From assembly GCA_002189035.1 (NCBI GenBank), contig CM007990.1, forward strand, positions 3,410,001 to 3,474,000: a stretch of DNA of 64,000 nucleotides, read 5' to 3'. How positions within the stretch are numbered: the stretch's first letter is position 1; every line of letters begins with the position of its first letter. Positions 1 to 64,000 of the stretch are shown here, piece by piece. The DNA is from Utricularia gibba. Taxonomy: Eukaryota; Streptophyta; Magnoliopsida; Lamiales; Lentibulariaceae. The notes beneath the pieces were generated by a model that saw only the letters and a program-made list of their open reading frames with translations, was not told the DNA's origin and did no database searches. Both the position numbers and the translations under genes were made by a program.

Positions 1-405
1 GGTTATACACATTATGCTAGATTTTTATCCGACATAGAGGAGTTTAATACCACTTGAAGAAATGAGGTCTCGGTACACAAACTCTGCAAAATCCTAGAGA
101 ATTATATAATATGCGATATTCATATGAAAGAAATATTATTAGAAGGACATTGGACAATCTTACAAAGTCCTTCCTTCTATTGCTTAAAGACTTAAGCATT
201 AATTATCATTTTTTGTGCATTACTCCAAAATTTTATTCGGTTACATATATGTGTTGATCCTTTAGAGGAAGAGATAGGATTGGATCATGAAGATAGTGAT
301 GACAATAATGCTTTGGATGATGAATTTATAGATGGTGTAAAGACAAGCCAAGAAGTGACAAATTGGTGAGATAATCTTACTTAAGAAATGTGGGTAAAGG
401 TATAC
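1..405 (+). pseudogene. PIF/Harbinger (DDE_Tnp_4) transposase, C-terminal remnant
   Basis: Broken-frame translation matches the end of a plant PIF/Harbinger nuclease: a GYT-like start, then ELYNMRYSYERNIIRRT (family form: ELFN-RH-SLRNVIERTFG), then a CALLQNFIRLH segment (family ACCALHNFIR), an acidic stretch after DPLEEE, and a terminal NW-DNL-EMW motif (family FRDNLA-EMW). At least two frame changes and in-frame stops (for example in the W*DNL segment) show it is dead. The 5' part, including the first catalytic Asp residues, lies outside the window. The normal enzyme cuts and pastes the element with a 3-bp target duplication. It converges with the Myb/SANT-like ORF on the other strand, as in a two-ORF PIF element. 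Confidence 0.72.
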
Positions 406-807
406 TTGGATATGACCTATGTTGTTGTACTTTTATTGGTGTTTGATATTTTGAGGTCAAGAGGATGATCCATCTCATTCTTAATGATAAAGGTCTTTAA
501 TGAATATGATGTTATCATGATAGTTTCTTTTTAGTATACATGTTGTATTTATTTTATATACATAATTGTTACTGCTTTGCTCTTGGCCTTGTTTTTTGAG
601 TTTAGTCATGACTATATGTTCAACTTGTTGTAGATGTTCGTCCTTTTTTTGTTACTTTGAACCTCTTTTAGTAACATATCTTTGTTATCCAAAGTAGAGA
701 ATTTCGTATCACTTGATAGTAAAGCTATGCCTCATTTTTGTAGTGCAGATTGCTAAAGTGTAGATCTAAGATCATGTCTGTATCTATTCTGCACCTTTTT
801 GTGTTGC
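406..807. other. spacer between the two convergent PIF/Harbinger ORFs
   Basis: AT-rich, no ORF of note. It lies between the 3' ends of the transposase remnant and the Myb/SANT-like remnant, so it is probably internal sequence of the same element. Confidence 0.4.
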
Positions 808-2013
808 TTATTTGAATCTCTTCAGATTTTCAAAATTTTGAGTTTCATCCAAAATTAATTTCATTATTATGACAGTATATCCCAATTTCCAAGAGCCAAA
901 ATTAACAAAAGAGTAAACTGAAAATGTACTCCAATTAACTAGTTTCTGTGTAAACATGGGAACATGAATATAATGCAAATTTGAACTTCTCATGGGATGA
1001 TTAGTCATAATTATTTCTCCAGCTCTAATCAAATCTGCATCACTCAAGTCTGGAAGTGGCAAGGAAAATATAAGATCAGCAACATGATCATTTCTCTTCA
1101 TCTTCAATGTACCATGACCAAGTTTATTGGCAAGACGATCAATAGCAGCATCATTCGTGTTGTCAGTTAACTTTTCCATGTAAGTTGCCATATCAATGTC
1201 ATTTAAAGCCACATTTTTTCACTTAATTGGTAGCTTGATCTTTGACACAAAGATGCTTGAAGAGACACCATCATTAAATTCTTCAAATGATGTCTTTAAA
1301 GAAAGAGACTCATTCAGTTCAGGACTAAGAGAAATGCTTTCATTAACTTGTTCTAGAACTTCATTTGCAAATTCTCTGCAACCTACTCCAAATTCGCCAG
1401 TCACCCTATCTCATTCAAAAATCTCTTCCCAATCAAGGTAAAGTGGGAATAGCTTAAACCTCAATGTTCAAACTCTTGAATCATTCTAAAAAAAATATCA
1501 CCATATCAAATAAAGCTAAAGTGAAGACATAGATACAATTTAATTCCACTTAATGATAGATGATAGCAACACATAAGATCAAATGCAAAAGTGAAATTGT
1601 TGTTATTCATCCCCTTTTAAAATGAATAAAGTGTCAATATGATGAGTAACAAACTAACAATCTTGGTTCCAAACTCACACCATGTTTCCGGTGCTGCATC
1701 AATCATTAAAATTGTGGCGTTCCAACCAACTCTGAAAAGTATGAGCACATCCAAAATCAAAGAGTACATTTTTTTTCCATGTTTTAGATTTTGAATCAAT
1801 ATTTGGAAATGCTTTAAGATCAATCCCAGGCAATATTTTTACCACTTCAGTCTAGAGTATCTTGAAATAACCAGGGTGAAATCAATTCAGCAATCGCTAT
1901 CCAAGCACATTTTGTGTCATTTTTTTCAATAGATCTGTTATTGCTTCTGCTTTGTTCCTTTCTTTGGAGTAGTTGATATTTTTTTTACCCTTCTTTTGAT
2001 GCCTTGTATCCAT
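808..2013 (-). pseudogene. Myb/SANT-like protein (PIF/Harbinger ORF1 type), broken
   Basis: Reading on the minus strand from an ATG at 2011-2013, the pieces follow the order of plant Myb/SANT-like (Myb_DNA-bind_3) proteins: an opening rich in basic residues, a segment ending LKAFPNIDSKSKTW (family LKATPHI-SR-KTLK), then VGWNATI...APETWCEFG (family GFGWD...D-VW-Y), a DRVTGEFGVG piece, and a C-terminal helix region with RLANKLG and LSDADLIRAGEIIM. Stops and frame changes occur, including a TGA at 1219-1221 that splits two ORFs in one frame. Such proteins are the DNA-binding partner of the Harbinger nuclease; they are also found as domesticated host genes. The convergent transposase remnant favours the transposon origin. 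Confidence 0.68.
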
Positions 2014-2335
2014 GAGTTTCAAGAAGAATCTATATCAAGATGTGAAATATGTGAGTCATTCAAAAACTAGAATGTGAAAATAAATAGGTCATGAAAGAGC
2101 TTTTTGATATAATAGCTAAAAGAGATGTTTATGAAAAAATAGGAGGCAAAATTAATTATTGGAAAGGTAAAATAGGTAAAAGAGTTTTTTGATATAATTA
2201 TACTAATCTATTAAACAAACATTATAAACCAGGGTTTAAATAAATACCACTATCAAACTCATTTTTATCTAAATTGGAAGAAATTTAAACTCAACTTTGA
2301 ACCTTAATAATTCTAACCCTTATTAATCTAGATTT

Positions 2336-2352
2336 CCTACCAAATGTGCCCC
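2336..2352 (-). repeat. possible PIF/Harbinger terminal inverted repeat
   Basis: The minus strand reads GGGGCACATTTGGTAGG, resembling the GGGNNTGTTTGGTA termini of plant PIF/Harbinger elements. It lies about 320 bp beyond the start of the Myb-like ORF. The partner repeat would lie left of the window, so this is unproven. Confidence 0.35.
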
Positions 2353-2465
2353 AAGTCTCACATAACTGAATGAAAAGATCTTATTTAGGTCAAGAAGTTT
2401 TAATTTGATATACCAACTTATGAATCAAAGTGAGGGGTTTCAAATTCAAAAGCTTAAATTACATT

Positions 2466-2696
2466 CTACACATCTAGGTTAAAACTATTGCATGCGCACC
2501 TTGCATGAAAATACACTCTGCCAAGAGGTGGATTCATAAAGACTTTCAAGATTGATCTTGCAGAATAATTATTTGAGGTATTATCAAGTGCTATACAAAA
2601 TACATGATCCACTATACCAAATTCAAGATATACACAAGTAATTAAAGAAGCTATCTGTGCATCGATGCAAAGGGATTTCAATGGCCTAAATGTCAA
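2466..2696 (-). pseudogene. hAT transposase internal fragment
   Basis: A 76-codon open stretch has the hAT (Ac/Tam3) motif series: FGIVDHVFCIALDNTSNN (family WGI-KI-FTITLDNA-NN) followed about 20 residues later by YFHARCACNSFNLDV (family LFHVRC-CHI-NL-V). The second catalytic Asp region (LDN) is visible; the flanking BED finger and C-terminal dimerisation domain are not found nearby. It is an orphan fragment, distinct from the hAT remnant at 9.45-11.0 kb, which is on the other strand. Confidence 0.7.
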
Positions 2697-4744
2697 AATC
2701 CTTTTTTTCCATCATCCATTTTTAATCAATCAATGAAGCAGTAATAACGTGTATATTATAGAAGTAAATAATGAAATAAACATGTTTTTTTTCATTAAAT
2801 TGACCAAAGGCTAATTGCTTTTTTTCTTATAAAAGGAACAAAAGAAGTCTACATTTTCTTATATAAAGCAAATTCAGGTAAGGATTTTCACTATCATTAA
2901 AATGCTTTTCACTAGCAATAATTAAAAAAATTTGGAGTAGAAGAAGTATTAAAGGAACCTTATACCACCACATCCAACATTGATTGTCTGAAATCACAAG
3001 GGAACTTATCCTTATTTTTTTATATGATACAAGAAATTGGTAATAGGCTCCAAAGTACCATATTAATAACAAGTTTAACAATATTTGGTACACTTATTTT
3101 TTCCTAATCATAGTTAAAATGATCATGACAAATAGATTTTTTCGGCATAAGAATAACCTTTAGGGTGATTTTTATAATTAAAATTTTTGATTAATCTAAT
3201 ACTTCAATAAGTTAATTTTGTGAAACAATCTATCATTTGATTCATCCATATATTTCAAAAACTTAATTTTTTTAAAAATTGAAATGTAAAAAAAATTATG
3301 TTAATATCTTAAAGAACCTCAACAATATAATAAAATAAAATTTAATAATCAAGCTGCATAAAATAACACACAACAACAATAAAAATTCACAAATTTATGA
3401 AAATCCAAATAACGAACACGCAGCTTGCAAAATATTAGACAAACTCCAAAGCCTTAATGCTAGAAACCCCATTGTAACAATTAAAGAATTGGAATTTAGT
3501 CAAGTATGAAATACAAGAAAAAAATTTATAGAATTGAAAAGAAAATACAAAGAATTAAACATAAGAAATTGATGATGAAATTTTTCAATGAACAATCAAG
3601 ACGAAGAACACTTGAATGAATAAGTCACAAGAAACAAGAGTTGCGATGGTCTAGGGTTATGGATAAAAATTTTTTTCCCCAAAACAAAATTCGAACAAGG
3701 GCTCATTTATAGTAAGGTTTTCTTGTTGTTGATTCCTAGGTATAGCACGTATTTCCTTATGTTCTTTTAGTTAGAAAAACTTGAAAAGATATTTTAATAA
3801 GGTCTCTTTAACTTCTATGTTCACTTAAAAATTAAAAGTTACAAGTTGACTCGAGTTAAATTGGAATAAAAAATAATTGATTCAACTCTCCAAATTAAGT
3901 TAACATGTGAGTTACTAGAGTGGGGTCATACTTATGCCCACAACTTACTAAAATTAATATGAAAATATATATTCTTAGATTTTAATATGCATGTTTTAGA
4001 ATATTGGATAAGAGAAGTTTTCTTAAATTAGTGATTATGATAAAAGATACTTTAAGTATTCTAATAACAATAGTTGCTTTAGTAATTATGTTTAGCATTG
4101 GAGATTATATTTTGAGCAAGTATAGAAGTAATTATTTTTTATAGAATGCAATCTCTTATTTATACACAGAATTGGATGCATGGATTCAAATAATTCGAAT
4201 TGCTTAAATAATCTATAATGAGTAATATTTATTATATTATTCATTATAAGTGTTATATTGAATTTAGCAATGCATTGTGATTTCATTTCTTTTATCAATA
4301 TGGATGAAGTTATGGAAATGAAAGGAATGAAAAAACTTACAAGATTCAAGTGATACTTAATATCTTGATTTAATATTACAGTTTCTTTTTGTATTTTTAA
4401 ATAATTTTAATTCACTTTGCATTTATGACATTATTTTTGGATAAATAATGAGAATTGATACAAGTTGTACGGTAATTTGAAATTAGTTGTATTAATCATT
4501 TGGTTAATATTTATATTTGTAATTACGTTCATAATTTTATACTATAATTTTTTTAGGAAAAAAAGGTCTATTTTCAATGTACGATAAGACTAATCCAACT
4601 AGCATTATTTTATTTAAATTCATTTGTAAGTTGAAAAAACATAATGGAAGTTTTCCTCCTAATACAAAACCAAATCTTTTTTATTTTAAATTCATTTTTT
4701 TGTTATTATTTTAAATTAATCCTTTATAAGTACTATTGGACATG
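2697..4744. other. AT-rich intergenic sequence
   Basis: No protein family, RNA gene or long repeat recognised. Small ORFs are low-complexity and hydrophobic, typical of random AT-rich sequence. Confidence 0.5.
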
Positions 4745-5494
4745 ATGTGACTCGCTTTTATAAGGTGATTTTTGCCGGTTCTTTTCTACGGTCTTTGTTT
4801 CAGCTAACCACAGGGCAACCTGTCTGGTATCAGACAAAGCATAAGAGCCTAGATGGTCCCGAGGTAGTTAGGTTTCTTTTGTCAAGGAACTGAAGCTACT
4901 GCGCACTTGGTGGGGCAAATGCACTGACTGGTGTGTGTATTCTTCTTCGCTGTCAACGTATTTGAAAATATTGCTTGCTCAAAACTCGAAATCGAGACCA
5001 GTATCATGCTCTTGTCTGTAGTTACGCTGTCCTCCAAATGATTCCGGAACGAGGTGTCCATCGTGCTGGACAGATTTCCGAAGTAAATAGGATTTCAGAA
5101 CCATCCCATGCAAACGCGCACCAAGTTCTTCATTTGTGGAATGTTGACCGAGTCACGGCAACACACAGAGGCGTTTGGTATCTTCATCACGAGGAGAATG
5201 TTTTCCACAGGGACTTTTGAGCCTTCGAATGCCCAATGGAACTGCACACACATTCTTCACTGCATTCCGAAATGCATTATAAAAGTAACGACAGAGTTTG
5301 GTGAAGAATGCCAACTGATAGCGTAACAGAGGTCGCGAAACATCCGAACTCTGCTCAAAACATCATTTGGAATATTAAGAGAGATGGGACACGGTGTACG
5401 TATCAGGGGACACGGCAAAGCAGACTATCTTACAATAGAGACTATATTTAAAACCAGAAGTGATTACCGGATCCAGATGGGGAAAAAATGGCAA
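4745..5494 (-). other. probable 3' UTR and 3' flank of the CKL gene
   Basis: Base composition rises sharply from AT-rich flank to near-balanced sequence at about 4745 and stays so up to the CKL stop codon at 5495-5497. No conserved ORF is found on either strand. The sequence therefore fits a long 3' UTR, though its true end cannot be fixed without transcript data. Confidence 0.5.
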
Positions 5495-8330
<2,836 letters not shown>

Positions 8331-8728
8331 TTAAGAAAACAGAGAAACAGGTGTTTTTTTTCACAACTTGTCCTTCCCCCACCCCAACGTAGTCAACAAA
8401 AATATTCAACGGCAATCACACCCCAGATAAGAATTCGGGAAATCAAGAGAGCTCCCCTAACCATCTTGGGATCTAGAAGGCTGTCGATTGTAACGGCATC
8501 AGGGAAGAGGGAAAAGCTAGGTCAAGAAATCGGGGAAGGAATTAATTGTTTATTATTGGGCGCGTGAGCCAGAAGATAATTGGATGCATGGGAGCGCGCG
8601 GGCCGTGTAACCCACGCGTGCACGCGAGAAAGTGGACGGACGGTTTGCGCTAGACAAAACTACGGGCCGACCGGGTCCGTATTTGGCCATGCAGAGCATG
8701 ACGATTGACGACGTGATTCATGACCCGA
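8331..8728 (-). promoter_or_regulatory. 5' UTR and CpG-rich promoter of the CKL gene
   Basis: Upstream of the CKL ATG the sequence is unusually GC- and CpG-rich for this window, especially 8560-8690, where several CGCG and ACGCG runs sit together. This fits a housekeeping promoter that escaped CpG loss. A weak TATA-like AATAATAAA lies on the minus strand near 8552. The hAT element begins immediately beyond. Confidence 0.5.
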
Positions 8729-11589
8729 GCAGGAATGGGTAAAAAATTCGACCCAAGGGTTGGATTTTTAGTGGAAAAAGAGTGGGTATAGATTTTAAAA
8801 TCTTAAACGCTTGCTGAGGAATTTTCATGAATTGAAAAGAACATAATATAGGATCACATGATGAGTAACTTTATTAAAAATTCATATATTTTTTTATTAT
8901 CATATTTTATGTTCCACTTTTGATTCCAATTTCATTTTCTCTAAAAAAGTAGATGACGTTCTAAAATAAAAACTAAGTTGGAGGGAGCTTGTGATTTAAA
9001 TTGGTAAGTTGAGGATTTTGAAGATTGAAGAATTTGGTTATCATAAATAACTATCATAGTACGCATATTTATTTTCTTTTTCAATTTCATGCCTCCTTAC
9101 CTATTACTTGCTTGTGAACGAGGTTTTGGAGGTTAAGATAATAATTATTATTGTTTGCTCTTTGGTGGGTTAGGTCATTAGATCCATTCATTAAAAAACC
9201 CAAATGTATAATCATTGGAATATAGAATGAGCTTCTTCTTCTTGGCTCATGGCTCTTTATATTTTTGTATTAATTTAATATTTTTTTTCAAATCTCTTCT
9301 TGTGTCCATTGTTTTGTTTTTATTTTCAGTGGTATAATTTCAAATGAAGAAAATTCTACCATTAGTATAAATATTCAATGTCCTAAAAATATAACAAAAT
9401 CTGCAACTCCTTCAACAAATAATCAAGATATAGTGCAAAATGATGGATATGATCATTCAAAATTGACATCCTATGTTTGGCATCATCTCAAAAAGGCACA
9501 AATTGATAAATAGTGGAAAGCAATATACAATTAATGCTTATCACCACTTGTTTCAGAACCAAAGAGTAGAACTTCATACTGGAAGCAATATTTTCAAAAG
9601 TGTAAAAAACATGATAATCAATCAGATATTCATCAAATAATGCTTAGAGTAAAACAAAGAAAATAGATGGTAAAACAATGGTGACTTATTTTATATTTGA
9701 TCAGGAAATTTCTATAAAAAAGTTAGTTAAGATAATTATCTTATATAAGTATTCACTTTTCATGGTTTATCATGAAGGGTTCAGAAATTTGTAGCAAGTT
9801 TACAGGCTTTATTCAAGATGCTAAGTTAGAAAACTCTTTATAAAGATATTCAAAACATGTACAAGAGTTGATGCTATGAGTATTTTGGAAGTAGGTGGAG
9901 GAAGATATGTGATGTTTCAGAGTTGGTGTTTATGTCCATATGTGATGTGTGGTTTATATTTTAAATCTCATTGTTCAAGATTCCATGACAATTATTGGGA
10001 GATAAAATGAAAAAAAAATCATGAAGGTGTAGCATTTTGGTCATCAACACAAAAAAAAGAAGAAATTTGAAGACACAACATATAATTTGAAAATATCACC
10101 ATCTAGGAAAATATTTTTAAATGTAAAAACTCGATGGAATTCAATATTCCTCATACTTGAAAGTGTCATTCCCTACAATAAAGTTTTCTATAGTTTGTAA
10201 CAAAGAAAGTCAAAGTATAAAGTTAGGTTATTGGAAGAAGATTGGATGTTTGCTTCTATATTATGTGAGAATTTGAGAATTTTTTATTAGGTTACAAAAT
10301 TATTTTTAGATACCTATATCTTTTTAAAATTATTTTTTAAAAATTTTATGTACTCATGATTTATAGATTTAACATTGAATAAATTTTTGTAGGGACATGT
10401 TATCCTATTACAAATTTATTCTTCTCCAATTATGTTAAATCAAATTGACCTTAAACAAATGGATTAATGATCCAAATGAGTCGATAAGGGATATGAAAAG
10501 TAAACTGTTTGATAAGTTTATGAAATATTGGAATATCATTCCTAGTATTATATGAGTTGCTGTCAGTTGGGCACTAGACATAAATTATATCTTTTAAAAT
10601 TTTATTATGAGAAGTTTTATGGTTGGGAGATTAGTAGTCATGCTGAGAAAATTTGAACATTTGCTGAAGAATGTTGTTGGAGTATCAAAAACCAGGAAAA
10701 TACAAATAAAATTTTTTCATCAACTCGAGAATTTGGTTTTAGTGTTGCTTCATATATGCAGTCTTATATTGACTTTGTTAACTGTAAAAAAAAGCAAGAA
10801 ATATAACTGCAAGTCAGAGTAAAATTACTACTTGAATGATGAAAATTTCGATATATTGGATTTTTGGAAAACAAATGGAGTAAAATATTCAACTCTTCAA
10901 AAAATTACAAGAGATATATTAGGTATCCCTATTATCTCAGTGGACTCTGAATCAATTTATCATAGGAGGTCGGATCATTGATCCACATCGAAATAGATTG
11001 CATTCACCTCTAGTTGAAGCTTTTGTTTATTTAATAAATTGGATATCCAATGAAAAAGGTAATACACTATTTATTATCAATATTTATTTCATACTTTAAT
11101 TATGATTGGATCACTTAATTTCAGAATTTATGGCCATATTAAATCCATTTGTAACATTTTTGACGACAAAGAGACTGTAAAGTCCAGAGAAGAAGAAGAA
11201 GAAGAAATGTAAAACTTTTTTGCATTAACTTCAAACCTTTATGAATAGACTCTTTCTAATCAAACTTTTGGTATGTTAATTGTTAGATTTTGCATGATTT
11301 TGAAGAGAGATAGGGAGGTTGTAAAACTTTTGGCTCTAGAGAGCACATCTGTCAAGTCAATAATAATTCCATTATATTGTGAAATCACTTACTCACATTT
11401 TTATTTTGATAGAAGAGATAGTGTGATGGATACCCATAGTAAGGCCGATTACTCAATTGATCGGGTATGAATTTAAAACTTAAAACCCATTAGAGGGAAG
11501 GATTGGGTTTGGATTTGGATTGAAAAACAGTGGGGCAGGTATAGGTTTGATAAAACCAGGGCTAAACCCACCTCACACACCATCCTGCC
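8729..11589 (+). mobile_element. hAT element remnant
   Basis: A transposase pseudogene sits between short imperfect inverted ends: GCAGGAATGG at 8729-8738 and, on the minus strand, GGCAGGATGG from 11589. Subterminal sequence at both ends is rich in GGGT/ACCC blocks, as in plant hAT elements. I could not find a convincing 8-bp target duplication, so the ends are approximate. Confidence 0.5.
9450..11030 (+). pseudogene. hAT (Ac/RICESLEEPER type) transposase, degenerate
   Basis: Pieces occur in family order. First, a decayed BED zinc finger (SYVWHHLKKAQID... SRTSYWKQYFQKCKK; the two upstream Cys are lost). Then FDQEISIKKLVKIIILYKY (family F-QE-SR-ELAKMII-HEYPL) near 9700. Then VTKLF...CYPITNLFFSNY near 10290-10440. 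Then ESIRDMKSKLFDKFMKYWN and a WALDINY piece (family LDPRYK) near 10470-10590. Last, the hAT C-terminal dimerisation domain, DILGIPIISVDSESIYHRRS, at about 10915-10970. Many stops and frame changes show it cannot make a protein. It lies 400 bp upstream of the CKL start codon and points away from it. Confidence 0.82.
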
Positions 11590-11689
11590 AGTAGTATAAA
11601 AAATAAAAGCTACAGAGAAATAGCTTGAATTTCATCTAGAATGGCCCATCTCTCTAGAGGGTAGGTGCTGATTAGACTATTTGAAAATG

Positions 11690-12130
11690 TGTTTTAAAAG
11701 ATGAATTGCACTCTATATTTCCCATTGCTATGAGTTGTCTTGTACAGGGCATTATGGTATCAAAATCACTATAAAGAAAGCTCTGGAAGTTGGTTTCTAT
11801 TGGCCTACAATATTTAATGATGTTTATGTACATTGTAAGACATGCTCAAATTGCCAAAAGGAAGGAGGTTTAGGATACAAGGATCAAATGCCCCTTCAAC
11901 CTATTATTATGTGTGAAATTTTTTTATGTGTGGAGACTTCATGGCACCCTTCCCTTCATTCAAAGGGAAACTCTACACTCTCCTCATTGTGGATTACATC
12001 TCACAATGGATGGAAGCTATGGCTTGCGAAAAAGATAATGTCATGGATTATGCTTTTAGGAAGCTATGACTTACAAAAAAGAAGAGATTCAATTATGTTA
12101 TGGGTGAAATTGGTATCCGGTAGGGGGCCG
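11690..12130 (+). pseudogene. Ty3/gypsy integrase zinc-finger region, fragment
   Basis: The ORF at 11735-12136 opens with the gypsy H2C2 integrase zinc-binding module: GHYGIKITIKKALEVGFYWP (family GGHFG--RTA-KVL--GFYWPT), then HCKTCSNCQKEGG, then a DQMPLQP piece (family DEMP-NPI). The frame is lost where the first catalytic Asp (FMGPFP) should come; homologous letters continue in other frames. Reverse transcriptase and LTRs are missing. It abuts an LTR-like sequence of a different family. Confidence 0.78.
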
Positions 12131-12139
12131 ATTTAAGGT

Positions 12140-12620
12140 GATGGGTGTGGTCGGGAGTGCCACACTTAGTCACGTTCTTCACGGTTGGTTCGATTGAAAT
12201 AAGAGTGGGTAAGGGTTTTTTTACGTGGAAACCGCCGTAAAGCGGAAAAACCACGGAGCTGCCGGAGCTCGCCGGAAAAGAGTTTTACTAGATGGGGGTT
12301 GCGAAGAGGAGAATACAAATTGAAGAAATCCTTTCTGTCCAACCTGCTTTTCATCGTAATTCCTTCTATTTATAGGAGAGCTCAACCTGATCGAACCCTG
12401 GCATCTGCAAATAACGGTTGCTTCCTGCTCCTGCTATACGATCTTGTTATCGCAGATTTCTATATGAGTCTTTCATACGATTGCTTTTCAGACTGTGTCG
12501 TCTAGCTACTCCTGTCAGATTTCTGACAGATATTGATCTGTCGACTGGCGTTATCCCCTCAGGATCTCTTTTGGCAGCCTTTTAGGAACCAATTATCCTT
12601 GACCGATTTATCCCCTATCA
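12140..12620 (-). repeat. possible copia-type LTR fragment
   Basis: On the minus strand a TATA box (CTATAAATAG, 12361-12372) is followed about 120 bp later by GTGGTTTTTCC and then GGTTTCCACGTAAA, the pair of blocks commonly seen in the R-U5 part of plant Ty1/copia LTRs. GC is higher than in the surroundings. No second copy is present in this window, so the family and ends remain unproven. Confidence 0.4.
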
Positions 12621-12628
12621 AATTATGT

Positions 12629-12868
12629 TTAATATTGTTCGATTTCCATTTCCAAAAACTCTATTTTTTTAACATTTTTACTTATTACCAAGGCTATATG
12701 AATGCTAACTTCTTTATAGAATTTATGAAAGTTATTTAGGGTAAACTCATTACCATGATTTGTCCTTAAAGCTTGAACTAACACATTACTCTGTGATATC
12801 GATGTTTTCAAATTGGTAAACCTATTACAAAGTTCTTCCTTCTCAATAGAATCATGTTGCTATAGTTA
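12629..12868 (-). pseudogene. Ty1/copia integrase core fragment
   Basis: The minus-strand translation contains FTNLKTSISQSNVLVQALRT followed by NHGNEFTLNNFHKFYKE, matching the second catalytic Asp region of copia integrases (LRTD-GGEF-S-EF--FC---GI). Here the catalytic Asp is Asn (TNHG for TDRG) and the frame runs out soon after. It may be left from the same element as the LTR-like block just below it. Confidence 0.72.
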
Positions 12869-13716
12869 TTGTAACCATACCTCATGTTGGATCCCTCAAT
12901 CCTTCCCATTTCTTGCCTATTGATGGTGATTCTACAAGTGAACAAAAACCGTCGAAGTAATAAAATAAGATCGTATCCACAGGGAATTTTTATTGCAATA
13001 TTCTTTTCAAAACAAAGACTAAAAAAGATTGAGAGCAAAAGAAAGATTTGGTTTTTGAAAACAATAAGAAAAGCGGCCTCTAATCTAAGATTCACCTTAC
13101 TTGAAACTCGCCCTTGCGTGTGTGCAAACCTTGAGAACTGACCTGCTTGCGCAAGCTTTGGGAGTGTTATGTTAAAATAGTGCTACTCGGTGACCGTTAT
13201 AGAACCGTCCCTTGTTTTGTGGGATTATGGAATCAACCACGCCACCAGAGCCATTTCACCTCTTGTGATAACCCATGTTTTCCCCACACCCACATCTAAC
13301 CCCTACAGCTCACACCTCACAAACAGATTAGATAAAATGTGCCTTACCAACGATATCCGATTGAGCCCTTCTCCTTAGGTGCTTGAAGCCAACCTTTGAT
13401 TCTCCCACACTCCCTTAGGGCTATATGGTATTAAAGATCACGCTGGTAAAGAAAACGTTACGAAAAACAGAATCAAACCTCAAATTATATGTCAAAAAAC
13501 ATAGTAAGACAGTCCAACGCACAGAACTTGCGCAAGCAAGGCTTCACAGCAGATCCTCAGCCGCAAGCACTCACACGCGCATGCTAGACTCTAAACAATA
13601 AAAGTTGAGGAAAAACAAATGAAAGGAATCCAAAACATGCTAGACTCGACTCTAAACCCTAATTTGACTCTCTGGTCGTCCACCACTTGACCCCCTTTGA
13701 TATTCGCGTTTGGATC

Positions 13717-13724
13717 TTTATATA
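13717..13724 (-). promoter_or_regulatory. TATA box of the gypsy LTR
   Basis: TATATAAA on the minus strand, mid-LTR and 60 bp downstream (in sense) of three 21-bp repeats. Position fits a U3 core promoter. Confidence 0.55.
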
Positions 13725-13782
13725 ATGGTGGGGACTTGTCGGGCTTTTTTGATGGGCTCACATAAAATCTTCTATCCGAATC

Positions 13783-13845
13783 TTCTAAGATTTGATACAA
13801 ATCTTCTAGGATAAGATCCAACTTTTCTAAGATAAGATACAAATC
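13783..13845 (-). repeat. three tandem 21-bp repeats in LTR U3
   Basis: Head-to-tail units at 13783-13803, 13804-13824 and 13825-13845, each of the form TTCTARGATNWGATMCAANYY on the plus strand, with a more diverged fourth copy after them. They lie just upstream of the LTR TATA box in sense, where retrotransposon enhancer repeats are often found. Confidence 0.7.
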
Positions 13846-14130
13846 TTATCTTATTCGAGAATCTTTGACCGAGTTTTCATCCGGATAAACCAAATCTTAG
13901 CCTCTATCAAAGTAGCTCGAAAATCCACCAAATTATGCCAAAATTATCTTGAAAAATCACAAAACGCACTTTCCCTCCAAAAAGATCAAAGTGGTATGAA
14001 AGATATAAAATTCTTCTAACAACATAGGGAAAGTGGGATAAAAAGAATGCAAAACCCATCTAAGTGAATCCTAAAAAGCATAAATATAAGTGACACAAAA
14101 TCACTTATCAACTCCCTCACACTTAAATGT

Positions 14131-14148
14131 TTGCTTGTCCTCAAGCAA
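14131..14148 (-). other. stem-loop before the gypsy 3' LTR (copy 1)
   Basis: Plus strand TTGCTTG-TCCT-CAAGCAA: a perfect 7-bp stem with a 4-nt loop, 20 bp from the LTR edge. In element sense the loop reads AGGA and the stem-loop is followed by AACATTTAAGTGTGAGGGAG. It pairs with copy 2 at 15342-15359. Confidence 0.6.
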
Positions 14149-15341
14149 TTGTTCAAGGCATTTTCCTTCAAAATAGTAACTTGCAAATAGAGTTAAGGCA
14201 ACAATATGCATAAGTTGTTCAATGGCATACCATACACTAGCTCCCCCTTGCACGTGGCCACTCCTCGAAGGTGTCACTCAATACGCTCAAGAAAAGAAAT
14301 CCATACGAGGAGGGTAAAATGGAAAAGGTTCGCTCAATACCTGAATGTAGGCGAGCCAGCAAACTTGCGCAAGTGATCTATTGGTTTCAGCAAGCTTGTG
14401 CAATCATGAGGTCTTTTTCTCGGGTTGTAGCACGGCAGGAGCTTGGGATAGGTGTGAAATTCGGCTGGAGGCTCCAATTCATGGGTAATAAGGAGTGAGC
14501 ATCCATCAAACAGTTCTGCCATGCTTGTCCCTTGATTTTCATGCTCCAAGAAACTCCTTTTCTTTCAGTTTTGTGGCTTGTTCCAACCTTTCAGCCTCTT
14601 TTCTCTCTTCTTCTCATCTTCTTCTTCTCTTTTTCTTTTTTTTTCTTCTTTTTTTCTTTTAAAATCAACTCTCTTTTGGACAGGATGTTATTAAAAATCC
14701 TTTCATAAATTGTTGAGATAGAGCTTGACCAGTGAATTGGAAATTACTCTAAACTTTTCTTCTTTGTAATAGAGCTCGCAACTTGCGCAAGCAAACGAAT
14801 AGAACTATTTTTCAGATGCTCATTCCTTGGGTCAAGAGAAATTGATGTAGGCTATAATTGTCAAAACGGATTTGGCTTGTGGTGATCCAAATAAAAGGTT
14901 TCAGGCCAAGCGGGGCTCACTAGGTGGATTCAAGGTGGGATATTGGGATAAAACAAGGTAAATCTTAGTGCCTCAATCCTTTTGCAGAAGACCTGTAGAA
15001 TAACTCAGCAGTATACACAAGAACAAGTCTATGATCATTCTGCATTCAAGTCACTCATAATGAAAAGAAAATGGTCTTCTCGCCAAAAAACTAGGGCTAT
15101 GTAGCTTGCGCAAGGGACAAAAAGTAAACAACATGCAAAGAAACAACATAGCAACATGCATACCAAAATTCTAATTTACAGCAACTATCTCGAAAAAATA
15201 ATACCAAAAACAGATGCCTAGGTTCCAGCAAAACATAAAATGCAAGAAGTTGATCAATGAAATATATGCCAAATTTCAAAATTTTTTTTTAAACAATCTA
15301 AAAAAGTAGACTATTCCCCCCCCCCCCCCACACTTAAATGA
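14149..15341 (-). other. gypsy non-coding region between the two stem-loops
   Basis: About 1.2 kb between stem-loop copies, inside the element and lacking a recognisable domain. It includes a pyrimidine-rich tract (plus strand, 14590-14660) and three copies of CTTGCGCAAG (14364, 14782, 15105). Confidence 0.5.
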
Positions 15342-15359
15342 CATCTTGTCCTCAAGATG
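15342..15359 (-). other. stem-loop after the gypsy pol stop (copy 2)
   Basis: Plus strand CATCTTG-TCCT-CAAGATG: perfect 7-bp stem with the same 4-nt loop as copy 1 but three different outer base pairs. In sense it is followed by TCATTTAAGTGTG and then a run of 13 or more G (plus strand C run at 15316-15329). Confidence 0.6.
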
Positions 15360-15561
15360 GGCAAAAACACTTACCTTTCGTCAGGTGCTCTGATGTATCT
15401 AATAGTGTGGAATTTTTCTTCACAAGTATACATTGCACATGTGCTTATTGAAGAGAAAGAAGAAAAGAAAAACAATGCAAGAAAAAATGGAAAATAAAAT
15501 AACTAAGAGAGAAATCACTTGTTTTTGTAATGGCAACAATTAAACCATAGATGCTTTCTCA

Positions 15562-16735
15562 TCAAGGTGAGGGGTGGTTAGAGAGGTCCACTGGAACATG
15601 CAATGTGTCCATGGAAGATTTTACCCCTTCATGAAATCGTTTCAATCTCTGAATATTTACCGTGAATTCTCCATGATCAGGATGAGTGATGAGGATTGCT
15701 CCACTGGGGTAGTTTTTCTTGATGGTGTATGGTCCACGCCATCTGGACTTGAGTTTTCCTGGAAATAAATGAAAACGAGAATTAAATAACAAAACTGGGT
15801 CACCTTCTGCCAGGTCCTTCTTGCGCAAATGACTGTCGTGCCAAGCCTTCGTTTGCTCCTTATATAGTTCTGCATTTTCGTAGGCACTCATCCTTAGTTC
15901 GTCCAGCTCTTGAAGTTGCAAGATCTGTTGCTCTCCAGCAGCCTTGGCATCCAAATTTAATACTTTGATAGCCCAATATGCCTTGTGCTCTAATTCCACA
16001 GGCAAGTGACAAGCTTTCCCATAAACTAAACGATAAGGGGAGGTCCCCAAAGGAGTCTTATACGCTGTGCGATAAGCCCATAAAGCATCAGTTAATTTGG
16101 TTGCCCAATCCTTGCGTGTTTTGGCCACCGTACACTCTAGAATCCTCTTCAATTCCCTATTAGTTACCTCCACTTGTCCGCAGGTTTGTGGGTGATATGG
16201 GGTTGATGCCCTGTGTCCTACTCCATACTTGCGCAAGAGCTTCCGGAATTCTCTTTCAATGAACTGTTTCCCTCCATCACTTATGACGTATCTTGGGGCT
16301 CCAAACCTGGGTAGAATGATTTGTTTGAAGAGCTTAATTGCAGCTCTTCCATCAGCTGCTGGAACCGCAATAGCTTCTGCCCATTTTGAGACATAATCCA
16401 CCGCCACAAGAATTTGAGTGTTGCCATAAGAAGATGGAAAGGGTCCCATAGAATCCAGCCCCTAAACATAAAAAATTTTGACCTCCAGGATATATGTCAT
16501 GGGTCCTTCATCTCTCCTAGAAATAGAACCTGCATACTGACATGGTTCGCATGCTTGAACAAATGCCCTCACATCATGATTCATTGTGGGCCAATAAAAT
16601 CTAGATTGAAGAATTTTAAAAAGTGTTTTTGATGCTGTTGCGTGCCCTCCATATGGTGATGAATGGCAGTGCCATATAACGTCCCTTACCTCCTCTCATG
16701 GTAGGCATCTTCGGTGCAGTCAAACGAGGAAGAAG
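15562..16735 (-). pseudogene. Ty3/gypsy integrase, nearly intact C-terminal pol
   Basis: Starting near 16735 the frame gives the zinc-binding module (WHCHSSPYGGHATASKT, then FYWPTMNHD and CEPCQYAG). A TAG then interrupts just before the core (V*GLDSMGPF). From 16449 a 295-codon open frame holds the catalytic D,D-35-E residues ([22 protein letters not shown]), GPYTIKK and a chromodomain-free tail ending DLSNHPSP. In life the enzyme inserts retroelement cDNA. The upstream pol (protease, RT, RNase H) and gag are missing, and the stop makes the ORF non-functional as written. Its 3' LTR lies at 12921-14110. Confidence 0.9.
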
Positions 16736-16910
16736 TCTTGGATTTGTATGTTGTATTCTTCTACAAAATCACTAAAAGATGGTGTGAGTCACAAGTGAGT
16801 GGATCCTGTTAGAACGGATTGGAAAATATGAAGAACACCAGAAATGAAACAGAGAAATTGTGCTTGAAAACCAGCACAACATATTAAAACCAGCACAACC
16901 ACCTACTCCT

Positions 16911-17268
16911 ATTGTTAGCTTCTCATGAGTCAATTCCGATAAACCTCATCAGACCTACATCAAATCCTAAAGTTTCTACAAAGCAGCACTCTGCTGAATG
17001 AGAGGGAAATGGAGATGGCATCTTGAGCCATCGCTTTCTTAATTGAATAAAAGGAAAGATGGACTCCATCAGTCATCAAATGAGCAAATTGGATAAAGGT
17101 CCATTATAGAGACCTATACTAAGAGAGCCCAAAGTGGATGCAATGGTAACCAGTAAGAAGCAATGGTATTTTTTAATCTAAAGGCTCTAACATATAGTCC
17201 ATACATATGAGATAAAAAAATGCATTATAAATACAATTTTTTGTGTGAAACTACAAGTTTGTTGGTTT
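16911..17268 (+). repeat. dispersed repeat E, copy 1 (possible copia 5' LTR)
   Basis: Begins TGTTAGCTTCT and shares many blocks with 38646-38966, among them GATAAACCTCATCAGAC, GGATAAAAGGAAAGATGG-type, GAGCCCAAAGTGGATGCAAT and ATACAATTTTTT. It lies about 140 bp before the copia gag at 17410 in the same sense. The block just after it (TGGTTTGAAAATGC, from 17263) could be a decayed initiator-Met primer site, so a 5' LTR is likely but not certain. Confidence 0.55.
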
Positions 17269-17409
17269 GAAAATGCTAAGACTCAGGATCCAAGTGTGTG
17301 AGCTACAAACTTCTTGCATGGTGACAACTATGAGATCTTGAAGAAAATACAAGCAAATGATCAAATATCAAGCTTTGCTTCATTTCTTTTTGGTTCATTA
17401 TTCAATCTT

Positions 17410-18097
17410 CCATGGCATATGCAAGTTACTTCATTCCACCTTCCATTTTTTATGGAAAAGAAGACTACGATATGTGGGATGATAAAATGTCATTTCATCT
17501 AGATAGTCTGGATCTTTGGGATTTGTTCAAAGAAGATGAATCAAACAAACAGGTAGATACATCATAGTCTAAAGAAAACGTCAGCTCCAAACACACAGAA
17601 TGCTGCTGAAAGAAAGGAAAAAAAGAAAAGAAAGAAAGCCATGCACGCACTCATATTGGCTGTTACAAATATAACCCAAGGAAGCCTAGAACATTCTGAT
17701 CTAGAAAAGAAATAGAAAGAAACAAACAACGGCATATTCTTGACAATCTCGAGAAAGATCCTACTTTCTATTTTGATCTTGAGTAGGAGTTTTCTTGATG
17801 GAAAAAAAATGTTGAAAACCATCAGTTGGAAAGAACATCAAGACCCTTGAGCATCCATTGTCCCACTCAAAAGGTTGTGGGATGCATTTGGTACATAGCA
17901 CATTTCTTGTATCTTTAGAAGATGATTGCTTGTTTCTAGTAATATAGTTCCAACTCCATGAATTCTTTCTATCAAATACTACTCTAACTGATACTTGTTT
18001 TACTGCCAAGGAAGATGCACTCATATGGCACAAGAGGTTTAGGCATGCAAATTTTTCATCCTAGTCAAGGCCCAACTTGGCAAAAGGGATTCCTAAA
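17410..18097 (+). pseudogene. copia gag N-terminus and pre-integrase domain
   Basis: Near 17420-17560 the translation PSIFYGKEDYDMWDDKMSFH followed by LDSLDLWDLF matches the opening of copia gag (P-F-GKNYD-W--KM---L-S-DLW). After a poorly conserved stretch, 17975-18045 gives DTCFTAKEDALIWHKRFRHA and NFSS, the gag-pre-integrase motif (WH-R-GH-N). Stops are frequent. The reading stops at the family B insertion at 18103 and resumes at 20638. Confidence 0.78.
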
Positions 18098-18786
18098 CTA
18101 GGTGATAACACATATTTTTGAGCGTTGAAGGATAGGAAAATTACTCACATTTTGCTACAAAACTCAAATTTTATTATATATTTCTGTGTTTTTGTGACTA
18201 GTACTACAATCACGTCTTTTATTCCTAGTTGGGACTAGATTATTGATTTAGTCCCAACCTTGGTTCTAATAGTTCCCTTGAGCAATGCAGTGTATTTCAA
18301 TATCCCAATTCCCTAGGAGCCGAAAAGAGCATAGTGAAATTGCAGAGGATATGAACAAAATCTAAAAAAAGTACAACAAAATCCCAAGGAATAAAAGAAA
18401 AGGATTTTCAAGAATGATGGGAGAGAGAAGAATGACCGAATTCTAGAAAGAAGGAGATTAGGGAAAAACCAAGAAAAACAATGAAGAAAAAAACCTAGGA
18501 ATAAAGCTCATGTCTGAAGACTGGCTTTTCTTTCCAAAAGATATTACTCACAACTAGGAGTAGCCTACAACAGTTTTAGCTTTCTACTTGAACTTTTTAC
18601 ATTCCGTTCTTTTTTGTTTTCTAGTTATCGAAGTGTAATATGAGTACAATGTAGATGATGCTTTATATTCTAGTTTCATTTACCTTGAGCATGAGTGGCT
18701 AAACACTTAGAGAGGCCTTAGGATAAAAAGAGGCGTAATGTCCTAAACAATCTTTTTACATTGTTAACCATAAATCACACCACTTT

Positions 18787-20166
18787 TGACAACACAAATT
18801 TTCATATTTTAGTATATCAAAAATCATAAATTTTTTAATTATATTTAAGTGTTAATTTTATAGTTTTAAGTATTTTTATTTGATTATAGAAAATATGATT
18901 TTTAGTGTATTAGTGGGCTAAATCCTTTGATTTAGCCCACCCCATGTCTAACCCAATTTTGGAGTCTAGCAGCAACCCGAGAATCAAGAAAAAATCTAGA
19001 TTTCGTACAAGTCACCAGACTGTAGGGGGAAATGAGTACACTGTCACGGCGGCAATCTGCAAGACAGGACCAGGAGCAGCAGATTTTTCAGAGAATGTAC
19101 TTGCCTTGGGTAGTGGGAGACAAGAGAAAGATGATGAGGAGAGAGAGTCACAAAAAAGGGACACACCCTAGAATTTTTCAGAACACACACGAGGAGGTTT
19201 CTCCCCCAACTGGAACATGAAGAATACTGAAGGAGAAGGAGAAAGAAAGGTGATTTTTCTTGAGAAGAACCTCCAGCTTGAAGGAAGAAGATCAAGACCC
19301 AGTTCAACGCTACTATTCCGGACTGTGAACAATAGCAGACGGAAACCAGAACTCTACTGCTTTCTTTTAGTTTGCTGATGTCTTTAGTTTCTGCACTCAA
19401 CTTCTGCACGATATTGTTAACATCTTTGTTTTATGTTAATGAACAGTAGCTAAACCCCTAGGGGTGCCTTGAGGTGAAGCATGGTGGTGTAGGTCTAGGA
19501 ATCATAATAAAATTTACCATTGTTTCTTAGCTCTTGTTTCTTTCAAGCCATGGTAGACACAAGGAGGGGAACAAGTAGCTTTACAACTTAGATGCTTGAT
19601 TTAGAGGTAGACCAACAAATCAAGATGTGAGCAATAAGTGTTACTCCGGGGTAGAACCAGTAGAACCGGGTAAACCTAGTTCTATATGCTTTGCATGCGG
19701 GTAGACCTAATTGCAATGTTGGTGATGATATGGAGGACTAGCTTAGCCGAAAATATGATGAATGACCTGGGTAGACTTAGGTTATTTGAGGTTGTGAGTG
19801 TAGGAACATGGTAGATTAAATTAGGAATTTTGGCACCACACCACCTGTAGATCCTTAAGGCACCTTAGTATTATTTTGAGTTAGAACCAGTATTTGTTAC
19901 CTTAGCTTTAAGACCTAATATTGTTCATTGATCTTGTTTACCGTACTTGTTTACCACTGTTGGTCTGTGCTTAGACTAAGACTACCATTACTTTGAATTC
20001 TGCATCTGCTGAAATACATGACAAGTACAAGCTTCTTGTGATCGACCCCGAATTCCACTATACACTTTGAGTTTAAATTGTATTTTGTGAAGATTAGGGA
20101 CTATAAATGTATTTTACATGGAAGTTTGCTTTTATTGCAACAATATGGTAAAATTTCCGTTTATCA
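18787..20166 (+). mobile_element. family A solo LTR (A1), nested in B1
   Basis: Starts TGACAACACAAATTTTCAT and ends AAATTTCCGTTTATCA. Flanks are ACTTT (18782-18786) and ACTTC (20167-20171), a 5-bp duplication with one mismatch; removing it restores B-family sequence (compare B2). Near the sense end, GTGATCGACCCCGAATTCC is a Tat/Athila-like U5 block. Confidence 0.82.
18913..18940 (+). repeat. perfect 12-bp hairpin in A1
   Basis: GTGGGCTAAATC-CTTT-GATTTAGCCCAC. The same hairpin, with partial decay, recurs at 34323-34348 (A3) and 55885-55911 (A4, inverted). Confidence 0.75.
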
Positions 20167-20637
20167 ACTTCCTTAACAAACTAGGATAGATCCAAGAGGG
20201 GGAAGAAGTGACACCTATTTTACAACCCTAATTAGAGGTAGACCGAAGATTAGGGGAAGATAAGCATTCAGGTAGACCTAGACTTTATTGTTAGATGCAT
20301 GATTTGTGAGTAGAGCAAGATTGATTTAATGATAAGCATGCATTTCCCTAGAGTCCCAAGGCATTATTTGTTCCATTTTAGATAAGTTCTATCTTCACTT
20401 GTTTACTGTCTTTCTGCATATAATCGTCAAACTGCTTTAATCCTAGTTCAAACTAAATCTATCAACCATTGTACTGATCGCATGCATTGATAATCACATG
20501 ACGAGTATCTACTCTTGGTGTTTGACCCTGATCTCCTATGCACATATATGTTATATGATTAGTGGTGAACAAGGAATATAAATTTATTTGATTTGAGAAT
20601 TTGCATTTTAATGACATGCTAAAATTCTTGTTTATTA

Positions 20638-20990
20638 CTAGGGCAAGGCCGTGACATGTGTGAAATTTTCCAAATCGATAAATTTATCAAACAATCATTC
20701 AATGAAAGAACTTGGGTTACAACTCGCACGCTGGAATTAATTCACATTGACGTGTGCAGACCCATGAACATAGCTACACCTGTAGGTAACAAGTATATGC
20801 CTAGTAGATCTGAAGCAACGAATTGCTTTAAGATCTTCAAAGCTCAAGTCAAAAATCATTTTTGAGAAAGGATAAAACATATTTGATCAGATAATGAGAG
20901 TGATGATGAACTTTAGAAACCTTGCTAAATATCACATCCTAGCGTCTTGAATGTATCAGAATAAATTTATAAATCTAGATATTCTTCTAC
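20638..20990 (+). pseudogene. copia integrase zinc-finger/core start
   Basis: Just after B1 the frame continues from the pre-integrase domain (PKLG before the insertion, then QGRDMCE after one TSD copy). It follows with KQSFNERTWVTTRTLELIHI and DVCRPMN, the entry to the copia integrase core (LELIH-DVCGPM; first catalytic Asp present). The second Asp region (SDN) is visible near 20885 in another frame. The rest of the core is missing before the unassigned block. Confidence 0.78.
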
Positions 20991-20999
20991 ACATATCAC

Positions 21000-21921
21000 A
21001 GAAATTAATGTAGCATGAGCAAGAGTTGAACCTAGAGAAAATGCTTGAAATTTCTTGAAGACCTTTACTTTTATTAAACTAGAAAGTTAAAAGCCAAGAA
21101 CTCAAGCAAAAAGTAGTACAAAAACAATGGTGACATCTAGAGGAAGCTCTTAATTCATAACAAAGTGCCAATATTTTACAAAAAACAAAGGAAAGTAGAA
21201 ACATGACCAAAGCTAAAACAATAATGTAAAAGAAGAAAATATTATTTCAATCGGTTGCAATAGATCGTAGATATGCAAGAATTTAGATTTCATGTGGAAG
21301 ATGTGGTCCACATGAGTAGATTTGAGAATGCCCAGAGCTGTCGCTCGAGACCCATCGTTCCGCTCTTTGGAGCATGCCTCTTCGCTCTCCTATTTTCTCC
21401 CTTTTCTTCCCGTCGAAAGAAAGGCTATCTCCATCATTTCCATGAAGTTCTAGAAGGGAAATATATTCTCCATATCTTTTCTTATTTGAAGTCAATTGCT
21501 TTCAGCTAAAAGCAAATTTTCTCTTAGTTTTTTTACCTTCTTTTATTTTTCAACCCCAGAAAGTGCATTCCCATTATCAACTCTTAGCCAACTACGACTT
21601 AAATACACACTATAAGGAAGTGTGAGAATATCTGCCCAATTGTTACCAATTGAGCCTATTTTCACAACACAACACATTCGTTCGACTAAATACACAAAAG
21701 AACACAATTAAGCATGCTAACCAACATTTAACAATACAAAATAATAAAAAAAACACATTTGCATAAATCTACACACAATAAGGCATAATCCATTAGTTTA
21801 ATGCATTCTATACTACTGAGCAAAATAGAGTAAGTGAAAGATGGAATTATCCCATTGTAGAGATGGAAAGCTATATATTATATGAAAAATACTTACCTTT
21901 GGAATATTGAGGTGAAGCGCT
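21000..21921. other. unassigned insertion inside the copia element
   Basis: No family recognised. It contains a GC-richer patch (about 21290-21470) with overlapping open frames on both strands, then AT-rich sequence up to the family C copy. Copia coding is absent here, so this stretch arrived by insertion. Confidence 0.4.
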
Positions 21922-23201
21922 TGTGTTTCTCGTAGACATCGTATGTTACAAAAGCAACAAAATTTAACAATTTTCGAGAAACTCCAAACGCAGATCTTGG
22001 AATACGGTATACATCAGATAAAGGGATACTGCGAATACCTTCAGAGAATTCCGATGTTCACCAACCGCCAATAGCAGACAGCCTCTATGGTATCCACACA
22101 TGAAGTACTCCGTCGATAACCTTGTCAAGGCAGTAGAATTCTAGTCGATCTCCTCAGAGGCTAGTAGAGAAAATCGCCCCCTCACGGATTAATCTTAGAG
22201 AGTACGAAGATGAGTGGAGATCTTTTGATCAAATCTTTCTGCTAGATATTGGTAACATATCATATGAAATCTCCTTGAAGATCTTATCTTGGGGATATAT
22301 GTATATGTTCCAAATCTTATCTATATTGGATCTTTTATTTTCAGTTTAATCAATATTAATCTCCAAATAACTCTCTATTTAATTTATCCACTTTACCAAT
22401 TATATCTCATTTCATTGTATCATATTATTTTATATCGATGAGTGACTCCACTATTGTGTGTGACCTTATAAGCTTCTTCAATCAAGGCTGTAATAATAGA
22501 TTTATTAATTAACTCTTAATTAATCAAATTCATCATTATCGATCATCAGTGATGTTTAACAACATATCATGATCCCCAAGATGTAAGAATAATCAGGTAA
22601 ACTGATTGAGCCTTTCTATGACCAGCCACTATGCAATAAACAGTTTTCATCATACTTATATCTCATTCAATATCAGAACATGGGTGTATGTCTTTCTGAT
22701 GTGTCGAACTTATAATTGCGTTTAATGAGAGAAAATGCGAGCTTAAGATCAAGATACCTTTGTTGACCTCAAGTCTAAGCTTACTTGCACGGCTGTCATA
22801 TTCAAGATCTTGCTACTGATACTTGGTTAGCTTCCCATAGTAGCATCTCGAAGATGAGTCATCCAGTGAATCGATTCTCTAATAGACACCCACACATAGG
22901 ATCTAGAAATCTCATTACATCAATTTCGAGAACCATTGCCTAAACAGTTTAGGGAAGTCAATGTGTGCCAGCTTATCCGTATTTGCGATATCTTCATTTC
23001 ACAAATACTCTAGCCAAAGAGTTTTTAACTTAAACATAAATGTTTGAAGAATATCACATTAGGATTTCATCATAATTCCTATAGCACATAGATCAAGTAG
23101 AGGATTTTATCAATGATGTAAACTTGATCAAAATTTAAAGTAAACATCAAAAGATAAGATTTGTCAATGAGTTGATTGTCTCTAGAACACATACACTAAC
23201 A
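21922..23201. repeat. family C LTR (C1)
   Basis: Starts near TGTGTTTCTCGTAGACATCG and ends CACATACACTAACA. It aligns end to end with C2 and C3; it lacks part of the middle present in C2 (around 35225-35455). No matching 5-bp duplication is visible, so it may have been rearranged. Sense is probably minus, because that strand gives a TGTTGGTGTATG start and an AACCCAACA-type end typical of copia LTRs. Confidence 0.72.
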
Positions 23202-23269
23202 TCATTAAATACAATTGTGTCCTTGTTAAACAGACTACCAAGGTAGGATTGATTGAAAATAAAACAACA

Positions 23270-24518
23270 TATGAAATGTGACATGAATGAGCACCTAGTG
23301 TGGAATACATTTGTGTTTTTGGATGTGTTTTCTTCATGTTCCTAAAAAAAAGAGAAGAGAATTGGATAAAAAGGTTCAACCAGGCATTCACTTAGGATAC
23401 AACGACACGACTAAAGGATATAGGGTGCTAGAGGTGTCCAATATAAAATTGGGAATAAGCAAGGATGTAGTTTTTAATGAATTCAAAACATGGGATTGGA
23501 ACTTAGATGAAAAGAGATCAGTGTGTTATCAAAGAACCAATACCTCATATTTCTTTGCAATTTCGCTCACAGAGGAATCAATGACACGAGAAGGACAATT
23601 ACAACTAAAGAAATAGTGAAAATGAATTTTTAGAAGGGCAAAAATAAAACTCTAAAAATTACACAAGAGGCGTTCTAGAGAATACATGTGTACATGAAAC
23701 TGAATCAGAGGCAATGAAGAAAATATAGAGTTAAATCTATTAGTTCTCAATATCAATGATCAAGATATTCCTTTACCATGCATCGAGGAAGAAGGCATTG
23801 AGGAAGGTCATTGGGCAAAAGAAGCAAATCTCGTCAGTGTAACCACAAGACAAAATCATCCTCTATCAATGCCAAATGAAAATGAACTAGAAGGAAGCTA
23901 TAGTAGTGAAGATTATTTAGTGCAAGGTGAAAGGACACTATCTGATATATACCAATGTTCTTTGATGATTAAAGAATCGAAAACAATGGTGAAAGGACAC
24001 CCTAGTTGGAAGGCCACAATGGTAGCTGCACTAGTTATGATAAGTAAAAACAATATATGGAAGCTTGTAGATAGACTGCTAGACAAAAAGGTAATTGGAG
24101 AGAAGAGAGTTTTTAGAACTAAGATAAATTTAGATGGTAGCGTTAACAAATTAAAGACCAAACTTGTAAGTGAAGGATATTCACAAAGAGAAGGAATTTA
24201 TTACCTAGAGACACTTGCACTAATAGCAAGCTTAGATATGATTAAATTGTTGGTTGGACTAACAGCCTACCAAAATTGGAAAATCTATCATCTTGACCTT
24301 AAAATCTGCATTTCACAATGGATATCTCAATGAGGCGATTTATATCTTGTAGTCACCTGATTTTTTAGAAAAGAGAAAGGAAGATAAAAGTGCTCTAATT
24401 GCAAAAAAACCTTATAGAGTTTAAAACAAGCTCCAAGAGAGTTGTATAATTGAAATGGTTGTCACTTCCACAAACAAGGATTTCAAAGACCTTGTGTGTA
24501 TTAGAGAGAGATATCCAT
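23270..24518 (+). pseudogene. copia integrase C-terminus and N-terminal reverse transcriptase
   Basis: 23290-23500 encodes FGC-like then HVPKKKRRELDKKVQPGIHL and GYNDTTKGYRV, the classic copia post-integrase box (HVPKEKR-KLD-KA--GIFIGY). A 154-codon frame at 23869-24333 is copia RT: WKATM, NIWKLVDR, KKVIGEKRVFRTKINLDGSV, LVSEGYSQ and IYHLDLK. A frame change then gives SLKQAPRELYN (family GLKQAPR-WY). Two RT catalytic Asp (YVDD) would follow at the next fragment. The frame is cut by A2 at 24519. Confidence 0.88.
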
Positions 24519-25347
24519 TGATAACACACAAAGTTTCATGTCTTGCTATATTAAAATTATAACTTTTTAACTATGTTTTACTTACATATTTTATAGTTTT
24601 AAGTATCTTTATATAATATAGGGAATGTATGATTTTATAGTTTTAATGATACTATGTTTTTATCTTTCAAATATGAGTGGCTAGATCTTAGGGATGTCTT
24701 AAGGTATAGCATGGTGATGTGGGGCTAGGGTTCATAACACAATTGATCATTGTTTTTTAGCTTTTGTTTCTATCATTCCATGGGTAGATCTAAGTAGGGA
24801 AATGAATAGCTTCGCAACTTAGATGCTTGATTCACAGATAGACTAACAAATCAAGGCAGGGATAGTAAGTATTATTCCAGGGAAGAACCAGTAGAACTAG
24901 ATAGACCTAATTCGATATACTTTGCATGTGGGTAAACCTAATTGAGACGTTGATGATGATATTGAGGAAAATATTAGCCGAAAAATTATTAAAGACCTGG
25001 GTAAATTTAGGTTATTTGGAAAGGTAAGTATAGGAACCTTGTAGATTAAATTAGAGATCTTAGTACCATATTACCTGTATAACCTTTAGGCATCTTAGTA
25101 TTACTTTGTACTAGAATTAGTATATGTTATTTCCAACATTCAAACTTGATCTTGCTTATTGAACTTGCCTACTACTATTAGTTTGAGCTTAGACTAAGAA
25201 CAATGTTTATTCTGAATTCAATATCTACTAAAATACTTTGCAAGCACTAGCTCTTTATACAATAATTTTGTGGGGACTAGGGATTATAAATTTATTTAAT
25301 ACAAAGATTTCATTTCTTGCAATGATTTAAGAAATTTTCGTTTATCA
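24519..25347 (+). mobile_element. family A solo LTR (A2)
   Basis: Starts TGATAACACACAAAG and ends TTTTCGTTTATCA; flanked by TCCAT (24514-24518) and TCCAC (25348-25352). It is shorter than A1 and lacks the hairpin segment. Copia RT coding resumes directly after it. Confidence 0.82.
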
Positions 25348-25352
25348 TCCAC

Positions 25353-25935
25353 AAAAGGCCATAGTTTCACTCTACATAGATAGCATACTAATCACCGAAA
25401 ATGATGAAGGATTGATCAAAGAGCAAATGGAGAGGCTCATTAGCATCTTTGAAATGTCTGATCTTGCAGAAATGAGATATTTTCTAGGTATGGAGGTAAA
25501 GCAAATTGAACAATACCTTTTTCTGTCACAAACAAAGTCATCAAAAAATTTAGCAAAAAGATTTAAGATTGATAAAGGTAAGCATGCATCAGTACCTATT
25601 TAACCAGATTGCAAACCTATGGCTGTTGATACTGCCACAGGAAAGACCGTCTCTGATCCTAGAAATTTAGTAGAGGAGTCAATGTACAAAAGTATTATTG
25701 GAGCACTTATGTATCTCAAAGTGACTACACCCAACATAGCCTTTGCGATAAGCTTATTATTGTAAACCATGGCTTATAGTTTCATAAAAAAAATACTCAC
25801 AATTCCTTCAAGTGCTATGTCGATACTGACTTTAAAGGGGACATTATTGACCTCAAATCCACAAGTGGATATATATGACATTGAGCAATCAAGTGATTAA
25901 TCATTATGTGAAATTGAGTTAGAGCTGCTCGGCGC
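25353..25935 (+). pseudogene. copia RT C-terminus and RNase H
   Basis: VSLYIDSILITENDEG replaces the RT catalytic YVDD box (here YIDS, so the second catalytic Asp is lost). Next come FEMSDLAEMRYFLGMEVKQ, FLSQTKSSKNLAKRF, YKSIIGALMYLKVTTPNIAF and, after a stop, DTDFKGDIIDLKSTSGYI, the copia RNase H start. The element ends abruptly at gypsy protease sequence. Confidence 0.86.
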
Positions 25936-25949
25936 TTCTCACATGGAAG

Positions 25950-26912
25950 TTATCGGAAAAAACGCAAAGATCCAGGTGCATTCTTTATCCCATGCAAAAT
26001 AGGAGATTTGAGCATAAGAATAGTTGTGATAGACCTGGGAGTTTCAATAAATGTTATGTCAATTTATGTATATGAGGCTCTTAGGTTGGGATCTTTGCAA
26101 GCATTGGGTATGCAAATTAAATTAGAAAATCAAAGAGTAATTTCTCCAAAGGGATTAGTTAAGGATGTTCTGGTGATTCCCAACTAATTTCTATGTTCTA
26201 AATATACGTCCTAGAGGATCAAAGGATACTATTATTTTTGGAAGACTATTTTTTAGTACCTCCAATGTTATCATTAACATGAGATGAGGACTAATAAGTT
26301 GTACTTTGATGAAGACAAGATCACACTTGATATGAAGGATGTCAAAAATTATCCAAGTGATTTGAGAGCATTTCTACGATAAATGTCATAGATGGACTCA
26401 TTAAGGAGCACTTGGAAAAGGAAGTTCACGAAAAAGAAAAAGCTCATGAAGAGTCTCTACTTACAAAATTGGAAGCTGAAGAGAAATTTTAGCAACTGAT
26501 TGTGGTACAAGGCAAGCTCTAAGAAGATAGGTTAGCTGAATTTAAATCATTTCCTCCATGCTATCATTTCTACTGGTCTGAGTTTAGATCAAGACTCATG
26601 ATTAATTGAAGTGCTAAATAAAAACAAGAAGACAATAGGCTTTACGCTTGACGATATTAAGGGATGTGCCTGTCCATATGCATGCACAGAATTTTTCTAG
26701 AGGATGGTGCTAAACTAGTTTCTCAACCTCATAGATGACTCAACATAAATATGATGGAGTTGGTAAGGAAAGAATTCGTCAAACTTCATGATGCAGGAAT
26801 CATTTACTCCATCATCGATAGTGAGTGGGTGAGCCCAATCTATGTAATATAAAAAAAAACTAGAATGACAATGGTGGAAAATAAGAGAGGTGAACTTGTG
26901 CCACAAAGAGTA
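25950..26912 (+). pseudogene. Ty3/gypsy protease and start of reverse transcriptase
   Basis: KDPGAFFIPCKIGDLSIRIV followed by IDLGVSINVMSIYVYEALRL is the Athila/Tat-type aspartic protease (family CDLGASINLMP; the catalytic Asp is present). GLVKDVLV and DEDKITLDMKD follow. After stops, near 26590-26905, come NKKTIGFTLDDIKG, NMMELVRKEFVKLHDAGIIY, EWVSPIYVI and KRGELVPQRV, the N-terminal RT. Coding is then broken by a D-family LTR. Confidence 0.85.
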
Positions 26913-28159
26913 TGTTTCGTGTCGTTTCGTCAACAAATTTTAAACATGTAAAACGTAGAACACAAAAGAGCGTAGTACGAGTATCGATCTCAGGGAATTG
27001 TTTTTCGTGAAAAGTGTTTTGTAAGAAACTTCTACAAAATGTCACAGTTATGTAAAAGGGGACTTTTGAAATGAAGAAATAAAAGTTACAACCTAAAAGA
27101 TGGGCCTTGACTACGGGACGTAGTTCCTAGGAATGAGATTCCTTCTTCTTCCTTTGTCCATCCTTGCCTCGATTTTCACTCATTTCTTCCAAATAGCTGG
27201 TTATAGGAGCAAGGAATAGCCTACTCTCCCTTACACTCTGATTGACAAGGAGGCATGAGAATAGCTTCATGTGATTCCCCCTTTGATGATTAGGAAGACA
27301 AGAGGATTGCCATCAATTGCCTTCAAAACCGAATTGCGCACGTGTGCCCAACTGTTGCCAATGGCTAGTGGTAGGCTCGAGGTCACAACCTATCCACTGT
27401 TGTGGTACCTAGGCCACAAACAATCCACTACTTCCCTCGAACCAACAGGGTTGGAGTTGATGCTCTTCACCTTGATCTTCACCAAAATCCGTATGGAGTG
27501 GCCTGCTACTCATGGAGCTTGACTATGAGTCATTATAGAAAGACTGCAAAAAGATACGTGGAAGTATGCGAAATCCGAATTGAATTCAGCAAAGAACCGA
27601 GTATATTGCTCAGGACTTGAAAAGAAACTTCATCTAATCCCAAAAACTAAAGCGTTTTAGCCACAAAGGGTCATGAAAACCGAAACGAAAATGGAAGCTA
27701 AGTATTCTTCCTCCTTGGAGGGAAGAAGAACTCAAAAGTTCTAAGTACAAAGAAAAATGTCAAAAGTAGATTCAAAATAAGTGTTCCAAGTTATTTTTAT
27801 ATCACTCCCCACGTGTATTAACTCCTTTGGGTCAACTTCCAATCATTCCTTCTGTCTTGCGTGTGCCAACAGCTTTCCTTTACGTGCAAGTTAACGCCCA
27901 ATCATTTCTGCGGACTCTGACGTGCCATATATTAGGGGCCTTGACCAGTGTAAGTCTTCTGCCCACAATTGTTCCAAGTCGCCTACAAGGCACAAAAAGT
28001 CAGAGTCTGACCACCTACAACACTCCACGACAGTCTCCTGATACGTCTCGGTCAAATGCATGAAAAAGACAAAGAAAATATATAGAAAATAGGAAAATAG
28101 GATTTTTTTAAGGAAATGTAATATTTATCAATATAAATCCTAAATTGGACAACTTAACA
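26913..28159 (-). mobile_element. family D LTR (D1) inside gypsy RT
   Basis: Plus strand runs from TGTTTCGTGTCGTTTC to ...ACTTAACA, the reverse complement of an LTR starting TGTTAAG. The host frame resumes at a GAGTA copy (28182-28186) matching GAGTA at 26908-26912. The extra 22 bp between the LTR edge and the right GAGTA is unexplained. Confidence 0.72.
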
Positions 28160-28181
28160 CTAGATGAAGTGAAACTTAAAG

Positions 28182-30246
28182 GAGTACAAAAAAGGTGTTG
28201 CATCTTCATGGATTCTCGAAAAATTAAATGTTAGAAAATAAAGATCATAATCTTTTGCCTTTTATTGACTAGATGTTAGAAAAATTGACAAAAAAATTAA
28301 TTTATTGTTTTTTTGAATGAATATTTTAGATATAATCATGTTCCTATTTCAAGGTAGAATCCTCACAAGTCCATTTAGAACTTACGCCTATAGGAGAATG
28401 CCTTTTGGGTTGTGTAATGCCCCAGCCACATTTTAGAGGAGTATGACTAGTATTTTCTCCAATTTTGGTGCGGATTTTATTGAAATATTTATGGATAATT
28501 TTACAATATGTGGAGAAAATTTTGAATGTTTGGACCATTTGGATCAAGTTTTGAGGATATATGTTGAATAAAACCTGGTTTTAAATTGTGAAAAATATCA
28601 TTTCACGGTAGATTATGAAATTGTTCTTGGGCATATGATTTCAAAAAAGGCAATTCAAGTAGATAAGGCAAAATCGCGATTATGATCTTTATAAGAGTTT
28701 CATGAAAAAAAATTTCTTGCATGTCGGTTTTTATAAGAGGTTCATTAAAAAATTTTCCAAAATTGCTTTAACTCTTAGTAGATTGTTGCATAATGATATT
28801 CTCTTTGATTTTGATTATTCATGTAAACATACTTTCAATTGTTAGAAAAAGGCTATTACTATTGCACTTGTGATGCAACCACCTAACTAGAGATATGATT
28901 TTGAGATCATGTGCGATGTTAGTACCCATGCTATAGGAGTAGTTTTAGGACAGAAAATTGAATGAAATTACAATGTCATTTCTTATGGTTCCAAAACCTA
29001 AGACGAAGCCCAAAAAATTATATAATCAATGAAAGAGAATTTTTATCTTTTAGTAGCAAAGTGGTGGTCTACATAGATCATTCCGCGATGAAGCACTTGA
29101 TGGAGGACTCCAAACAAAAGTTATCAGATGGGTCCTATTGATTTAAGAGTTTGATGTTAAAATCAAGGATAGACCTGGAAGGAAAAACTCAGTGGCTGAT
29201 CATCTCATCATAATTGAAGGTAATGAAGATGAGTGGATCATCACAAAAATGTTCTAGATGAATAGTTATTCTTGTTTAATACTAATATATGTGAATCATG
29301 GTTTGCTGATTTTGTGAACATTGTTTGAATAGGAGTGATGCCACTTGGAATAGATTATTATGAAAGGAACAAAATGAAGAATGATGATAACTGCATATGG
29401 GATTATTCATATTTATGGAAGAGATGCAACGATGCCATCATTCGAAAGTTCTTCAATGAAATTGAAATTTGAAAAATCATCAATTCTTATCATGCAAAAC
29501 CACTTGATGATTACCATGGACCAAATTGAATAGCTAGAAAAATTTTGAATTGTGGATTTTATTGGGCTCATATTTCTAGAGTTGTTACGCTTATTACAAA
29601 GGTTGTAAACCATGCCAAAGAGTGGAAAATTTATCAAAAAAATGCAATGCCTCAATAAGAAATTCTATGTATAGATATGGATTTTATTGCACCATTTCCC
29701 ACTTCAGCAGGTTTTAACTATATTCTGGTTTGCAATTGATTGTGTGTCTTAATGGATTGAGGCAATTCCAACACAGAGTAATGATGTGAAGATTGTGATT
29801 AAATTCTTGTGCAATAACATCTTTGTGAGATATAAAACTCCTAAAGCCCTGATTAGTGATAGGGGAACCCATTTTAACAACAGGCCTTGAGGAGTGTTTT
29901 GAATCAATTCCATGTTTGTTACAAGCCTTTTACAATATATCATCCAAAAACTCACGGACAAGCTAATGTTTCCAATAGGGAAATCAAACAGATTCTAGAG
30001 AAAGTTATGAACCCAAATAGGAAAGACTAGAGCATGAGATTGAAGGATGCACTTCGGTCCATATGAACACCATACAAGACCCCCATTAAAACCTCAACAT
30101 TTTTGTTGGTCTATAGGAAGCCTTGTAGGTTACCAGCAGTCCTTGTAGATATATGATAGTGATGCTAACAAATGATTTTTGGTAAATGGGCATCGGTTGA
30201 AAATTTTTTATGAGAATATTGACAATGTGTTTACTTAAAATATGGA
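28182..30246 (+). pseudogene. Ty3/gypsy RT, RNase H and integrase, decayed
   Basis: Continues the pol from the previous gypsy entry. RT: KDHNLLPFID, then PFGLCNAPATF, IFMDNFTICGENFECLDHLD (family FMDDFSVFG; the second Asp is Asn), LNCEKYHFTV, LGHMISKKAIQVDKAK. RNase H: YDFEIMCDVSTHAIGVVLGQ. Then YIDHSAMKHLMEDSK and IDLEGKTQWLIISS-type GRENxxADHLS region. Integrase from about 29480: YHAKPLDDYHGPN, GFYWAHISR, IDMDFIAPFP, LISDRGTHF and a tail with FLVNGHRLKIFYEN. Stops and frame changes throughout. It ends at the D2 LTR. Confidence 0.85.
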
Positions 30247-31580
30247 TGATGTATGTTTTTTACACAACAAATTTTAAATATTTTTAAAACTCGTAAAACA
30301 CAAATATGTAATACAAGTGTCGAACATATGGAGTTATTTTTCAGTGAAAGATGAAGTTACATCGAATACAACTGTCACGATTTGTAAACGGTTTTGTAAA
30401 GTAAAAGGTGCGAGAAACGTAAGCGATGAAACTTGAGTAAGGAGGTAAGAGGCTTGATAAAAAAAAATAAACATAAGTGATGAACCTTAAATAAAGTTAA
30501 AATGTTCTTAAGATTGGAATTCTATCCAACTACATTATTTGCATCTTCACTCTTCTCTCATTTTCTCGCATACTCAGTTATAATAGTAAAGAATTGCTTA
30601 CCCTCCCTTACACTCTCTTGCAAGAAGGCACAGGAATAGCCTGATGTTGCTCCTCCTTGGAGAAACGTGAAGATAAGAAGTCCTATCATCGTATCCTCAT
30701 GGTCAAATTGCACGCGTGTGCCCGAGTGTTGCCAATGACCCAATGAGTCCAGATATAAGGTCACTATCTATCTATTTATCTTGAAGTACGGCCATAGACA
30801 AAATGTTGTCTCCCTCTTGTCAAAAGGAGATGAGTTGGTGCTTTCCATCGTAACCTCTTCAAAACTTACAGGTAGTGATCAGCTACCCATGAATCTTGAA
30901 TAAGGGCACTATTACGGATAGACTGTAACATAGTCATGTGAATACATACAAAACCGATCAAACTCAAAGAAGAAATGGAGATTAACTAGCGAAACGTAGA
31001 ACTGGGAATCTCCTAACCCAGAAACAAAAGTTTCTAGCCACAAACGACCATATAAACGAATGAAAATGGAAGTAGATTCGAGAGATAAGCTAGAGGAAAA
31101 ATCCTCTAGAGAGATAAACTACAAGTCTGAACTAAAACTAGAATTTAATGCTGAATGTCTGAACTGAACTACTTTGTGTGAGTTTTCGTGTTCCTCTGGT
31201 TCTGCTAAACTAGAGTGACTTGCAAGAAAATGTTGACACTAGTACATTAATAATATCATATGTCAGAGACTCCCGTGTACCGCACATTAAGGCTCATCAT
31301 TTGGCATCTGCAATCTTCCGGAAATTAAGGAGATGTCAGTTCGGGAAGATCCATTTTATCGTCATCTGCTACCTTCTTTCTCTCACTTCCTACGATGTGT
31401 TTACCTCTAAAAAAACTTAAACAAAATTATCAAAAATATTAGATAAAATACAAGATTTAGAAAAATTACCCTAAATTAGATAAAAGCCTAAATTTTATAA
31501 TCTAATTTTTAACTAAACAACTTAAATCATATTTAGATATAAAAACAACCTAAAAGATAATGAGAAAATGACGCTTAACA
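30247..31580 (-). mobile_element. family D solo LTR (D2)
   Basis: Plus strand TGATGTATG...CGCTTAACA, with perfect 5-bp duplications ATGGA (30242-30246 and 31581-31585). It is opposite in sense to the adjacent gypsy pol, so it is not that element's LTR. It matches the pieces of D3 closely. Confidence 0.82.
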
Positions 31581-31585
31581 ATGGA

Positions 31586-33700
31586 GATGATAAAGGTGGT
31601 GAATGCACCAGCAACATAGCCACACGAGAACTTGAGTCCAAGACTATAAACAAGGGCACTCCTGTGAGGCAAAACCACATGGCTAAGTTTCATTTTCACA
31701 TTTTACATTCTATTGAAGTATAGTTATTTTTTTTAGGATTTCAGCCATATTTTTGCTGCTCAAAGATGAATTAGGTTTAAGGGAACTTACCAATGGGGAG
31801 TTACAAAAATCAGACTATTGATATGGTAGGAAGTTGAACTAAAACAAAATGAGGCAAATGCCCTCGATGTTCGAATTAACTTGGAAGAACTGTTTTATTC
31901 TTCCTCTTTTTTACCCATTTTCTCTGCAATTTTCTTGAGAAATTAGAGTTGTAGACCCATAATGCCGATGAAAAGAAGTGCAAGGAATGCCATGAATGAG
32001 AAGTCTTATCAATAGAAAATGCAAACGAAAACCCAAATGAAGGTGCTAGACATGCTGAAGCCGAAACCATTATTGCTATAACTTGGAAGAAGGGGTTCCA
32101 CCTACTCCAGCAACTGCAGAGGATTAGAGGAATAGATGCAATTCTTACAGTAGTAGGTGTGGGTGAACCTTCTGGAGTGAAGCAAAGCAAATGGGTTTCA
32201 AATTTGGAGCACATCAGCTCAGAGCAAAGACTAATGGATTTGCAGCAAAGTTACAAAAGGAAAAAGACGACGGCGGACGAGCCCATTGCACCACCATAGG
32301 TCGTAGTTAAGAAGAAGGGAAGAAACCTAGAAGGAAAATGCAGGACAACCCACCAATTGAACCTATTCCTGAGAAGAAACTATTATATTAGAGGAAAATA
32401 TACTGCCAGTTGTAGAAGAAAATGATGGAAATTCCAGAGATGAGGAGCAAGCATGGAAAGAAGAACTAGCTACTAGAGAAGAGAATATCATATTGGAAAT
32501 GAAAATGAAACTAGAGATGTAGAGAGGATAGAAGAGCAAGCTGTACAGTCACTAATCTAGGGTCGGAAGAAGTAGGAGACTCCACTTGTAGAAACTATTG
32601 AGGGCAGCGCCGAGGAGGAGCATGAAGGCATTGAAAAGGTAATAAAATTTCTTGAAAATTACCTTATGTTTATGAATGTTGGGACAATTGCAATAGAAAG
32701 CGAGAGATTTTAGAGACAAATGAATCAGAAGGGAATTCCTGAATTCAAGCACCACGCCAGCATGATGAATGATAAATACCTGAAATTTGCGACAAAAGAA
32801 TATGTGCCAAAGTATTGCTGTGCTGTCACATTGACTTCAAAATTTACATTGAATTGTTGTATGAATTTACCTCTACATTTACATATAAAATTTCAGAAAC
32901 TATTTTAGTTCTTGCTGTTGTGTATTTCCAATTGATGGACACTAAATTTTCGTTTTCATTGACTGAGGAAAATGTAGCTCTAGGTTTCTGTTCAAAACAA
33001 GAAATGGACTCGCATGATTTTTGATGCTTCATTATTTGAATATCCTGCAAAATTTGATGCAGAGGAATTTTATAGATTCTTAACTAACCAGGATGTCATT
33101 GAGTTTAAGGCAAAGGGTATGAAGGCTTAATCATTTTTTGATCGCATGATGCACTATGTTCATATGTTAATCACTACAACTCTCTTTGATAGAAATATAT
33201 GATTTAATGCTCTCTATAAACATGAATTATTTGTATTGCAGTATATTATGCACAAATGATCTTTGAACTTAGGCATCATGCTACCTGAGCAAATGAATAG
33301 TGATTATAGGCACGCAAAAATTCAGTACTTAAGTTATGGTCATATTGTCATGCATCTCGTTCATACCCTGTGTCTTGAAAAGATGTCTGAATTGGAATTC
33401 TTCCGTGTTGAAACTAAGAAAATACCTTTGGACAAATATTTCTTGAATTCTGCTGCACTAATCAAAGCCTAAGGAAGTGACTTTATCTTCATATCTTTGG
33501 CAGGACTGAAAGAAAGCATAATTCCAAGGAAGAGAAGTGAAAACACTACTGCTCTGTCAACCTCAGCTCAAGAAGAGAAAAGCTACTGCTACCTAAAAAT
33601 ACTAGAGGCGATATATGACAAAGTGTCTGACCTAAATTGGGAAATTAAAGAATTAAAACAAGGAGTGACTAACATCTCCCTAAACAAGTAATTTGCTGCT
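31586..33700 (+). pseudogene. retroelement gag-like ORF with plant-transposon domain
   Basis: Broken frames on the plus strand. From 32720: KGIPEFKHHASMMNDKYLKF then ATKEYVPKYC; in the next frame to 33024, ELLYEFTSTFTYKI...LMDTKFSFSLTEENVALGF; then KFDAEEFYRFLTNQDVIEFK; FFDRMMHYVHMLITTTLF; HELFVLQYIMHK; LNLGIMLPEQMN; IQYLSYGHIVMHLV. This order resembles the 'putative plant transposon protein' domain of Athila-like elements (viral-gag-position ORFs). A short coiled-coil-like tail (33497-33691) ends it. Family assignment is from motif pattern only. Confidence 0.55.
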
Positions 33701-34194
33701 ATGATAGTTTTGTATGAAGTGTGACATATGTTAGTCCATGTTTGGACTTAAACAAGTGTTTTTTGTCTATTTTTATTTAGTGCCAATAAATATGAAGTGT
33801 GAGTACTTGGTCAACACTCAACGATATAGAAAAGACCATGATATTATTCCTGGATAGTCTAGAACTAGCTATTCCTTTACTTCCTTGTATACAAAAAAAA
33901 AAGAGAAAAAGAGAGGAAAAAAAAGAGAGATCTAGACAATGAGTTTACAACCATACTCCTCAATAGTTTTTGAATGAATCAACTTGATGAAATGATCTTT
34001 GAAAGCACTACTTCAAAGGAATCCATTCATGCATATTTGAGTGCTCACATGACATGCACACTAGCGCGTCAATGGCTTATGCATTCAAACTTATACCTAA
34101 GTTGTTTATATTCAACATTGATGCGAAGGAAGTCAGTTTTCTATTAGTATTATTTAGTACTTGAAGACAAATTTAATATCATTGTAGCATAGTG
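33701..34194. other. spacer before the A3 LTR, with decayed stem-loop motif
   Basis: Non-coding. It holds an A/G-rich tract (33889-33936) and, 25 bp before the LTR, CTTGAAGACAA (34160-34170), which resembles the CTTGAGGACAAG core seen before the gypsy LTR at 14.1 kb. This suggests A3 is a true 3' LTR of the element to its left. Confidence 0.45.
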
Positions 34195-36649
34195 TGATAA
34201 CACATGAATTTTTCTACTTTTAGGTTATAAAAGTTGTGACTTTTAAATTATGTTTTGGGTATTTATTTTATGATTTTAAGTACTTTGAAAAATTTCAGCA
34301 TAGATATGATTTTATGTATATATGGACTAAATCTTTTGATTTAACTCATTCTATGTTATTAACTCTTTTTGAGCATAACAACAAAGTCAAAATTAAAGAA
34401 GAGCAAGACAGGAATTTCATGTAGCAATCACTTAGTAGGATAGGATATAAAGTATAAAAGTAGTAGGTGATGATATTGGGTTTCTCGTAGACATCGTATA
34501 TCAAAAAAGTAGCGGAATTTAAAAATTTTCAAGAAACCCTCAACGTAGATCTTAGAATATCGTATACATCAGATAAAGGAATGTTGAAAATACCTTTTAG
34601 AGGACTTCATTGTTCACCAATCGCCAATAGCAGACGGCCTCTATGATATCCACACGTGAAGCACTCCATCGATAACCTTCTCAAGGCCGTAGAATGCTGG
34701 TCGATCTGCTCAGCTGCTAGTAGAGAAAAACACCCTCTTGCGGATCAATCTTAAAGAGCACGAAGATGTGTGAAGCAGATTTGTAGATCTAAATCTTTTG
34801 ATAGATATTTGGTGACATATCAAATCAAATCTACATAAAGATCTTATAATGTGGAGATACATATATGTTCCAAATCTTATTTATATCATATCGTTTATTT
34901 TGAGTTAATTTCAAAATAACTCTCTATTTAATTTATATCATTCTATTTTATATCGATGAGTGACTTCACTATTGTGTTTGACCCTATAGGCTTCTTCAAT
35001 CAAGGTCGTAATAATGGATTTATTAATTAACTCTTAATTAATAAAATCCATCATTATCGATCATGAGTGATGTTTAGCAACATATCATGATCCCCAAAAT
35101 TAAAGAATAATCAGGTGAACTAATTCAGCATTTCCATGACCAGTCACCATGCAATGAATAGCTTTCATCATATTTATATCTCATTCGATACCAGAACATG
35201 GGTGTGTGTCTTTCTGATATATCGAACTTATAATTGCATTCAAGCACTAACACTCAATAGCCTACTCAAACAATTCGAGTGTCATTACCCTGGGCCCAGG
35301 ACTTACTATTTGGGTTTGATGCAATTACTTGAAATATGATATCATAACTAACATGAGTGATGAATCCTTTTTTGATTAATCAACTATCTCCAGGCTTAAG
35401 GAGTCACATCTCTACTCATCCATACTAGGCAAGCCATGGTTAGGCTCCTATTAGTAATGAGCGAAAATGCGAGCTTAAGATCAAGATAACTTTTTTGACC
35501 TCAAATCTAAGCTTACTTGCACGACTGTCATACTCGAGATCTTGCTATTGACACTTGGTTAACTTCCTATTGTAGCATCTCGAAGATGAGTCATCCAGTG
35601 AATCGATTCTCTAATCGACACCCACACATAGGCTCTAGTAATCTCATTATATCAATTGTGAGAACCATTGCCTAAACAGTTTAGGGAAGTAAATGTGTGC
35701 CAGCTTATCTGTATTTGTGATATCCTCATTTCACAAATACTCTAGTCAGGGAGTTTTTAACTTGAACATAAATGCTTGAAGAATCTCACATTATGATCTC
35801 ATCATAATTTCTATAGCACATAGATCAAGTAAAGGATTTTATCAATTATATAAACTTGATCACAATTCAAAGTAAACATCAAAAGATAAGATTTGTCAAT
35901 GAGTTGATTGTCTCTAGAACACATACACCAACAGATGATGCAACTTTCACTATATCAGACTGCACGTCAAAGGTAGGCAATATGGTTGTCAAGAATAGTA
36001 CCAGCTCCAAGAAGAGTTAGAATCGCCCTTCCGCTCAAGTTGGAGAAAGAGAGAGAAAGATATTTTTGGAGGAGATAGAATCGAAAAAAACACACATAGA
36101 GCTTATTGGACAAGCTTGAAAACAAAACAATAGGGATGAAGAAGTCAATTTTTTCAGAAAAAAATCTCCAACATGAATAATAAGTATTGAAGCCTAATTC
36201 AATGCTACTATTCCGACTTCTGAATAGTAGCTAATAGATAACAGATCATTTTACTTTTTCTTTAATTTATTTGATATTTTCTTTAGATGAATGTGTATCT
36301 CACAATGTTTATGATATTTTCTTTAATTTATCTTGATGAGATCGTGATTTTCTTATCACACATGATTAACTAAATTTAGGGATACGTTAAGGTGTGAGAA
36401 GGTAATATGGTTTAGGGTTTAATGGTTTATGATTTAAGAGATAATCTACCATTGTATACATTAGCTTTCATTTCTAACATCGCCTGGGTAGACCTAAGGG
36501 GGGTGGAAGCTACGAAGCTTGATTTAGAGGTAAACCAACGAATAAAGAGAGAAATAGTAGGCATTATTTTGTATGTAGAAACCTAGTTCTATATATTTTG
36601 CATGCAGATAGAACTAAGTTGGAAATTGGTGATGATATTCGAGACTGAC
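34195..36649 (+). mobile_element. family A LTR (A3), split by C2 and cut by D3
   Basis: 34195-34473 matches the A start (TGATAACACATG..., decayed hairpin at 34323-34348). After C2, 35939-36649 matches A1 from its TACTATTCCG block to the GTTGGTGATGATAT block. The remaining third is missing where D3 begins. Confidence 0.72.
34474..35933. mobile_element. family C solo LTR (C2), nested in A3
   Basis: Runs TATTGGGTTTCTCG...CATACACCAACA with perfect duplications GATGA (34469-34473 and 35934-35938). Longest of the three C copies. No coding inside. Confidence 0.82.
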
Positions 36650-38640
36650 TGTTAAGTGTCATTTTCTTATTATATTTTAGGTTGTTTTTATGTTTTAATG
36701 TGATTAGAATTGTTTAATTATAAATTTAATATAAGATTTAGGTTTTATTAAGTTGGGATAATTTTCCTAAATCTTATATTTTATCTAATATTTTCGCTAG
36801 TTTTATTTAAGTTTTTCTAGAGTTAAACACATGGTATCAAGTGAGATAAAGAAGGCTGTAATTGGTGACAAAATGGATCTTTCTAAATTGACATCTCCTT
36901 GATTTCCAGAAGATTGTAGATGCCTAATCATGAGTCTTGATGTGCGGTACATGAAAGTCTCTAATAGATGAAATCATTAACATACCAATGTCAGAGTAGG
37001 AGCTTTCTTGCAAGTCACTCCAATTCACAATAGGACCAAGGGAACACGAAAACTCATACTTTCATTAGAATTCAGTTCAGTTCAGACATTCAGCATTGAT
37101 GATAAACAAGGATTTTTACAACGCTATTCAAATTGTAAATTCTCATATGAAACAAAATTTATAACCTAATACGCATTCGAACATAATACAATTATGAGCA
37201 TAGTGTTTAGGATCGAACACGAAGAATAGGCACTTGTCATGTGATTATCAATGCATGCAATCAGTGTCACGTTGATAGATTTAGTCTTAACTCGGATTAA
37301 GGTAAATTTGCGATAAAACACAATAATGAAAAACAACAACTTTAGCACTCGGCTGTACCTAAGATGAGATGGTTGATGCCTTAGGACTCGTAGGGGATGT
37401 AAGTTTATCACTAAAACATGCTCACACAAATCATAAATCAAACATTTAACAAACAAAGTTTAGATCTACCCGAACTCTTGTTTTCCCCCTAATCTTTGGT
37501 CTACCTCTAATTAGGGTTGTTAAGATGGGTTTTACTACTTCTCCCTCCTAGATCTATCCTAGTTTGTTAAGAAAGTAGCATGATTTATGATTAATAAAGT
37601 ATAAAAATTGATGAGCACATTTCTCTCCTTTTCACCTCAAGGCACCCTGAAGTGTTTAACCACTCATACTTAAGGTAAATGAAAATGAAAGGTGAAACAT
37701 CATCTACATTGTACTCATCTCAAAGTCAATAACTAGAAAATAAACAAGCAAAGAATGTAAAAAGTTCAACAGAAAACTAGAATTGTCACAGGTTACTATT
37801 AGCTAAGAGTAATGCTCCTAAATAACAAAAAGTTAATCTTCAGATTTCAGCTTCGTTCTTGTTTTTCTCCTACATCCCCCTTCCTTCTTCTTCCCCAGAT
37901 CTCTTCTCCAAAAAAAGTGTCGTGTGTCCCAATGGGGAAGATCCCTTTTCTCTCTCCATCTTGTCTCATTTTATGTCCAAAATCCTCTTTTTTCCTCTCC
38001 TTGGATTTTGTGTTCTTCTTTTTAGCCTTTTGTCTCATCCTATACCATTGCACTATTCATATCCGGCTTCTTGGGATTTGGGTTGCCAGCAGGCGCTATA
38101 TTACTCAAAGAAAACTATTAGAACTAAGGTTGGAACTAAATCTACAATGTTGTCCCAACTAGGAATAAAAAGCACAACTACGATACTATTTGCAAAAGCA
38201 TAAAAATAGTCAATAAAGATTAAATTTTTGTAGCACAATATGAGTCATTTCCCTATACTCAATTACTCAAAAATATGTGTTATCAATTGATCTCTAATTT
38301 AGTTTTAAACTTTTGTTTATCTCTCTAGAGGATTTTGCTGTAGCTTCTCTCTAGAATTTGTTTTCGTTTTCTTTAGTTTGTATGGCCGTTCACGGCTAGA
38401 AACTTTCGTTTCTAGGTTGGGAGACTTCCAGTTCTATGTTTAGCTAGTTAATCTCCATTTCTTCTTTGAATCTGATCAGGTTCTATATGTCTTCGCATAA
38501 CTATATTACAGTCTTTCTATAACATTCGTCTTATTCAAGATTCTTAGTTAGGTGATGTCTACTTGCAAATTTTGAAGAGAAGAAGGTGGAAAGCACCAAC
38601 TCATACCCTTTGGATAGGAGCAAGACAACGTTTTGTCTTA
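36650..38640 (+). mobile_element. family D LTR (D3), nested in A3, interrupted by B2
   Basis: Starts TGTTAAGTGTCATTTTC. 36650-37099 and 38291-38640 together match the reverse complement of D2 in order (for example the block before TTCAGACATTCAGCATT and the block GTTAATCTCCATTTCTTCTT). The sense 3' part is missing at the border with repeat E2. Confidence 0.78.
37100..38285 (-). mobile_element. family B solo LTR (B2), nested in D3
   Basis: Plus strand TGATAAACAAGG...ATGTGTTATCA, flanked by perfect ATTGA duplications (37095-37099 and 38286-38290). It is the uninterrupted reference for B1. Open frames of 60-116 codons inside it on both strands are not conserved proteins. Confidence 0.87.
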
Positions 38641-38645
38641 ATGGG

Positions 38646-38966
38646 ATGTTAGCTTCTAATCAGTCAATTTTGATAAACCTCATCAGACTCTGCAAAAGGA
38701 GAGGAAAATGGAGATGGCATCCTGAGCCATTACTTCTTAAGTGGATAAAAGGAAAGATGGGCTCTAATAGTCATCAAATGAGCAAATCAGATAAAGATTC
38801 ATGGTAAAGGTCCATACCAAGGGAGCCCAAAGTGGATGCAATGGTAATCTACAAGAAGCAACGGTATTTTTTATTTTGATGGCCATAACACATAGCCTAT
38901 AAATATGAGATAAAAAATGCATTGTAAATACAATTTTTTAAATGAAACTACAAGTTTCTTGGTTAT
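38646..38966 (+). repeat. dispersed repeat E, copy 2
   Basis: Starts TGTTAGCTTCT like copy 1 at 16911 and aligns with it through ATACAATTTTTT and CTACAAGTTT. Followed by TTGGTTATAAAC, at the same place where copy 1 has its primer-site-like block. Confidence 0.6.
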
Positions 38967-41900
38967 AAACTTCTTAAAATTATTTATAAAAATTGCTATT
39001 AAGAAACTACTTAAAGACTGTTCAACGCAAGCAGTTTTTTCATCCAACTTCAACCTTTAATCGCAGCTCTTCATCAACGTTCAGCTGTGTTCAGGTTTAT
39101 TCTTCAAACAAATCCCCTCCCTTTCGGTTTCTTATACACATTTGTGCAAAGTTTTTGGAGTGACACGAACACCCTCCTTGTGACGTGGGATAAAAGCATG
39201 GTGCACCACATGACACTTTTGTAAGTAGTCACGGGATAGCATTACTCCTCCGCTTGGACGGTATTATCATCATGATTATTAGATGAATATATAATGTTGC
39301 CACAAGATAGCAACTTGAAAATGTGGTGTGCACGACTCTTTGACATTCTTAGCATTATACTTTCATTGTGTCCATTCACAAGAACAAAAAAAAGAAAAAA
39401 GACCCAATGAAAATTACTTTGGGTTTAGAATTTTTGCATGGTGCGTGTTAGGATTTGACCATGCTAACTTAAAACTCATCTCAAGCACTTGTAAGTCCCT
39501 CGTGTCATTTAATGCTTACCGACTATTTGGGGGGAACATGGCGGTCTACACACCATGTGTGGCATATGACAATAACCAAAATATGATCTTTATGAGTGTG
39601 ATTATTAGCGAAGTGTATGTATGTCGGTGGACCAAATATCTCAGTCAAGAGAACATGGCTGACTGACCGGAGAGCAATAGCAACTATTTGCACCAATCTC
39701 TGCACCTTTGCCGACACCATACGGGTAACAAAGAAGTGGGGGGCCATCCCGGCTCAGTAGCCGGTAAGTGAGCAGTGAAGTGACAGGAATTTAAGAATTC
39801 CTTAAAGCAAAGGCGCCACGCAGGGGGCAGGCAACACAACGGCTACCAAGCATTTTCGGTTATACGTAGTGAGCAAGTTCTTCACTAATTCTAGTGTGGT
39901 AATTTTTTTTATGGCGCTTCTGCTGTGGAAAATATTTCCAAAAAAATTAATGTTTTTATAATAAGAGAATTCTACTGTTATTGCTTACATGTATTCATAA
40001 TATCATGCCGTTTAATGATCACCTTTAATAATTTAGGATATGATTGACAAGTGAGCATACATTGCTTAGTCCCAAATGTCTTTCTAAATGCATAATGCAT
40101 CACGGGTCCCAATCAGTACACGTCTCCCTAAAGGGAGATGGGGCTGAACAGTTTTCTGGCAAGCACACCCTGCCGACTACATTTTATATTTGTTAGCATA
40201 TGAACTTTGATTATAACATTGGATTCCTTGCTCTATAAACTGTTACTGAGCTCTTCAATGTGTTATGTAATGCAGTCAAACATTTTACTAACAATGAGAA
40301 AGGAAAAAACTTTTAAAGTTGATTTTTTAGCTAATAAAAACAACTGTACATTCATTTGTACATATTACAAATGAGAGTTTTCTTTTGTTAATGATTTTAC
40401 AAAATCATTAAATGTAACCGTGAAGATAAGCAAGTGTACAACTGAAGAAAATGTCCTGATTGAACCATTTACGTGAATCTAATGGACAAAAAATGTGGAT
40501 TCCCCTTTTTTCTTCAAACACAGACCAAGTTCCATTACAACATGCTCGTGAGGGTGAACCCATGGGGCACGTGCCCACACGAGGGGACCAAAACCCACAT
40601 CCAACTAACATTTGCAAGAAGACATTATGACGCTTGATTGAACCCACTTGGTTGTCTGATTTAGACCACGTCGTGAGACTATTTCCTTATCGAAAGGTCT
40701 AGAAATAATTATTTTTATCAAGTTACAAATTTACTACCTCGTAAAATGAGCACATATCTCACATTAAAATCTCCAAGTCTTCCCCAACGGCAGACTGATA
40801 TTGTAGATGCAAATCGGCTTGTGGCATCCCCAAGTCCAAATTCTTTATGTTGCAAGATAACCTAGGCAATTGGGTGAACACATTTAACATGATTTTAAAT
40901 TTTTAAAATACCTCAACTTTCATTAGATATTATTAAATACTTGTATTTATATATTTTTATTTAAAATTTATCCTACTTTTATTTTTTAAATTTTTTATTG
41001 ACATTGTGAGATAAATTAATTTATCTTATTTTATGTATTTACAAATGAAAATACAAAAATAATACAAAATTTTTTTTATAAAAAATCATTTAATTACTTA
41101 ATAAAATCTATATTTAAAATAGATAAATAAAATAGAATTTTGTTTATTTAAATTCACAATATACCTTTTAAGGCTCTTCATTTTAAAAACATATATATAA
41201 ATATACATTTATAATATATTATATATGATCAATTTGGTGGTAAAATAGTATGATAAATATTTTTTTGATTCATTAATAATAGTTTTAGTTTTCAATATTA
41301 GTTTATTATTTTTTCCCGAATAATGACCTATTTTTTAATTTTAAAATTCTATTTCATATATGTAATTTATTTAATAATAAAGTATACACAATAAAATGTA
41401 ATGCATAAAAAATAAGTAATATTTCATAACATTGTTTTTACTTTATTTACTTTTTTTGTATAATGTACATTTTTAGAATAACAATATAATATATTACATT
41501 TAAAATTCTTATGTTTGTTACAAATATTTATATTATTTTTATTCTATTTAAAGGATGTTTGGTGCATGAGGTACTATTTAGTTCAAGTTTCGTCTATTTG
41601 GGTATTTTTAAATAGGATTTATTGGATGAAACATAACTAATAAAAATTCAACATATGGTATGTTGGCTTTCATAATTTGCTATTTTTTGAATTTTTTATT
41701 TTTCAAACTCCCCTAAACTACACTTTAGTTCTGGACTCAAATTTTATAGTCTATTTTCTAAACCGCCAATTTATTTAATTATGAAATTAAGCAATTACCT
41801 AATTACTCGATTGAAGACTACGAGCCGGGATATGCCAAACTTCAGGAGTGGCAATTTTACATAATAATATATATGGTTTTAAATATAATAATAATAATAA

Positions 41901-42906
41901 TTCGTCTATCTTGTAAAATTTTATATAAACGTGCACTATGATAAAAAAAAAATTAATCACGTCTCATTTATAGTTTTCCGATTCTAATATTGAAAATGAC
42001 TGTTTTTCTGTTGTAATGAATGGTGAAAAAGAGGGCGGCCAATGACATCATGGTGAAAAAGGTGGAGATGCCCACTTCGCCATGTGATGGCCACGTGACT
42101 AGGCAAGAAGGGCAAAGGCCCCACCAACTTCACTTGGCTTATGCAGCAGAATAAGGCTTACTAATAGGTTCAGTTCAAATGATACCTACATGCCCGCTGG
42201 GGTCACAATCCCGCTACTGTCGGAGTTACTCAATGCAATCAATGTGAAAACCAACCGCTATGTCTAGTATGGGCTGAAAAAAAATATTTTTTTTTTGAAT
42301 CTATATATGCACTTTACAATAATTCGTTTCATTGTAATTCATTCCCTTAAAAGTAATTGTTTAATTTCATACAATTTCAATCTTTAGAACATATATTTTT
42401 AATTTAAAATATCCATTTTCATAAACACACTTTTCGTTATAAAAACCATCCGCAAGCAGAAAGTACATACAAACACGATGCTTGCGGTTCTTCAATAAAA
42501 AAAGTGTTAATCACTGAGAAATGCCACAAGTAGCACATATGTGCATTCGAGGTGTTTGTGAAAATATTAACATTTTTTAATACATGTGTTTTTGTGGAAT
42601 CGGCAATGCACTTTGGTGGCATGATGAAATTTTAAAGTACTAGAGCGAAGACCCCTTCAAAAATACATCCATGTGGACTGGAGGAGATAGTATCTAAATA
42701 AAAAAGGTTGGATAGACAAGTTCCTTAAAAACGAGAGATAACGAATAAAAGTATATTGATATTGGCGTATTTTCCAAAGTTTCTAGCACACACTGTAAAA
42801 TAAATTTCATTCTCTTATTTTCTGATTTCAAAATGAAAATTTTTGATATGTCATTCATTATAAGTCTGTTGGTCCTGCGATCCCTAAAAAGGCACCAGCC
42901 AAGCAA
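38967..42906. other. no recognisable gene
   Basis: 38.97-40.7 kb is of mixed composition with small frames (for example 39328-39666 plus, 40408-40647 minus) that match no family I know. 40.86-42.0 kb is very AT-rich. 42.0-42.25 kb is GC-richer and has a G-box CACGTG (42092-42097), but no gene start follows it. Confidence 0.45.
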
Positions 42907-45560
42907 GTACCCACTGTAAACAAGGCAGTCGAGACGGGCAAGGTATGCATCTCTTGTTCATCTTTTTTCCTGTCGGCCCTCCTTTCTGAGTGTCATTGTG
43001 AGGCGAAACTCAATCAATAAGAAGGTCTGCTCCTCATGACATAGAGTACACTTTGGTCCCATTGAAGAGGTTAGTGCGAGGCCCCAAGGAGACACTTAGC
43101 AAGGAAACACCCATCCTCCCCTCATCCATCTCGACCGTCCTCCCTTCGTGTGTCGTAGAAAGGTAGTTTTTGGTGGTCTCTACATCCAAAGATTTGTGAA
43201 ATTTTATTTTCATGTATACCATGAAATGTACCATTACCAAAACATTAATTCTTGTTCTAAGATGACATTGTAAATCATTTGGGATCGCACCACAATGAAC
43301 TCAGTAATAAGACAAGTAAATGGTAATACAAAAAACAAGAAAATTTGAGGATGTTAACACACCAAAAAAGGTTGATGATAAGATAATATATTCTCCCATT
43401 TTAATAAAAAGTCGCTGACCCCCACCAGATTGCATGAGGAATGTCAACCTAACATTGTCTCGGCCTATGGAATCCTAAACGATGCGGTATACACGTTATT
43501 GGGTGGTTGTGAGGAAATTCGTGTCACGTTAATCTCATGTTACCACTGTATGTCGAATTCTGACTCTCCCCTTCCCTGAGGCCTCTTAGGCAAAGCCCGA
43601 TGATCAAGTGACATGAGAAATGGAAGGGAATATCAGCAAGGATTTCATGTTATTTTTCCTTCCCTGTAGCATCTGCCAAATCAAGTAAGAAAGTAGAAGA
43701 TGGAAAACTTGTCCCTTTTTGGCTTGACCGCACCGTCTAGCAACTTGGTCAATCATCGGTGTAGAGGGCACCTCTAAGCGCCCATGGCTTAGGCGTTGGT
43801 AGAGCTTTGGTGGTCGGCGTCGAACTATCCAGTGATACCACTATCAACCCACTCACCCTTTCCTTACTCGTCATTTGGCTGCTCCTCCCTAACCACCATC
43901 TAGATGGTCATTGTTAAGTGTTCCCCTGCATCACAGAGAACTCTGCACTCAACCAAGACACTTGTCTTCCTGAGCACTTTCTGTCTACAACTTTATTATT
44001 GGGTGTTGTTCGACTGGGATATCTCTACTAAGCATTTCCTACCCAAACCCTCACTAACGAGCACTACTCTACCTGGTAGTACTTCTCTTCAGGAGCTTCA
44101 CTATCTAGACACTTCCTGCCCCAAGTGATTCTCTCCCTAGAGACTACTCTTTTGTGATTTTTTTATTATTATTGTTGGTTTTTATGACAAAAAATATGTA
44201 TATTTGAACAAATTGATGATTTTTATTGGAAATGTATGTTTTAATGCATAAAAAATGGTGTGAATAGAGCATTAGTTTTAAATGAATAAAGTACAATTAA
44301 TTAAATAAATACGAATTATTGTACAGTGTACATATAGGATAAATGCAAAAAAATAAAGCCTATTTTTTAGAATAGGTTGTTTTCAACACATACTCAACAC
44401 ATGGATGGTTTTGGATTTGAAAACTCATAATGGCATGTGCCATTCATTGCCTCCTACTCTGTGAATGGCGTGGAAAGGTATGATTTATACAGATATTTTC
44501 ATTGAATTCTGATATGAGACAAAAAAATAAACCAATCAACACTAACTTTTTAGGGAGCTGGAAAGCCTCCAGTTTAGGCCAGTGTCTCTAGAGATGAATC
44601 TTCCAACCCTAAACACACTAAATTAATATTGAATATATTTTTCGCTGCCACAAGATGTCTACTTTTGTAATTTATCCCGATCAAACGAGTCCACTTTGGA
44701 TGAACAAATCTCTTCCACTTCCATATGCAAAGAGCCTGGTATCTATTACCTTCTATGTTGCTCTTGGAGATCGAATGTAATTTGATAAGATTTTAGGGTT
44801 TTTCAATTCACCAATTTTTGCCACATTTTTTTTATCACTTCTGATGACCAGAAATAGCCAACAATTAAAGCAAACAATTTTTCCATCAGCAACACTATCA
44901 TAAGATGTTTGCCAAAATCTGAATGGGATCTTATCTTGTTCGTTGAGTAGCAGGAGTTGGTATGCAGCGCATTGGCGTCAATGGGGAGGGAAGGACCACT
45001 CCACATAACACATCACGGAGGAGATGAGGTGGTGAGGGCCGAACCAAGCTGGCCATTAAACACATGCAATACCTTATGTATGGTCCTCACCCCTTTACAA
45101 ATATAGCCTCTTGGTAGTTACTTTTCTACCTACAAACACACAACTATATCCGTATTTGATAATTCACACAATGAGCTTCACACAACCGGACATGCACATA
45201 CTAACCCATCCAAAACGCGTAGGCGCATGTGCCCAACGAACCTGCTTAAGATGTTACATGATTGCAAATCGTGTTTTTTCATTGCGGCAAGTTATAATAT
45301 CGAACTCGGAAGTTTAGAGGGCATGTGAGTACAACCAACACGTCTTTAGAAATTGTGTGTTGTAACACGAATTGTACAACAAACTTAGATGGATACTTGT
45401 GTCCTTTAAAACGAAAGGATACAACAGTTTAGATGTGGTGCGTATGTGTTGTATTAAAGAAAGATGTAGAAATCATAATGAATGTGTCATCTTATGAGGT
45501 GAAGGGTTTGGTTTCCAATTTACTGTCCCCTTCTGAGCCATTCATGTTTTATTTCTGAAA
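42907..45560. other. no recognisable gene; GC-richer patches
   Basis: 42.9-43.2 kb and 43.4-44.1 kb are richer in GC than the flanks but have no frame longer than 75 codons and no domain. 42870-42945 translates on the plus strand to a Lys/Pro/Ala stretch (KKAPAKQVPTVNKAV) ending at GTATGC; this could be a captured exon, but I cannot name it. The final part, before 45560, is AT-rich upstream sequence of the zinc-finger gene. Confidence 0.4.
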
Positions 45561-45573
45561 TACGTAATAAATT

Positions 45574-45585
45574 ATATTATAAAAT
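45574..45585 (+). promoter_or_regulatory. possible TATA box of the zinc-finger gene
   Basis: TATATTATAAAA about 200 bp upstream of the likely ATG (45784) and 76 bp before the first in-frame ATG (45661). Composition here is AT-rich, so a chance match is possible. Confidence 0.3.
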
Positions 45586-45783
45586 AAGTACCACTTATTT
45601 TTCTTTAATGTTCATTTCCATACACTTCCATTGATCACCAAACAGTGAACTAACTGTTTTATGTCCTACCAACAACTCATACTGCCTCCATCTCCTTTTC
45701 GCTCCCAAAACTCCTCTTTGTTCTTTCCCACTTCTTCCTCAACCGTAAACCACTTCCCTTTTTCTCCTCATTCCTTCCATCTG

Positions 45784-46346
45784 ATGGACAACACAGAAAT
45801 GCAAACTCGTGACTTCATGAGTGTCACTTCCTTCTCACAACTTCCACTGGTTCGCCCTCAACCCCCAAAAGCAACATCAAACTCTTCGGCAAGGAATTCC
45901 AATGCTCCGCCGATGAAAAGGTCAAAGAAGAAGAAGATGAGGAAGGTAAAAATAACAGCAGGATTTTAAAAAGCAGCAGGAAGTTTGAGTGTCACTACTG
46001 TTGTAGAAACTTCCCAACTTCTCAAGCTTTAGGGGGCCACCAAAACGCCCACAAGAGGGAGCGTCAGCATGCAAAGAGGATGCATCTTCAATCACCTTTC
46101 TTGCCTGAAGCATATGCTGCAGGGATTGGGACTGGATTTGTATCCACACCAGGTTTCTCTATAGCTTATAATCATCACAACTCATGGATCAGCAGCAGCG
46201 GATATGGGGCAAGCAATCTGGTGTATCAAAGAGGATACATAACGAATACGATCTCTGACTCGACGTCCATGGCAATTCAGAATGCGAATGCTCATTACAA
46301 AACAAATGGAGGCAGAGATCAGTTGAGTTTGGACTTGTGCCTTTGA
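45784..46346 (+). CDS. single C2H2 zinc-finger protein with EAR motif (GIS/ZFP5/ZFP6/ZFP8 group), one frameshift
   Basis: Intronless. The N-terminus MDNTEMQTRDFMSV...FSQL matches the M-KTE-ETHDFMNVESFSQLPF opening of this group; an in-frame ATG at 45661 would add 41 residues. The frame then breaks in CCCCCAAAA (45862-45870): a different frame continues with NIKLFGKEF (the group's LFG box), an acidic/basic stretch, then one finger, C70-x2-C73...SQALGGH...H90, with the plant-specific QALGGH helix. Next comes the conserved HKRERQHAKR and a C-terminal repressor motif LSLDLCL. Restoring one A gives 187 residues, normal for the group. Arabidopsis relatives act in the nucleus downstream of gibberellin and cytokinin in trichome and root-hair development; the same role here is inference. 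Confidence 0.9.
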
Positions 46347-46577
46347 TGTTTATTGGGTTGTTATTTGTGGGTGTGCAACAAAATAGAGGGAGCATGCAGC
46401 AAAGAAAGACTCTCTTTGCGTTTAGGAGCCATCATTTTTAATGTTTTTTTTATGATGTTTTGGTGTGGTGTATGAGATCAGGAGAAGAGATATGGCAGCC
46501 CCCACTTGCTGTGCTACTTCTCTTTCAATTCTGATTTTTCACATTCTCTTGTCTACCTTCGGATCAATTATGCCTAC

Positions 46578-46860
46578 AGATTTACAAAAGGATTCCTATG
46601 CTGTAGGACTGCTCTCTTCCTACATCAAAACCAGATACAAGTTCTAATTTCTAAATACCATGCATTGATTAAAAATGTAAATACGGGTCTGACGGCCATA
46701 GAATTGCAGAAGGGTTCCATTGGGGTTGGGATTGCTATATTCCTACTGCAAAGCCAGATGCAGGCTCTAATGTCTAAATGGCGCACATAACGTGAATAAG
46801 AATGAAAAGATGAGTCAGATGACCATATCCATTATTACAAAAGAGTCCGATGGGGGTGTT
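46578..46860 (+). repeat. imperfect tandem repeat of about 122 bp, ~2.3 copies
   Basis: Blocks of the form TTACAAAAGGATTCC...CCAGATACAAGTTCTAATTT recur: ACAAAAG at 46584, GCAGAAG at 46706 and ACAAAAG at 46837; CCAGAT at 46631 and 46754. It lies 230 bp past the zinc-finger stop, in the 3' UTR or flank. Confidence 0.65.
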
Positions 46861-49113
46861 CAGTTTTCCAGGCTTTCATACTGTAGACCTGGAAACAACA
46901 CACGATTCAACTTATAAAATAGACCCACTGCATCAACAACATGGCCATCACATTCCATTGACAACAACTCATTAAATGTGAAGAAACAGAACCAGCTGGT
47001 GAACTCTGCCCAAAAATTCAAATCCTGCATTACCCAGTTCAACGTACTAGAATCATTATTCAATTGCCTTGTTGAGTAGCTCAATTGAATGAATATCCAA
47101 TATAATATTTCTTCCACTCCAAAAAGACAACAAGATGCCGCATGCAGTATGCCTCTCAGATCTAACAATTGAATGAAAGAGACGCAAACCTCATTTTCTA
47201 GGTTAGGGAGGTGGATGATGACACAGAAGATTAGGGTTTTTGTAAGAATTTGACATGTGCACATGAAATCCAAATTCACAAAAAGAGTTTTCATCTCATA
47301 ATTATAATTAACATATAGATTCTTATAAATTATCAAAATTCAATGCCCTTTTCCAATGTTATATACATATTTCTAACTATCTTGAGTGGGAAGTGTTGAT
47401 ATGGAGATTTCATGCTACTATAAAAATGAAGTTTTTCAGTATCGCAGATTCTGAGTTCTCTAATCCACCAAACAGCACCAGTCATTCCTAATTCTGCAAT
47501 CAGGTGTGTTGTTGTATGCGGGATGGATACACCGGGCATTTTGGCCTGTTGAGTTTTTTTGGTGAAAAGGACCTCGTAGTGCGTGTGTTGAGATCTGCGC
47601 CGCCAGAGTTAATGAATGTGGAACATCTGAAAGCCTATGAAGGCGTAGTTCATCATCATCATCGTCGCAAAAAGTGTGCTGTCCCAATCGTTTGTTGACT
47701 GCACTGCATCCGCCGCCATGCCCAACACCTAGAACTCTGCCCCGCTGCCCACCTAATAACTCAACCCCTGGCTGCATTGCATGCATCATCGCCACCATCA
47801 TTTTTCTTTTTTCTTCCCATTTGCCAATGCGAAGCCTCCGTTAGGTTAGTTATTTAAGCTTTAAAATGGATTATGGGGAGTGATTTCAATTTTGTCTTTT
47901 TTTGATTCGGAGCATGGGAGTGCTTGATTTCATTGTCTTTCTTTGAGTGGGGGTTGTGGTACATAGAAGCAGAGGGAGAGGTGGAGGGGAGGGGCAGGTG
48001 AATAATGCAATGCAAGACAACCATCAAAAGCCCCACGAATTGAAGAGATGAGGCAGTGGGAGAGCAGAGACTGCCCCCGTTGCAGACGCTAATGATGTTA
48101 ATAATTCACAAAGACGAAAGGGCTGCAGGACAAACCCAAATCACAGATGCTATTTTTATTTCTACGGATCAGGACACACAATCAACAACGACACTTGAAC
48201 AGCAACTCCACAGACACAGACAGAGAGAGAAAGATTTTTCATTTTCACAAGATATTAACCTGGAGCCACCGTTCCGACCAACTTTTCAAAAAATTTAAAA
48301 AATTATTACGAAAGCTCATCTATAAATATTATATATATATGTGTATGTGTTTCACACAACTTTTTTACCTCAGTTAAATATTATTCAAATAATCTTCATA
48401 CACTTTCTTTTTTTACATTTATTTTACATTTTTCATTCCAACATGTACATTATTTTCCAAATTGGGCAATTAGCGAAAAAAAAATTCTTATAAAGTCCAA
48501 ATTTTGCCTCAACTACTTGAAAAAAATTGTACATTTAATCTACAATAGCATAATTGGTTCGCAATATTTACCATATAAGGTGCACTTGGTCCTCAATATT
48601 TATTGTGTTAGATAGGATCAATCCCTACATTTTGACGTATCATGCATTTTTTTTGTTTCTACTGTTTAAATATCAAGCATGGTTGGTTCTCATTATTTCA
48701 TATCAAACATATCTTATCCCCATTGTTTTTCAATTTTGAAAAATTGATCACTTAGTCAAAGTGACATGACACGTCTTGATTATTTAATTTACACATGCGA
48801 TTAGTGGCCACTATTTGAGTAGATTAAATATTTGTGTTTCCCATGGATCAGCATATTTTCTCAATATTTCTGAGTTTAGATAATTGGTGAGTTTTTTAGT
48901 AAAATTAACTGTTTTAATTTGAATTTTAATATTTTAGTAATATTACTAGTATTTACGTTTTTGTATGAATTTCAATAATTTAGTTAATTTTATATTTTAA
49001 ATATGAATTTTCTAATCTTAGTAGCAGATTTATTGAATCATCAGGCAGAGTTTGTATCCAAAAATCAAAGTCGATGGCAGGAAAACAAAAGCAGGAGCAA
49101 AAATGGACAATGT
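46861..49113. other. no recognisable gene
   Basis: Includes minus-strand frames of 158 codons (46860-47336) and 113 codons (47460-47801) that match no family I know. GC-richer islands occur at 47.5-47.8 kb and 47.95-48.25 kb, between AT-rich flanks. Confidence 0.4.
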
Positions 49114-49409
49114 TGCAAAATGGGAAAATTTCATAAAAGCCATTAAACATAACACAAGTTTTCAATTTTTTCATCAATTTTTTTTTCACTAAAACCATTA
49201 AATATTTAAAATCGTTTCATGATTATTTTTAGTAAAAAAAAACCGGTTTATTCAATTTGTCCAAACCAGCAGCTAGATCGGTTTAATCAATGTAGAACTC
49301 AATTTATTATTAAAAAATAAACAATATTTTCCATTCTTTTTTACCACTCATTTCATTGCTTTCGCACAAGATTTTTTTCATTTAGCTATGAAGAAGCATT
49401 GCATTGAGA

Positions 49410-50255
49410 ATGCCAAGAAATCAAAATGCAAGAGACAAGGTCTTCAATGATGAAACGAGTATGTTATTAGCCAGTGAAAACGAGACTTTTATGTTCAAAC
49501 TTCATGTTGGTGGTAAAGTAGATCTTCAATCGAATTTGTACATTAATGGAATTCAGCATTTGGTGGGATTGTATGGTGTTTCTGAATTTCCACATAATAT
49601 GCTTGCTAGATTGGTTTCAGATTTGGGGAATTCTGGAAAAATTAGAGTTTTCATGAAATGGGTAAATGTGAGTGAAATTTTGTATAATTTGTTGGTTGAT
49701 GATGATTACAAATATGTACAACAACGCCTCCTTGAATTGGAACCAGTTGAAATTTTTATTGATATAGTAGATGAATGCGAAGCCGTGGATGAGGTTGGTA
49801 AATCTATGACTGAGAAATTACTAAATGATTTCTCAAATGATATCTCTAACTTGAGAGAAAATACAGAAGTTGATGTTGTTTTTCAGCAAATGTGGGCAGA
49901 TTTAGATGCAAATATTATTGCAAATGAAAATATATATGATGAGGTAAATGCTGATGTTGACTCGGAATGTAGTGATATAGAATTTTGAGCTGATGAGATG
50001 TATCAGTTTTATAAGAATGAAGAGCTGTTTTCTAACTACGATAATCACAATATTGAGCTTGATGGATATGATGGGACCATTGTTGCCAAACTTGCACATG
50101 ATAACTTGAACATGGATGCAAATATTGCTGTTAAGGCTAATTTAAGTTTTTCCATAATCAATTATATATTTTTTAGATATCACAAATTATGTCACCTGTT
50201 AACGCACTTATCATTATCAAAGGAGGTCAAAATTTCATCACCCTTTCAAACTTAA
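49410..50255 (+). pseudogene. MULE transposase N-terminal (PB1-like/MuDR N) ORF
   Basis: First in-frame ATG at 49410 opens 192 codons to a TGA at 49986; the same frame then stays open and similar to about 50255. The region FMFKLHVGGKVD...LYINGIQHLV...FPHNMLARLVSDLG, then IRVFMKWVN and DDDYKYVQQRLLELEPVEIF IDIV, follows the layout of the PB1-like N-terminal domain of plant MuDR transposases (FK-HHGG-F...Y-GG...D-D-LS--EI---C-ELGY...D-D---M). An acidic stretch follows, as in the family. The zinc finger (SWIM) and DDE core are not found. Confidence 0.62.
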
Positions 50256-50518
50256 AAAATTCAGTGAATGTGTTCCATGCCAAAGATGGTGTTAATTAAA
50301 CATATGATTGTAATATTGCTTATGTTGTTTATTTGATTGATTGCACTCTTATTTCAAGGTATTTGAATAATATATTTTTCTGCATTGGGAAAATACTTAA
50401 TATAATCTTATTATAAAAAATAATTTTAGGCGTATCCAATATTTTATGTTATTTTTTAAAATTTGGAGCTTATAATTAAAGTACCAAGTGGTAAAAATAA
50501 AAATAAAAACTTATAAAT

Positions 50519-51709
50519 TATTAAGTGTCATTTTCTAGTTATTATTATAGATTATTATATGTTAATCTAATATTAAGTCACTCAATTTAGGATTTATATT
50601 GATAAGTATTTTATTTTCTTAGAAAAATCTTTTTTTTCTATTTTATATATATTTTCAATATGTTTTTCATACACTTTGACCGAAATGTGAGAGGAGACAA
50701 TAGTGGAGTGTTGTAGGATGCTTGCAGAAGACCAGACACTGACGTTTCACGCCTTGCACGTGACTTGAAGCAATTATGGGCAGAAGACTGACACTAGTTA
50801 AGATCTTTGATTTACGGTATATCAAAGTCTGCAACAATGAATGATGGAATAATTGTGAGCGGAAGACTTGCACGCATCGGAAAGTTGTTGGCACACGTAA
50901 GACACAAAGAATGATGGAAGGGGAGCAAAAGAGTTAATGCATGTGGGGACTGAGATTAAACCAACTTGGAATAATTTCTTTCGAACTTTTGACACTTACT
51001 TTTTGCACTTAGGATTTTTGGATCTTCATCTCTTCCAAGGGAGGAAGAATACTTTAACTTTCCATCTCTTTTTCTGTTTTCATGGCTATTCGTGGCTAAA
51101 CTCTTTTAGTTTTTAGGAGTAGATGAAGTTTACTTCCAAATATTGAATACTAATCTCGTTTTTCTACTGAAATTCTTTTGGATTTTGCATACTTCCACAA
51201 GTCTTGTTGCAGTCTTTATGTAACATCTTCTAGTCAAGATCTATGATTAACAAGCTACTTCTTGCGGATTTTAATGAAGAGCAATGTGAAGAGTACCAAC
51301 TCCAACCTACTGGTTTGAGGGAAGTACCAAATTGTTTGTGACCGAGGTAACGCGACAATGGATAGGTAATGATCTCGTACCTACTATTGGTCATTGGCAA
51401 CAGCTGGGCGAACACGCACAATTCGGTTTTGAAGATAATCGACGACAATCCTCTTATCTTCTTAATCATCTAAGGGGGAATCATATGAGGTGATTCTCGT
51501 GCCTCCATAACCAGCTATTCGAAAGGAATTAATGAAAGCCAAGACAAGGATAGACAAAAAAATGAAAAAGAATACATTTCCCAAGAACTGCAACCCTTAG
51601 TCAAGGTCCATTACTTAGATTGTATCTTTTATTTCTATACTTTAGAAACCTTCTTTTACAATTCCATGACAATTTGTAAAAGTTTTCTACAAAACACTTT
51701 TTGCAAAAC
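50519..51709 (+). mobile_element. family D LTR (D4), inside the MULE, 3'-truncated
   Basis: Starts TATTAAGTGTCATTTTC (TG of the family start decayed to TA) and aligns with D1-D7 up to CACTTTTTGCAAAAC, where it stops before the U5 end. Confidence 0.72.
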
Positions 51710-51842
51710 CGATTTTTATGTATCAGTTGAAATTGAAACGGTTGTTATGTATTTAATGGTTTTAATGAAACAAAAAAATTTGATGGCAAAACTGAAATCG
51801 TGTGTTATTTTTAATGGCTTTAATGAACTTTTTCCATTGCCA

Positions 51843-52293
51843 AATGGATAAACAAATTAAGTCTACTAACACATCCCACATCTGTACATGCATAAACTAT
51901 GCTTGTATCATATGAAAAACAGCACACAAGTGTAGTTTATGTATAATTCACATGCACAACATATATATATATACATGGACATAATTTATGTGTAATCCAT
52001 ATAATTGATTTTAAGGGTTTGATTTGTTTTTATTATAAATGATACATTTTTATCAAATTAAAATTAAAATTTATATAATGTTGAAAAAATTAGTTATTTT
52101 TTATTATTTAATACTACTTTGGAATTAATTTTAATTTTATAAAAAAAATATAAATTGATGTGAAGATGAGTTGAACTTTCAACGAGTAATTTCCAAAAAC
52201 AAAATATAATCAAATTGATCACAAGCATAGATTATATACAATTTATGGCCTCTGATTATATATTTATAGGGTTTAAAATATAAAGTATGAATT
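51843..52293. other. AT-rich spacer
   Basis: Nothing recognised. It has a short TA repeat (51961-51974) and runs of GTTTATGTATAATTC-like sequence similar in flavour to 58.6-58.7 kb. Confidence 0.4.
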
Positions 52294-52958
52294 TCATAAA
52301 TGGAAAATTTTATTATTATTTCAATATAAATAAAATTCCATATCAAATAAATTTATAAGATCTAATCTTTAAAAAATACAAATCAAAACACTAATTGCAA
52401 AGTAGAATTTCGGGATTGATTACAAAAAGTGAATGCTTGCTATGTGTCTTAGGGTATGCAGGATTAGAGAATGATTTCAATCTTAGTCTAAGCTCAAACT
52501 AACCGTGACTGTCTAAAGTCAAGTTAGAGAGTAGACAATAATAAGTATTGTTTCTAAGATGACTCAAAGTTGTAAATGTGATATGGTAATAAGGTCTTTA
52601 ATTCAATTTACAATATTTCTATTTGCATAATTTTAGACAACCTGAGTCTATCTATGTCATTTCTCATGTTTTTGATTCAAATACCCCTAATATCATCATT
52701 CATTTCACACTTAGGTTTACCCACATATGAAGTATGTAGAATTAGGTCTATCCGCTTTTATTGGTTCTATTTAGAACTAACTCTTATTATCATCACATTG
52801 ATTTGTAAGTTTACCTTTAAATCAAGCATCTATGTTGTGAATCTATTTGTTTCCCTCTTTAGATCTATTCGAGCAATGATAAAAATGAAAACTATGACAT
52901 AATGATTAATTGCCTTATGAACCCTACTTCACATCACCTATTCACACTTTAAGTCATA
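52294..52958 (-). repeat. family A LTR (A4), sense 3' part
   Basis: Minus strand runs from ACTTAAAGTGTGAATAGG to TTTCCATTTATGA and matches the second half of A1/A2 (blocks ATGCTTGATTTAAAGGTAAAC, TGGGTAAACCTAA). Its other half is at 55433-56025, beyond the D element. Confidence 0.66.
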
Positions 52959-54093
52959 TGTTAAATGTTATTTTCTATATAATTATTATATATTATTTCA
53001 TGTCAAATCAGGATTTATATTAATAAGTACTTTATTTTATTAAAAAACTTTAATTATTGTTATTTGGGCATATCTTTTTTTGTGTGTTTTCACCAAAGTG
53101 GTAGAAGGAAGTCTTTGAGTATTGCAAGAGACATGCAGGAGATAAGACACTCATATTTTGTGACTTGCACGTAGTTTGAAGCAATTACGGTGGAAGACTG
53201 ACACTAATCATAGCTCCTAACTTATGACATGTTAATGTCTACAACAATGATAAGGTACTTATTTGTAAAAATGGAAAAGCTAGTTGAACAAACAAGATAG
53301 AAAGAATGATGGAAAAAAAACAGATAAAGTTATTGCACTTGGGAGTGAATTAAAGAGAACTTGGAACACTTTGGAATGGACTTTTTTTCACACTTTGCTT
53401 TTCTCACTTGAACTTGTTCTTTTCTTTCCACCAAAGGAAGGAAGAACATTTTAACTTTGTGTTTTCATTTTCTATTTTTCATGGCCATTTATGGCTAAAC
53501 TTTTTTAGTTTTTAAGAATAAATGAAGTTTCCTTCCACATATCGACCATCAATCTTAGTTCTTTGCGGAATTTCTTCAAAATTTCACATATTTCCACACA
53601 TCATGTTGTAATCTCTGTGTAACGTCTCCTAGTTACAGTTCATGATCAAGGTGAAGAGCACCGTCTTCAACCGTATTGGTTTCAGGGAGATGTCGAATTA
53701 TTTATGACTGAGATATTGCAATAATAGATAGGTAGTGACCTCGTACCCACCATTAGTCATTGGCAATAACTAGGCACACATGCAAAATTTTGTTTTGAGT
53801 AGCCTATTCCTTGCTCCTACAACCAGTTATTCGGAAGGAATTAGTAAAACCCGAGGCAAGGATAGACGAAAGAAGGAAATGGAATCTCCTTCATAGGAAC
53901 TGCAACCCTTAGTCAATATCCATTACTTGCATTGTATTTCAAAAACTCTTTTTACAAACCTGTGACAATTTATAAAAGTTAAGCACAAAACAATTTTCGC
54001 TAAACTTAAGTTCCTGAGATTGACACTCATACTGTGTTTATTTGTATTCTATGTTTTTCTAATTAAAATTTATTGAGAAAAAGACATGCAATA
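52959..54093 (+). mobile_element. family D 5' LTR (D5)
   Basis: TGTTAAATGTTATTTTC...GACATGCAATA, aligned with the other D copies. It is followed at once by a primer-binding site and then gag, which proves the plus strand is the sense of family D and makes D a Ty3/gypsy family. Confidence 0.8.
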
Positions 54094-54098
54094 AATTT

Positions 54099-54117
54099 TG
54101 GGTACCATTTCCAGGGA
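54099..54117 (+). other. decayed tRNA-Asp primer-binding site
   Basis: TGGGTACCATTTCCAGGGA, against the Athila/Tat site TGGCGCCGTTGCCGGGGA. Differences fall mainly at the CpG positions, as expected from cytosine deamination. Confidence 0.62.
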
Positions 54118-54289
54118 GTTGTATATTTTTGTGTTTGGTTTTGTCTATAGTTTTTCTTTTTCCTTTCTTTTTCTTCATTTCTTCTTCTTTTTCTTTTGTT
54201 TCTATTTTGCCGTTTTTCTGTTTTTATGCATTCAGCTCTACTGAAGGATCATAGAAGCTTGAGATCATACCAAGAGGCTTTGTGTCCCT

Positions 54290-55195
54290 CAAATTTGGAG
54301 ATTGAATGCAAATTTCTTGTGAAAAAGCGAGAAGTAACTTCCAGTTCATCTACTGATGAAGACATGGCCACTCATTCACTTATGGAATCCCCATGATTCA
54401 TGTAGGATAGGAGCAACAACATCCTAAAATTTTTCTAATTCTAACGATCACTAATCCCAGCCTAACACTAAGGATAATTAAAGAATTACTTCAAATCCCC
54501 CTAAATGACCACTCTACATCATTTTTTATGTGGAAGAGGACTTTGGGCTACACCCATATCTATTTCAGACACTTCTAAGTTCATTGGGAGAGAGAATGAT
54601 GACCCAAATCACCATTTAAGAGAGTTGCACACAGCTTGTGCTTTCATACACCCAAAGGGTGCAACGAAGAACCAAGTTAAGTTGCAAGTCTTCCCTTTCA
54701 ATCTCACTGAACAAGCCTTGGAGTGGCTGTATGAGCTGTCTCCCTGATCTATTGCTACCTGGGAGCAAATGGTTCAAAAGTTTCTTGATTTATATGCACC
54801 CTTAGGGAGAGCCTCCGCTGAAAGAAGAGTTTTATCAATCATGCAACAAAGTGAAGGAGAGAATTTGTCAGAATATTATGATCGATTCAACTGGATCTAC
54901 AATACTTATCTACAGCGTGGACTTACGTAAGGTCAAAATTTGCAGCATTTTTACAAGAAACTGACCCCCATAATTAGAGGATAAATGGATGCCATCTGTA
55001 ATGGGTTATCACTAGAGAATCGCCACAACACTGACGCCCGAAGATTGATCAAGCAAATGGCTGCTAATTCTTATTCCACCTCTAGTCTATATGACCACTT
55101 ATATCGAGCACCTGGAGGAAATTCCCAGCCAATAAAAACAGTGTAGGAAGTGGACAATTTTGATGTTTTAGCTCAACTTGGTGTCTAGTGATTCT
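54290..55195 (+). pseudogene. Ty3/gypsy gag (retrotransposon gag domain)
   Basis: After a poorly conserved lead (54196-54396), the translation gives FIGRENDDPNHHLRELHTAC (family F-G-E-EDPN-HL--F), GATKNQVKLQVFPFNLTEQA and LEWLYELSP (family LFPFSL---A--WL--LP), then after one stop ATWEQMVQKFLDLYAPLGRA, SEGENLSEYYDRFNWI, and IRRLIKQMAANSY-like ending. The order and spacing are those of Tat/Athila gag. A few stops break it. No protease or RT follows before the 3' LTR fragment. Confidence 0.83.
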
Positions 55196-55312
55196 TTGAA
55201 GTTTGGTTTTCAATCACTTTTCCAACAACAAGAAAGGTATCAAGGATTTTAAACTTCATCTCATTCTAATCCAGGACCTATGACACATAAGATGCCAACA
55301 GAATAGGTGAAT

Positions 55313-55432
55313 GCATTCTACATTTTTCTAATTACGAAAACACAACTCCTTGAGATCGGCACTTGTACTATGCTTATTTCTATTCTACATTTTTCTAATT
55401 AAAATTTGTTGAAAAAACGACATCAGCAATAT
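55313..55432 (+). repeat. family D 3' LTR fragment
   Basis: CTCCTTGAGATCGGCACTTG...TTTGTTGAAAAAACGACATCA matches the U5 end of D5 and the others. It marks the right edge of the D element that split A4. Confidence 0.66.
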
Positions 55433-56025
55433 CCTTAAGATAAATAAAACATGATATTATTAAGATAAAATAGCGAAGATATCAGAAACATCGTAATATA
55501 GTTAGTCATGGAAACTAAAAGTTCAGAAAACTTAGAAAACAAAGAAATATTATTATGTTCCTTGTCTACTGCTGTTCACAACCCATAATAGCGCTGAACT
55601 AGGTTTTGTATTATTAAAGTCTCTGTGTGTGTTTATCACTAAAGCTCTTCTTTTTCCATTCTCTCTCCTCGAAAATATTCTCCTCTTTCATTTACCAAAG
55701 CAAGGCAAGTATGATTTTATGACAATCATACTGCTTCTGTTTCTGACTTACAATCTACTGCAACGATAGTGCATCATTATCCCTTTTTTCATGTTGCTCC
55801 TTCTGTGAATTGTCTGCATGGATGAAATCCATGTTTTACCCATAATCTCAGACTTTGCTATTGGATCACAAATGAGTTAGAACGTGGAGCTAAATCAAAG
55901 GATTTGGCCTACTAATCCACAAATATAATACATTTCCTAATTTTTTACAGAATAATTAAAACCATAAAATAAACATTTAAAATATAATTAAAAAATTATA
56001 ATTTTCATACCATAAAAATATTTAA
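55433..56025 (-). repeat. family A LTR (A4), sense 5' part
   Basis: Minus strand matches A1 from near its start (ATTTTTTAATTATATTT) through the TTAGGCC/AAATCCTTTGATTTAGCTCC hairpin and the ATAGCGCTGAACTAGG block. It ends at the D 3' fragment. With 52294-52958 it makes one A LTR of about 1.26 kb. Confidence 0.66.
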
Positions 56026-56851
56026 GTTTTCTATAACTCTTTTAGGTCGATTTTCTATCTATTTTATTTCACTTTCTCAATGTTTTTTAGTTCAATTTCA
56101 TATCTTTCATATCAATTCAATTTTTTTGTATGGAAAATAAAATTTATGATTTTTTAGGATGATTTTGATCTAAATTAGAGAAAATTAGACTATGCTTGGT
56201 GGAATCAAATATTTGAATTATGAGAATGAAGACTCGGTTAAAAATTGTCAAATAAAATAAAATTTACATCTTATCTTAAAATATTCAAATATAAAATTTG
56301 ATACGAGTCTATCAAAGAAGTCTATCAAATCTCTCTATGTAAAAACTTCAGCATCAACCTGTAGGAGGGACCGAAGTCTTTGAGTCAATCTAATAGTCAA
56401 GAGCGAGTCTAGCATTTGTTGGTTTTTTTCATCAATTTATTTTTTTACATTTAATATGAGGATTGATTCTTTTTTTTGCAACGTGGTCTTACCAATGTGT
56501 TCTTTTGTATCACGTAACCTTAAAATATTCTAGGAGAATCTTGGATTGGTTTCAAGCACTTAAGGAAAAGAACTTAATCGAATATTGTTGATAAGATATG
56601 TTCGATTGAATATGTCTGCGAGGTATGAGGTGTAAGGGTTATAATCGAATGTTTAGAAAAATGTAGGTTATTATAAGAGACGAAATGACTCTAGTGACAG
56701 TTGATTTTATAATCCTACTAATACATGACGGTGCTATGACTATTATCGAGTAGCATTATTTTAAAATAACGCCTCATAAATGCGTAAGTAGGTTAGTACT
56801 CAAGGTTTATACACACACATGCATATGAGGGAATTTTAGCAAGGTAGAATG
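56026..56851. other. no recognisable gene
   Basis: AT-rich, no ORF of note, no match to the other repeats in this window. Confidence 0.45.
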
Positions 56852-58226
56852 TGTTGGGTTTCTCATTGACATCGTATGTTACAAAAGTAGTAGAGTTTAA
56901 AAATTCTTGAGAAACCCCAAACGCAGATCTTGGAATACGGTATACGTCAGATAAAGGGATACTATGAATACCATTCAGTGCACTCTAATGTTCACCAACC
57001 GTCAATAGCAGACGGCCTCTATGCTATCCACACGTCAAGCACTCCACCGATAACCTTCTCAAGGCTATCGAATGCTGGTCGATCTCCTCAAGTGCTAGTA
57101 GAGAAAATTGCCCTCTTGTAGATCAATCTCAGAGAGAATGAAGATGTGGAGATCTCTGTAGATCAAATCTTTCTGATAGATATTTGGTAACATATCAAAT
57201 TAAATTTTCATAATGATCTTGTCTTGTGGAGATACATATATATTCAAAATCTTATCTATATCAGATCTTTAATTTTGAGTTTAATCAATATTAATCTTAA
57301 AATAACTCTCTATTTAATTTATCCACTTTACCAATTACATCTCATATAATTGTATCATTCTATTTTATATTGATGAGTAACTCCATTATTGTGTGTGACC
57401 CTATAAGCTTCTTCAATCAAGGTCGTAATAATGGATTTATTAATTAACTCTTAATTAATCAAATCCATCATTATCGATCATGATTGATGTTTAGCAACAT
57501 ATCATGATCCCCAAGATATAAGAATAATCAGGTGAACTGATTGAGTCTTTCCATGATCAGCCACTATACAATGAATAGCTTTCATCATACTTATATCTCA
57601 TTCAATATCAGAACATGCGTGTGTGTCTTTCTAATGTATCGAACTTATAATTGCATTCAAGCACTAACACTCAATGACCTACTCAAACAATTCGAGTGTC
57701 GTTACCCTGGGCCAAGGACTTACTATTTGGCTTTGATGCAATTACTTGAGATATCGAAAATGTGAGCTTAAGATCAAAATAACTTTGTTGACTTCAAGTC
57801 TAAGCTTATTTGCACGGTTGTCATATTCGAGATCTTGCTACTAACACTTGATTAGCTTCCCATAGTAGCATCTCGAAGACGAGTCATCCAATGAATCGAT
57901 TCTCTAATCGACACCCACACATTGGTTCTAGTAATCTCATTACATCAATTGTGAAAACCATTGCCTAAACAATTTAGTGAACTCAATGTGTGCCAACCTA
58001 TCCGTATTTGTGATATATTCATTTCACAAACACTCTAGTCAGAGAGTTTTTAACTTGAGCATAAATGTTTGAAGAATCTCACATTATGATTTAATCATAA
58101 TTTCTATAGCACATAGATCAAATAGAAGATTTTATCAATGATGTAAACTTGATCACAATTCAAAGTAAACATCAAAAGATAAGATTTGCCAATGAGTTGA
58201 TTGTCTCTAGAACATATACACAAACA
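56852..58226. mobile_element. family C solo LTR (C3)
   Basis: TGTTGGGTTTCTCATTGACATCG...CATATACACAAACA, flanked by GAATG (56847-56851) and GAATA (58227-58231), a duplication with one mismatch. Aligned with C1 and C2 over its whole length, in the same orientation. Confidence 0.82.
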
Positions 58227-58231
58227 GAATA

Positions 58232-59135
58232 TCGATCCAAAGACCCTTTTCTATATTGTTTTAAAACCATACTTTTACCCTTTTTTCAGTCCTTTTTGAG
58301 GTATTATTTTATAAAATATTCCAATAACAATTTTGTGTGAAGATGACTACAAAAACTTAATTTAAAACCATACTTAATACACTGACATTTTCTATGTACT
58401 TGCAAAATTGATATCACAGACAATATTAAAAAAAGTAATGTTTATTTTTACATAAATATATTTAGTAAAATATATAACTACAAAAACTTAATTTTGATAA
58501 TTAATTTTATATTTGTTTTATTCAAATTAATTTTTTTTAAAAACATAACTTATAGAAAACTACATTTATTACATTTGTACATGTCATTATCATAGACATA
58601 TATCATTCATTTGGTCATGGCTTGCCCTTCTTATGAATACAGTTTATGTAAATCACATTCATACCATTGAAAGGACATGATGCCATTCTTGCATATGTGG
58701 TTTATGTATTACCCATTCTTATATAGATTTTGTTTTTGTTTATGTATTAAAAATTATAATTTATAAGTATTTACCTTTAAATATATTATACTATATTTAA
58801 ATAATTTAAATTATTATTTATTCAAATATTATAATTTAAACGTACTAAAATTTCTAAGGATTTTCATCTAAAAAATTGTATTAGTAAATATATTTTTATA
58901 AAATAAAAGTTCTATTTCATAAATATGTATATTATAAATCAAATAAAATATATAATTAATTAAAATGATTAGTTTTTAGAAAGTAAAGTTATTGTGTAAA
59001 GATTTTTAAGATATAACTATATAAACAATGAATTTTTCGCAAGGAACTATATTACAAATTGAGTTGGATTGAGATCAATAAGATGGAGTAAACTTAGTCT
59101 TATTAAACTTGTTAAAGAATAGACCTATGTAAGAA
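58232..59135. other. AT-rich spacer
   Basis: Very AT-rich with no recognised feature. Confidence 0.45.
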
Positions 59136-59139
59136 AATG

Positions 59140-59795
59140 AAAGTATAGGAAACCTAACGAAATGTCACTTACATCGTATCTATTTACAACCAGACCAAAT
59201 ATCACTTACCTTGTAGGACTCTTGTCCAGGTTCATGACCAATCCACATCAAAATCACTGAGGCAGCAAAAAAGGTCCTTAATCATATAAGGTGTACGGTA
59301 AACCTCAAACTCAAGTATAAAAAAACATTCTAATCTCCTCAAGTGTTTTGTGGATAGTGATTTTACAAGTGATGTCATGGATTATAAATCCAGCACTGGA
59401 CATATGTTCTTGCTAGGAGGGATGATGTTCGTTTGGAACAGTCAAAAACAAGTAGTTTCACAATCATTGGCCAAAGCCGAGTACATGGTGGGAGCGGCTA
59501 CAGTGAATCATGCCATCTAGATCTTGAAAATCTTGAAGAACTTTGGGATAAATTTGAAAAAAAAAAATATAAGCCTCAAGATTGGCAATAAATCCACCAT
59601 CTGTGTATCTAGAAACCCAGTACAATTTGGAAGATGCAAGCACATAAATAGAAAGTACCATGTACTCAAAAATTATGCATGAGAAAAGATGGTTATGGTG
59701 GAGTATGTGGCCTCCGATGAACAGATTGCAGATCTACTTAGAAACACAAGGCAATTCTACTATTTGCAAAGCTTGATGAGGCTACAAGAAATATA
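59140..59795 (+). pseudogene. Ty1/copia RT end and RNase H
   Basis: Early part, in broken frames: SYLFTTRPNITYLVGLLSRF and MTNPHQNH (family YLT-TRPDI---V-LLSRFM--P---H). From about 59340: FVDSDFTSDVMDYKSSTGHM, then FLLGGMMFVWNSQKQVVSQS followed by LAKAEYMVGAATVNHAIXIL, then CKHINRKYHVLKNYA and EYVASDEQIADLL. These are the copia RNase H catalytic-core motifs (D-DF-GD, AEY, TKHID--YH, E--AD-LTK). Stops at the TAG within HAI*ILK and TGA near CA*EKM show decay. Its RT start and LTRs are not seen. Confidence 0.86.
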
Positions 59796-59799
59796 ATCG

Positions 59800-62263
59800 A
59801 TCAATGCAAATTCCAAGGCATCTGAATCTGAGCATCAAGGTGGATTTGGGATGCTGATGAACTTATTCTAATGAACATAGTCAAAATCTTTGAGAAAAAA
59901 AAAATTGTACAGCGTGATGAATGGGAAGATGGAAATGGTGGGCTTAGAAATTATGAAATGTGCAAGTTGGAATAGTAACTCATTGGATTCAATTTTATTA
60001 AGCTGAATTATAAACAAAGAAAAAAGCGCAAGTCAGACAACTCTGACATGTATCATGCTTTCATAAGAAACATCATTGAGAGTTTACTCTAAGATATTAC
60101 ACTTTTATCTTATTACAATGCAAACTTGCATAATTCTTGCATGCGCTTTGTTGCATAACTTTCTCTAATGAGAGTTGCCAAAACTGATATGAAGGAGGAA
60201 ATTATTACAAAGGCTTATAAAAATTCAAATGCTCAAGACTATTGTAGTTACAATGTGATTAGCAGCAAATAGTATTATGGAAGAACAATTGAGATATCAT
60301 GAAAGCTATTATGCACAATGAGTGAAATGTCCGACTAGATAGAGTCCCAAAAGACATAGCTATTGGATGTCTATCCAATGATGTATGTGCTATTTGACAA
60401 GTACCTCATTAGGCCGAAGGTTATGAGGTGAGAGAAGGAGCATGATATTGGAAATCTTTAGATGAACCATTCGTAAAGTGAATAACTAAAGAACAATCAA
60501 AAAGGATATTAATTGAAGTACATGTTAGAATGTGTGGGGTGTAATAGGACGAAAGCTAGAGATGAGTGCCACCAAGGGGCAACACCACTATGGTGCTTGA
60601 CAAACATCATCAAGAAGTTTAACAAATACCGCAAAAGCCTTAATAATCCAAAAAAGATCAAAAGAGCCCAACAATAATAGCTAACAAGACAAGAAAAAAT
60701 AATTCATAAAAAATAATATTTCCTTTAAAGATAAGATATATCCATATCTATGATTCCTAAAGTATGAAAAGTTTCTCAAAGTCATGTATAGAAATCAACT
60801 TCAATTTAAAAGATCATCTTATCTTGAATTTGCCTCAAACCTACTAAAGCTTATAGAAGTATTTCAGCGACCAGCACCTCCTCCTTCTACCTTTGTCCAG
60901 CATGACCCATCCCGGCCAACAACCAACTTCTATTCTAATCTTTTTCATTCATCATTAATAGATTTTACTCAATAGTATAAGTAGAAGCGCCCTGGTTTTC
61001 TCATTTTCTAAGTCATCACTCTTTTTGTTCTTCCTTCTTTTTTGCAAGAACAAACTGTCATCACAAACCACATGCTAAACATAATCCTATACATTTAATT
61101 GATTGTGAAAGGGATTTTTTTTTTTTACCATAGCAATAACAATAACCAAGATATTCCCCATCATAAGCTAAATCATCGAGCAATCACAATGGTGTGATGA
61201 TTTGGTTACGTTGATGTTTTCCTAATGACAAAATAATACTTAAAGAAGGACTTAGTTGCTAAGATTCCATAAATTAAACCATGATTGTTCGAAAAATTAA
61301 ACCATGATTGTTGCACCCCTGTCTATAACAAAATGACAAAAAAAAACCTTCATTAACAACTCTCTCAAAGACATCTCAAACTCAAACGCTCATTTTTGAC
61401 GTCTCACTCTTTCCTTTGAGTATGTGGGACAATCATGTTAAGCATTTATTTGTTTTTTTTTTGTGCTTGAAACCTATGCTCTCTTAAAGACATCTCAAAC
61501 TCTAACACCTCCCCTTCATGTCTGTCTTTGGGTACACATCTCAATCATGTTGCACTAATTCAGGAATTCAGAAATTGCATACACCTCCAAAGACTATTGC
61601 TTGAATCTTCCATCCATCCAGATAAGAAACTTGCACTAATCACTACTCAAAATTTCCAAAATATCTAAATTCAAGAGGGATAAAAAGTTGCACTATAGTG
61701 ACTAAGGCTTATATTCTCATAAAGGCTCCTACTGTGTGGAAAAGTCACTTGGATTACAAAATCTTATGTATGGTGTATTTGATTTTTCATAGTTTTATCA
61801 AAGAAATCTTTACCTTTTGGCATCCTAAACCTTTTCTCTTTCTTTACTCTTCTCTTTATTTTCTCTTCTTTTTCTTCTTCTATTTTCTTTTTTCTTTTCC
61901 TCTTTTTCTAGTTACTATAGGAAAAACATAGAAATAGATAGCAAGAAAAAAAAAAAATCAAGGCAAATGAAAAAAGCCAAGTTGATCATAAGCATGAAAC
62001 CTTTTATTAGTGTATAATTTAATATCCAAACTACATATAATTGTAATGCTCAACTATAAAAAAAAAAGTAATGAAACTAACGGACAATAAACTCTTCACC
62101 TATAGTAAATGTTATGTCTAGACTTGGGCAGCGAGTTGGGTCAACCTATCAACCCATCGGGTTGACTCGTAATGATCCCGTTTGTTGACTAGCACTCATC
62201 AAATATGGGTGCGAGTTGGATTGCGTCAAGATGGATTTGGGTCAACTCAATGGGTTGGCATAT
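59800..62263. other. no recognisable gene; two local duplications
   Basis: No coding signal. 61276-61314 has two copies of AAATTAAACCATGATTGTT. 61361-61440 and 61480-61555 are imperfect copies offset by 119 bp (AAAGACATCTCAAACT at 61367 and 61486). 61800-61910 is a pyrimidine-rich tract. 62120-62260 has GGGTTGAC/GTCAACCC inverted blocks that could be the end of a small DNA transposon. Confidence 0.45.
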
Positions 62264-63383
62264 TGTTGTGTATAGTTTCCTCAACAAGTTTTTATTTAAA
62301 AAAAACATAAAATACAAATAAAGTATAGTACGAGTGTCGATCTTAAAGAGTTGAGTTTTGCGAAATTGTTTTGTACTATACTTGTACAAATTGTCATGGG
62401 TTTGACAAAAAGGGGTTTTAAAAATACATAATCAAGAAATACAATGCAAGTAATAGACCTTGACTAAGGGTTGCAATTCCCAGGAAATGGATTTCTTATA
62501 CTTCTTTTGTCTATCCTTGCCTCGGCTCTCATTGATTCCTTCTGCATAACTAGTTAGAAGAGCAAGGAATAGCCTTATGTGATTTTTCCTTGGACGATTG
62601 AAAGAACAAGAGGATTACCATTGATTGCCTTGAAAACCAAATTTTGCACATGTGGAACTGTTGCCAATGACTAGTGGCGAGTACGAGATCACTACCCGTC
62701 CACTGTTGCAGTACCTCGCTCACAAACAATTCGCTATCTCCCTCGAACTAATAAGGTTGGATATGTTGCTCTTCACCTTGCTTTTCATCAAAATCCACAA
62801 GGATTGGCTTGCTATTAATGGTTTATGACTAGGAGAAGTTATAGTAAGACTGCAACATGACGCATGGAAATATGAAAAATTCGAAAGAAATTCAGTAAAT
62901 AATCGAGATTAATGCTCAAGACATGAGAGGAAACTTCATCTATTTCCAAAAACTAAAAAGGTTTAGCCACGAATGGCCATGAAAACAAAAAATGAAAACA
63001 TAAAGTTAAATTGTTCTTCCCACCTTTAGTGGAGAGAAGAACCAAAATTTCTAAGTACGAGAATAAGTGAGAAAAGGTTTGAAAAGTAAGCGCCTAATCA
63101 TTCTTTCTATCTTGCGTGCGCCATCAGTTTTCCCATGTGTGCAAGTAAGCGCCTAATCATTCTTGTAGACTCTGACATACCGTAAGTCAGAGGTCCTAAC
63201 TAGTATCAATCTTCCACCTACAATTGATCTAAGTTGTGTGTAAGGCACAATACGTCAGTGTCTAGTCTCCTGCAAGCCTCCTGCAACACTTTAAACCTGT
63301 CTTCTGACATTTTGGGTGAAATTGCATGTAAGAAGACGAAAAATATGTACAGAATACAAAAATATGATTTTTCTAATAAAATC
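62264..63383 (-). mobile_element. family D LTR (D6), truncated
   Basis: Plus strand TGTTGTGTATAGTTTCC...; aligned with D1 in the same orientation. Its sense start (TGTTAAG) is missing where D7 begins. Confidence 0.7.
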
Positions 63384-64000
63384 TGTTGCGTGTCGTTTAC
63401 TCAACAAATTTTAAATATTTAAAACGTAGGACACTAGAAAGCGTAGTACGAGTATCGATCTCAGGGAGTTGTTTTTCGTGGAAAGTGTTTTGTAAATAAT
63501 TTCTACAAAATGTCACAGTTTTGTAAAAGGGGGTTTTTAAGATGCAGAAATAAAAGATGCAACCTAAGTGATGGGCCTTGACTACGGGACGCAGTTCGTG
63601 GGAATAAGACTCCATCTCCTTCCTTTGTCCGTTTTTGCCTCAGTTTTCACTGATTTCTTCCAAATAGCTAGTTATAGGAGCAAGGAATAGCCTACTCTCC
63701 CTTACACTCTGATTGACAATGAGGCGCGGGAATAACCTCATGTGATTCCCCCTTGGACGATTAGGAAGACAAGAGGATTGCCTTCAAAACCGAATTGTGC
63801 GCGTGTGCCCAGCTGTTGCCAATGGCTAGTGGCAGGTCCGAGGTCACAACCTGTCCACTGTCGCGGTACCTAGACCACAAACAATCTGCTACTTCCCTTG
63901 AACCAGCAGGGTTGGAGTTGGTGCTCTTCACCTTGATCTTCACCAAAATCCATGAGAAGTGGCCTGCTACTCATGGACCTTGACTAAGAGTCGTTACAGA
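63384..64000 (-). mobile_element. family D LTR (D7), runs off the window
   Basis: Plus strand TGTTGCGTGTCGTTTACTC, then the GATCTCAGGGAGTTG block (63457 onward), closely matching D1 to the window end. Its sense 5' half lies beyond the right edge. Confidence 0.72.

What the first reader, a model, noticed from the sequence alone, without database searches (positions are those of the whole stretch)
14131..15359. Covarying stem-loop with fixed AGGA loop, twice in one gypsy element
In element sense, TTGCTTG-AGGA-CAAGCAA and CATCTTG-AGGA-CAAGATG share the inner CTTG/CAAG and the loop, but all three outer pairs differ while pairing is kept. Both are followed by (A/T)CATTTAAGTGTG and a G-rich tract. 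A decayed CTTGAAGACAA lies 25 bp before the A3 LTR (34160-34170). Changed pairs with conserved pairing suggest a selected RNA structure between pol and the 3' LTR, perhaps for polypurine-tract use, packaging or RNA stability.
Basis: partly seen in the sequence, partly recalled or inferred. Interest (0 to 1): 0.66.

Follow-up and report, generated by a model that had tools for sequence, protein, structure and literature searches.

The report
Hairpin beside retrotransposon plus-strand primer
A small conserved hairpin sits about 35 bases before the right-hand repeat in several families of plant retrotransposons, with paired bases that change together, and looks like part of the start signal for copying the second DNA strand; in some families the usual primer tract there is replaced by a near-copy of the first 17 bases of the host tRNA-Asp.

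Summary
Both stem-loops exist at the stated places on the minus strand, and the core CTTG-AGGA-CAAG occurs 146 times in the source genome (6 in the reversed control). Across seven retrotransposon family types the three outer pairs change together (18/21 paired; 12/5040 permutations as good), while 14 core copies outside these elements pair at chance (17/42). The loop is not fixed: AGGA or GGGA.

The hairpin is one end of a module: hairpin, 23 nt, LTR. This spacing is nearly constant across families whose intervening sequence differs. In the window family and one other family a second module lies 0.7-1.25 kb upstream; this fits a reported extra polypurine tract in Athila4 and Calypso. In sense RNA the hairpin is predicted to lose to other folds in three types; in minus-strand DNA it is predicted to form in all.

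In one group of families the G-rich tract is replaced by 17 nt matching the 5' end of tRNA-Asp (15-16/17), ending exactly at the LTR. tRNA-Asp is also their minus-strand primer.

Best reading: a plus-strand-priming module of Athila-lineage Ty3/gypsy elements. The RNA-structure claim is only partly supported. The tRNA mimic is the most novel part and is untested.

The parts
14131..14148 (-). Hairpin A, TTGCTTG-AGGA-CAAGCAA, LTR-proximal copy
   Evidence: exact family relatives at 12 places
14111..14130 (-). Spacer and polypurine tract of module A, ACATTTAAGTGTGAGGGAGT
   Evidence: other family copies read GTGTGGGGGAGT
13000..14110 (-). 3' LTR of the minus-strand element; it starts TGATAAG at 14110 (the low-coordinate boundary was not determined, 13000 is only the stretch read)
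   Evidence: family-wide TGATAA edge directly after the tract; in an E-type relative the 5' LTR starts at the same TGATAA (L103); no 5' LTR partner of the window copy was found in the window
15342..15359 (-). Hairpin B, CATCTTG-AGGA-CAAGATG, internal copy about 200 bp after the integrase stop
   Evidence: 15 family places at up to 3 mismatches
15316..15341 (-). Spacer and G14 tract of module B, TCATTTAAGTGTGGGGGG..., a putative internal polypurine tract
   Evidence: repeated in family loci with 1121-1249 bp between modules B and A
15562..16461 (-). Ty3/gypsy integrase, core and C-terminal part, of the same element
   Evidence: Pfam rve PF00665, E 9.7e-14
34160..34171 (+). Decayed hairpin core of an F-type element, CTTGAAGACAAA
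34178..34194 (+). 17 nt similar to the 5' end of tRNA-Asp (14/17 in this decayed copy)
34195..34464 (+). Start of an F-type 3' LTR, TGATAACAC (the far boundary was not determined)
   Evidence: integrase relics on the same strand at 29696-30144

Best explanation
The stem-loop is a conserved cis-element of the plus-strand initiation module of Athila-lineage Ty3/gypsy retrotransposons. The module is hairpin, 23 nt holding the primer tract, then the LTR. Shown: the module, its spacing, its covariation, its position at the LTR edge, and a second internal module in two families. Inferred: after the minus-strand DNA has been copied and the genomic RNA is being removed, the complementary arms fold back in the minus-strand DNA just behind the primer tract. 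The fold would fix the upstream edge of the RNA/DNA hybrid about 20 nt before the LTR edge, so that the element's RNase H cuts, and DNA synthesis starts, at the LTR boundary. At the internal module it would mark a second plus-strand start. The sense RNA may also form the hairpin in types A and E.
For: Family-level compensatory changes, including one inside the core: CTCA...CGAG turns T-A into C-G. Non-element cores pair at chance. Hairpin-to-LTR spacing is 23 nt in 25 of 32 copies with a recognised edge and 21-24 in all, although the intervening sequence is a G-tract in types A, C and D and a tRNA-like 17-mer in types E and F. E and F families align to each other mainly over about 45-65 bp around this module. 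The hairpin travels with the tract in internal module B. Minus-strand DNA folding is predicted in all types. Mismatches in the consensus of types C, D and I are A.C, which is G.T on the minus strand. Sireviruses have an inverted repeat placed exactly at the PPT/LTR junction, proposed to aid primer formation, and an extra PPT is reported in Athila4 and Calypso linkers (PMC2829016).
Against: No experiment. One genome only. The number of independent family types is small (4-7). Type F keeps a G.U pair (sense RNA wobble, A.C on the minus strand), so the strand argument is mixed. Constant spacing could be plain common ancestry. Internal module G of the C family has TGAGGACA and the tract but a different pairing (TGAGG-ACAT-CCTCA), so the linear sequence may also be under selection. 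DNA energy parameters favour simple hairpins in general: sense DNA also scores high.
Confidence: 0.5

Rival explanations
1. The hairpin is a genomic-RNA signal (packaging, dimerisation, nuclear export or stability) that merely lies near the 3' end.
For: Covariation fits any fold-back strand. Sense RNA folds the hairpin in types A and E (0.83, 0.79). The AGGA and GGGA loops resemble known RNA tetraloop classes (own knowledge).
Against: In types B, C and D the hairpin is predicted at 0.05 or less in sense RNA. It is tied at fixed spacing to the primer tract and is repeated together with it, which packaging would not require.
Confidence: 0.22
2. The conserved part is a linear or palindromic protein-binding sequence around TGAGGACA; the pairing is secondary.
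For: TGAGGACA and the tract are shared by internal module G, which has another pairing. The core is more constant than the outer arms.
Against: The outer arms have no common sequence yet stay complementary in 170/186 cells; a linear motif does not predict that, nor the T-A to C-G change inside the core.
Confidence: 0.15
3. The internal module B is only a relic: the ancestral element ended soon after pol, as envelope-less Diaspora does, and the extra region was captured between two copies of the terminal module.
For: Module B lies about 200 bp after the integrase stop; in Diaspora the terminal PPT is 128 bp after the pol stop (PMC1142308).
Against: The internal hairpin keeps its own compensated stem (CAT/ATG), and most family copies keep it intact. 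It explains the origin of B, not the conservation of A.
Confidence: 0.13

Closest known systems
Sirevirus (Ty1/copia) inverted repeat flanking the terminal PPT (PMC2829016)
   Same: Conserved fold-back precisely placed at the PPT/3' LTR junction; elements also carry additional upstream PPT copies; proposed role in primer formation.
   Different: Sirevirus arms flank the PPT and the right arm lies inside the LTR; extra PPTs lack the repeat. Here the whole hairpin lies upstream of the tract, has a 4-nt loop and is repeated at the internal tract. Different superfamily.
Extra PPT in the linkers of Athila4 and Calypso (Wright and Voytas 2002, as cited in PMC2829016)
   Same: Ty3/gypsy Athila-lineage elements with one extra primer-like tract between pol and the 3' LTR.
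   Different: The original paper is not held here; whether it noted the hairpin is unknown. The hairpin, the 23-nt spacing and the covariation are added here.
Ty3 bipartite primer-binding site (PMC5371799)
   Same: tRNA-related sequence at the 3' end of the element near the start of U3, in an element of the same superfamily.
   Different: Ty3's 3' segment pairs with the primer tRNA in the RNA. Here the 17 nt are the same sense as the tRNA 5' end, so over their whole length they can pair with it only through minus-strand DNA.
Central PPT and termination signal of lentiviruses; PPT2 of Ty1
   Same: Two plus-strand starts per element, one internal (named from own knowledge and PMC2829016).
   Different: Those internal tracts lie within pol; here the internal tract lies after pol and carries a hairpin. 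No internal start has been demonstrated here.
Helenus and Cassandra (LTRs with tRNA- or 5S-derived promoters, PMC10886601)
   Same: Small-RNA-gene sequence captured by an LTR element.
   Different: There it lies inside the LTR with Pol III promoter boxes; here only tRNA nt 1-17 are present, outside the LTR, and no B-box-like site was found in the next 200 nt.

Membership tests
Ty3/gypsy (Metaviridae) retrotransposon | Integrase of the gypsy type in pol order before the 3' LTR | tested here: met
   rve PF00665 E 9.7e-14 on the window ORF 15562-16461; homologous integrase relics upstream of the F-type module
Athila lineage (OTA) | Primer-binding site complementary to the tRNA-Asp 3' end, as in Calypso and Diaspora | tested here: met
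   TGGCGCCGTTGCCGGGG directly after E LTR ends and after CGTTTATCA (taken to be the F LTR end); 30 exact genome sites, 0 control. The window element's own PBS is missing, so this holds for relatives
Athila lineage (OTA) | ATHILA ORF-1 domain (PF03078) in the extra ORF | tested here: inconclusive
   E 0.0014, 17.9 bits, below the curated cut-off of 20.2, in F-type locus L038; Transposase_32 matches in L038, L076 and L077, also below their cut-off
Athila lineage (OTA) | Reverse-transcriptase phylogeny and absence of the additional RNase H that marks Tat | not tested
Polypurine-tract plus-strand primer | Purine-rich tract directly before the 3' LTR (types A, C, D) | tested here: met
   GTGTGGGGGAGT or GTGTGGGGGAATA next to the LTR
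Polypurine-tract plus-strand primer | Purine-rich tract directly before the 3' LTR (types E, F) | tested here: not met
   No purine run of 8 or more in 150 nt before the LTR in nine loci; a tRNA-Asp-like 17-mer is there instead
Sirevirus-type PPT inverted repeat | Right arm of the repeat inside the 3' LTR | tested here: not met
   Both arms lie upstream of the tract
Known Rfam RNA family | Match at the gathering score | tested here: not met
   0 matches in the window

The most novel reading that the evidence does not exclude
In the E/F families the plus-strand primer is not a polypurine tract but the 5' end of tRNA-Asp, either as a tRNA fragment or as the 5' part of the same tRNA that primed the minus strand. 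It would anneal to the complementary 17 nt in minus-strand DNA, ending exactly at the LTR, with the conserved hairpin acting as a ruler behind it. One tRNA species would then prime both strands.
Probability: 0.15. Interest if true: 0.88.

Novelty: new variant of a known kind. Interest (0 to 1): 0.62.

Why it matters
How RNase H picks one exact plus-strand start in LTR elements, and why sequence alone is not enough, is an open question. A covarying hairpin at a nearly constant distance from the LTR in several families, kept even where the purine tract is gone, gives a direct test. The families with a tRNA-Asp 5'-end copy in place of the tract would, if that copy primes DNA synthesis, be a new way to start the second strand.

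Tried and rejected
Viral contig scans for the module or the integrase gave no relatives, so there is no cross-species test. Rfam gave no match. An alternative sense-RNA helix (CTTGAG with TTTAAG) was considered as the selected structure and rejected as the general one: types E and F lack TTTAAG and type A2 breaks a pair. A Pol III promoter role for the tRNA-like 17-mer was considered: it contains an A-box-like stretch, but no B-box-like site follows within 200 nt, so it was not favoured. One search used an end anchor that excluded intact cores by mistake; it was repeated correctly. Target-site duplications of the E-type elements were not confirmed: for one pair of candidate ends the 5' locus did not start with the LTR (L102), and for the other the 3' end was not reached (L104). 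The chance that the two window stems share a core by accident was checked first and is not negligible on its own.

Full report
What was checked. The two stem-loops are in the sequence as described, on the minus strand at 14131-14148 and 15342-15359. [quoted passage not shown] The decayed third copy at 34160 belongs to a different family on the plus strand, whose LTR starts at 34195.

Is it more than chance? In the window alone, two hits to the 12-base core are not decisive (0.30 expected, 5 of 100 shuffles reach two). The window lies in a 100-Mb assembly that can be searched. The core CTTGAGGACAAG occurs 146 times there against 6 for the reversed pattern. With the downstream segment it occurs 42 times against 0. 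A search anchored only on the downstream tract, not on the hairpin, returned 68 places, of which most carry the core or a one- or two-base decay of it and the rest form a second class, G.

Family types. A is the window's LTR-proximal copy (outer arm TTG/CAA). B is the internal copy (CAT/ATG). C and D are other families with the same tract (CATA/CATG or CATA/TATG, and GATA/TACG). E and F have no G-tract and read TTTAGA/TCTAGA and GGA/TCT. Further types appear when the search is anchored on the segment after the hairpin: one with loop GGGA (20 of 70 copies) and one, type I, with core CTCA-AGGA-CGAG, in which the third core pair has changed from T-A to C-G. E and F families, and others in that group, align to each other mainly over about 45-65 bp around this module, so the module is conserved where the rest of these non-coding regions is not.

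Covariation. Seven family types (A, B, C, D, E, F and the type in locus L053) give 18 of 21 outer pairs as standard pairs; only 12 of 5040 re-pairings of arms among families do as well. Fourteen copies of the core outside these elements give 17 of 42, the chance level. On an alignment of 35 distinct sequences, 95% of cells pair, each outer pair has three to five standard pair types, and the covariation score is 0.395 against 0.101 +/- 0.023 for shuffles and at most 0.093 for slid structures. Caveats: sequences within a family are related, copies are mostly dead and drifting, and the number of independent changes is small. The invariance of the core is by construction; in the 70 copies it is 90% or more at every position except the first loop base.

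Which strand? In sense RNA with 75-nt flanks the hairpin has mean predicted probability 0.83 (A), 0.05 (B), 0.02 (C), 0.00 (D), 0.79 (E) and 0.47 (F). On the minus strand as DNA the values are 0.99, 0.98, 0.98, 0.75, 0.99 and 0.82. In B, C and D the sense strand is captured by pairing with the TTTAAGTG segment and the G-tract. Imperfect pairs in the consensus of C, D and I are A.C, which would be G.T on the minus strand; F has G.U, which favours the sense strand. This leans towards minus-strand DNA but is not decisive; it rests on energy models.

Position. The distance from the end of the core to the LTR start is 23 nt in 25 of 32 copies with a recognised edge, and 21-24 in all, the differences lying in the G run of A and C types. 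This holds for types whose intervening sequence is a G-tract (A, C, D) and for types whose intervening sequence is unrelated to it (E, F). The LTR start was checked in an E element: its 5' LTR begins TGATAACACC after unrelated DNA (L103), so the edge is real. A second module, hairpin plus G-tract, is found inside the window family 1121-1249 bp upstream of A. In the C family a second module (class G) lies 687-810 bp upstream, just after a Transposase_32-like ORF; it keeps TGAGGACA and the tract but pairs TGAGG with CCTCA instead.

The tRNA-like segment. In E and F types the 17 nt between the hairpin and the LTR read GTCGTTGTAG[G/C]ATA[G/A]TG. The host tRNA-Asp(GTC) gene begins GTCGTTGTAGTATAGTGG (ARAGORN on L099; sequence). 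The match is 16/17 in E and some F-like types and 15/17 in most F copies, begins at tRNA nucleotide 1 and ends exactly at the LTR. For one given 17-mer the chance of at most one mismatch is 3e-9, and of at most two 7e-8. There are 131 places at up to two mismatches and none in the control, nearly all preceded by the 3' arm of the hairpin. E elements, and by their LTR-end sequence probably F elements, use tRNA-Asp as minus-strand primer: the complementary 17 nt follow the LTR ends, as reported for Calypso and Diaspora (PMC1142308). No purine run of eight or more lies in the 150 nt before the LTR in nine E/F loci. Position 11 is C or G in 68 of 70 copies and almost never the tRNA's T, so the element sequence can be told from a tRNA fragment in an experiment. 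Short 5' fragments of tRNA-Asp(GTC) are known in plants (19 nt, cited in PMC8215267).

Mechanism. Shown by sequence: the module, its covariation, spacing, repetition and the tRNA match. Inferred: the arms fold back in minus-strand DNA behind the primer tract and set the upstream edge of the RNA/DNA hybrid, so that RNase H cutting and plus-strand start fall at the LTR edge; the internal module gives a second start. The analogous proposal for Sirevirus inverted repeats at the PPT, and the extra PPT reported for Athila4 and Calypso (PMC2829016), make this the most economical reading. For E/F families the primer may be the element's own RNA over the tRNA-like stretch, or the tRNA itself; the second would be new.

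Known or new. No held paper contains the core in a retrotransposon context, and searches on PPT structure in Athila elements found none that describes it; most older papers, including Wright and Voytas 2002, are not held. Filed as a new variant of a known kind, with an unexplained and possibly new element in the tRNA-Asp mimic.

Limits. One genome, whose name is not given; no other plant genome could be searched. Copy numbers are lower bounds. Lineage assignment to Athila rests on the integrase, the tRNA-Asp PBS of relatives and weak ORF matches, not on a reverse-transcriptase tree.

Noticed in passing
E/F-type loci, e.g. L041:1519-1535; window 34178-34194: The 17 nt directly before the 3' LTR copy the 5' end of tRNA-Asp, the tRNA that also primes the minus strand of these elements, and no polypurine tract is present.
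   Followed up: partly
L077:735-790, L076:665-720, L064:658-715 and 20 or more other places: Class G internal module CACTTGATGATGAGGACATCCTCAAAATTAAGTGTGGGGGAGG, 0.7-0.8 kb upstream of the C-type terminal module, with a different hairpin around the same TGAGGACA.
   Followed up: partly
C451:4801410 and C460:227300: A rare family type with core CTCA-AGGA-CGAG: a compensated core pair plus an A.C closing pair.
   Followed up: partly
window 21910-23201, 34465-35936, 56854-58228: Three direct repeats on the plus strand, 80-92% alike over about 1.3-1.4 kb, one beginning about 270 bp into the F-type LTR; they look like nested insertions of one family.
   Followed up: no
L104 (C451:4442880-4443080): Downstream of an E-type 3' LTR the sequence resembles the start of an internal region after a PBS, suggesting tandem elements sharing an LTR.
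   Followed up: no
window 23704-24333, plus strand: A 209-aa open frame that reads like a copia-type reverse transcriptase remnant.
   Followed up: no
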